A DNA stretch of 40,820 nt, from the NCBI GenBank assembly GCA_903895515.1, contig CAITUB010000117.1, forward strand, positions 1 through 40,820. The letters are read 5' to 3'. This DNA is from an uncultured Acidimicrobium sp. GTDB taxonomy: Bacteria > Actinomycetota > Acidimicrobiia > Acidimicrobiales > Ilumatobacteraceae. The notes below the pieces were generated by a model. That model was not told where the DNA came from and did no database searches. It saw only the letters and a program-made list of their open reading frames with translations. A program made the position numbers and the translations under genes. The stretch's first letter is position 1, and every line of letters starts with the position of its first letter. Shown piece by piece: positions 1 to 40,820 of the stretch.

Positions 1-3000
1 GAATTTCGTTGTCATTCCACAAGGTTGTTGTAACCGCTGTCGTACCAAGAGCAAGACGCCCTACCGCGCCAAATCCGACACCCTTAATGACATAGGTGTG
101 CGCGCTATCGGTCGCTGGGTCGTAAAACGGTTTGTCAATTGCATACAGCGTTGGGTTGGTGTCACCAAGTGAGCACAAGCTGAGGGCGCCGTATTGTAAG
201 GCACCTTCAATGGTGATGCCAATATGTGTTGGTGCCTGGTCAACTGGGTGAATAACTCCAGGCCAAGCTTGGAATTCTGTTGAAATGGTGCGGAACTGTG
301 GGTTGTAGTCCAAGTTGCGATGCGCAAGAGTGCCTGGGTCGTTACCAACTAGGCGGTACACGTTCGGGCATGGACCTGCGGGAAGTGGACAGTTGTAAGT
401 GTCTACAGAAGGGAGAATGACTTCGTAGAAACCATTCACGTCGCTGTGTGCGGTGTACTTCCAGCGTCCAAGTTCGTCGTAAATACCAACAGGTGCATTT
501 GAAACAGGCGCTACTTCACCAAGCATCATGCTGCGGCGGTCCACTTGTACGTTCAAGTCGTCGTTCAGTAGTCCGTAGAACTTTGTCGGAAGCGGAACGT
601 CGGTGTACATCGAGAATCCTGCTGGCATCGAACGTCCACCAGAGACCGTTACTAACTTCGCGTCACAGATTGGCATGGTGCGACCAGCGAATGGAGTTCC
701 ACCGTTGTCGGCGAGGTCTTGATTCTTTTTGGCTTGATCGGCTTGTGAACTTGGAACGGTGTACATCGTTCCTGCGCACTGAGCAACAACACCTGAACCA
801 AGTGAGTTTCCATCGTGGCGGAGGCGCGATTGTGGGCTCACATTGAGTGAGTAACCGCCGCCATCACCAGTTCCAGTGCTCGAATACCCTTCGTTAGGAA
901 CGTATGTGTCGCCAGTAAACACGTTGACTGACATTTCGCTCGTAAATCGGTACAAACGGTTTGCTGCACTACCGGAGAAATAACCACCAACGTTTGCGTC
1001 GGTTACTTGCTTGGTGTTGAAACGGTCTGCGGGGTTAACCGCTTCAACGATGTAATCGCCAGAGAGAAGTGGCGCGGACATCGCAGGATTGTTTTGCGCA
1101 TTTGCGTAGAGAGATTCAAGATTGACGTTATTGGAGATAGCAGTGTTGAGGATTGCAGGATTGATCAAACTGGTGAGTGCATAGTTTCCGTTTACTGAAC
1201 CATCACCACCGATTTGGAACCCGCTCATTGGGGCTTCAACACAATCTGGTTGAGTTGGGTCAGTGTGAGTCCAGTCAACATTGGCCTTTGCTTTATGAGC
1301 TGGCAACGCCATTTCGCCTTGCAATACGTTGCCGTTTACATCGAGAGCAGTGCAACCAGTTGGGCGCGTCCAAGTTTCAGTCACGTAGTAGTCATGCGGC
1401 ATGCATGTTTGGCCGTTCTTCACAGCATTTGTTCCACGGTCCGTGTCAGCGCGCAAACATTCAAGTCCATCGCGACCAACGCCGTATTGCGCGACGGCAC
1501 CAGTTGCAGTCTTGACAAGTTGGCCATTTACCTTCTTGGTTTTCCAAAGTTGCATGGAAATTCCTGGAATACCTGGTTGGTAATCCTCTTGTACGGAATA
1601 TGCGGGATCGAATTCGTTACGGGTTACGTCGTAGGTAACGGTTCCGGCAATTCCGCCGTTTTCATATTTGGCTGCAGGAGTTACGCCATCGCCAGACCAG
1701 TAATCGGTTCCTGTTCCGTAGGCCTGAACACCGAAGTCCATTTTTGCGGAAAGGCCAATTACTGGCAAGAAGTTGTAGTCAACCTGTGCGCTGTGAATGG
1801 TGTGGGGGACAGGATCATTATCGGTTGTGTATGTGGTTCCGGTGTTCTTGAATCGCGAGTTATATGCCTCAACAATCAGAAACTGGTTAAGTGGGTATGC
1901 CTGGCTTAGGTCGTACTGACCGAATTCGTTGGTAACAGCAGTAGTCGATCCTTGATCCTCAAGTGAGTTTCCGCGTGTACGTACGCCGACAGTGAAGTTT
2001 GGAATGCCAGGTTCGCCAGCTTGTTGTGTTCCGTCGCCATTGAGATCGTTGAAGACCACACCAGTGAGGTCGGAGAACCATCCAAGAAGAAGAACATGCC
2101 CAACGTTGAGTGCTTCCGGGTTAGTAGCAGGACCACTCGTGCCCTGTGGCATAGCTGTTGCAGAACGACTTGGATTTTGAGTCGGGGAAATTGGCGTGAC
2201 TGTTACTCGCCACGGCGCAACCGAAGTTTGCGATGTGACGTTGAAATTTCCGTTCCAACCGTTGTCGCCTCCACTGAGTGTTAGCTGACCGCCAACAATC
2301 GTTGGCTTCGACACAAACGTCAAGGTGTATGTGCGAGGGTTGCCGTTTGAGCGCTGCGCACTAGTGATGCGAGGTAGAAGCGGTTGAATCTGGTCGCCGT
2401 CTACGTGGTATTGCAATACAGCGAGAATGTGGTTCTGCGATTCGTCCCAGAACGCAACGCTGTAGTCACCGGTCTGAAGTCCAGTAACACGGAAGGTTCC
2501 ATCGGTTCGCGCGCGACCTGTCCATACCACCTGGTCGGTAGGTGCGCTGCAATCTGCGAGACATGAAATAGAGACGACGCCATCTTCGATTGGCCCATCT
2601 TCTTTCGAGTTTGCCAAATTCAAACCAGCAAGTGGAGTAGCTCCACCTGAACCGATATACGAGCGACCAACCATGATCACACCGGTCATCACGCCATGGC
2701 CAGTAGTGCCACCATTGAATCCCGCACTTGCGTCGTAGTAAGCCTGTTCCTTCACGCTGTATGCATTTGGATCAGCAGTAAGTGAACGTGTGGCTTCCGC
2801 GTCATTCCAAACGTTGTCGTTGTGTGTAAGTCGAACAAAGCCGTGAGAGATAGGTGGAACGCGCTCGCCACCAACAATCAATTCGGTGTCGTAACCGGTG
2901 CCGCCTTCAATGTTCCATGAGTCCCAGTCATGCCCACCTTCAAGAGTGGTGGTTTGGACCCACTTCACTCCGTCGTGGCTGCGTGGATCCGGAGGCGTGA

Positions 3001-4147
3001 TGGAAACGGCGTAGCGGTTTGGTCCAAGGTTTGGAATAACGATGTCGCCGTAGTGGTCGGACAAGCAGGTTGATTCTGTTCCTGCAAGTGACCCACCAGT
3101 GGTGCCGCCATCGCCATACACAATCGGATTAGGTGTTCCATCATTATTCATCAGCACATTGCCGTTGCTGTCGGTTTGGTACTGCGTGCATAAGGGGTTG
3201 CCATATACGTCGGCGGTAACCATTCCGAGAACGTCGTTAATGCGAACCGAGAAACCTGACATGTCGGTCAGAGGGTCTCCGACAAGAGTTGGGTCTGTGA
3301 AGTTCGGACAGTTTGCCTCTTGGATAGCTGTAGGGGTGTCGCCATCGGCAACCAAGCAAGTCACCAGAGTTTCAGTTTGTCCGTCCCATTGACCGTTCGT
3401 CGATGCGTTGTCGTTGTACACGTGCACGCGCAACGTTGTGGTCTTTTTAGGAAGAGGGTTCATTGTCACGATGAACGGAGCATCAGCTTCTTCATTTACA
3501 GAAGTGACAACTTTGTTTACGACGGTGAAGTGAACACCATCAATTTTGAATCCAACCGAAGTTACAGAAACGAGATAGCTGCCGTCTTCAAGATTTGCTA
3601 GCGCGGCGATGTCGTCTTGGTTTCCAGAAGCAACGACGTCTGAGTGACCCTGTGCAGAGTGAATCGATGGCCATGGGCAGTCTGCAAGAGATGAAGTTTC
3701 ATTTGCTGGAAGCGGGGCATTAGCTCCACCTGCGTGGAGGTAAACGGAAAGAGCTGGGCTCGAGTCAGCAGTTGCCTGATCGACGGCAGCGCTAGCAGGC
3801 AGGCAGTCGATAACACTGCTTTCGGTGAATGAAGGGTCACCAGTGTTATCTGCGTTAATCAACCAATCAAATTTTGTAATGCGATCTCCAGCTTTTACTC
3901 CGGTGATGTACGGCTCTGCAGTTGCGCCATCACTTGAACTTTCAATACACAATGATTGTGGAGCTGTTGTTGCAAACGTTGAGCATCCAGATGCAGCAGC
4001 ATGAGCCGCGCTTACGTTGCTGAATGAAAGCGCTGGTGCCACAAGTGCCACTACAACAAAAATAGATATTGCATGAGTGATGCGAACTCGCAACGATTTT
4101 GCACTAGTGAGAATGTGTTGAAAACTTTTCATGTGTTTTGCGCTCAT
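1..4147 (-). CDS. Large secreted surface protein with SdrD-B/carboxypeptidase-regulatory-like repeats and an IPT/TIG-like segment; C-terminus outside window (partial)
   Basis: Reverse-complement translation from ATG at 4147 gives MSAKHMKSFQHILTSAKSLRVRITHAISIFVVVALVAPALSFSNVSAAHA (signal peptide). I read it as open to position 1. It contains GVVFNDLNGDGTQQAGEPGIPNFTV (SdrD-B signature) and, near the window edge, PTLYAIDKPFYDPATDSAHTYVIKGVGFGAVG (IPT/TIG-like). The ORF track misses it because it has no stop in the window. Confidence 0.85.
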   Translation of the reverse strand, partial: MSAKHMKSFQHILTSAKSLRVRITHAISIFVVVALVAPALSFSNVSAAHAAASGCSTFATTAPQSLCIESSSDGATAEPYITGVKAGDRITKFDWLINADNTGDPSFTESSVIDCLPASAAVDQATADSSPALSVYLHAGGANAPLPANETSSLADCPWPSIHSAQGHSDVVASGNQDDIAALANLEDGSYLVSVTSVGFKIDGVHFTVVNKVVTSVNEEADAPFIVTMNPLPKKTTTLRVHVYNDNASTNGQWDGQTETLVTCLVADGDTPTAIQEANCPNFTDPTLVGDPLTDMSGFSVRINDVLGMVTADVYGNPLCTQYQTDSNGNVLMNNDGTPNPIVYGDGGTTGGSLAGTESTCLSDHYGDIVIPNLGPNRYAVSITPPDPRSHDGVKWVQTTTLEGGHDWDSWNIEGGTGYDTELIVGGERVPPISHGFVRLTHNDNVWNDAEATRSLTADPNAYSVKEQAYYDASAGFNGGTTGHGVMTGVIMVGRSYIGSGGATPLAGLNLANSKEDGPIEDGVVSISCLADCSAPTDQVVWTGRARTDGTFRVTGLQTGDYSVAFWDESQNHILAVLQYHVDGDQIQPLLPRITSAQRSNGNPRTYTLTFVSKPTIVGGQLTLSGGDNGWNGNFNVTSQTSVAPWRVTVTPISPTQNPSRSATAMPQGTSGPATNPEALNVGHVLLLGWFSDLTGVVFNDLNGDGTQQAGEPGIPNFTVGVRTRGNSLEDQGSTTAVTNEFGQYDLSQAYPLNQFLIVEAYNSRFKNTGTTYTTDNDPVPHTIHSAQVDYNFLPVIGLSAKMDFGVQAYGTGTDYWSGDGVTPAAKYENGGIAGTVTYDVTRNEFDPAYSVQEDYQPGIPGISMQLWKTKKVNGQLVKTATGAVAQYGVGRDGLECLRADTDRGTNAVKNGQTCMPHDYYVTETWTRPTGCTALDVNGNVLQGEMALPAHKAKANVDWTHTDPTQPDCVEAPMSGFQIGGDGSVNGNYALTSLINPAILNTAISNNVNLESLYANAQNNPAMSAPLLSGDYIVEAVNPADRFNTKQVTDANVGGYFSGSAANRLYRFTSEMSVNVFTGDTYVPNEGYSSTGTGDGGGYSLNVSPQSRLRHDGNSLGSGVVAQCAGTMYTVPSSQADQAKKNQDLADNGGTPFAGRTMPICDAKLVTVSGGRSMPAGFSMYTDVPLPTKFYGLLNDDLNVQVDRRSMMLGEVAPVSNAPVGIYDELGRWKYTAHSDVNGFYEVILPSVDTYNCPLPAGPCPNVYRLVGNDPGTLAHRNLDYNPQFRTISTEFQAWPGVIHPVDQAPTHIGITIEGALQYGALSLCSLGDTNPTLYAIDKPFYDPATDSAHTYVIKGVGFGAVGRLALGTTAVTTTLWNDNEI

Positions 4148-4338
4148 GTTTCTTTTCAAATTCGTCTTGGATAAAAATTGGATGTCTCTTGTAATAAGCA
4201 GGCAGTGAGTGTGACGAGATTTGGATCAGAATTGGATTTTGATAATCCTCAACTTGTGGCAACTATCCCTCAAACAAAATGGGATGATCAGACAAAACTT
4301 CTGTAGGTCAATGAATTGGCACTTGTAGCCTTCGAAAC

Positions 4339-4854
4339 ATGAATACAACTTCTTTGATGAATCGATTTGCAATTGATGCACCTACTCGATCCATATATCG
4401 GACTGTGCTAGCGGTATCTGCGTTGATCATGTTGTTTTGTGCAACGTTGTTAATTCGTGGTTGGCAGCCAATGGGGCAGAGTGCTACACAAATACGTTCA
4501 GTAGTCGCTCCGAACATGCCAACAAGCACGCAAATTGAAAATCAATTTGGCATTCGCTTCCTAGGAGTAGATGTCACAGCTGGTGGCGGCATGCTTCAGA
4601 TTCGCTATCAAGTTCTAGACAGCGCAAAGACAGAAGCGTTGCACGATGAGCAAACAGCACCATTCGTGTTAGACGCCGCAGGGCACAAATATGCCGATCC
4701 CGGCATTGTCGGCCACAGTCACATCGGCAAAACCAAAGCAGCTGGTACTACCGATTACATCTTGCTGGCTAATGCACAAGGCGGGGTTGAGGCGGGCATG
4801 TTTGTCACCATTCAGGTAGGAACATTCACTCTCACTCAGGTTCCGGTCCGATGA
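4339..4854 (+). CDS. Conserved hypothetical membrane-anchored extracytoplasmic protein, first gene of the CopCD operon
   Basis: N-terminal TM segment (TVLAVSALIMLFCATLLI) then a soluble domain; ATGA overlap with the next CDS; TAGCCT 7 nt upstream of ATG. Confidence 0.8.
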   Translation: MNTTSLMNRFAIDAPTRSIYRTVLAVSALIMLFCATLLIRGWQPMGQSATQIRSVVAPNMPTSTQIENQFGIRFLGVDVTAGGGMLQIRYQVLDSAKTEALHDEQTAPFVLDAAGHKYADPGIVGHSHIGKTKAAGTTDYILLANAQGGVEAGMFVTIQVGTFTLTQVPVR

Positions 4855-5255
4855 AACGCTTCTTGATTGGTGTCCTTGCACTTGTACTTGCAGGCTGTGG
4901 GACTTGTTCTTCAACGTGCAAAGAAGGCATCACGTTCTATGTTGCCGATGTTGCCGGCTCATTAGCACGAGGCACTTCGCAAGAGTTGAAAATTTGCTTC
5001 GATGACACGTGTAAGAGCATTGTGATATCTCGCGACAACGTTGGCGGGTCGGTGTTTGTGCCGTTCGGTGGCGTGGGAGACAGTGGCAATCACAAAGTAA
5101 CGGTCGACGGAACTGCTGCTATCCATGGCGAATACAGTGGGAAAATTGAGAGTTACAAGCAAGAGCTAGATAACGGCTGCGGAACTTGCAGGTTGGCAAC
5201 GATAAAGATCGCCGCAAACGGAACGCTAACCCCAGCTACTTCAGTCCAGGGATGA
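4851..5255 (+). CDS. Cysteine-rich lipoprotein of unknown function
   Basis: MKRFLIGVLALVLAGCGTCSSTC: signal plus lipobox (LAGC). Second cluster CGTC near the C-terminus. Overlaps both neighbours by ATGA. Confidence 0.8.
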   Translation: MKRFLIGVLALVLAGCGTCSSTCKEGITFYVADVAGSLARGTSQELKICFDDTCKSIVISRDNVGGSVFVPFGGVGDSGNHKVTVDGTAAIHGEYSGKIESYKQELDNGCGTCRLATIKIAANGTLTPATSVQG

Positions 5256-6994
5256 TTCGTTGGTTGCGCTGGTGCGTTGCAGCACTAGTCGCATTTCTTA
5301 TCTTGCCGGCAAGCGCTGTTTTTGCACATGCCGCTTTTCTTGGAGCGTCAATATCTGACGGAGCGGTAATTGCGCAGGCCCCAACCACAGTTGAGTTTGC
5401 ATTTAATGAAAAAGTCCTTCTTGGCGCAAGTTCTGTTGAACTCGTACTCGTTGGCAAGAACGAGACTGTTCAGCTTTCGCTGAGTACGAAGATGTCTGGC
5501 ACGGTGCTTGTTGCACAGATGCCCGTGCTTGCAAAGGGTCAATACTTGCTTCGATTCACGGCAGTAGATCCTGCAGATCTTCATAAAACGATCGGATCAA
5601 TCTCATTTGGTGTGGGGGTGTTAGCTCCATTGTCGAAGGCATCTGAGCAGATCACGAGTTCGTGGTGGACCGCTGCGCTGAGAGCGATGTCGGACATTGC
5701 AATTTTTGTGTTGATTGGAATAACGCTTCTCGCGGCACGAACGGTGAAATCAGACAAAAAACTAGTTGATGGAATTGCTCAATGGGTGTCGCCATTGGCT
5801 ATTGGATTGGCATCGATTTGGTTTGCGCTTATTGCTTTGGATATTGCAAGTGTCGGCGTAAGGAATATCAATTTCATATCGCTGCTGTTCACCAGCGACC
5901 CTGGCCGTCGCGCCGTAATAGGAATCCCGCTGGCCTATTGCCTCGTCGTGCTTTCGAAACAATTGCGAGCATCGATTGTTGATGAAGCGACACAGTATTT
6001 GTCGCGTGTGTTGTGCGGAGTTGGAGTGTTCTTGGCGATCATTTCTTCGATGGGTGGACATACCCCAGTCGGAGGCAATGCCTTCACTGGACTTGTGATA
6101 CACAGCGTTCACATGTACACACTTGGTGCATGGGTCGGCGTCATGGCAGTGGTGTTCGTCGTTGTCCGAAGCAATCGTGAATATGGCTGGTTGTGGAGTA
6201 GCGCATCGCAAGTCTTCACAGTTTCTGCTCCATTGGTCATCGCTACGGGAATCTTGCTAACGGGTCGTGTAGCTGTCACCGTTACTTCGCTGCTGTCAAC
6301 CAATTATGGGTTGCGTTTGATTGGTAAAATTGCGATCACCGTTGTGATGCTGGTGTTTGGTCTCCTCGCTGGCAGAAAGATTCGGAACGGGACACACCCA
6401 CGCTTCATTAGCGGTGAATTGATGTTGGCTGTGATCGCCCTTTGTGTTGCATCGACAATGGCAACAAGTGCACCTGCAGTTGGCAAGCAGTACGAGAAAA
6501 CTGTTGCAGCAGTTCCTCAAATCCTTACGGGAAACTCTGAAGATCTCACGGTAAATGCAAGCTTGGTTCCAGCACAAACCGGCCCGAATATCTTGCAGGT
6601 ACGTGTGTTGAATACTCGAAAACCCGCACCTGGCGTTGTGAGCAACATTTTGGTAACGCTGTATTCGGGTGATGGAACGGCGATTGCTCAGCGAAGTTCG
6701 ACAATTGAAAATGGCGTAATCGAATGGAACGACATCGACATTTTGGTGCCAGGAGATGTGAAGATTCGTGTCGACATTGAACGACCTGAATCTCCAGTTG
6801 CTCCTTTCCTATCAAATTTCAACGTTGCGTCGCCGCCGACAGTTAAAGCGGAAACAGTGATATCTGATATGCGACTTCAGCCGATGACGCAGACTATTGG
6901 TTTGCTGGTGCTGCTAAGTGCGTTGGGCATCGTGGTATTGGGTGCTGTTCGAAACAGGAACCGCACAGTAAAAAGCGCTTCCGACAATCACTGA
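5252..6994 (+). CDS. Fused CopC-CopD copper resistance/transport protein
   Basis: Start [15 protein letters not shown] at 5252 (ATGA overlap) rather than the 5186 ORF start. CopC-like N-terminus [30 protein letters not shown] followed by a multi-TM CopD domain. Confidence 0.88.
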
Positions 6995-7787
6995 GTTCGC
7001 AGTTATAAAAATGATTAGTCGGTGAATGGCAGTAGTCGCATTCACCAATTACCGAAGCCGACGGGCTGAATTCCAAATTGAGACGTGCATCAAATACGTA
7101 CAGCGACCCTTCCCATAAGCCTCTGTCGCGATATTTCTCGCCGTACCGAACGATGCCACCTTCAATTTGATAGATCTCCTTGAAACCGCGGTTCTTCATG
7201 ATGAGCGAGAGAACTTCGCAGCGGATTCCACCTGTGCAATAAGTGATAATCGGTTTGTCTTTGATGTGGTCGTATTTGCCACTCTCCAATTCGGCGATGA
7301 AGTCACGCGTTGATTCAGTTTGCGGCACAATCGCGTCTCGAAACTTTCCGATTTTTGCTTCGAATGCATTGCGTCCGTCGAAAAACACCACGTCATCGCG
7401 CTCAGAGACGAGTGCGTTCACTTCCTCTGGTTTCAAGTGAATGCCACCACCTACGACTCCGTTTTCGTCAACCACAATTTCGTCGGGAACACCGAAGGTG
7501 ACAATTTCGTCGCGAACTTTTATCTGCAAGTCGGGGAAGTCATCTTTACCTCCATCAGACCATTTGAATTCCATGGTTTTAAAAGATGGGTAACTTTTCG
7601 TCACCCTGATGTACTTCTTCACTTGGTCAATGGGTCCGCCAACAGTGCCATTAATCCCGTGCTTCGAGATGAGAATCCGTCCGTACAATCCGAGGCGTTC
7701 GCATAGTGCGCGCTGCCACAGCCGTATCGCGTCAGGATCAACGATCGGTGTGAACTTGTAATAGAGGAGGATTTTAGAGGTACTTAT
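6894..7787 (-). CDS. trhO: TrhO family tRNA uridine(34) hydroxylase (UPF0176, rhodanese domain); putative ATA start at 7787 (first canonical start is TTG at 7688)
   Basis: Rhodanese core [26 protein letters not shown]-terminal Cys cluster [26 protein letters not shown]. Upstream in-frame codons give [32 protein letters not shown], typical of the family N-terminus. Confidence 0.85.
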
Positions 7788-7824
7788 GTGAATAGTTTAT
7801 ACGCTGTTTATATGGTGATTCGTT

Positions 7825-8313
7825 GTGATTGATTACAGCATTAGAGCCATGTCCACATCGGATTTGGAAATGGTGTGGGCTATTAATCAGGAGAATATTC
7901 CAGCGGTTGGTGAAGAAACTGTTGAAGTTCTCGCGAGTCTGCATGCGATGTCGTCGATCTCACTTGTGGCAGAAGTGGACAGCGTGGTTGTCGGATTCTG
8001 CATGGTGCTCAGTCCGCACACGACATATCGCAGTCCTAACTACCTGTATTTCTGTGAGCGTTATGAAGATTTCATCTATCTTGATCGAGTTGCTGTTACC
8101 AGCGATTACCAAGGTGCTGGCGTTGGCGCAGCCTTGTATCGCAAGGTCGAACAAATGGCAGAAGCGTCACTATTCGCTTTAGAGGTAAACACAAAACCCA
8201 GAAACGAAGGTTCTTTGCGGTTTCACACACGTGAAGGTTTCACACTGTTGGAAGAAGTGGAAACTCGACCTGGCAAAATGGTCGGTTTTATGATCAAGAA
8301 ATTGAAGGGATGA
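7825..8313 (+). CDS. GNAT family N-acetyltransferase
   Basis: LDRVAVTSDYQGAGVGAALYRKVEQMA acetyl-CoA binding motif; GTG start. Confidence 0.85.
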   Translation: MIDYSIRAMSTSDLEMVWAINQENIPAVGEETVEVLASLHAMSSISLVAEVDSVVVGFCMVLSPHTTYRSPNYLYFCERYEDFIYLDRVAVTSDYQGAGVGAALYRKVEQMAEASLFALEVNTKPRNEGSLRFHTREGFTLLEEVETRPGKMVGFMIKKLKG

Positions 8314-9074
8314 CAACGATGACTCAAGTTGCCGTAGTTACAGGTGCCGCGCAAGGAATTGGGCGCCGAACAGCACAGGTACTCAATGAACAAGGTTGGA
8401 GCCTCGTTCTGCTCGACTTGCAACACGTTGATGCTTCTGAATACAAATCTGCATTGGTACTTGCGGGAGACATTTCCGATGAACAATTTGTGGAGTCTGC
8501 TGCACAGCAATGCATTGACAAGTTTGGCCGTGTCGATGCATTGGTGAACAACGCAGGTATTTCATGCATCAGTTCAGCACTGGAAACGTCTGCAGAGTTG
8601 TATCGCAAGGTCATAGATGTGAATTTGGTTGCGCCTTTTCTGCTGGCCAAAGCATTTGGGCGTGTGATGATCGCGAACGGATCTGGTTCGGTGGTCAACG
8701 TTGCCTCTGTTGCTGGGCTGCAAGGTGTGGCAGACCGTTCTGCGTACAACGCAAGCAAGCATGGACTTATTGGGCTCACGCGCACGCTTGCAGTTGAGTG
8801 GGGCGCAAAGGGCGTTCGGGTTAATGCGGTGTGTCCTGGCTGGGTGAAAACCGAAATGGACCATAAAGACCAGGCCGGTGGCAGTTACAGCGACGCAGAC
8901 ATCATGGAGCACGTACCAATGGGCCGGTTCGCAAAACCTGATGACATTGCTCAAGCCATCGCATTTCTGTGTGATTCTTCAAAATCTGGGTTCATCAATG
9001 GAGTTGCTTTGCCAGTAGATGGTGGCTGGACGGCCGATGGTTCCTGGCAATCACTTCGACTGAAGCACCGTTAG
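8310..9074 (+). CDS. SDR family NAD(P)-dependent oxidoreductase
   Basis: VTGAAQGIG, NNAG, YNASK motifs; ATGA overlap with upstream GNAT CDS. Confidence 0.92.
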   Translation: MTTMTQVAVVTGAAQGIGRRTAQVLNEQGWSLVLLDLQHVDASEYKSALVLAGDISDEQFVESAAQQCIDKFGRVDALVNNAGISCISSALETSAELYRKVIDVNLVAPFLLAKAFGRVMIANGSGSVVNVASVAGLQGVADRSAYNASKHGLIGLTRTLAVEWGAKGVRVNAVCPGWVKTEMDHKDQAGGSYSDADIMEHVPMGRFAKPDDIAQAIAFLCDSSKSGFINGVALPVDGGWTADGSWQSLRLKHR

Positions 9075-9104
9075 CACTAGGTTGTAAGTGTCAAAGGAGC
9101 CATC

Positions 9105-9206
9105 ATGGCAAACAAAGAACAGAATAAGAATCCAAACCAGAAAAAAGAAGCAAAGATGACGCTGAAAGAAAAGCGTGCAAAGAAGGCAGAAAAGAAGAAG
9201 TCTTAA
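9105..9206 (+). CDS. 33-aa lysine-rich small protein (sORF)
   Basis: MANKEQNKNPNQKKEAKMTLKEKRAKKAEKKKS with a strong Shine-Dalgarno AAAGGAG 5 nt upstream of ATG; below the ORF track length cutoff. Confidence 0.7.
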   Translation: MANKEQNKNPNQKKEAKMTLKEKRAKKAEKKKS

Positions 9207-9871
9207 AGCTTCTTAAAAACAACGACGCGCGCTTTGTCTCCAAAGTGCGTGCTGCCCTCACCATAAATATCGACTTCCTCGTATTGAGGCTTGGTGATGG
9301 TTTTGTTGTCGACGGCCTCGGTTATTGCTGAAGCAAAGTCGTCGTCTTCCCAGTGCTGTTGGTTCACGCCCGCAACAATGGTTGCACCGGATCGACAGAC
9401 TGTTATTGCATCGATGAGTTCATAAGCGCCTAGGTGGCCGATGGTGAACGTTCCTGCACTGACAAAAAAGTCGTAATAGTTTGCAGCAAAGTAGATGGTG
9501 CCGGTGAGGTCGGCTTCATGCAAGTCTTCGTACACCTTGGTTCCATCTTGGCGAAGCTTGGTAGCCGCAACAGCAAGCATCTCGGGTGAGATGTCTACGC
9601 CTTCAATAACGCTCTTCGGGCGAATCGTTGCAATTTCTTCTCCTACAGCCCCAGTGCCGCAGCCAATGTCGATGACACTGAATGAACGGTCGGAAGGCAT
9701 GTGCTTGGCCAGGACTGCAGCGATTTTGGCTGGGTAGACATATTTATTGTCTTCAATGAAGGTTTTGTCATACGTGGGGGCCCACTGTGCATACAGCTCA
9801 CGACTGTCATCAGGCGTTACGAGGTTGTAAGCATCGGCGAGGGTGATCTGTTTCTTCGGTTTTTCGGCCAC
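9203..9871 (-). CDS. Class I SAM-dependent methyltransferase
   Basis: VIDIGCGTGAVGEEIA motif I; GTG start. Confidence 0.88.
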   Translation of the reverse strand: MAEKPKKQITLADAYNLVTPDDSRELYAQWAPTYDKTFIEDNKYVYPAKIAAVLAKHMPSDRSFSVIDIGCGTGAVGEEIATIRPKSVIEGVDISPEMLAVAATKLRQDGTKVYEDLHEADLTGTIYFAANYYDFFVSAGTFTIGHLGAYELIDAITVCRSGATIVAGVNQQHWEDDDFASAITEAVDNKTITKPQYEEVDIYGEGSTHFGDKARVVVFKKL

Positions 9872-9917
9872 GCGATTATTGTAACTGCAGTCGTTTCACG
9901 CGAGCCGGGGGGTCGTC

Positions 9918-11453
9918 ATGAAGGTGCCGTTAACCGTTGTTGATCATCTGCGACGCGCGGAACAGGTGTATGGGCAACGAACTGCATTCATTGACGAACC
10001 AGATCAGCCTGCCGAGTCGTGGGGTACACAAACCTATGCAGAGATGGCACGTCGGGCACGCGCCCAAGCTGCAGCATTAGACAAGTTGGGCGTTGCTCAA
10101 GGTGCTCGCGTTGCCGTAGTCAGTCAAAATTCCGCGCGCCTGCTCACCAGCTTCTTTGGGGTGAGCGCATTCGGACGAATTCTTGCGCCAATAAATTTTC
10201 GACTCTCTGCAGAAGAAGTCGGTTACATCGTGGATCACTGTGGTGCAGAGGTGCTCATTGTCGATCCTGAATTAGAAGATTCACTTAAGAATGTTTCCGC
10301 AAAGCATCGTTTTGTCATCGGTGCCGAGAGTGACGAGTTGCTGTATGACTATTCGGCAGAACCAAAACCATGGACTCCGGATGAAGACGCGACAGCAACC
10401 ATTAACTACACCAGTGGTACAACCGCTCGTCCAAAAGGGGTGCAATTAACTCATCGAAATATTTGGTTGAACTCCACAACGTTTGGTTGGCACATGGGAG
10501 TGAATGACCGCGATGTATATCTGCATACATTGCCGCAGTTTCATTGCAATGGTTGGGGAATGGTGTACGCGGTTACCGCAATGGGCGGTACGCATGTTGT
10601 CCTTCGCAAGGTCGATGGCGCCGAAATTCTTCGTCGCGTTGACAAGCATGGAGTCACTTTGATGTGTGGAGCGCCAGCAGTTGCGAACGCCATCATTGAT
10701 GCGTCTCACCAATTCGATTCAGGCGTTCCGGGAAGGGGAACCGTTCGCATGGTGGTTGCAGGAGCTCCGCCACCATCGAAGACCATCGAGCGAGTGGAGA
10801 CCGAACTTGGTTGGCAATTCCATCAGATATACGGATTAACAGAAACCTCACCGGTGCTAACGATCAATAGTCCTCGTTTTGAAACAGACCATCTAACGCC
10901 AGCCGAGCGATCAGTGGTGCTGAGTGCAGCGGGAGCCCCAACAATTGGAACAGTAATTGCAACCAGCGATAGTGGAGAGGTGATGGCTCGCAGCAACACG
11001 GTGATGGATGGATATTGGAATCAGCCCGATGCGACTGACGCAGCAATCATGGATGGTTTCTTTTACACAGGTGACGGAGGAAGCATCGGAGACGGTCATG
11101 TGTTGACCATCAGTGACCGTAAGAAGGATGTGATCATCTCCGGAGGAGAAAATGTCAGTTCAATAGAAGTTGAAGATGCACTGTTCTCCCACCCAGATGT
11201 CACTGAAGTGGCTGTGATCGGCATCCCAGATGAAAAGTGGGGAGAACTCGTGCTAGCTCTCGCTGTGAAGGCACCTGGTTCGACGCTTACTGAAGACGAA
11301 CTGATCGCCTTTTGCCGATCAAAAATTGCCACGTATAAATGTCCGAAGAGAGTGGAGTTCCGTGCAGAGCTTGCGCGCACGTCAACAGGCAAATTACAAA
11401 AATTCAAACTCCGTGCCCCATATTGGGACGGCTACACGAAACAGGTGAACTGA
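9918..11453 (+). CDS. AMP-binding acyl-CoA synthetase / fatty-acid-CoA ligase
   Basis: YTSGTTARPKG P-loop-like motif, GLTETSP, YTGDGGSI, SGGENVSSIEVE, GKLQKFKLR. Confidence 0.92.
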   Translation: MKVPLTVVDHLRRAEQVYGQRTAFIDEPDQPAESWGTQTYAEMARRARAQAAALDKLGVAQGARVAVVSQNSARLLTSFFGVSAFGRILAPINFRLSAEEVGYIVDHCGAEVLIVDPELEDSLKNVSAKHRFVIGAESDELLYDYSAEPKPWTPDEDATATINYTSGTTARPKGVQLTHRNIWLNSTTFGWHMGVNDRDVYLHTLPQFHCNGWGMVYAVTAMGGTHVVLRKVDGAEILRRVDKHGVTLMCGAPAVANAIIDASHQFDSGVPGRGTVRMVVAGAPPPSKTIERVETELGWQFHQIYGLTETSPVLTINSPRFETDHLTPAERSVVLSAAGAPTIGTVIATSDSGEVMARSNTVMDGYWNQPDATDAAIMDGFFYTGDGGSIGDGHVLTISDRKKDVIISGGENVSSIEVEDALFSHPDVTEVAVIGIPDEKWGELVLALAVKAPGSTLTEDELIAFCRSKIATYKCPKRVEFRAELARTSTGKLQKFKLRAPYWDGYTKQVN

Positions 11454-12328
11454 TGTTGAGTGAACAGGCAATTAGTGCGGCAATTGAACAATTTCACGAT
11501 GAGGGTTACGCAATTGTGCGCAACTTTCTTCCCGAGAATGAATTGTCAGAATTGCAGAAGAAGACCGCCGAATTGCGCGAGATTGCACTTGAGCATCCAG
11601 TTACATATCGCCATGGCAACTTGACCTACGAGATTCTTCCTGAAGAGCACTTCGGCAAGCGGTATGTCATACAGGCGTATTGGTTCGCATGGGCAGATGC
11701 GTACTTCGACAAGTTCAGAAGTAATCCGCGGTATCTGCAGCTTCTCGAACCATTGATTGGCAGGAACGTAAAACAAGTAACTCAGCAAATTCATTGGAAG
11801 CCGCCTGGGGCACGACTCACTGGTTATCGCTTTCATCAAGACTTACGGTTTCGCGAAAGCCGGGAATCGTACGAAGATGTTGTTCGTGACACGGTCACCA
11901 TGGGTCTGGCAATTGATAGGGCAACGCCAGAAAATGGTTGTCTCAAGATTGTTCCTCGCAGCCACACGATGGGTTATCTCGGACTCTCCGATAATGGAGA
12001 CGGCCAAATTATGAAAGGTCTTACGCAAGACGATGAATTGGTGCAAGTAGGTATTCATCCATCGCAAGTAATTGATGTGGTGCTTGAACCTGGCGACCTA
12101 GTGGTGTGGGGGCTGATGACGGTTCATGGTTCATTGCCGAACGAGTCGATACACGAGCGCGCATTTGCCATTTCAAGCTATGTACGAGGCGAAACATCGC
12201 AGCGTGGTGAATGGACGTTTAAGGACGGGAAACCTCAGTTGTTAGGTGAATCACCTCAGTTGTGTAAGAACGAGAAACTTTTTGCCAATCTAGAACCGCA
12301 CTACGACGCGACCAAATGGTTTCTCTGA
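11453..12328 (+). CDS. Phytanoyl-CoA dioxygenase (PhyH) family protein
   Basis: Start at 11453 (TGATG junction with ligase): MLSEQAISAAIEQFHDEGYAIVRNFL. RFHQDLRF and VHGSLPNES supply the HxD...H metal triad. Confidence 0.85.
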   Translation: MLSEQAISAAIEQFHDEGYAIVRNFLPENELSELQKKTAELREIALEHPVTYRHGNLTYEILPEEHFGKRYVIQAYWFAWADAYFDKFRSNPRYLQLLEPLIGRNVKQVTQQIHWKPPGARLTGYRFHQDLRFRESRESYEDVVRDTVTMGLAIDRATPENGCLKIVPRSHTMGYLGLSDNGDGQIMKGLTQDDELVQVGIHPSQVIDVVLEPGDLVVWGLMTVHGSLPNESIHERAFAISSYVRGETSQRGEWTFKDGKPQLLGESPQLCKNEKLFANLEPHYDATKWFL

Positions 12329-12342
12329 ACTAGCCTGCGCTC

Positions 12343-13119
12343 ATGATTTCAAACACGCTGCTTAACTCGGTATTGGTCATAGTCGCCAGCATGGTGTTGC
12401 TGTGGATCTTGAGCCTGGCGAAGAAGAACGCTTCAATTGTTGACATTTTTTGGGGACTGGGATTCGTCATCGTTGGATGGGCGAGTGCGATCAACGCCGA
12501 CAATGTGTCGGGCTTAGGCAAAGTGGTCCTTGGGATGGTCACCCTGTGGGGTGTGCGCCTATCGCTGTATCTGGCCATTCGTAATCACGGCAAACCAGAA
12601 GACTTTCGCTACGTGGCAATGCGCAAGCATTATGGGGCACGTTTTCCTGTGATCAGTTTGTTCACTGTGTTTCTATTGCAGGGCGCAATCATGATGGTGG
12701 TTTCGCTGCCTGTACAGATCGCTTTATCCGATGCACATGCCTCCCTATCAATTGTGAGTTATGTGGGAATTGCACTCTTCGCACTCGGGATTTTCTTTGA
12801 AGCCGTAGGCGACTGGCAGCTAGCTCAGTTCAAGCGCAACCCGCAGAACGCTGGGCAAGTTATGCAAACTGGTTTATGGAAGTACACGCGTCATCCAAAC
12901 TATTTTGGCGACACGTGCGTGTGGTGGGGCATTGGCATCGTCGCCCTGAGCGCAAGTTTCGGTTGGATTGGGCTTGTTGGAAGTTTGCTGATGAACTTTT
13001 TCTTGGTTCGTGTTTCGGGAGTTCCAATGTTGGAGCGTTCAATGTCGAAGCGACGACCTGGCTACGACGAATACAAGCGACGCACCAGCAGTTTCGTTCC
13101 ACGTCCGCCAAAGAAATAG
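12343..13119 (+). CDS. DUF1295 / steroid 5-alpha-reductase-like membrane protein
   Basis: Multi-TM; GLWKYTRHPNYFGDTCVWWGIG signature. Confidence 0.88.
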   Translation: MISNTLLNSVLVIVASMVLLWILSLAKKNASIVDIFWGLGFVIVGWASAINADNVSGLGKVVLGMVTLWGVRLSLYLAIRNHGKPEDFRYVAMRKHYGARFPVISLFTVFLLQGAIMMVVSLPVQIALSDAHASLSIVSYVGIALFALGIFFEAVGDWQLAQFKRNPQNAGQVMQTGLWKYTRHPNYFGDTCVWWGIGIVALSASFGWIGLVGSLLMNFFLVRVSGVPMLERSMSKRRPGYDEYKRRTSSFVPRPPKK

Positions 13120-15408
13120 CTACACGCGCGGAGTGCGGCCGCGAAGTTTTGCCCACTCACCGAATTGCGTGAGTGAAGCAACAGTTGCGCCCATCGACTC
13201 TGGCGCGACCGGATGACTGATGAGGTACCCCTGCGCCTTGGCGCAACGAAGTTCTGCAAGCGCTTGCAGTTGGCGAACGCTTTCTACACCTTCGGCCACC
13301 ATGTCGAGACCGAGTGAATCACCCATCGCAATGATGGTGCGCACAAGTGATCGCGCACTGAGGTCGTCTGCAACTCCGTTGACAAATGAACGGTCAATCT
13401 TCAATCGCTGAATCGGGAACTTTTGCAGAAGCGAAAGCGATGAGTATCCGGTTCCGAAGTCGTCAATGGCCACGCGTACGCCAAGTGCACACAATTTGGT
13501 CAGCGCTTCGAGCGCTTGTTCTGGTTGGGCGATCATTACGCCTTCAGTTATTTCGAGCCACAGCTGATCGGGCGCTATATGTGAACGCTGTAATGCTTCG
13601 TGGACAACGGGAACAAAATTTGGATCATGCAGTTGGCGCGGGCTTACGTTTACCGACATCGTTGCTTCACGACTGCAGATTCCTTCATTGATCCAGCCAC
13701 GCAAATGGGTGAGAGCTTCCAGCAATGCCCAAGCCCCAATGGGAACGATGGTCCCGGTTTCCTCGGCGATTGGAATGAACTCTGCAGGCGAGATGATGCT
13801 GCCGTCGTCACGTGTCCAACGCATGAGCGCTTCAAACCCAACAACGTCGCCAAGTTCAATATCGACAATTGGTTGATGAACAAGTCGCAACTCTCTGCGC
13901 TCGAGTGCTCGGTACAACGCGGTTTCAACGGCGAGTCGTTGTGTTACGCGCTCAAGCATTGATTCGTCAAAGATTGCGACACAATTACGTCCGGCATCTT
14001 TTGCTCGGTACATCGCGGTATCGGCATGGCGAAGAAGATCGTCTGCGCCCGATGAAATATGTTTTTGAAAGGTTGCGACACCGATGCTGGTGGACACAAA
14101 AACATCACCCTGGCGCAATGAAAGCGGTTCGTTGAAGCTTTCAAGAATTTTGTCGGCAACGATCATGGCATCGCTTGCTCCGCGAGTACCAGGGTCCAAG
14201 ATGACGAATTCGTCTCCAGAGATTCTTCCAACGATGCACCGTTCGGGCAGCGCATTGCGCAATCGTTGCGCGACAGCAATAAGTACGTTGTCTCCAGCTT
14301 GATGCCCGAGGGAATCATTGATGTTCTTAAATCTGTCAACGTCAATGAACAGCACCGATGGGTGTCGGCTGTCTTCTTCGGCAAACTCAAGTGCATCATG
14401 GACATACGAGAGCATGAGGCTTCTATTTGGCAAGCCAGTAAGTGCATCGGTCTGTGCTGAGTGAATGAGCGATCGTTGTGTCTTGGCATTGGCGCGCACA
14501 GCGTGAATAACACGAGATGTAACGGCAATAGATAAGACGAATACTGAAATCGCCCGAACGATTCGATCGGTTTGGTCCGCGGCTTCGGTAAGTGCCAGAA
14601 CGACAACGGGAATGGTGAGTGCAGCCGTAGTGACGATAAGTCGTCCAAGCAGCGGTCGTTGTGTGCGGACTGGCCCGTGTTCGGTAATGGTGGAGATGGA
14701 TTGATGGACGAATGCTGCAGAGCACAAGAACAAGCAGAATACGTAAGAGGCGTTGATGTACTGGTTGGCTATGTCAATGCGACCAGAATCATTTGCTGCA
14801 TAGAGAAAGTCTCCGGCAAGCGTGAACGTGATTGCGCCAGCAATTAACCACACGGCTGGTGTGCGTGCCGCATCGCCGAACAGCAACGTTGCAAGAGAAA
14901 AGAGAACTATTGCGCTAATTGCGAGAGTTGCTCCCTGAATACCAGTAACTAATACGACAGATGTACTCGCATCGAAAGATGGCTGCAGAAAAATCACCCA
15001 GATGAGAAACCATGCACCTAAAGCAACGATGAGGCCATCGCCGAGCACGCTCATCGGATCATTGCCGATACGACGGCGAATGATGAGCAGGAGACCAAGA
15101 GCCAAAGTGATTTGGACGAGCAAGAACAATGATTCAGGAATTGCTTGCAAGGTCACATTCGAGAACTGATTGTCCAACACCTGAGCAGTAGACGAAGCTA
15201 CGGCGATTACGAAGAGTGCAGGCCACAACAATTTGTCTGGCTTATTGAACTTGGCAGAAATACCAAGAAACACCATTACTTGAACCGTGGCAATGAGGTA
15301 AGCCGTGTTACTGAATGTCTGAGAATGGCTGGTAGCGACCGCAATTGACAATGCCAAACCAACGCCAGTTAAGCCCCACGAAAGGCGTGAAATAGGCGCA
15401 GAATTCAC
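13120..15408 (-). CDS. Membrane-anchored GGDEF-EAL bifunctional c-di-GMP protein
   Basis: N-terminal TM region; GGDEF-type RISGDEFVIL; EAL motif FEALMRW; DDFGTGYSSL. Start probably GTG 15408 (TACCGT 7 nt upstream); the listed 15513 start overlaps the divergent gene. Start uncertain. Confidence 0.9.
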   Translation of the reverse strand: MNSAPISRLSWGLTGVGLALSIAVATSHSQTFSNTAYLIATVQVMVFLGISAKFNKPDKLLWPALFVIAVASSTAQVLDNQFSNVTLQAIPESLFLLVQITLALGLLLIIRRRIGNDPMSVLGDGLIVALGAWFLIWVIFLQPSFDASTSVVLVTGIQGATLAISAIVLFSLATLLFGDAARTPAVWLIAGAITFTLAGDFLYAANDSGRIDIANQYINASYVFCLFLCSAAFVHQSISTITEHGPVRTQRPLLGRLIVTTAALTIPVVVLALTEAADQTDRIVRAISVFVLSIAVTSRVIHAVRANAKTQRSLIHSAQTDALTGLPNRSLMLSYVHDALEFAEEDSRHPSVLFIDVDRFKNINDSLGHQAGDNVLIAVAQRLRNALPERCIVGRISGDEFVILDPGTRGASDAMIVADKILESFNEPLSLRQGDVFVSTSIGVATFQKHISSGADDLLRHADTAMYRAKDAGRNCVAIFDESMLERVTQRLAVETALYRALERRELRLVHQPIVDIELGDVVGFEALMRWTRDDGSIISPAEFIPIAEETGTIVPIGAWALLEALTHLRGWINEGICSREATMSVNVSPRQLHDPNFVPVVHEALQRSHIAPDQLWLEITEGVMIAQPEQALEALTKLCALGVRVAIDDFGTGYSSLSLLQKFPIQRLKIDRSFVNGVADDLSARSLVRTIIAMGDSLGLDMVAEGVESVRQLQALAELRCAKAQGYLISHPVAPESMGATVASLTQFGEWAKLRGRTPRV

Positions 15409-15515
15409 TTGGCAAACGGTACAGCATCCCTTTTCATGCACTGAGGATGGGTTACTTTGGATGCAGGGCGGAGAACCCTTAGCCGCGTTTGCGGCCTGTT
15501 TGGAGTTCCCCAAAA

Positions 15516-16124
15516 ATGTTCGTTACCCGCCACTCTCCAGTCACCGATGCGGTGCTCAAGGACCAGTTGTGGACTCTGTATACCCGCTCGTACGCACGAA
15601 CTGCAGAAGAAGCCGTGACTCATGAAATGCTCGATCGGCTTGAATTCAACGATCAACTTGCTGACGCGACTAATCGTGCTTGGGTGGTGTGGGAAGACAA
15701 CATGCCGGTTGCGATGACCATGATTGCAACGGATGTTCGCCGAACACGCTGGTTGAGTGAGCACTATTTCAAGAAAAACTATCCAAAGCAATTTGCAACG
15801 AACAAAGTGCATTACGTGGTGTGGGCAGTTGTCGACCCTTCGTATGTCACGAAGGGTGTCAGCATGTTTATGGCACGTCAGGCAATGGCCGTTGAGGCAC
15901 GAGAAGGCTCGTTATTGGTATTTGACATGCCAGAGTCGAATCAACCCAATGAGCAGGGTGGCGCTGCTGAGTTGATGTTCAGGATGGCGCGGCAAGTTGG
16001 TGGAGCTCATTTGGTTCCGCTCACTGTCCAGAGGTATTACGCACTCGATTTCTCTCCAGCGCTGGTTGAACAGCAGGAAACTGGCGCACAGACACCGAGT
16101 TCGCTGTCTGATTCAGTTCTTTAG
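15516..16124 (+). CDS. Hypothetical protein, possibly GNAT-like
   Basis: MFVTRHSPVTDAVLKDQLWTLYTRSYA...; intact ORF, codon usage like neighbours; no firm family motif. Confidence 0.65.
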   Translation: MFVTRHSPVTDAVLKDQLWTLYTRSYARTAEEAVTHEMLDRLEFNDQLADATNRAWVVWEDNMPVAMTMIATDVRRTRWLSEHYFKKNYPKQFATNKVHYVVWAVVDPSYVTKGVSMFMARQAMAVEAREGSLLVFDMPESNQPNEQGGAAELMFRMARQVGGAHLVPLTVQRYYALDFSPALVEQQETGAQTPSSLSDSVL

Positions 16125-16154
16125 CCAGTAATCCCCGCTAGATTTGGGGTCAAT

Positions 16155-17099
16155 ATGGCAGTCACGTTTGTTGTGCCCGGAGCACATCTGATGAGCGGAC
16201 TCCTCGGCGAACGCGATGAGCACCTGAAGTTCATTGAGGGTGAATTTGAAGATGTCGCCATCAGGGTTCGCGGTAATGAAGTTTCGATTACTGGACCGCA
16301 ATCCGATGTTGTCTCACGCCTGTTTGAGGAATTGACCGCGTTATTGCAACGAGGCGAATCACTAGATCGCTCGGTCTTGTCTCGGTCAATTGTGATGGTG
16401 CAGGCAAATGAGAAGCCAAGCTTGATTCTGACCGAGGATATTTTGCGCACAAGTAGCGGTAAAAACGTGCGCGCAAAGACTTCTGGCCAGCGAAAATATA
16501 TTGAAGCGATCAGGGACAATGTCATCACATTTGGTATCGGTCCCGCAGGTACTGGTAAAAGCTGGCTTGCTGTGGCAATGGCGGTGCTTGCGCTGAACAC
16601 AAAACGCGTTCAGAGAATTATTTTGACGCGTCCAGCGGTTGAAGCAGGCGAGCGTTTGGGATTTTTGCCAGGTGACCTCACCGCAAAGATCGATCCATAT
16701 TTGCGCCCGCTCTATGACGCGCTGCACGACATGGTTGGTGCTGAAACGGCGAAGATGTATCTAGAAAAGCAAGTTGTTGAAGTTGCACCGCTTGCGTTCA
16801 TGCGCGGTCGAACGTTAAACAACAGTTTTGTCATTTTGGATGAAGCCCAGAACACCACTCCTGAGCAAATGAAGATGTTCCTAACGCGCATTGGATTTGG
16901 TTCCAAAGTTGTAGTTACTGGCGATACGACCCAAGTAGACGTACCCGATGGCCGAAGCGGGTTGCTCGGGGTTGAGCGAGTGCTCACCGGAATTAAAGAT
17001 TTAACGTTTGTTCATCTCGATGCAACCGATGTTGTTCGACATCGCATCGTTGCTGACATTGTCGCTGCATACGAAAAACAAACACCAAACCATGGCTGA
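16155..17099 (+). CDS. phoH: PhoH family ATPase
   Basis: GPAGTGKSWLAVAMA Walker A; RPAVEAGERLGFLPGD; VILDEAQNTTPEQMKMFLTRIG. Confidence 0.93.
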   Translation: MAVTFVVPGAHLMSGLLGERDEHLKFIEGEFEDVAIRVRGNEVSITGPQSDVVSRLFEELTALLQRGESLDRSVLSRSIVMVQANEKPSLILTEDILRTSSGKNVRAKTSGQRKYIEAIRDNVITFGIGPAGTGKSWLAVAMAVLALNTKRVQRIILTRPAVEAGERLGFLPGDLTAKIDPYLRPLYDALHDMVGAETAKMYLEKQVVEVAPLAFMRGRTLNNSFVILDEAQNTTPEQMKMFLTRIGFGSKVVVTGDTTQVDVPDGRSGLLGVERVLTGIKDLTFVHLDATDVVRHRIVADIVAAYEKQTPNHG

Positions 17100-17694
17100 A
17101 TCACGACCAGGCGTATCTAAACCACGACGTGTTGGCGGCGACGGCGAGCCAGAGGTGTTTATGGCTGACGAGCAACAGGATCTAGAAATTGATCTTGCGC
17201 GATGGCAGAACCTTGCCCTAGATGTTTTGCGTGCTGAAGGTGTAAAGGGATTGACCGAGATGACGGTGATGTTTATCGATGCTTCGACCATGACTGAGTT
17301 GAATTCGCAGTACATGGGTAAGGCTTATGCAACCGATGTGCTGTCATTCCCGCTCGATGCCGTTGAAGCAACGCGCACGCCAGGCCCAGGAGCAATGTCG
17401 AAATCTCCTGAACCTGCACCATTGGATATATCCGAATTGCCCTTACTGCTTGGTGATGTTGTTATTTGTCCGAGCGTGGCCGTTGCCCAGGCTCCGCGAC
17501 ATGCAGGGACCATCGATGATGAACTTGCTTTGCTCCTGGTGCACGGAATTTTGCATGTGCTTGGTAACGATCACGACAATCCAGAGTCAGAAGCAGCAAT
17601 GCACGCGCTAGAGCGAAAACACCTCGAAGCCTTTCATTGGGGTCACACAGCACCAGAGAATTTCCGACATATTCAGGAGATAGAAGAAAAATGA
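17092..17694 (+). CDS. ybeY: Endoribonuclease YbeY (rRNA maturation)
   Basis: HGILHVLGNDHD zinc motif; position between phoH and CorC-like gene. Start MAESRPG at 17092 or MADEQQ at 17161. Confidence 0.9.
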   Translation: MAESRPGVSKPRRVGGDGEPEVFMADEQQDLEIDLARWQNLALDVLRAEGVKGLTEMTVMFIDASTMTELNSQYMGKAYATDVLSFPLDAVEATRTPGPGAMSKSPEPAPLDISELPLLLGDVVICPSVAVAQAPRHAGTIDDELALLLVHGILHVLGNDHDNPESEAAMHALERKHLEAFHWGHTAPENFRHIQEIEEK

Positions 17695-18971
17695 TATTTG
17701 CCCAAACGCCAACGGCAATCGACTATTGGATGCTTGCCGGCATCGGGCTCATTCTCGTAGTCCTCATTTTTCTTTCGCTTGCCGAAATGAGTTTGTCGCA
17801 GTTGACAAAACCGCGTGCGGCAGCACTTGCGGAAAAGGGAGCCAAGTCGGGCAAGGCGTTGGTTCGCCTTGCAGCAGAGCCAACCATGTGGGTGAACCCA
17901 TTGTTGCTTACGGTGAACGTCTGTCAAACCGTGCAGGCAACGCTGATGGGAATTGTGTCAGGCCGATTGTTTGGACCTGCTGGTGTTGCTGTTGGTGTGA
18001 TTATCAACGTGATGTTGTTCTTCGTGCTTGCAGAAGCAGTGCCAAAAACATACGCATTGCTCAACCCCGTTCGTGGTGCGACAACAACTGCACGCCCAAT
18101 TTCTTTGCTGGTGCGCTTTTGGCCATTGCGCGCTGCGTCAACAGTGTTGATCAAACTCACCAACGTCATTGTGAAGGGCGAGGGGCTAAAGCAAGGCCCG
18201 TTCATTGGCGAGCAAGAGTTCTTGGGAATAGTCGAGGCTGCTGCGCAGGAAAGTGTGATTGAACACGAAGAGCGCGAGCTCATCGAATCAATTATTGAAT
18301 TCGGCGACACTGTGGTGCGCGAAATCATGGTCCCACGACCTGATGCCATGTTTATTGATAGTGATCTCACCATCACACAGGCTCTTGATAAAGCGGTGGA
18401 AGACGGCTTCAGTCGTCTTCCCGTGTTGCGAAAAGATGACGACGACGTGGACGATGTTGTCGGCATCGTGTACGTGAAGGATCTAGTCATCGCCGAGCGC
18501 AAGGGCAATGGGGCTTCACCGATTACCGAACTCATTCGCGAAGTTGAAGTCGTTCCTGAAAATAAATTGGTTGCCGACCTGATGCGCAGCATGCAGGCCA
18601 AGAAATTCCACATGGTCATGGTTGCCGACGAATACGGAATCATTGTCGGTCTTGCAACGCTTGAAGATTGCTTGGAAGAACTGGTTGGAGAAATTGTCGA
18701 CGAACACGATGATGAAGATCTTTCGTTGCAGCATCTAGCAAACGGCGACTACTTGGTGGTTGGCTCGATGCCCATTTCTCGACTCAACGACGAGCTTGAA
18801 TTAAAGGTTCCAGAGTCTGAATACGACACCATCGGCGGTTTCATTTTTGGAATGTTGGGGCACGTTCCTGTGCAAGGCGAATCAGTCGATTTCGACGGAT
18901 GGCGCATCAGTACTGAGACACTTGATGGTCGCCGTATTCAGCAAGTACGCATCAGCGCCATTACGTCGTAA
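17691..18971 (+). CDS. Hemolysin C / CorC family protein (CNNM-CBS-CorC_HlyC)
   Basis: N-terminal DUF21 membrane domain, CBS pair (REIMVPRPDAMFID), C-terminal transporter-associated domain (EYDTIGGFIFGMLG). ATGA overlap with ybeY. Confidence 0.92.
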   Translation: MIFAQTPTAIDYWMLAGIGLILVVLIFLSLAEMSLSQLTKPRAAALAEKGAKSGKALVRLAAEPTMWVNPLLLTVNVCQTVQATLMGIVSGRLFGPAGVAVGVIINVMLFFVLAEAVPKTYALLNPVRGATTTARPISLLVRFWPLRAASTVLIKLTNVIVKGEGLKQGPFIGEQEFLGIVEAAAQESVIEHEERELIESIIEFGDTVVREIMVPRPDAMFIDSDLTITQALDKAVEDGFSRLPVLRKDDDDVDDVVGIVYVKDLVIAERKGNGASPITELIREVEVVPENKLVADLMRSMQAKKFHMVMVADEYGIIVGLATLEDCLEELVGEIVDEHDDEDLSLQHLANGDYLVVGSMPISRLNDELELKVPESEYDTIGGFIFGMLGHVPVQGESVDFDGWRISTETLDGRRIQQVRISAITS

Positions 18972-18988
18972 CGACTATCGTCGGGCGA

Positions 18989-19738
18989 ATGGACATTTCG
19001 CTTGAAGGAAAAGTAGCCCTCATTACCGGTGGATCTCGTGGAATTGGCTTAGCCATTGCCAAGTCGTATGCAGATTCTGGGGCGCAAGTAATGCTCACTT
19101 CCAGAAAAGAAGAATCGCTACGCGATGCGGCAAAGTTTGTGGGTGGTGGTGCCTCATATCTTGCAGGTAATGCAGGCGACACTGAATTCGCCCAGAAGTG
19201 TGTGAGTGCAACTCTTGAACAATTTGGAAAGATCGATATCTTCGTCAACAACGCAGCAACAAACCCTTATGCGGGTCCAACGCTGGCGGTAAGTGAAGCG
19301 CAATTTGACAAAACCTTTCAGGTCAACCTTCGTGGTCCATTGTTTTGGTGTTCTCAGGTCTGGGCACAACACATGAGAGATAACCCTGGGGTCATTCTCA
19401 ACATCGCATCAGTTGGTGGCCTTCGCGCAGAGGGGAACCTTGGCGTATACAACCTGACCAAGGCAGCTCTCATTCATCTGACCAGGCAACTGGCAGGCGA
19501 GTTAGGGCTCACGCGTGTTGTGGGCATTGCGCCAGGATTAGTGAAAACCGATTTTGCTCAAATGTTGGTCGACAACTACGGCGATTCTCTCGCTAAGCGA
19601 CTTCCACGTAAACGCCTTGGTGAACCTCAAGACATTGCGAATCTTGCGACGTTCTTGGCTTCAGATGCTGCGAATTGGATTACCGGGGAAACCTATGTAA
19701 TTGACGGCGGTGCGGGAGTGGCATCTGGTGCGATGTAA
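18989..19738 (+). CDS. SDR family oxidoreductase
   Basis: ALITGGSRGIGLAIA, NNAATNPY, YNLTKAAL, C-terminal GETYVIDGG. Confidence 0.92.
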   Translation: MDISLEGKVALITGGSRGIGLAIAKSYADSGAQVMLTSRKEESLRDAAKFVGGGASYLAGNAGDTEFAQKCVSATLEQFGKIDIFVNNAATNPYAGPTLAVSEAQFDKTFQVNLRGPLFWCSQVWAQHMRDNPGVILNIASVGGLRAEGNLGVYNLTKAALIHLTRQLAGELGLTRVVGIAPGLVKTDFAQMLVDNYGDSLAKRLPRKRLGEPQDIANLATFLASDAANWITGETYVIDGGAGVASGAM

Positions 19739-20952
19739 TTGCGCACTTCTGTGAAGAGCGTTGGTCCACCAACAGCAAGTGCCAGCAGACCAAGAACTGC
19801 GGCAGCAAGAAACGGCATACGCAAATTCGTTGAGTAAGCAATTTGCCCACCGATCAGTGCGCCAATGCCAATTGATCCTGTGCCAATAAATCGGTACACG
19901 CTATTCACGCGGCCAAATAGTTCAGCAGGGATAACTCGCTGCCTCAGGGAAACTGTGACTACGTTCCATGTTGTTCCAGCGAGACCCATGAGAGAAGCGG
20001 CTATTGCCACTGCCCAAACGTAAGGCATGAAGAAATAGATGATGCCAACGAAACCAAACACAAAATATGAATAGACAATTGATTGAGCAATTCCAAGACG
20101 TTTTGAGATCTTGTCTCCAAGCAAACCACCAAGAATTGAGCCGATGGCGGTGAGAGCAAGCAAGAATCCGTAAGCGCGACCGGTCACTCCAAGCTCTTCT
20201 GCAGCATATTTCACGAAGATTGCATCGCCGAACATGGCGGTCATGTTGGCGATTCCAAGCATGATGGCAAGCGTGCGAATGAGCTTGTTGCTCCACAGCC
20301 AGCGAAGACCCTCCACGAGATCGGCTTTGAAACTCTTGCGCTGCTCCAGAGATTCGCTTTCCGCCACTGCACTTGATGGAATTCGAATACTTGCTACCAG
20401 TACTGCAGCTAGAGCAAATGACGCTGCATCCACGCCGAAAGGTACACCAACAGCGACAACGAATGCCCACGCACCGAGCGGCAACCCGATGAAGGTATTA
20501 GTGATGAGTTCAAGACTGGAAAGACGTCCGTTTGCCTTTTCGAGAAGATGATCAGGGACGATCTGTGGCAAAAAGGCCTGTGCCGACATATCGAAAATGA
20601 CTTCACAACAGCCAACGCCGATCAGAATTGCCATGAATATCCAGATGGAAAGTGATCCCGTTGCTGCAGAAAACGCAATGAGCGCAAAAAGAGCTGCACG
20701 AATAATGTTTGCAACCACCATCATCTTTCGGCGGTCAAATCGATCGATGTATACGCCTGCAGGTAACGAGAGAACAAGCCATGGAATCATGGAGCAAAAG
20801 CTCACTCCTGCAATAAGGCGTTCGTCGCTAGTGAGCGACAGCGTGAGTAGTGGTGCAGCAGCATGCACCATTCCGTCGCCGATGTTGGAAACTCCGGTGG
20901 CGACAAACTGGCGCCAATAGTTAGCAGGTAGTCGCTGATCGCTGGTATCTAT
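19693..20952 (-). CDS. MFS transporter (MFS_3 / EntS-like); putative ATA start at 20952 (first canonical ATG at 20871)
   Basis: 12-TM type hydrophobicity, GVYIDRFDRRKMMV. In-frame upstream codons encode IDTSDQRLPANYWRQFVATGVSNIGDG, which completes TM1. Confidence 0.8.
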   Translation of the reverse strand: MDTSDQRLPANYWRQFVATGVSNIGDGMVHAAAPLLTLSLTSDERLIAGVSFCSMIPWLVLSLPAGVYIDRFDRRKMMVVANIIRAALFALIAFSAATGSLSIWIFMAILIGVGCCEVIFDMSAQAFLPQIVPDHLLEKANGRLSSLELITNTFIGLPLGAWAFVVAVGVPFGVDAASFALAAVLVASIRIPSSAVAESESLEQRKSFKADLVEGLRWLWSNKLIRTLAIMLGIANMTAMFGDAIFVKYAAEELGVTGRAYGFLLALTAIGSILGGLLGDKISKRLGIAQSIVYSYFVFGFVGIIYFFMPYVWAVAIAASLMGLAGTTWNVVTVSLRQRVIPAELFGRVNSVYRFIGTGSIGIGALIGGQIAYSTNLRMPFLAAAVLGLLALAVGGPTLFTEVRNYIAPDATPAPPSIT

Positions 20953-22094
20953 TTCATATTCCTTAACGTCTGGATGTCAACTTTGCCAAGAGATGTGGTT
21001 GGAATCGCTGGCACAATTCTCAGTTCGGTCGGTGCGCAGTACGAGGGTAATTGTTGCTTTACGTGCTGACGAACATCTTCCAAAGTCGGAGGCTCGGCCT
21101 GCGAAGAAACGATCCAAGCGACAACACGCTGTCCCCACTGTTCATCGTCAATTCCACTGATCACCACTCGTTCTATGCCCGGAAATGTGGAGACGATTTT
21201 CTCGACTGCATTCGGCCAAACATTCTCGCCGCCAGAGATAATCATGTCGTCTAGGCGCCCAAAGACCTGTAACACGTTGTCGTTGAACCTTCCGCTATCT
21301 CCCGTCGGGTACCAGCCATCAACCAAAGTTGGTTGTTCCGAAGAGCGGTACGTGCGAAATAGCGATGGTGTATGAACTTCAATGAGTTCGTGTCTGATGC
21401 GGATCTCGACACCATCAAGAGGTTCACCGTTGTACGCAATTCCACCGAATGTCTCTGTCATGCCATAGGTGGTGATGACATTGCTTGGCAGATCTGGGGG
21501 AGCCGCTGCTCCACCAAGAAGGATCATCTCAAAAATGGCAGGGTCAACTCGGCGAAGCGTCGTAGGCACAAGTGAAACGTGAGTTGCTCCAGCATTGACT
21601 TTGGCTAGCACTTCGGCTTCTTCGAACGTGGGAAGAATGCTGATGGGATTTCCAAACAAAATTGACCGAGCAAGAACACTGAATCCGGCGACATGCGAAA
21701 CAGGCAGGCACAAAAGCCAGTGTGTAGATGAATCGGTGTTCAGACGTGCTTGCGACAAGTTGAGCAACGCTTGAATTGACTCGTGAGTATGAACAACGCC
21801 TTTGGGCGTTCCTGTGGAACCGCTGGTTGCAATAACTAGGGCATCGTGATTTTCAGTTGGTTCGCTGTCAGAACTTTTGACGATGTTCCCAGTTTCATCA
21901 ATTACGAGTGACGGCTTTATTTGTGCGACGAGTGCATTCTTGGCGGCTTGGGGGAGTCGTTGGTCGATGGGGAATACTGCGTCTCCTGCATCCCAGGCAT
22001 TGCGCACATGGATCGCGAACTCGGTGCTTGCCGGCATATCAAGCGCAATGAGGCGATTCACGATCATCAGCGTAGGCGCTTGAAAGTGCGACAC
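20949..22094 (-). CDS. menE: o-succinylbenzoate-CoA ligase-like AMP-binding enzyme
   Basis: ATSGSTGTPKGVVHTH; TYGMTETFGG; SGGENVWPNAVEK; located among men genes. Confidence 0.82.
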   Translation of the reverse strand: MSHFQAPTLMIVNRLIALDMPASTEFAIHVRNAWDAGDAVFPIDQRLPQAAKNALVAQIKPSLVIDETGNIVKSSDSEPTENHDALVIATSGSTGTPKGVVHTHESIQALLNLSQARLNTDSSTHWLLCLPVSHVAGFSVLARSILFGNPISILPTFEEAEVLAKVNAGATHVSLVPTTLRRVDPAIFEMILLGGAAAPPDLPSNVITTYGMTETFGGIAYNGEPLDGVEIRIRHELIEVHTPSLFRTYRSSEQPTLVDGWYPTGDSGRFNDNVLQVFGRLDDMIISGGENVWPNAVEKIVSTFPGIERVVISGIDDEQWGQRVVAWIVSSQAEPPTLEDVRQHVKQQLPSYCAPTELRIVPAIPTTSLGKVDIQTLRNMK

Positions 22095-22101
22095 TAGAAG
22101 G

Positions 22102-22989
22102 ATGGAAACACAACCACGCGGCCTGCAACTCTGGATATTGGGGGCTCGTCCGCGAACGTTGCCTGCAGCGTTCGTTCCTGTTTTCGTGGCGTTTGGTCGT
22201 GCGCTGTCTCAGGAAACCACACACGCAAAAATGTGGTGGTGCGGCTTATTCGCCCTCATCGTCAGTGTTTCATTGCAGGTCGGTGTTAACTACGCAAACG
22301 ATTACTCGGATGGAATAAAGGGCACTGACAGTAAGCGTGTTGGGCCATTACGACTTGTTGGTTCGGGTTTGGTTCCGGCCAAAACGGTGAAGACAGCAGC
22401 GTTCATTGCGTTTGGTGTTGCCGCAGTGTTCGGACTGTTTATTGCGCTCGCCACAACACTTCTTCTCGTGCCACTTGGGGCACTGTGCATTGCTGCTGGT
22501 TGGTTGTATACGGGCGGACCAAAACCATATGGCTATATGGGATTTGGCGAGTTGTTCGTTTTCGTGTTTTTTGGTTTAGTGGCAACGTGTGGATCGGTGT
22601 ATGCCATTACGCAAAAGATTGACGCAGAAACTGTGCTTGCCGCGTGCGTCGTTGGTTTGCTGGCGTGCGCATTGCTGGTGGTGAATAATTTGCGCGATAT
22701 ACCCGGCGACACCATTGCCAATAAATTGACGTTGGCGGTGCGCATGGGAGATGCCATGACGAGGAAGTTGTATTACGCCATGTATGTATATGTGGTGCTC
22801 TTGATTGTGTTGATTGGAACACAAGATCGCACAGTACTTATTGCACTGGTTGGCATTGTTGCTGCTTATCCAGCGTTGAAGTCAGTGAAATCTGGCGCCT
22901 TAGGCAGAGACCTGATTCCTGTGCTTGGAGCTACCGGTAAAGCGCAATTAGCAATCGGATTGCTTCTCGCGGTTGGTTTAGCTCTGTAA
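22102..22989 (+). CDS. menA: 1,4-dihydroxy-2-naphthoate polyprenyltransferase
   Basis: WILGARPRTLPAAFVPV; NYANDYSDGIKGTD; VVNNLRDIPGD (UbiA family Asp-rich motifs). Confidence 0.93.
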   Translation: METQPRGLQLWILGARPRTLPAAFVPVFVAFGRALSQETTHAKMWWCGLFALIVSVSLQVGVNYANDYSDGIKGTDSKRVGPLRLVGSGLVPAKTVKTAAFIAFGVAAVFGLFIALATTLLLVPLGALCIAAGWLYTGGPKPYGYMGFGELFVFVFFGLVATCGSVYAITQKIDAETVLAACVVGLLACALLVVNNLRDIPGDTIANKLTLAVRMGDAMTRKLYYAMYVYVVLLIVLIGTQDRTVLIALVGIVAAYPALKSVKSGALGRDLIPVLGATGKAQLAIGLLLAVGLAL

Positions 22990-23721
22990 CCAGGCGTTGA
23001 CCGACTCGCCAAATGCGGTGGGTTGATCGAGATGAGCGCTGTGGCCCGCTTTGTCAATGATGCTCAGTGTTGATTTTGGAATGAGTTGTTTCATTCGTTT
23101 GGCAATCGCTACAAACTTCTCGTCGCGAGATCCGGCAACAATGAGTACCGGGATTCGAATTTCGTGAAGTTGTGACCACAATGGTTGCTGTTGTCCGGTT
23201 CCACATGTGCGCAAACTGCTTGCGAGTGAAGCCGGTGTATTTCGGTTCCGATCACGAATTTCTGCATCGCTAAATGCTGATTTGGCGAATAGTGGCTGTT
23301 GTATCCATTCATTGATGAATGCAGAAGTTCCGATCTGTTCAATTCGTGTAGCCAAAGCGTCATCGGATTGCACGCGGGATTCGCGTTCGGAGTCGTCTTC
23401 GATGCCAGGAGTTCCACTCACCAGAACGAGACCCGTCATTGCTTGAGGGTGTTGCATAACCGCGTGAAGCGCCATGCGTGCTCCCATGCTGTAACCAACC
23501 AGTACTTTGCCGAAAGCGATATCGGCGATGGCTTCACCAGACTCCTCTAATGAAAGTGAAATTCCTTGGGACTCTCCGTGGTCTGGAGCGTCAACGAATG
23601 TGTTGGTTGAATCATGAATGGTTTGCACGGGGATCTTCCATGAATTTCCAGTTTGGGTGAAACCATGGACGAAACAGAGATCTCGTGAACCTGTGCCGCT
23701 GGACTCGTAATGCAAACTCAT
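22978..23721 (-). CDS. menH: MenH-like alpha/beta hydrolase
   Basis: FVHGFTQTGNSW; GYSMGARMAL nucleophile elbow; DKAGHSAHLDQP; men cluster context. Confidence 0.8.
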   Translation of the reverse strand: MSLHYESSGTGSRDLCFVHGFTQTGNSWKIPVQTIHDSTNTFVDAPDHGESQGISLSLEESGEAIADIAFGKVLVGYSMGARMALHAVMQHPQAMTGLVLVSGTPGIEDDSERESRVQSDDALATRIEQIGTSAFINEWIQQPLFAKSAFSDAEIRDRNRNTPASLASSLRTCGTGQQQPLWSQLHEIRIPVLIVAGSRDEKFVAIAKRMKQLIPKSTLSIIDKAGHSAHLDQPTAFGESVNAWLQS

Positions 23722-24368
23722 GCTCGTTCGAGAATCCTTTCAATGATGCGTTCGAACATTTCAACATCTTGTGCTCCGGGCACAGACCATTGTCCATTAA
23801 TGATAAATGTTGGGACGGCGGTCACGCCATAGTCAGATGCTTCGGCAATCTCTGCGCGAATTTCATTTACGAGTGAATCGCTTTCAAGGAATGTCATTGC
23901 CTCTGGTCGTGGTATTCCTGCTGATTCAGCACAGTCAGCAAGTACGGAAATTTCACCAATGTTTAATCCGTTAGTGAAATATGCATCCATAATCTTTTCC
24001 TTCAGGACAATTTGAATGGCTGCACCGTGCTGCTTCAGCGCATAGCCCAGCATTCGATGGGCAAGAAATGTATTTGCCCGAACGGCGATATCCATGTTGA
24101 ACGTGATGTTGTCTTGCGCTGCGACGGAGGTGACGTGCTGGAGGATCTCGGTGGCCTTTTCCTGCCCACCAAACTTCTTGGCGTAAGCGTCCTTTGCAGG
24201 TGTCGGGGAATCGGATGGTGCGGTTGGGTCGAGTTGGAATGGGCGGAATACATATTCCACATCAACATCGACTCCGCGTTCACGTAGGCGGGAAATTGCC
24301 GTCTCAAAACGCCGTTTTCCAATAAAACACCATGGACATATGACGTCGGAGAAGATTTCTATGCGCAT
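23718..24368 (-). CDS. DsbA family (FrnE-like) oxidoreductase
   Basis: MRIEIFSDVICPWCFIGKRRFE: CPWC active site; GVTAVPTFIINGQW. Start at 24368. Confidence 0.88.
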   Translation of the reverse strand: MRIEIFSDVICPWCFIGKRRFETAISRLRERGVDVDVEYVFRPFQLDPTAPSDSPTPAKDAYAKKFGGQEKATEILQHVTSVAAQDNITFNMDIAVRANTFLAHRMLGYALKQHGAAIQIVLKEKIMDAYFTNGLNIGEISVLADCAESAGIPRPEAMTFLESDSLVNEIRAEIAEASDYGVTAVPTFIINGQWSVPGAQDVEMFERIIERILERA

Positions 24369-24387
24369 AGGTGCCACGATAGAGGGA

Positions 24388-26091
24388 ATGGCTACCTCTC
24401 CTGCAACCACGGCGACCTTTTGCTCGACCTTTGTGGACGAGTGGGTTCGACTTGGGGTCACTCATGCTGTGGTGTCGCCTGGGTCCCGCAGTACGCCTAT
24501 GGCAATCGCGTTAGCAAGTAATCCGAAAATCTCGCTCCATGTATTCCACGATGAGCGTTCTGCGGCATTTGCTGCTTTGGGCATTGGTCTCGAGTCAGGG
24601 ATTCCAGCGGTGTTGTTGTGCACATCGGGAACGGCTGCTGCGCAGTTTTTTGCTGCGGTGATCGAGGCGAACTACGCGCATGTTCCGCTACTCGTATGTA
24701 CAGCCGATCGTCCTCCAGAATTGCAAGGCGTTGGTGCACCGCAGACCATTAACCAAACAAATCTGTACGGCACTTTCGTTCGCAAATTTATTGACGCAGG
24801 AATTGCAGATGATACGAAGGTTTCTAAGTGGCGATCCAGTGCTCGTGATGCATTTTCGGCAACTGTTGGAGTGAACCGCGGACCATGTCATGTGAACTTT
24901 CCGTTCCGCGAACCTCTTGTTGGCGTGGCCGGAGTGCTGCCGGCACTAGACACGCATTCACCGGTTCGCGTAAGCGCCGATGTCGCGACAGCATCAGAAC
25001 GCAAAAAGCTTTCGTTAGCCCTACGCGCTGAACGCGGAGTCATCATTGCGGGAAACGGAATCGACCAACCGCGGTTTATTCTGGAGCTTGCAGCAAAATT
25101 GAAGTGGCCAGTTATTGCAGACCCACGAAGTAATTGCCGAGTTGCTTCTGAAAGCAGCCATGGAGCAACTGTGGTCAGCTGTGCCGATGTGATGTTGCGG
25201 CACCATCCAACAGCCGAATCACTTAAACCGAGCGTGGTCATTCGCATCGGCGATCCGCCAGTGAGCAAAGTGGTAAATCAGTGGCTTGCACAGTGTGGTG
25301 GCGAGCAAATTGCCGTTACACAACAACCGTCGCTCATTGACCCCGACAAGGTTGTCACCACTCACATCGTGGGTTCGATCAATGAGCTATTCATGGAGAT
25401 GACACGTGGTGTCGACTCTCGAACTGAAACAGAGTGGATGAATAGCTGGAAGCGTTGCGAACGAAGCGCACGCACCGCACTCGATAAAAAATTGTCTGAA
25501 CAGGACCAACTGACCGAACCGACTTGCGCTGTGACGGTAAGTAGTTCTCTCGTGTCAGGATCAAATTTGGTGGTGTCATCGTCTATGCCGGTGCGCGATC
25601 TTGAGTGGTTTGCCCCTGCGCGAGATGGAGTTCGCGTATTCAGTAATAGAGGAGTAAATGGAATCGATGGCGTGGTGTCGACGGCTGTTGGAGTCGCTCT
25701 GTCGTCAAAGGCGCCAACCGCTCTGCTTATCGGTGATATTGCATTGCTGCACGACAGCAATGGTCTGCTCAATTTGATTCGCCGAGACGTTCAGCTGAAA
25801 ATCATTGTTGTTGACAACGAGGGTGGAGGAATATTCTCCTTTCTTCCTCAAGCCCAAGCCATGGAAGATGCTCAATTCGAGCAGCTATTCGGTACCCCGC
25901 ACAGCGTGGATTTCGAAGCGCTGGCAAAAACTCACGGTATTCCATTCACATGGGTGGCAACGGCAGATGATTTACAACGCGAAATGAGTAATACCGCAAC
26001 GTCAATAGTTGGCGTTCGAACAGATCGCAACACAAATGTTGATGATCACAATGCTCTGTACTCGGCAGTTGCCGATTCATTGTTGAAGTAG
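24388..26091 (+). CDS. menD: SEPHCHC synthase MenD
   Basis: VVSPGSRSTPMAIAL; LCTSGTAAAQFF; DRPPELQGVGAPQTINQ; ThDP-binding GDIALLHDSNGLL. Start 24388 or 24361. Confidence 0.93.
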   Translation: MATSPATTATFCSTFVDEWVRLGVTHAVVSPGSRSTPMAIALASNPKISLHVFHDERSAAFAALGIGLESGIPAVLLCTSGTAAAQFFAAVIEANYAHVPLLVCTADRPPELQGVGAPQTINQTNLYGTFVRKFIDAGIADDTKVSKWRSSARDAFSATVGVNRGPCHVNFPFREPLVGVAGVLPALDTHSPVRVSADVATASERKKLSLALRAERGVIIAGNGIDQPRFILELAAKLKWPVIADPRSNCRVASESSHGATVVSCADVMLRHHPTAESLKPSVVIRIGDPPVSKVVNQWLAQCGGEQIAVTQQPSLIDPDKVVTTHIVGSINELFMEMTRGVDSRTETEWMNSWKRCERSARTALDKKLSEQDQLTEPTCAVTVSSSLVSGSNLVVSSSMPVRDLEWFAPARDGVRVFSNRGVNGIDGVVSTAVGVALSSKAPTALLIGDIALLHDSNGLLNLIRRDVQLKIIVVDNEGGGIFSFLPQAQAMEDAQFEQLFGTPHSVDFEALAKTHGIPFTWVATADDLQREMSNTATSIVGVRTDRNTNVDDHNALYSAVADSLLK

Positions 26092-26095
26092 CTAG

Positions 26096-27289
26096 TTACG
26101 GGCGAGTGATGGCTGCAAGCATGGCCTGCAACTTGGCCTGGGTTTCTGCAAACTCTTCCTGCGGGTCACTGTCTGCCACTATGCCTCCACCTGCAAACAA
26201 GCGCGCTTGAGTGCGCGAGTCATTGAACTGTGCACAGCGAATTGCCACAGCAAAGACTCCGTTTCCACGGGCATCAAACCAACCTATTGCGCCTCCATAT
26301 TTATCGCGATCCATACCTTCGTACTGTGCAATGAGTTGCAACGCTTTGTCGCGAGGGAATCCACCGAGTGCGGGAGTAGGGGAAAGCGCAAGTGCCGCAT
26401 CGAGCACATGAATGTGTGGCTCCGAGAGCTTGCCCATCAACTGTGTGCCGAGGTGTTGGACGTTTGCGACTTGAACCACTGAAGGCTCAGCCTCCCAGTC
26501 AAGATATGAACAATGTGGCAGCAGCGTGTCGTGAACCATGTCGATTACCACACGGTGTTCAATTTGATTCTTTGCGCTTTCCAACAATTGTTTAGCCAAC
26601 AGTGCATCTTTTTGGGCATCTCCGGTGCGCGGTGTCGTGCCCGCAAGCGGGTGGCTGGAGATTTCGTCTCCATGAATAGCAACGAGCAGTTCCGGTGAAG
26701 CTCCAACGAATCCATCAAATGAGTAGCGGTAGCTGGTGCCAAAGGATGATCGAAGTCGGAGAAGTAGTTGATGAATGTCAATTGATGCATCAGTCTCAAC
26801 GAACACATCTCGCGCGATTACTGCCTTCGTAAGTTCACCGCTCCGCACCGAATTTCGGGCTGCCTCTACGGCGGCGATATATGTGGAAACGGGGACACCA
26901 TCGCGCACTTCAAAATGTGCAGGACTTGATTGTGTGGCATCTTGGTTGATTGCCGGGATTGGCGCATCATCAATAACCGTGACCCAGGTTTCGCCTTCTC
27001 GTGTCTTGCAAAACGTAACGGTTGGCAGGATGAAGTCGGCATCGCGGGATGTATCGAACGGAATCGATCCGAACATGATGGGACCTACGCCGAATTGAGC
27101 ATTGGGTGCCGAGTAATCAATGGTGCTTAACAACTCTCGAGCTTGGTGGGCGTTTGCTCGAGCTGAAACACCGATGGCGGCAAATCCGATTCCTTCACGA
27201 ACGAACAGAAAGCCAGTCGCGCCAGCAACATCATTGAGATCGATTTCACGATCTGTGATCTGTGCAAGCGGGAAAGACGTTGCCTTCAT
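26096..27289 (-). CDS. menF: Isochorismate synthase
   Basis: Chorismate-binding family: SPELLVAIHGDEISSHPLAGT, HLGTQLMGKL, PTPALGGFPRDKAL, YGGAIGWFD. Confidence 0.92.
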   Translation of the reverse strand: MKATSFPLAQITDREIDLNDVAGATGFLFVREGIGFAAIGVSARANAHQARELLSTIDYSAPNAQFGVGPIMFGSIPFDTSRDADFILPTVTFCKTREGETWVTVIDDAPIPAINQDATQSSPAHFEVRDGVPVSTYIAAVEAARNSVRSGELTKAVIARDVFVETDASIDIHQLLLRLRSSFGTSYRYSFDGFVGASPELLVAIHGDEISSHPLAGTTPRTGDAQKDALLAKQLLESAKNQIEHRVVIDMVHDTLLPHCSYLDWEAEPSVVQVANVQHLGTQLMGKLSEPHIHVLDAALALSPTPALGGFPRDKALQLIAQYEGMDRDKYGGAIGWFDARGNGVFAVAIRCAQFNDSRTQARLFAGGGIVADSDPQEEFAETQAKLQAMLAAITRP

Positions 27290-27297
27290 GCTGGCTG

Positions 27298-28011
27298 CTA
27301 TCGCTTCGTTGCGTGCATCAACTGGGTCAAGCCACCCGAAAGTTGTTCGTGACGAACATGCTCGAACCCGGCATCTTGGAGCATGCGTACAAGCTGTTCA
27401 GGGGCCGGTAGGTACGCCACGCTTTTCGGCAAATAGTTATAGGCCGCACGATTGGAAAGGAGCCCCCCAATGCGCGGTACAACTTTTCCAAAGTACACGC
27501 TGTTTCCCCAACGAATTACTGGATTTGTTGGAGTGCTCACATCGAGCAGGGCAATTCGCCCACCTGACTTTGTCACGCGAGCAATTTCGTGAAAGAACAC
27601 GTTGAGATCAACCAAATTACGCAGAGCAAAACCGCATGTGACTCCATCAACGGACTGCGTGGCGATTGGAAGGCGAAGGATGTCTGCCTGCACTCGTGGC
27701 GCATTGCTGTGATCTGCGGCAAGCATGCCAAACGACATATCGAATGAAAGCGGGTGTAGCCCCGCCCTGCGGAGGTTGATGCACAAGTCACCAGTGCCGC
27801 TTGCTAGGTCGAGTACCCGTGCGCCACGAGTGAGCGCAAGCTTTCGAACCGCAATTTTGCGCCAACGTGTATCAAGCCTGAAGGTCATGATGCGGTTCAC
27901 CAGGTCGTATCGCGGAGCTATCGCATCGAACATGTTCTGTACTACTTTTGCCTTCGCATCGCCCTGAGGAAGTTCCGGCGTGTCCCAAGCCACTTTGTCA
28001 GAATTGCTCAC
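27298..28011 (-). CDS. menG: Demethylmenaquinone methyltransferase
   Basis: MFDAIAPRYDLVNRIMTF; VLDLASGTGDLC; GFALRNLVD (UbiE/MenG signatures). GTG start. Confidence 0.92.
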   Translation of the reverse strand: MSNSDKVAWDTPELPQGDAKAKVVQNMFDAIAPRYDLVNRIMTFRLDTRWRKIAVRKLALTRGARVLDLASGTGDLCINLRRAGLHPLSFDMSFGMLAADHSNAPRVQADILRLPIATQSVDGVTCGFALRNLVDLNVFFHEIARVTKSGGRIALLDVSTPTNPVIRWGNSVYFGKVVPRIGGLLSNRAAYNYLPKSVAYLPAPEQLVRMLQDAGFEHVRHEQLSGGLTQLMHATKR

Positions 28012-28090
28012 CTCGTCAGGTTACGACACTCTCGGCAATACTTGATGGTTGACCTCGCTACTTTGTAGGCAGGGAAAGGTTTGGGGACCA

Positions 28091-29311
28091 ATGATCGATT
28101 TCACATTTACGCCAGAGATTGAAGCGGTGCGGCTGAAAGTTCGTGCTTTCATGGACGAACAAGTTCGCCCGCAGTGGGATGCAATCGATCAAAATGATCG
28201 CGCACAAGTGGTGAAGGCAATTGTCGCACTTCGCAAATCGGCGCGCGAAGACTGGAACCTGTGGCTTCCGCACATGCCAGCCGAGTGGGGCGGAATGGGA
28301 CTTGGTCCAACTGCGATGGCCGCAGTTTCGGCTGAAGCAGCCAAGGTCAGTATTGGACCTTATGTGTTAAATGCTCAAGCACCAGATGAAGGCAACCAGC
28401 ACACACTGTTGCATTGGGGAACACCTGAACAAAAGGAGAAATATCTTCGACCATTATGCGAGGGTCGTGTGCGTTCATGTTTTGCTATGACCGAACCTGA
28501 AGTTGCGGGAAGCGATCCGACCCTTATTAAAACATTTGCTTACAAAGACGGCGATGAATGGGTGATCAACGGTCATAAGTGGTTTATTTCTGGTGCGCGC
28601 GGCGCTCAGTTCGCTTTGCTTGTTGCACGTACTGAAGAAGACCCGGATTTGCCGCAAGCGGCTAACTCGTGTTTCATCGTGGACATACCAAGCGAAGGCT
28701 GGAACATTGTTCGTGACGTAGAAACAATGTCCGGTGGGCATAACCATTGCGAAATTGAAATTAAAGATTTGCGAGTTTCGAACTCGAACATGCTTGGTGG
28801 TAGAGGACAAGGACATCTCCTTGGTCAGTATCGCCTCGGACCTGCTCGCCTTGCACATTGCATGCGCTGGATTGCACAAGCCGAAACAGCACTAGACATG
28901 ATGGTGGCTCGCGCACTTGAACGTTATTCACACGGATCTTTGCTTGCAGAGAAGCAAGGAATTCAGTGGCTGATTGCCGATTCGGCAATGGAGATGTACC
29001 AAGGAAAGTTGATGATTCTGCATGCTGCGTACAAGATTGAACATGGCATGGATTTCACCAGTGAAGTCAGCATGACCAAGCACTTCGTTGCGAACAGCTT
29101 GTGGAGAATCATCGATCGCGCTATCCAGGTACATGGTGCGCTCGGGTACAGCACAGACACACCACTGGCAGGAATGTTGCAACAAGCCCGCTGGAGTCGC
29201 TTCGCAGATGGCGCCGATGAAATTCACCAAATGCGGATTGCGCAGCGCACCATTGCCGCATATAAGGATTTTGGAACAACCAAGAAAGCAACAGGAGATC
29301 TCCCATTATGA
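28091..29311 (+). CDS. Acyl-CoA dehydrogenase
   Basis: Start MIDFTFTPEIEAVRLKVRAFMDE at 28091; CFAMTEPEVAGSDPT; QVHGALGYSTDTPLAGM. Confidence 0.92.
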   Translation: MIDFTFTPEIEAVRLKVRAFMDEQVRPQWDAIDQNDRAQVVKAIVALRKSAREDWNLWLPHMPAEWGGMGLGPTAMAAVSAEAAKVSIGPYVLNAQAPDEGNQHTLLHWGTPEQKEKYLRPLCEGRVRSCFAMTEPEVAGSDPTLIKTFAYKDGDEWVINGHKWFISGARGAQFALLVARTEEDPDLPQAANSCFIVDIPSEGWNIVRDVETMSGGHNHCEIEIKDLRVSNSNMLGGRGQGHLLGQYRLGPARLAHCMRWIAQAETALDMMVARALERYSHGSLLAEKQGIQWLIADSAMEMYQGKLMILHAAYKIEHGMDFTSEVSMTKHFVANSLWRIIDRAIQVHGALGYSTDTPLAGMLQQARWSRFADGADEIHQMRIAQRTIAAYKDFGTTKKATGDLPL

Positions 29312-30273
29312 GTAAGCAAGACATCACGTTTGGTGTATTCATGCCGCAGGGCTGGAAAATGGAATTGGTAGGAATTCCCAGTGCAACCGACAAGTGGAAA
29401 GCAGCCGTAGACATTGCGGTTACAGCCGAACAGCTCGGGTTTGACTCCATTTGGGTGTACGACCACTTTCACAACGTTCCACGCCCAGCGCACGAGACCG
29501 TGTTTGAGTGCTGGACGGTAATGGCTGCAATCAGTCAGCTCACTTCGCGTATTCGCCTAGGCCAAATGGTGGGCTGCAACTTGTATCGACCGCCTGCGCT
29601 GTTGGCAAAGATCACCAGCACGCTTGACGTTATTTCTGGTGGTCGACTTGATTGGGGTATTGGGGCAGGATGGTATGAGAACGAGTGCCGCGGATATGGA
29701 TATGAGTTTCCCGTTCCAAAAGATCGCATTGCCATGCTTCGTGAGTGCGTAGAAATTGTGAAGATGATGTGGTCACAGGAAGAAACCACATACGACGGCA
29801 AGTACTACCAACTTGTTCGTGCAAATTGTGACCCTAAACCTTTGCAAGCTCCACGTCCGCCAATTTGGATTGGTGGCGGTGGAGAGCAACTCACGTTGCG
29901 AGTTGTTGCACAGCATGCCGATTACTCAAACTTTGGTGGCACCGCGGAGGATTTCTCTCGCAAAGTGGAAATCTTGAAAGGTCACTGCTTGAAAGTTGGG
30001 AGAGACGAGTCTGAGATCAAAAAGACCACATCAGGCGAGATCCTCATTCGCGACACCGAAAAGGAACTCCGCGAATACCAAATTGCCAGTGGTCGTGGCG
30101 ATCAGTTTGAGCAATGGAGCAACGCAAACTTCATTGGCACACCAGATCAGGTTGCTGAACGAATTGCTGATTTCGTTAAACGAGGATGCAGCGGATTCAT
30201 ACCTTGGTGCGTCGATTATCCGGATAAGCAAACGCTTACCGAGTTTGCAAAAATTATGAAGACGTACCGCTAA
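29308..30273 (+). CDS. LLM class (F420-dependent) oxidoreductase
   Basis: Luciferase-like TIM barrel: LGFDSIWVYDHF, RLDWGIGAGWYENE, PPIWIGGGG; ATGA overlap with ACAD. Confidence 0.88.
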   Translation: MSKQDITFGVFMPQGWKMELVGIPSATDKWKAAVDIAVTAEQLGFDSIWVYDHFHNVPRPAHETVFECWTVMAAISQLTSRIRLGQMVGCNLYRPPALLAKITSTLDVISGGRLDWGIGAGWYENECRGYGYEFPVPKDRIAMLRECVEIVKMMWSQEETTYDGKYYQLVRANCDPKPLQAPRPPIWIGGGGEQLTLRVVAQHADYSNFGGTAEDFSRKVEILKGHCLKVGRDESEIKKTTSGEILIRDTEKELREYQIASGRGDQFEQWSNANFIGTPDQVAERIADFVKRGCSGFIPWCVDYPDKQTLTEFAKIMKTYR

Positions 30274-30277
30274 CTAT

Positions 30278-30733
30278 TTAGTAGTAGTGGCGGAAAATAA
30301 TTTCAGCAACACACGAAGGTTTTGTAGCGCCTTCACACTCAAACGTCGTTTCAAGAATTACTTGAGCGCCGCCAGCGATCTCGGTCGCCTCGAGAAGTTT
30401 GACTCCCGCACGAACTTTTGCGCCAACCGGAACCGGTGCCATAAAGCGAACTTTGTTCGTTCCGTAATTGACGCCCATCTTGACGCCTTCAACTTTCCAA
30501 ATTTGTCCGATCAACACCGGCGCCAAAGAGAGCGTGAGGTAACCGTGTGCAATGGTCTGACCAAATGGTCCAGACTTGGCGCGCTCGGTGTCCAAGTGAA
30601 TCCACTGGTGGTCTCCGGTGGCATCTGCGAACAGTTGTACCTGCTCTTGAGTAACCGTGAGGTATTCGCTGTATCCAAGATGTTGGCCAACATGAGCCAT
30701 GAGGTCTGCTTGATCTTTAATGATGGTTGCCAT
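30278..30733 (-). CDS. MaoC-like dehydratase / hotdog protein
   Basis: FADATGDHQWIHLD...GPFGQTIAHGYLTLSL hydratase-2 motif; start at 30733. Confidence 0.9.
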   Translation of the reverse strand: MATIIKDQADLMAHVGQHLGYSEYLTVTQEQVQLFADATGDHQWIHLDTERAKSGPFGQTIAHGYLTLSLAPVLIGQIWKVEGVKMGVNYGTNKVRFMAPVPVGAKVRAGVKLLEATEIAGGAQVILETTFECEGATKPSCVAEIIFRHYY

Positions 30734-30784
30734 GTCTTCAGTGTGGCAGAAAAGCCACCCATGCTGCGAACTCAAGTGTTCGAG

Positions 30785-31183
30785 CTAGTGGAACCACACC
30801 TTTTGGTGAGCGCGACTTTGGGTGTGTAGCAGCAGGGCAATCAAGGCAATGTCGAATGCTGCGTTGAGGAATGAATGGGCGATCAAGGATCGATAGACGA
30901 TCAAGTTAGAGACGAATGGCGAGAATGCAGCAACGAGAGCGATTTTGTAGCCAATCTTGAGATCATTGGCCATGAGTAGACCGCCAAGCACGTGAGCAGC
31001 TATCACAACAAGCCCGTACACAGGGCCAAATGCGTACACCTGACGGATGTAACCGATTTCCATCTGGCTATCCATGAAATTTGCCAATGCAAAAAAACCA
31101 TTGATGTATAGCAACCACGTAGCAATCTGCAACGTTTGCGGTTGCATTCGATCAAACCATTTCTTCCAATTGATGTTCTGCAC
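30785..31183 (-). CDS. Hypothetical four-TM-type membrane protein
   Basis: Several hydrophobic segments; intact ORF with GTG start; no recognised family. Confidence 0.65.
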   Translation of the reverse strand: MQNINWKKWFDRMQPQTLQIATWLLYINGFFALANFMDSQMEIGYIRQVYAFGPVYGLVVIAAHVLGGLLMANDLKIGYKIALVAAFSPFVSNLIVYRSLIAHSFLNAAFDIALIALLLHTQSRAHQKVWFH

Positions 31184-31214
31184 CGTTTCATTCTTGCAGA
31201 ACTAGTCTGTAGTT

Positions 31215-32054
31215 ATGCGTTCAGGCTTTGTTTCACTTGTCGGACGCCCAAACGTTGGAAAATCAACTTTGGTCAATGCTCTCTGTGGCTCAAAGGTCAG
31301 CATTGTTTCCGACAAGCCTCAAACCACTCGTACTCGAATTCGCGGCGTAGTTACCAAAGATGACTATCAAATCATTTTTGTTGATACTCCCGGATTGCAT
31401 AAGGCGGTAAGCGCTTTGGGTGAGCGTGTGAACGCAACAGCACTCGAATCGACAAAAGATGTTGACGTGGTGTGTTTAGTAATTGATGCGACGCAGCCGT
31501 TTGGTTCTGGCGATCAATGGGTTGCTAGCCACATTGACATGGCAAAAGCGATTGTCATTCTGAACAAAATTGATCGAGCATCACCACAGCAAATTCTGAA
31601 GCAATTGACGAAGCTGAGTGAATTGGGTGCGTCTGAATACTTTCCCGTAAGCGCGCAAACCGGAGCTGGTGTTGCTGAACTTGCTGAGCATCTAGGAAAA
31701 CTCTTGCCGGAAGGTGAACAGTTGTACCCAACGGAGATGACAACAGAGACTTCACCGGGCGAGTGGGTTGCGGAACTAGTGAGAGAGCAGTTGCTGGCAC
31801 TTACGTTTGACGAGTTGCCATATTCCATTGCAACACGTGTTACCGAATGGGAAGACGACAAAGTTCGTTGCGAGATTGTCGTGGAACGTGACAGCCAAAA
31901 AGGAATGGTCATTGGCAAGGGCGGCTTACTGCTGAAAGAAGTGGGAATAGCTGTACGCAAACAGTTGCCAAAGGGCATCTATTTAGAACTAGCCGTTGTG
32001 GTTGATAAAAACTGGCAGCAACGCGCCGACCGTGTTGAACGACTTGGGTACTAG
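31215..32054 (+). CDS. era: GTPase Era
   Basis: GRPNVGKSTLVNAL; DTPGLH; NKID; KH domain KGMVIGKGGLLLKEVG. Confidence 0.95.
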   Translation: MRSGFVSLVGRPNVGKSTLVNALCGSKVSIVSDKPQTTRTRIRGVVTKDDYQIIFVDTPGLHKAVSALGERVNATALESTKDVDVVCLVIDATQPFGSGDQWVASHIDMAKAIVILNKIDRASPQQILKQLTKLSELGASEYFPVSAQTGAGVAELAEHLGKLLPEGEQLYPTEMTTETSPGEWVAELVREQLLALTFDELPYSIATRVTEWEDDKVRCEIVVERDSQKGMVIGKGGLLLKEVGIAVRKQLPKGIYLELAVVVDKNWQQRADRVERLGY

Positions 32055-32663
32055 TTACTTCGTAATCAACATTTTGTAATCGTCGAACGTAACTGGAGTT
32101 CCGACTCCAGCGATGTCTCCTCGACCGCGAGGCACGCCAATGGGTTTCCCGCCAACGCTAAATGTGACTTGTCCGATTCCGGGCTGACTCGTGAGAGTCA
32201 ACACGATTTGTGCGATCGCTAAGCGCTGTTCATTCGGTTTGATCGAATCGAGATACCCGCGTTTCGAATTCACATTTGCAACTCCGCCGATCACGTCAAT
32301 AGAAGCGGCAAACGCCGAAGGAAGGAGAGTCTTCACCTTGGAGTGAGCAGGATCTGGAAGCCCGGCGATTAACGCAGTGAACACCCCTTGCAGATCGGTG
32401 GGAGAAGGGATCTCTAATCGGACTCGTACTAGTGAGGACGACTTAACGAAAAACAGATCTGCCGTTTCATATGTGGTTCCAGCAACTGTGGTTGGCACCA
32501 CTACTGGGATGGTTGTAGTCGGGGCGGACGTTTCGGGTGAGTTCAATCCAAACGGAATGTCGTTTGGGTCTACTTCGTTGAAGGATCCTGATTTTGGGAC
32601 AGCGCAAGCAGCGAGTAATACGCACAGAACACCAAAGCGGAAAGGCCGGAGTTGATTCGTCAT
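32055..32663 (-). CDS. GerMN-domain lipoprotein (LpqB N-terminal-like)
   Basis: MTNQLRPFRFGVLCVLLAACAVPKSG lipobox; ADLFFVKSSSLVRVRLEIPSPTDLQGVFTALIAG resembles GerMN; ATGA-coupled to the histidine kinase. Confidence 0.75.
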   Translation of the reverse strand: MTNQLRPFRFGVLCVLLAACAVPKSGSFNEVDPNDIPFGLNSPETSAPTTTIPVVVPTTVAGTTYETADLFFVKSSSLVRVRLEIPSPTDLQGVFTALIAGLPDPAHSKVKTLLPSAFAASIDVIGGVANVNSKRGYLDSIKPNEQRLAIAQIVLTLTSQPGIGQVTFSVGGKPIGVPRGRGDIAGVGTPVTFDDYKMLITK

Positions 32664-34081
32664 ATTTGATGTTCGTTCTTCGGAAATGAGATGACAAAGA
32701 TAGAGCCACCTTCCGGTGATTGCTCTACGTGTGCCTCGCCATGTAGTGCGTGAGCATGCTCGTTCACGATTGCTAACCCAAGACCACTGCCTTTGCTATT
32801 GCGAGAAGCCGTCCCGCGCGCAAATCGATCGAAGATTTGTGTTCTCTCGCTGGAGGCAACACCTGGTCCAGCATCGTGCACTGCAAGCGTGAAGTTGTTT
32901 CCTTCGCTAGCCAAAGTAACTTGCGTGGCGCCATCTGCGTGATCTCTAGCATTTTCCAAAAGATTGACAAGAATGCGTTCGATGCGTCGACGATCAAGTT
33001 TGGTTTCGTCGTCAGCTTGAGTCTCGCCATCAGAAGATTGCACTGAACTAATAAACGGAACTTCTCCAAAGCCGTATCTGTGCATGATCCTGTAGATGAG
33101 ATCATTGAGTTGAACGTTCTCGGTCTCGTGGTCTACAACATGGGCGTCAAGTCGAGAAAGTTCCAACAAATCAAGAACAGTTCTATCAAATCGCTCAATC
33201 TGCTTTTGCATGATGTCGATTGCTTGCTGATTGCGTTCTGAAAATTCAGATTTACGCGACACGAGCACATCTGCTGCAGCAGAAAGCGCGGTTACGGGAG
33301 AGCGCAATTCATGGCTCACGTCGCTTGCAAAGCGTTGTTCCCGTTCAATGCGTTGCTGAACGGCATTTGCCATCTCGTTAAACGACACAACCAGACGTTC
33401 AAGGTCTGAATCATCCTCATGCACAAGGCGCGTATCAAGCCCTCCCGTAGCGATTTTGTTCGCAGCAAGTGCTACTCGAGTGAGCGGTTGAAGAACGTTT
33501 TGACTCATGTAGAAGCCCAGCACACCAGCTAAAAGTGTGATGAGCACAACTCCGATCAGCAACGTAATTTGAATCGTACGAAGTGTATTTTCAACGTCAG
33601 CGACAGGGAATGCCTCAAAATAGTGAAGTCCAACCGAGGGGACTGCAACTCCGATTGCCTCGTACGGCCGATTTTCAAACTGGAAACGCTGACGACCGGT
33701 CTTGTTCTTCAGCGTCAGTTCAACCAGTTCTGATGGCAAGTTTGATTGTGTGAAGCGAAGCGGCTCTTGTGCGTAGAACAATGACGTTCTGCCTGGGCGC
33801 TCATCAAGTTGGACAACTGCATATCCGTTTTGCTCTGTTCGAATTTGGGTGATGAGGTCTGCGATGTTTGCACCATCCGTTTCAACGATGTTGCGCATCA
33901 GCTGGGCGTTGTTGAAAGCTTGGCGCTGCGCCACCTCTGATCGTTGGCCAAGCAGGTATGAACGGGTACTGGCGTAGGTCACCACACTGAGGGCAATCGC
34001 TGCAGCCATGGCTGCTATTCCGAAGAACAGCACCATTCGCTGTTTCAACCCAAACTTTGGGGGAAAGGTCAGCCGACTCAT
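32660..34081 (-). CDS. Two-component sensor histidine kinase (HAMP, HisKA, HATPase), MtrB-like
   Basis: DVSHELRSPVTALSAAADVL H-box; NLLENARDHA N-box; GSGLGLAIVNEH G-box; two TM segments. Confidence 0.92.
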   Translation of the reverse strand: MSRLTFPPKFGLKQRMVLFFGIAAMAAAIALSVVTYASTRSYLLGQRSEVAQRQAFNNAQLMRNIVETDGANIADLITQIRTEQNGYAVVQLDERPGRTSLFYAQEPLRFTQSNLPSELVELTLKNKTGRQRFQFENRPYEAIGVAVPSVGLHYFEAFPVADVENTLRTIQITLLIGVVLITLLAGVLGFYMSQNVLQPLTRVALAANKIATGGLDTRLVHEDDSDLERLVVSFNEMANAVQQRIEREQRFASDVSHELRSPVTALSAAADVLVSRKSEFSERNQQAIDIMQKQIERFDRTVLDLLELSRLDAHVVDHETENVQLNDLIYRIMHRYGFGEVPFISSVQSSDGETQADDETKLDRRRIERILVNLLENARDHADGATQVTLASEGNNFTLAVHDAGPGVASSERTQIFDRFARGTASRNSKGSGLGLAIVNEHAHALHGEAHVEQSPEGGSIFVISFPKNEHQI

Positions 34082-34113
34082 GGCTACAGCATGGCAGTAA
34101 AACGGTGAGACCG

Positions 34114-34156
34114 GAACCGGCGGGGCTCAAGGGGGAGCATGAACTCCCGCCGGTTC
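34114..34156. repeat. 11-bp perfect inverted repeat between divergent histidine kinase and response regulator genes
   Basis: GAACCGGCGGG (34114-34124) and CCCGCCGGTTC (34146-34156), loop of 21 nt. Confidence 0.8.
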
Positions 34157-34250
34157 GATAGGGAAATTCTGCACCCTGAAGATGACAAATGTTGATGATT
34201 TGTGTGCGTTTTCTGTAACAATTTGCCGAGTTCGGGCAGACTGCATAGCG

Positions 34251-34940
34251 ATGTTTACGCTGCTGTTCATTGAGGATGACGAAGCCATTCGAACGGCGTT
34301 GCGGCTCGTACTTGAAGACGAAGGTTATGAAGTTGCTGTTGCGGGTGATGGCGAAACCGGACTCAAAATGTTCAGCCAGATCGATCCGGACCTCGTCCTG
34401 CTTGACCTGCGATTACCAGACATTTCAGGATTCGAAGTGTGTAGATCAATCCGACGAACAAGCATTACCCCAGTCATCATGGTGACCGCACAAACCGACA
34501 CTTCCGATTTGGTGAATGGATTCGATGCTGGCGCAGATGACTACGTAACTAAGCCAATCGTGCCAAAGGAACTCTCTGCCCGAATTCGTGCAGCGTTACG
34601 AAGGACCCAGACGATTGAGCCGTCCATTTCGAACGCAAAATCTCTCAACAAGATCGGTGATGTTGAGATTGATCGCAACTTGAGCGTCGTGCGAAAAAAT
34701 GGCAGTGAAGTTGCACTAACGAAAACTGAGTATCGATTGCTCGTTGAATTTGCTGATCATCCAGGAATGGTGCTGTCACGCGATCAACTGCTTGAACGGG
34801 TGTGGGGCTATGAATATTTGGGCGATTCTCGTCTTGTCGACGCGCACGTTCGACGACTTCGAGTGAAGGTTGAAACACAACCTGAAGAACCAACCATGAT
34901 CGTGACTGTTCGCGGTATGGGGTACCGACTGTTGAACTAA
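34251..34940 (+). CDS. OmpR-family response regulator
   Basis: Start MFTLLFIEDDEAIRTALRLVLEDEG at 34251; DLVLLDLRLPDISGFE; winged-helix C-terminus (TKTEYRLLVEF...VDAHVRRLRVKVE). Confidence 0.92.
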   Translation: MFTLLFIEDDEAIRTALRLVLEDEGYEVAVAGDGETGLKMFSQIDPDLVLLDLRLPDISGFEVCRSIRRTSITPVIMVTAQTDTSDLVNGFDAGADDYVTKPIVPKELSARIRAALRRTQTIEPSISNAKSLNKIGDVEIDRNLSVVRKNGSEVALTKTEYRLLVEFADHPGMVLSRDQLLERVWGYEYLGDSRLVDAHVRRLRVKVETQPEEPTMIVTVRGMGYRLLN

Positions 34941-34944
34941 CCCG

Positions 34945-36843
34945 CTAGATGGATTTGAGAAATTGCACAACCTCTGCAAACTCAATCGTTCGCTTCATCG
35001 GTGGCAACGTGGAAACGAGTTTTTTACCGTAGCCCTTGGTTGCAAGTCGTGGATCCAAAATTGCAACGACACCTGAGTCCTTGCGTGAACGGATGAGGCG
35101 ACCAGCAGCCTGTGCAAGTTGTGTCGCTGCAAGTGGAATATCGATCTCGCTAAACGATGCCTTCCCAATTTCGTCGCGTCGTGCGCTGAGCAATGGGTCG
35201 TCTGGCCGTGGGAAAGGGATCTTGTCAATGACAACAAGGCTGAGGGTTTGTCCAGGGACATCAACACCCTGAAAGAACCCTGCAGTCGCAAACAGGCAAG
35301 ATGACTCCTCGGAGGCGAATGCATCAACGAGGGCCATTTTCGGCAAGTCATCTTGACGCCAGATCTTGAATTCAAGTCGCCTGGTCATCTCGTCTGCGGC
35401 CGCATGCATGGCGCGGTATGTGGTGAATAACGCAAGAGTTCGACCTTGGGCTGCATTGATCAATTTTTCTAACTCATCGTGCACTGCGTCATCTCTGCGT
35501 GAATCATTCGGCAATGGCAGATGCTTCGCGCAATACAAAAGTGCAGAATTTTCATAATCGAAAGGGCTACCGACATCAATTGCATCAACATCGTCTTCCT
35601 CAAGACCCACCCGAGCCGGCATTGCTAGTGGAATGGTTGCACTCGTAAGGATTGCGGTTCGCTTTGACCACACGCCGCTGTGCAACGTAGGGCCGACATG
35701 GAGTGGAGCAAGTTCAAGAACAGGGCGATCTTTGCTTCCGCTAACAAAAGCCACCGTTCGTGATCCGGCTGTCAGTGAGCCGTCGATGACGTCAATCATT
35801 CGATTACTGAGCGTTTGGCCACGGAGAATTCGCTGTTTCGCAGACTCGTCGTTACTGGAAATTGCCTTCAGACCTGAAACAGCTTCATCAATTTTGAGCC
35901 GCAACCGAGCGAGTACATCTTGAATATCGTCGGGGAGCGGAAGAGGTACTCGTTTGTCAATGTCTCCAGCTATGTAGCCTCCAAATTCAGTCGCTAGTTG
36001 TTGTAACGATCCTGTCAACGCGTCATCTCTTACGATTGAGCGGAGGGCGCTAATGACGTGCTGGATGCTTCCAGGGCTAATGGCCATGCTTACCGAAGCG
36101 CTCATCACATCTTCAAGTTGATGTGCCTCGTCAAAAATGACTACATCGTGTTCGGGCAGAAGCGCGCCATCAGTTGCGACATCTAGCCCATAAATGTGTG
36201 TATTAACAACAATGACATCGGCAACAGAAGCGAAATCTCTGGCACGTTCCGCAAAACATGTATCTCCGGACGGACACCTACTTGCTCCCGGGCATTCGTC
36301 GCTACCAATACTGACGTGACGCCACGCTGCATCTCGAGGACTCCAAGATAAATCGCCTGAATCGCCGGTGTTCGTAGTCTCGGACCAAGCAACAAGTTTG
36401 TCAATATCGGATTTCACTTGAATGCTGAACTCTTGAAGATCGAGCTTGTGCTGTTTTGGCTCGCGAATTTCGGCGATGCGTTGTGCGCAGAGATAGTTAT
36501 TGCGTCCTTTAAGAACCGCCCACGTGATATCGCGACCGATAATTGGAGTGAGCGCTTGAGACAACACGGGAAGATCGTGTTTAGCGAGTTGATCTTGCAA
36601 TGCCTTGGTGTACGTAGAAACGACGATGCGTTTGCCAGACGCAATCGCAGGCACGAGGTATCCCAGGGTTTTTCCCGTTCCGGTTCCTGCTTGAACAATT
36701 AAGTGGCGCTCATTTGCAATTGCGTCTGCGATTGCAGTGGCCATGGTTACCTGACCTGAACGGGCTTCCACGTTGGGAAGCGTGTCAACGACTGCCTGGA
36801 GAAGATCTACGACGTCATGTTCGTTGGGTGCTTTAGGCGACAT
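34945..36843 (-). CDS. DinG/XPD-like ATP-dependent DNA helicase
   Basis: VQAGTGTGKTLGYLVPAI; FeS-type cysteines CPGASRC..GDTC; VIFDEAHQLEDV; AAGRLIRSRKDSGVVAILDPR. Confidence 0.9.
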   Translation of the reverse strand: MSPKAPNEHDVVDLLQAVVDTLPNVEARSGQVTMATAIADAIANERHLIVQAGTGTGKTLGYLVPAIASGKRIVVSTYTKALQDQLAKHDLPVLSQALTPIIGRDITWAVLKGRNNYLCAQRIAEIREPKQHKLDLQEFSIQVKSDIDKLVAWSETTNTGDSGDLSWSPRDAAWRHVSIGSDECPGASRCPSGDTCFAERARDFASVADVIVVNTHIYGLDVATDGALLPEHDVVIFDEAHQLEDVMSASVSMAISPGSIQHVISALRSIVRDDALTGSLQQLATEFGGYIAGDIDKRVPLPLPDDIQDVLARLRLKIDEAVSGLKAISSNDESAKQRILRGQTLSNRMIDVIDGSLTAGSRTVAFVSGSKDRPVLELAPLHVGPTLHSGVWSKRTAILTSATIPLAMPARVGLEEDDVDAIDVGSPFDYENSALLYCAKHLPLPNDSRRDDAVHDELEKLINAAQGRTLALFTTYRAMHAAADEMTRRLEFKIWRQDDLPKMALVDAFASEESSCLFATAGFFQGVDVPGQTLSLVVIDKIPFPRPDDPLLSARRDEIGKASFSEIDIPLAATQLAQAAGRLIRSRKDSGVVAILDPRLATKGYGKKLVSTLPPMKRTIEFAEVVQFLKSI

Positions 36844-37525
36844 GGACCAACTTGAGTGCGTTATCTATTTCATGTGCGTCGAAGTCTGGCCAGGTGCGCT
36901 CGGTGAAGTACACCTTCGCTCCCTTGATTTGCCACAAAAGGAAATTGGAAATTCGAGATTCTCCGGAGGTACGAACAACTACGTCAACAGGAGGTAGCTC
37001 TGGAGCGTACAACTGGCTGGAAATTTCCTGTGGTGAAATGTCATGAGCGGATTGCTGGTTGGTGCGCGCGCGTTGAGCGGCTCGAAGCAACTCGGCACGA
37101 CTGCCATAGTCGAAAGCAACAGTCAGCACCATGCCTGTGTTGTGTGCGGTGTCGTCAATGGCTTGCAAAATTGCTCGTTGGATGAATGCAGGTGTTTTGG
37201 ATCCAGGCTCGTCGAATGGCCGACCAATCCATTGGATGCGCACGTTATTGGCATTGAGTTCTTCAATTCGACCAAAGAGACGCTTGTGCAATGAAAGAAT
37301 GTGTTTCACCTCGGCGGGTGGGCGGACCCAGTTTTCTGTGGAAAATCCAAAAACCGTAAGCCAGCCCACATTGCGTGTGGCGCAAACTCGTACGACCTCG
37401 GCCAAATTGTCTTCGCCTGCTGTGTGGCCCTCGGTGCGGGGGAGTCCGCGTCGTTTCGCCCAACGTCCATTGCCGTCCATGATGCAGGCGATATGGATGG
37501 GAGATTCGTGATTCACCAAGTCCAT
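36833..37525 (-). CDS. uppS: Isoprenyl (undecaprenyl-type) diphosphate synthase, catalytic subunit, lacking the C-terminal RxG tail
   Basis: CIMDGNGRWAKRRGLPRTEGHTAG; FGFSTENWVRP; VRTSGESRISNFLLWQ. Ends ...WPDFDAHEIDNALKLVHVA with no RRFGG. Start likely 37525 (ATG), alternatively TTG 37567. Confidence 0.92.
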   Translation of the reverse strand: MDLVNHESPIHIACIMDGNGRWAKRRGLPRTEGHTAGEDNLAEVVRVCATRNVGWLTVFGFSTENWVRPPAEVKHILSLHKRLFGRIEELNANNVRIQWIGRPFDEPGSKTPAFIQRAILQAIDDTAHNTGMVLTVAFDYGSRAELLRAAQRARTNQQSAHDISPQEISSQLYAPELPPVDVVVRTSGESRISNFLLWQIKGAKVYFTERTWPDFDAHEIDNALKLVHVA

Positions 37526-37574
37526 TCCGAACACCTTACTGATGTGGACCGCAATGGCGTGCGACAATAGTGAT

Positions 37575-38144
37575 GTGGCTGACGGTTCATCATTGCAACA
37601 TGTGCTTGTTGTCGGAGGATCTCTAGATCAGTGGAAGACAATGACATCCTCCGATTGGACGCAGTATGTCGCAACGTTGCGATCATCTGTGGAGCAAGTT
37701 GGCGCTCGGTGGCTCACGGTGTATCCATATTCTGGTATCTCAGACGCGGAAGATGATGACCAACTCATTCGAAAAATCGCAGAATCGTGCGAAGCGGAAT
37801 CCATCGAGGGGAAACTGCTTCTTCGCGGTAACACATCGGTAGTGATTGATATTTGTGCAGATGGACAACTGCGGTTTGTTCGCGCGGTTAACGGTATGTC
37901 GACAGAAAAGATCACTGAAAGGAATTTGGCGAGCGCGATTTTGCAACCAGCGTCCAGTGAGCCAGATCTAGTCGTGATTTTCGGAGAGCCAACACAGTTG
38001 CCTCCTTCGCTGGTGTGGGAACTTGCGTACAGCGAACTGGTCTATCTCAACTCGCCTTGGCCGCTTTGCAACAGTGATGACATTGAGTTAGCGATAAACG
38101 ACTTTCAGCGGAGAGATCGTCGATTTGGCGGTGTCGATTCATGA
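37575..38144 (+). CDS. Degenerate cis-prenyltransferase paralogue (NgBR/Nus1-like pseudo-enzyme)
   Basis: DLVVIFGEPTQLPPSLVWELAYSELVYLNSPWPLCNSDDIELAINDFQRRDRRFGG matches the UppS C-terminal fold. The N-terminal HVLVVGGSLDQW replaces HVAIIMDGNGRW. Start GTG 37575 (GACAAT 6 nt upstream) or ATG 37542. Confidence 0.75.
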   Translation: MADGSSLQHVLVVGGSLDQWKTMTSSDWTQYVATLRSSVEQVGARWLTVYPYSGISDAEDDDQLIRKIAESCEAESIEGKLLLRGNTSVVIDICADGQLRFVRAVNGMSTEKITERNLASAILQPASSEPDLVVIFGEPTQLPPSLVWELAYSELVYLNSPWPLCNSDDIELAINDFQRRDRRFGGVDS

Positions 38145-38860
38145 CGCTGTATCGCGATAAGGGAATAGTGCTGCGGAGTTACAAACTTGCTGAATCTGAT
38201 CGCATCGTTGTCCTGATGACCGAGCACCACGGAAAAGTTCGCGCCGTGGCCAAGGGAATCCGTAAGACGAAATCGAAGATCGGTGCTCGGCTAGAACCAA
38301 TGAGTCACGTAGACGTGCAGTTGTATAAGGGAAGGGAACTAGACACGGTTTCTCAGGTTGAGTTGATCGACTCGTCTGCGCGACTGCACAACAATCTCGA
38401 CAAACTGACTCAAGGCATGTCGATGCTTGAAGCAGTAGATCAAATTGCAGAGGACAGAGAACCATCGCCGCATTTGTACCGCATGTTGCAGGGGGCGTTG
38501 AACGCACTGATGGAACAGGAGTCTCCTGTCATGCTGGCGTCTTTTTACTGGAAGTTGCTGGCAGCCGAGGGAGTGAGCCCGCAGGTGCAATTGTGCGTTG
38601 GTTGCGCAAGTACCGAAGATCTCGTTGCATTCGACATTTTTCAAGGAGGGGTGCAATGTCGCTCCTGTCGCACGGGAATTAGTATCTCTCCGCCAGCAAT
38701 TGATTTATTGCAGCAAGTTCTTGGCGGTCAACTCAAATTCGCTCTATCTCAGCCCGAATCTGCAGCAAGTTTCGAAATATCTCAACTTGCAACTCAGGCA
38801 ATGGAACATCACATAGAACGACGATTGAGATCAGTGGCAATGTTCAGTCCCCGTCACTAG
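38141..38860 (+). CDS. recO: DNA repair protein RecO
   Basis: YRDKGIVLRSYKLAESDRIVVLMTEHHGKVRAVAKG; zinc cysteines CVGC...CRSC; ATGA overlap with upstream CDS. Confidence 0.92.
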   Translation: MTLYRDKGIVLRSYKLAESDRIVVLMTEHHGKVRAVAKGIRKTKSKIGARLEPMSHVDVQLYKGRELDTVSQVELIDSSARLHNNLDKLTQGMSMLEAVDQIAEDREPSPHLYRMLQGALNALMEQESPVMLASFYWKLLAAEGVSPQVQLCVGCASTEDLVAFDIFQGGVQCRSCRTGISISPPAIDLLQQVLGGQLKFALSQPESAASFEISQLATQAMEHHIERRLRSVAMFSPRH

Positions 38861-38880
38861 TCGGGTTGTAGTCTGTAGCC

Positions 38881-40188
38881 ATGCCTGCGAGCGATTTAGA
38901 GCAAATAGTCAACCTCTGCAAGCGCCGTGGTTTTGTCTATCCAAGTGCCGAAATTTATGGCGGATTCCGTTCGTCGTATGACTACGGTCCGCTTGGTTCG
39001 CTGATGTTGCGCAACGTCAAGGACGCCTGGGTGCGCAGCATGGTTCAGCAACGAGACGATGTTGTGCTCATTGACGCAGCCATCCTTGGACCGCCCCAAG
39101 TGTTTGAAGCCAGTGGCCACTTGGCAAACTTCAGTGATCCGCTCGTTGATTGCACGGTCTGCAACCGTCGATTCCGCGAAGATCAGCTTGAGGCCCGTGA
39201 TTGCCCGCAGAAAATGAAGGGTTGCACATTCACCGAAGCGCGTGCATTCAATTTGATGTTTCAGACGCATGCCGGCCCAGTAGAGGGCGAAGGCGCGACT
39301 GTATATATGCGTCCAGAAACGGCGCAAGGAATGTTTGTGAACTTTGCCAACGTTTTGCAGACCTCGCGCAAGAAGCCACCATTTGGTATTGCCCAGGTTG
39401 GAAAGTCATTCCGTAACGAGATCACTCCAGGAAACTTCATTTTCCGAACCCGTGAGTTTGAGCAAATGGAAATGGAATTTTTCGTTCCGCCAGCAGAGAG
39501 TGCCAAGTGGTACGAGTACTGGTGCGAGACCCGCATGCAGTGGTATATCGATTTGGGCATTCCAGCCGACATGTTGCGCCTGCGCGCCCACGATGCCGAC
39601 GAACTGTCGCATTATTCAAGTGGCACAAGCGACATCGAATTCAAGTTTCCATGGGGTTGGGGAGAGCTTGAAGGAATCGCGCAACGCACGAACTTCGATC
39701 TCAATCGACATGCAGAGTTTTCAAAGCAGAAGCTTGACTATTTCGATCAGGCGACGAATGAGCGTTACGTCCCCTTTGTAGTTGAGCCGGCGGCTGGCGC
39801 CAACCGCACGATGGCCGCATTCTTGTTGGCTGCTTACGACGAAGACGTGGTGAACGATGAGCCACGCACCGTTTTGCGATTGCATCCGCGACTGGCCCCA
39901 TACCAAGTGGCCATTTTGCCGCTGTCGAAGAAAGATTCGCTCACGCCTTTGGCCGACAGCATTTTCGCAACGCTCAGCAAGCGGTATTACTGCGACTACG
40001 ACGAAACTCAGGCAATTGGTCGTCGCTATCGCCGTCAAGACGAAATTGGCACGCCGTACTGCATCACAGTCGATTTTGATTCGCTTGAAGATGGTCAAGT
40101 GACCATTCGAGAGCGCGATACAACAAAGCAAGAACGAGTATCAATCGATCAACTCGAACAAGTTCTCAGTGAAAAATTAGGGTTCTAA
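38881..40188 (+). CDS. glyS: Glycine--tRNA ligase
   Basis: FVYPSAEIYGGFRSSYDYGPLG; MRPETAQGMFVNF; QVGKSFRNEITP; REFEQMEMEFF (class II motifs). Confidence 0.95.
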   Translation: MPASDLEQIVNLCKRRGFVYPSAEIYGGFRSSYDYGPLGSLMLRNVKDAWVRSMVQQRDDVVLIDAAILGPPQVFEASGHLANFSDPLVDCTVCNRRFREDQLEARDCPQKMKGCTFTEARAFNLMFQTHAGPVEGEGATVYMRPETAQGMFVNFANVLQTSRKKPPFGIAQVGKSFRNEITPGNFIFRTREFEQMEMEFFVPPAESAKWYEYWCETRMQWYIDLGIPADMLRLRAHDADELSHYSSGTSDIEFKFPWGWGELEGIAQRTNFDLNRHAEFSKQKLDYFDQATNERYVPFVVEPAAGANRTMAAFLLAAYDEDVVNDEPRTVLRLHPRLAPYQVAILPLSKKDSLTPLADSIFATLSKRYYCDYDETQAIGRRYRRQDEIGTPYCITVDFDSLEDGQVTIRERDTTKQERVSIDQLEQVLSEKLGF

Positions 40189-40199
40189 TAGGAGGAATC

Positions 40200-40505
40200 A
40201 TGAGCAAAGTAGCAGTGGCAGTTAAATTACGAATCAAAGCCGGTCAGCGCGATGCCGCAACCGAAGTGATAAAGCCATTTTTGGCAGTTTCAGAAGGCGA
40301 AGTAGGAACTCTTACCTACATTTTGCATCACGATGCCCTAGATGCTGACGTGGTGTGGCTATACGAGCTGTATGCAGATCAAGAAGCTTCTCAGGCACAT
40401 ATGGGCAGCGATGCCTTTAAGGCATTTGCAAAGTCGTTAGGTGATTTTGTTGAAGGTGCGCCTGAATTCAACTTTTTAACGCCGATTGGCGGCAAGGGAC
40501 TCTAA
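40200..40505 (+). CDS. Antibiotic biosynthesis monooxygenase (ABM) domain protein
   Basis: Dimeric alpha-beta barrel pattern (VAVKLRIKAGQRDAATEVIKPFLAVSEGEVGTLTYILHHD...ELYADQEASQAHMGS); SD AGGAGG upstream. Confidence 0.82.
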   Translation: MSKVAVAVKLRIKAGQRDAATEVIKPFLAVSEGEVGTLTYILHHDALDADVVWLYELYADQEASQAHMGSDAFKAFAKSLGDFVEGAPEFNFLTPIGGKGL

Positions 40506-40508
40506 GCC

Positions 40509-40820
40509 TTGTACCTCGACAAGATCATCCACAGCCATCGCGAATCTCTTTCGCATGAGCATAGAAATTTGGATGATCTTGTTGAACAAGCCCGTGTGCT
40601 TCCAAACGTACGAGGATTCGGTGAACAACTCGTTCGAGGCTCGCGAGAGCATCTCTGTGTAATTGCAGAAATCAAACGCAAGTCACCCTCAAAAGGTGTC
40701 TTGCATGAGGGCCTCGATGCATCCGTAATTGCAGCAAAGTACGAACAAGGTGGTGCGTCGTGTCTGTCTGTATTGACAGATGAGCAGTTCTTTGGGGGTT
40801 CGATAGAAGATCTCCAAGTC
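40509..40820 (+). CDS. trpC: Indole-3-glycerol phosphate synthase, N-terminal part (runs off window)
   Basis: TTG start; translation LYLDKIIHSHRESL...CVIAEIKRKSPSKG...GGASCLSVLTDEQFFGGSIEDLQV. Confidence 0.9.
   Translation, partial: MYLDKIIHSHRESLSHEHRNLDDLVEQARVLPNVRGFGEQLVRGSREHLCVIAEIKRKSPSKGVLHEGLDASVIAAKYEQGGASCLSVLTDEQFFGGSIEDLQV

Follow-up and report, generated by a model that had tools for sequence, protein, structure and literature searches.

A divergent pair of UppS-fold genes between dinG and recO

The window analyzed here is a 40,820-nucleotide stretch of a contig from an uncultured Acidimicrobium sp., in which two genes related to undecaprenyl-diphosphate synthase (UppS; PF01255) are divergently arranged between a dinG-like helicase gene and recO (Table 1). 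The minus-strand gene encodes a UppS-type cis-prenyltransferase, hereafter referred to as the catalytic copy, and the plus-strand gene encodes a catalytically degenerate protein of the same fold, hereafter the partner. In the order, the ancestral layout is uppS between dinG (−) and recO (+), on the strand of recO. In the family to which the pair belongs, the partner sits in exactly this position, on the same strand as recO; the catalytic gene is inserted between the partner and dinG in the opposite orientation. The two genes were found on opposite strands in all 113 distinct pair loci. Their adjacency is not strict, since they lie on separate contigs in one genome (G323) and are separated by 0.6–2.3 kb at five loci (L158, L164, L114, L191 and L202).

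Table 1. Features of the divergent locus (window coordinates).
Feature	Position	Strand	Remarks
dinG-like helicase	34945..36843	−	left flank, conserved synteny
uppS stop region/dinG start overlap	36833..36843	−	stop codon 36833–36835
UppS/cis-prenyltransferase, putative catalytic subunit	36833..37525	−	230 aa; full active site, no C-terminal RxG tail
Interface motif WQIKGAK	36914..36934	−	Tyr211 to Gly, Glu213 to Lys
Loop specific to the catalytic copy, GRPFDEPGSKTP (GRPFDEPG..TP)	37190..37225	−	after strand D
Extended −10-like element, TGCGACAAT	37560..37568	+	6 nt 5′ of the partner GTG (suggested leaderless start)
Putative accessory, NgBR-like subunit	37575..38144	+	189 aa; UPPS fold lacking catalytic residues; probable GTG start, longest ORF from ATG 37542
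WELAYSE	38016..38036	+	interface Tyr and Glu kept
RDRRFGG	38112..38132	+	C-terminal RxG tail kept; proposed to complete the catalytic active site in trans
recO	38141..38860	+	bounds the ancestral uppS locus on the right; 4 bp overlap with the partner

The catalytic copy retains the active site and lacks the C-terminal tail

Residues are numbered according to E. coli UppS, with the sequence checked against PDB 1jp3. The translation of 37525–36833 (−) contains the motifs MDGNGRW, FSTENW and RTSGESRISNF, as an earlier note on this DNA had stated, together with LLWQIKGAKVYF, and it terminates with WPDFDAHEIDNALKLVHVA. Its PF01255 match covers profile positions 1–209 of 219, the final 10 positions being absent. 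The same note held that the usual RxRRFGG tail is missing and that none follows in frame; indeed, the stop codon lies within the start region of dinG and no RRFGG-like sequence was found downstream of it in any of the three frames. The AlphaFold2 model of the protein (pLDDT 87) had its best Foldseek matches with E. coli and other UPPS (TM 0.85).

Among the 114 catalytic copies from the family, residues D26, N28, R30, R39, H43, S71, E73, N74, R77, R194, E198, R200 and S202 are kept in every sequence, the C-terminal tail is present in none, and none of the 70 named copies ends with RRFGG. The single-type UppS of the order retain R239, R241, R242, G244, Tyr211 and Glu213 in 41 of 41 sequences, and Phe243 in 31 of them. 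An assembly or annotation artefact, in which a frameshift removed the tail, might be suspected, given that the source genome is a draft of 293 contigs. However, the 114 catalytic sequences, which come from many assemblies and include those of three single-contig genomes (L102–L104), end alike, while all 41 single UppS keep the tail. The loss cannot therefore be attributed to a frameshift, the event that the earlier note had named as fatal to its proposal, and with no tail in any frame we consider this vanishingly improbable explanation to be already refuted.

In the interface motif (WQIKGAK in place of WQxAYxE), the earlier note had reported the replacement of Glu by Lys. The Lys residue is present in the window, but it is not a fixed feature of the family: position 213 is occupied by K in 47 of the 114 copies, A in 26, R in 19, E in 7 and other residues in 15. 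A fixed Glu-to-Lys exchange was rejected because of this variation, which points instead to a drifting site freed of constraint. The loss of Tyr211, an addition to the earlier note, is general (114/114, with Gly in 78).

The loop following strand D has 16 residues in 114/114 catalytic copies vs. 12 or 13 in 41/41 single UppS, and is a possible site of contact with the partner.

The partner retains the tail and lacks the catalytic residues

The partner matches PF01255 only with its C-terminal part (profile 133–219). The probable start codon is GTG 37575 and not ATG 37542. Just 5′ of the partner start, 75 of the 113 loci have an extended −10-like motif (TGnGANAAT or a close variant), 65 of them with a 6-nt gap, as against 0.2% in shuffled sequences; at this distance, the motif points to a leaderless partner mRNA and to GTG 37575 as the start codon. 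The opposite strand of the element reads TATTGT, making it a possible shared divergent promoter.

The residues W207, Y211, E213, R239, R241, R242, F243, G244 and G245 were found in 100% of the sampled partner rows, and RRFGG forms the C-terminal ending in 78/78 named partners, whereas R194, E198 and S202 are missing from every sampled row. The assertion that the neighbor retains both the tail and the interface Glu thus holds throughout the sample, with WELAYxE and RxRRFGG invariant. The model of the partner (pLDDT 90) has a diverged UPPS fold with UPPS as top matches (TM about 0.6, E 6e-9). The partner is closer to bacterial UPPS than to NgBR, since its profile matched E. coli UPPS with an E value of 1e-21 vs. 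7e-6 for human NUS1.

Both genes are under purifying selection, with dN/dS values of 0.04–0.07 for the catalytic gene and 0.07–0.13 for the partner (Nei–Gojobori method, against five relatives; dS is high and partly saturated). The low dN/dS, together with a length of 189 aa that is maintained across 24 genera, shows that the partner is no decaying relic.

Distribution of the pair

In the source genome, which is 98.7% complete, the pair are the only PF01255 genes. No further UppS was found in it, so the second complete enzyme that the earlier note, jointly with inactivity of the pair, would have counted against its proposal did not appear. Three matches to MraY/WecA-type polyprenyl-phosphate transferases, a family whose members use the lipid product of UppS, were found in this genome.

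In a survey of the same GTDB family, PF01255 was found in 212 of 222 genomes. A partner profile built from 27 rows yielded a strong match (E ≤ 1e-30) in 198 of these 222. Among the 79 near-complete genomes, 76 had such a match, one had split matches and two (G322 and G402) had a tailed UppS. Wherever the partner is present, the catalytic PF01255 match ends at about profile position 208–217. The tail-less catalytic copy and the partner co-occur, and the family genomes with a tailed UppS lack both. Found in 24 genera, the divergent pair is characteristic of a bacterial family and not just of the source genome. Most of the named pair loci in GTDB genomes carry the labels Ilumatobacteraceae, Ilumatobacter, Acidimicrobiaceae or acIV, and the family is probably the Ilumatobacteraceae. 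The bacteria of the pair-bearing family are common in aquatic environments.

Across the roughly 60 families in the rest of the order, the listed UppS span the full profile (1–219), contig-end fragments aside. Beyond Actinomycetota, the distribution is based on one pattern scan of GTDB species, from which the best 80 matches were listed. Two candidates from outside the family were rejected. In family f31 of the order, the additional PF01255 match is a full-length paralogue and not a partner, and the short UppS of family f68 of the phylum is internally shortened, with its tail present. Family f31, together with genome G080 of f29 (loci L083–L087), has a second UppS paralogue, full-length but divergent, that may be a short-chain cis-prenyl synthase.

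Natural controls within the family

Two genera of the family depart from the common arrangement. In genus g155 (G402 and G403), both pair genes are absent, about 65 bp lies between the facing starts of dinG and recO, and one tailed UppS is located elsewhere. This genus is nested beside the pair-bearing g156 in the glyS tree (96/91), and represents a clean loss of both pair genes. Genus g148 (G322) is also nested (95/84, glyS tree) and has a single tailed UppS at the ancestral position, without a partner, a case that consists of one draft assembly and could be explained by locus replacement, ancestral retention or assembly chimerism. From the states of g155 and g148, we conclude that genomes have either the tail-less copy with its partner or the tailed enzyme alone. 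A further genome with a tailed UppS, G311 (72% complete), was left out as a third control because its pair locus is missing, recO and glyS being without a match.

The tailed UppS at L118 (G402), L119 (G403) and L124 (G311) constitute a distinct, fast-evolving type located away from the dinG–recO locus, which was apparently gained in two or more parts of the family.

Origin of the two genes

The most likely ancestor of the partner is the resident UppS of Acidimicrobiia, as suggested by the locus, strand and signature residues of the partner, which keeps P189, E208, L209 and V215, all typical of the order. At positions 208/215, the catalytic copy has Q/Y, as in other classes and E. coli, vs. E/V in the partner and the order. 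The catalytic copy, we propose, was inserted as a second UppS, through duplication or acquisition, and lost its tail afterwards.

The catalytic copies form a clade with maximal support (100/100) and a long stem, outside the UppS of the order. However, a tree placing this clade with the UppS of the order was not rejected (p-AU 0.77), nor was the other tested grouping. The catalytic copy could be a local inverted duplicate of the resident uppS, followed by subfunctionalization and involving no foreign gene. To this account, which concerns the origin only and is compatible with a heteromeric enzyme, we give just under even odds: both genes adjoin at the ancestral uppS locus and the topology it predicts withstood the test, whereas the clade is not nested within the UppS of the order and has a long stem, and its Q/Y residues differ from those of the partner and the order. 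Alternatively, the pair may be an independent bacterial counterpart of DHDDS/NgBR, in which a second, possibly foreign, UppS entered beside the resident one, the resident was demoted to a dead tail donor, the incomer lost its tail and the pair became the only carrier-lipid synthase of the family; we hold this scenario tentatively, at somewhat less than an even chance.

A putative heteromeric undecaprenyl-diphosphate synthase

We suggest, with a probability of about 0.86, that the two divergent genes each specify one subunit of a single, obligately heteromeric undecaprenyl-diphosphate synthase (cis-prenyltransferase), with a DHDDS/NgBR-like mode of action but a separate evolutionary origin. The minus-strand protein would hold the active site, and the plus-strand protein would be a catalytically dead subunit of the UppS fold that dimerizes with it. 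The RxRRFGG tail of the partner and the Tyr and Glu residues of WELAYxE would reach into the substrate site of the catalytic subunit, in the manner of NgBR toward DHDDS, and the pair would be the sole synthase of a C55-type carrier lipid. Completion of the active site in trans is suggested because the losses are divided between the two proteins as they are between DHDDS and NgBR. The obligate hetero-oligomerization put forward in the earlier note agrees with all of the results and gains support from reciprocal and invariant losses across the genera with the pair, from co-occurrence, from the lack of a second UppS, from purifying selection on both genes and from their joint absence where a tailed UppS is present. 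We infer a physical complex and a dependence of activity on both subunits from the same patterns.

As in heteromeric cis-prenyltransferases, there are two separate UppS-fold proteins, one with the active-site residues and without RxG (114/114), and the other without catalytic residues and with a C-terminal RxG. The catalytic copy shares D26, R30, R39, H43, R77, R194, R200 and S202 with homodimeric bacterial UPPS, but has neither an RxG tail nor the Tyr211/Glu213 residues of its own. The interface Glu that persists in 7 of the 114 catalytic copies argues against the heteromeric reading, as does the incomplete adjacency of the two genes. Furthermore, tail loss alone is no proof of dependence, because the tail-less MM_0014 of Methanosarcina mazei, which has no RxG motif, is active by itself as a homodimer (PMC8131916). 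By analogy, the tail-less UppS might act alone as a homodimer, its neighbor being a degenerate relic or having another role (regulator, chaperone or membrane tether), and the human DHDDS homodimer does have some activity, about 400-fold below that of the heteromer (PMC7573591). We consider this improbable. The length and low dN/dS of the partner across the genera speak against a relic, the absolutely conserved residues of the partner are those lost by the catalytic copy, and the tail-less copy and the partner are jointly absent where a tailed enzyme is present.

Relationship to known prenyltransferases

The heteromeric reading places the pair alongside the eukaryotic heteromeric cis-prenyltransferases DHDDS/NgBR (NUS1), yeast Rer2/Nus1 and plant CPT/CPTL (Lew1), in which the catalytic subunit also lacks the RxG tail. 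The parallel with DHDDS/NgBR drawn in the earlier note was borne out by sequences checked against the PDB chains: the interface motif of DHDDS, WQTSHSC, has no Glu, and DHDDS has no tail, whereas NgBR (WHIRLTE...EQRLG) keeps both Glu and RxG. The bacterial pair divides the losses in the same way, but more strictly. Like NgBR, the partner lacks catalytic residues and resembles the enzyme family mainly in its C-terminal part. However, it has no N-terminal membrane anchor, starting 8 residues before the first beta strand, and the catalytic copy lacks the C-terminal helix-turn-helix domain of DHDDS, its chain stopping at the final UppS-fold helix. The product of the eukaryotic heteromers is dolichol, whereas that of the bacterial pair is presumably the essential cell-wall carrier lipid. 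Unlike the eukaryotic accessory subunits, the partner, judging from its locus and signature residues, comes from a bacterial UppS.

Homodimeric UPPS (E. coli and M. tuberculosis Rv2361c) share the fold (TM 0.85) and the active-site residues of the catalytic copy, but have their own tail and Tyr211/Glu213, which here reside in a separate dead subunit. HexA/HexB and HepS/HepT are unrelated to cis-prenyltransferases in fold and stereochemistry, and their small subunit fixes chain length and donates no active-site tail. They are bacterial heterodimeric trans-prenyl synthases in which a catalytic subunit is paired with a non-catalytic one (PMC7839719). The M. mazei pair MM_0618/MM_1083 is likewise a prokaryotic heteromeric cis-prenyltransferase, which serves glycosyl carrier lipids, but is archaeal (Emi 2019, as cited in PMC8131916).

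The RxG of human NgBR crosses the interface, steadies the loop that holds FPP and binds the IPP-site phosphate via backbone nitrogens (PMC7573591). In enzymes of the homodimer type, the RxG motif provides an Arg for the water-mediated coordination of Mg2+ and a Gly whose nitrogen touches the acceptor phosphate (PMC8131916). According to one review, cis-prenyltransferases are homodimeric in bacteria and plants, and the heteromeric form belongs to fungi, metazoans, plants and animals (PMC7839719). We found no bacterial heteromeric cis-prenyltransferase in a search of the open literature, a scope that leaves priority less than firm. The split-enzyme arrangement, known from humans, yeast, plants and one archaeon, appears to be new for bacteria as far as we could find.

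Mutation of the NgBR RxG causes human disease. The bacterial pair could serve as a simple model for the contribution of NgBR to the active site. Small and soluble, and with both states, pair and tailed single enzyme, occurring within one family, it may also help to reveal how and why a homodimer turns into an obligate heteromer.
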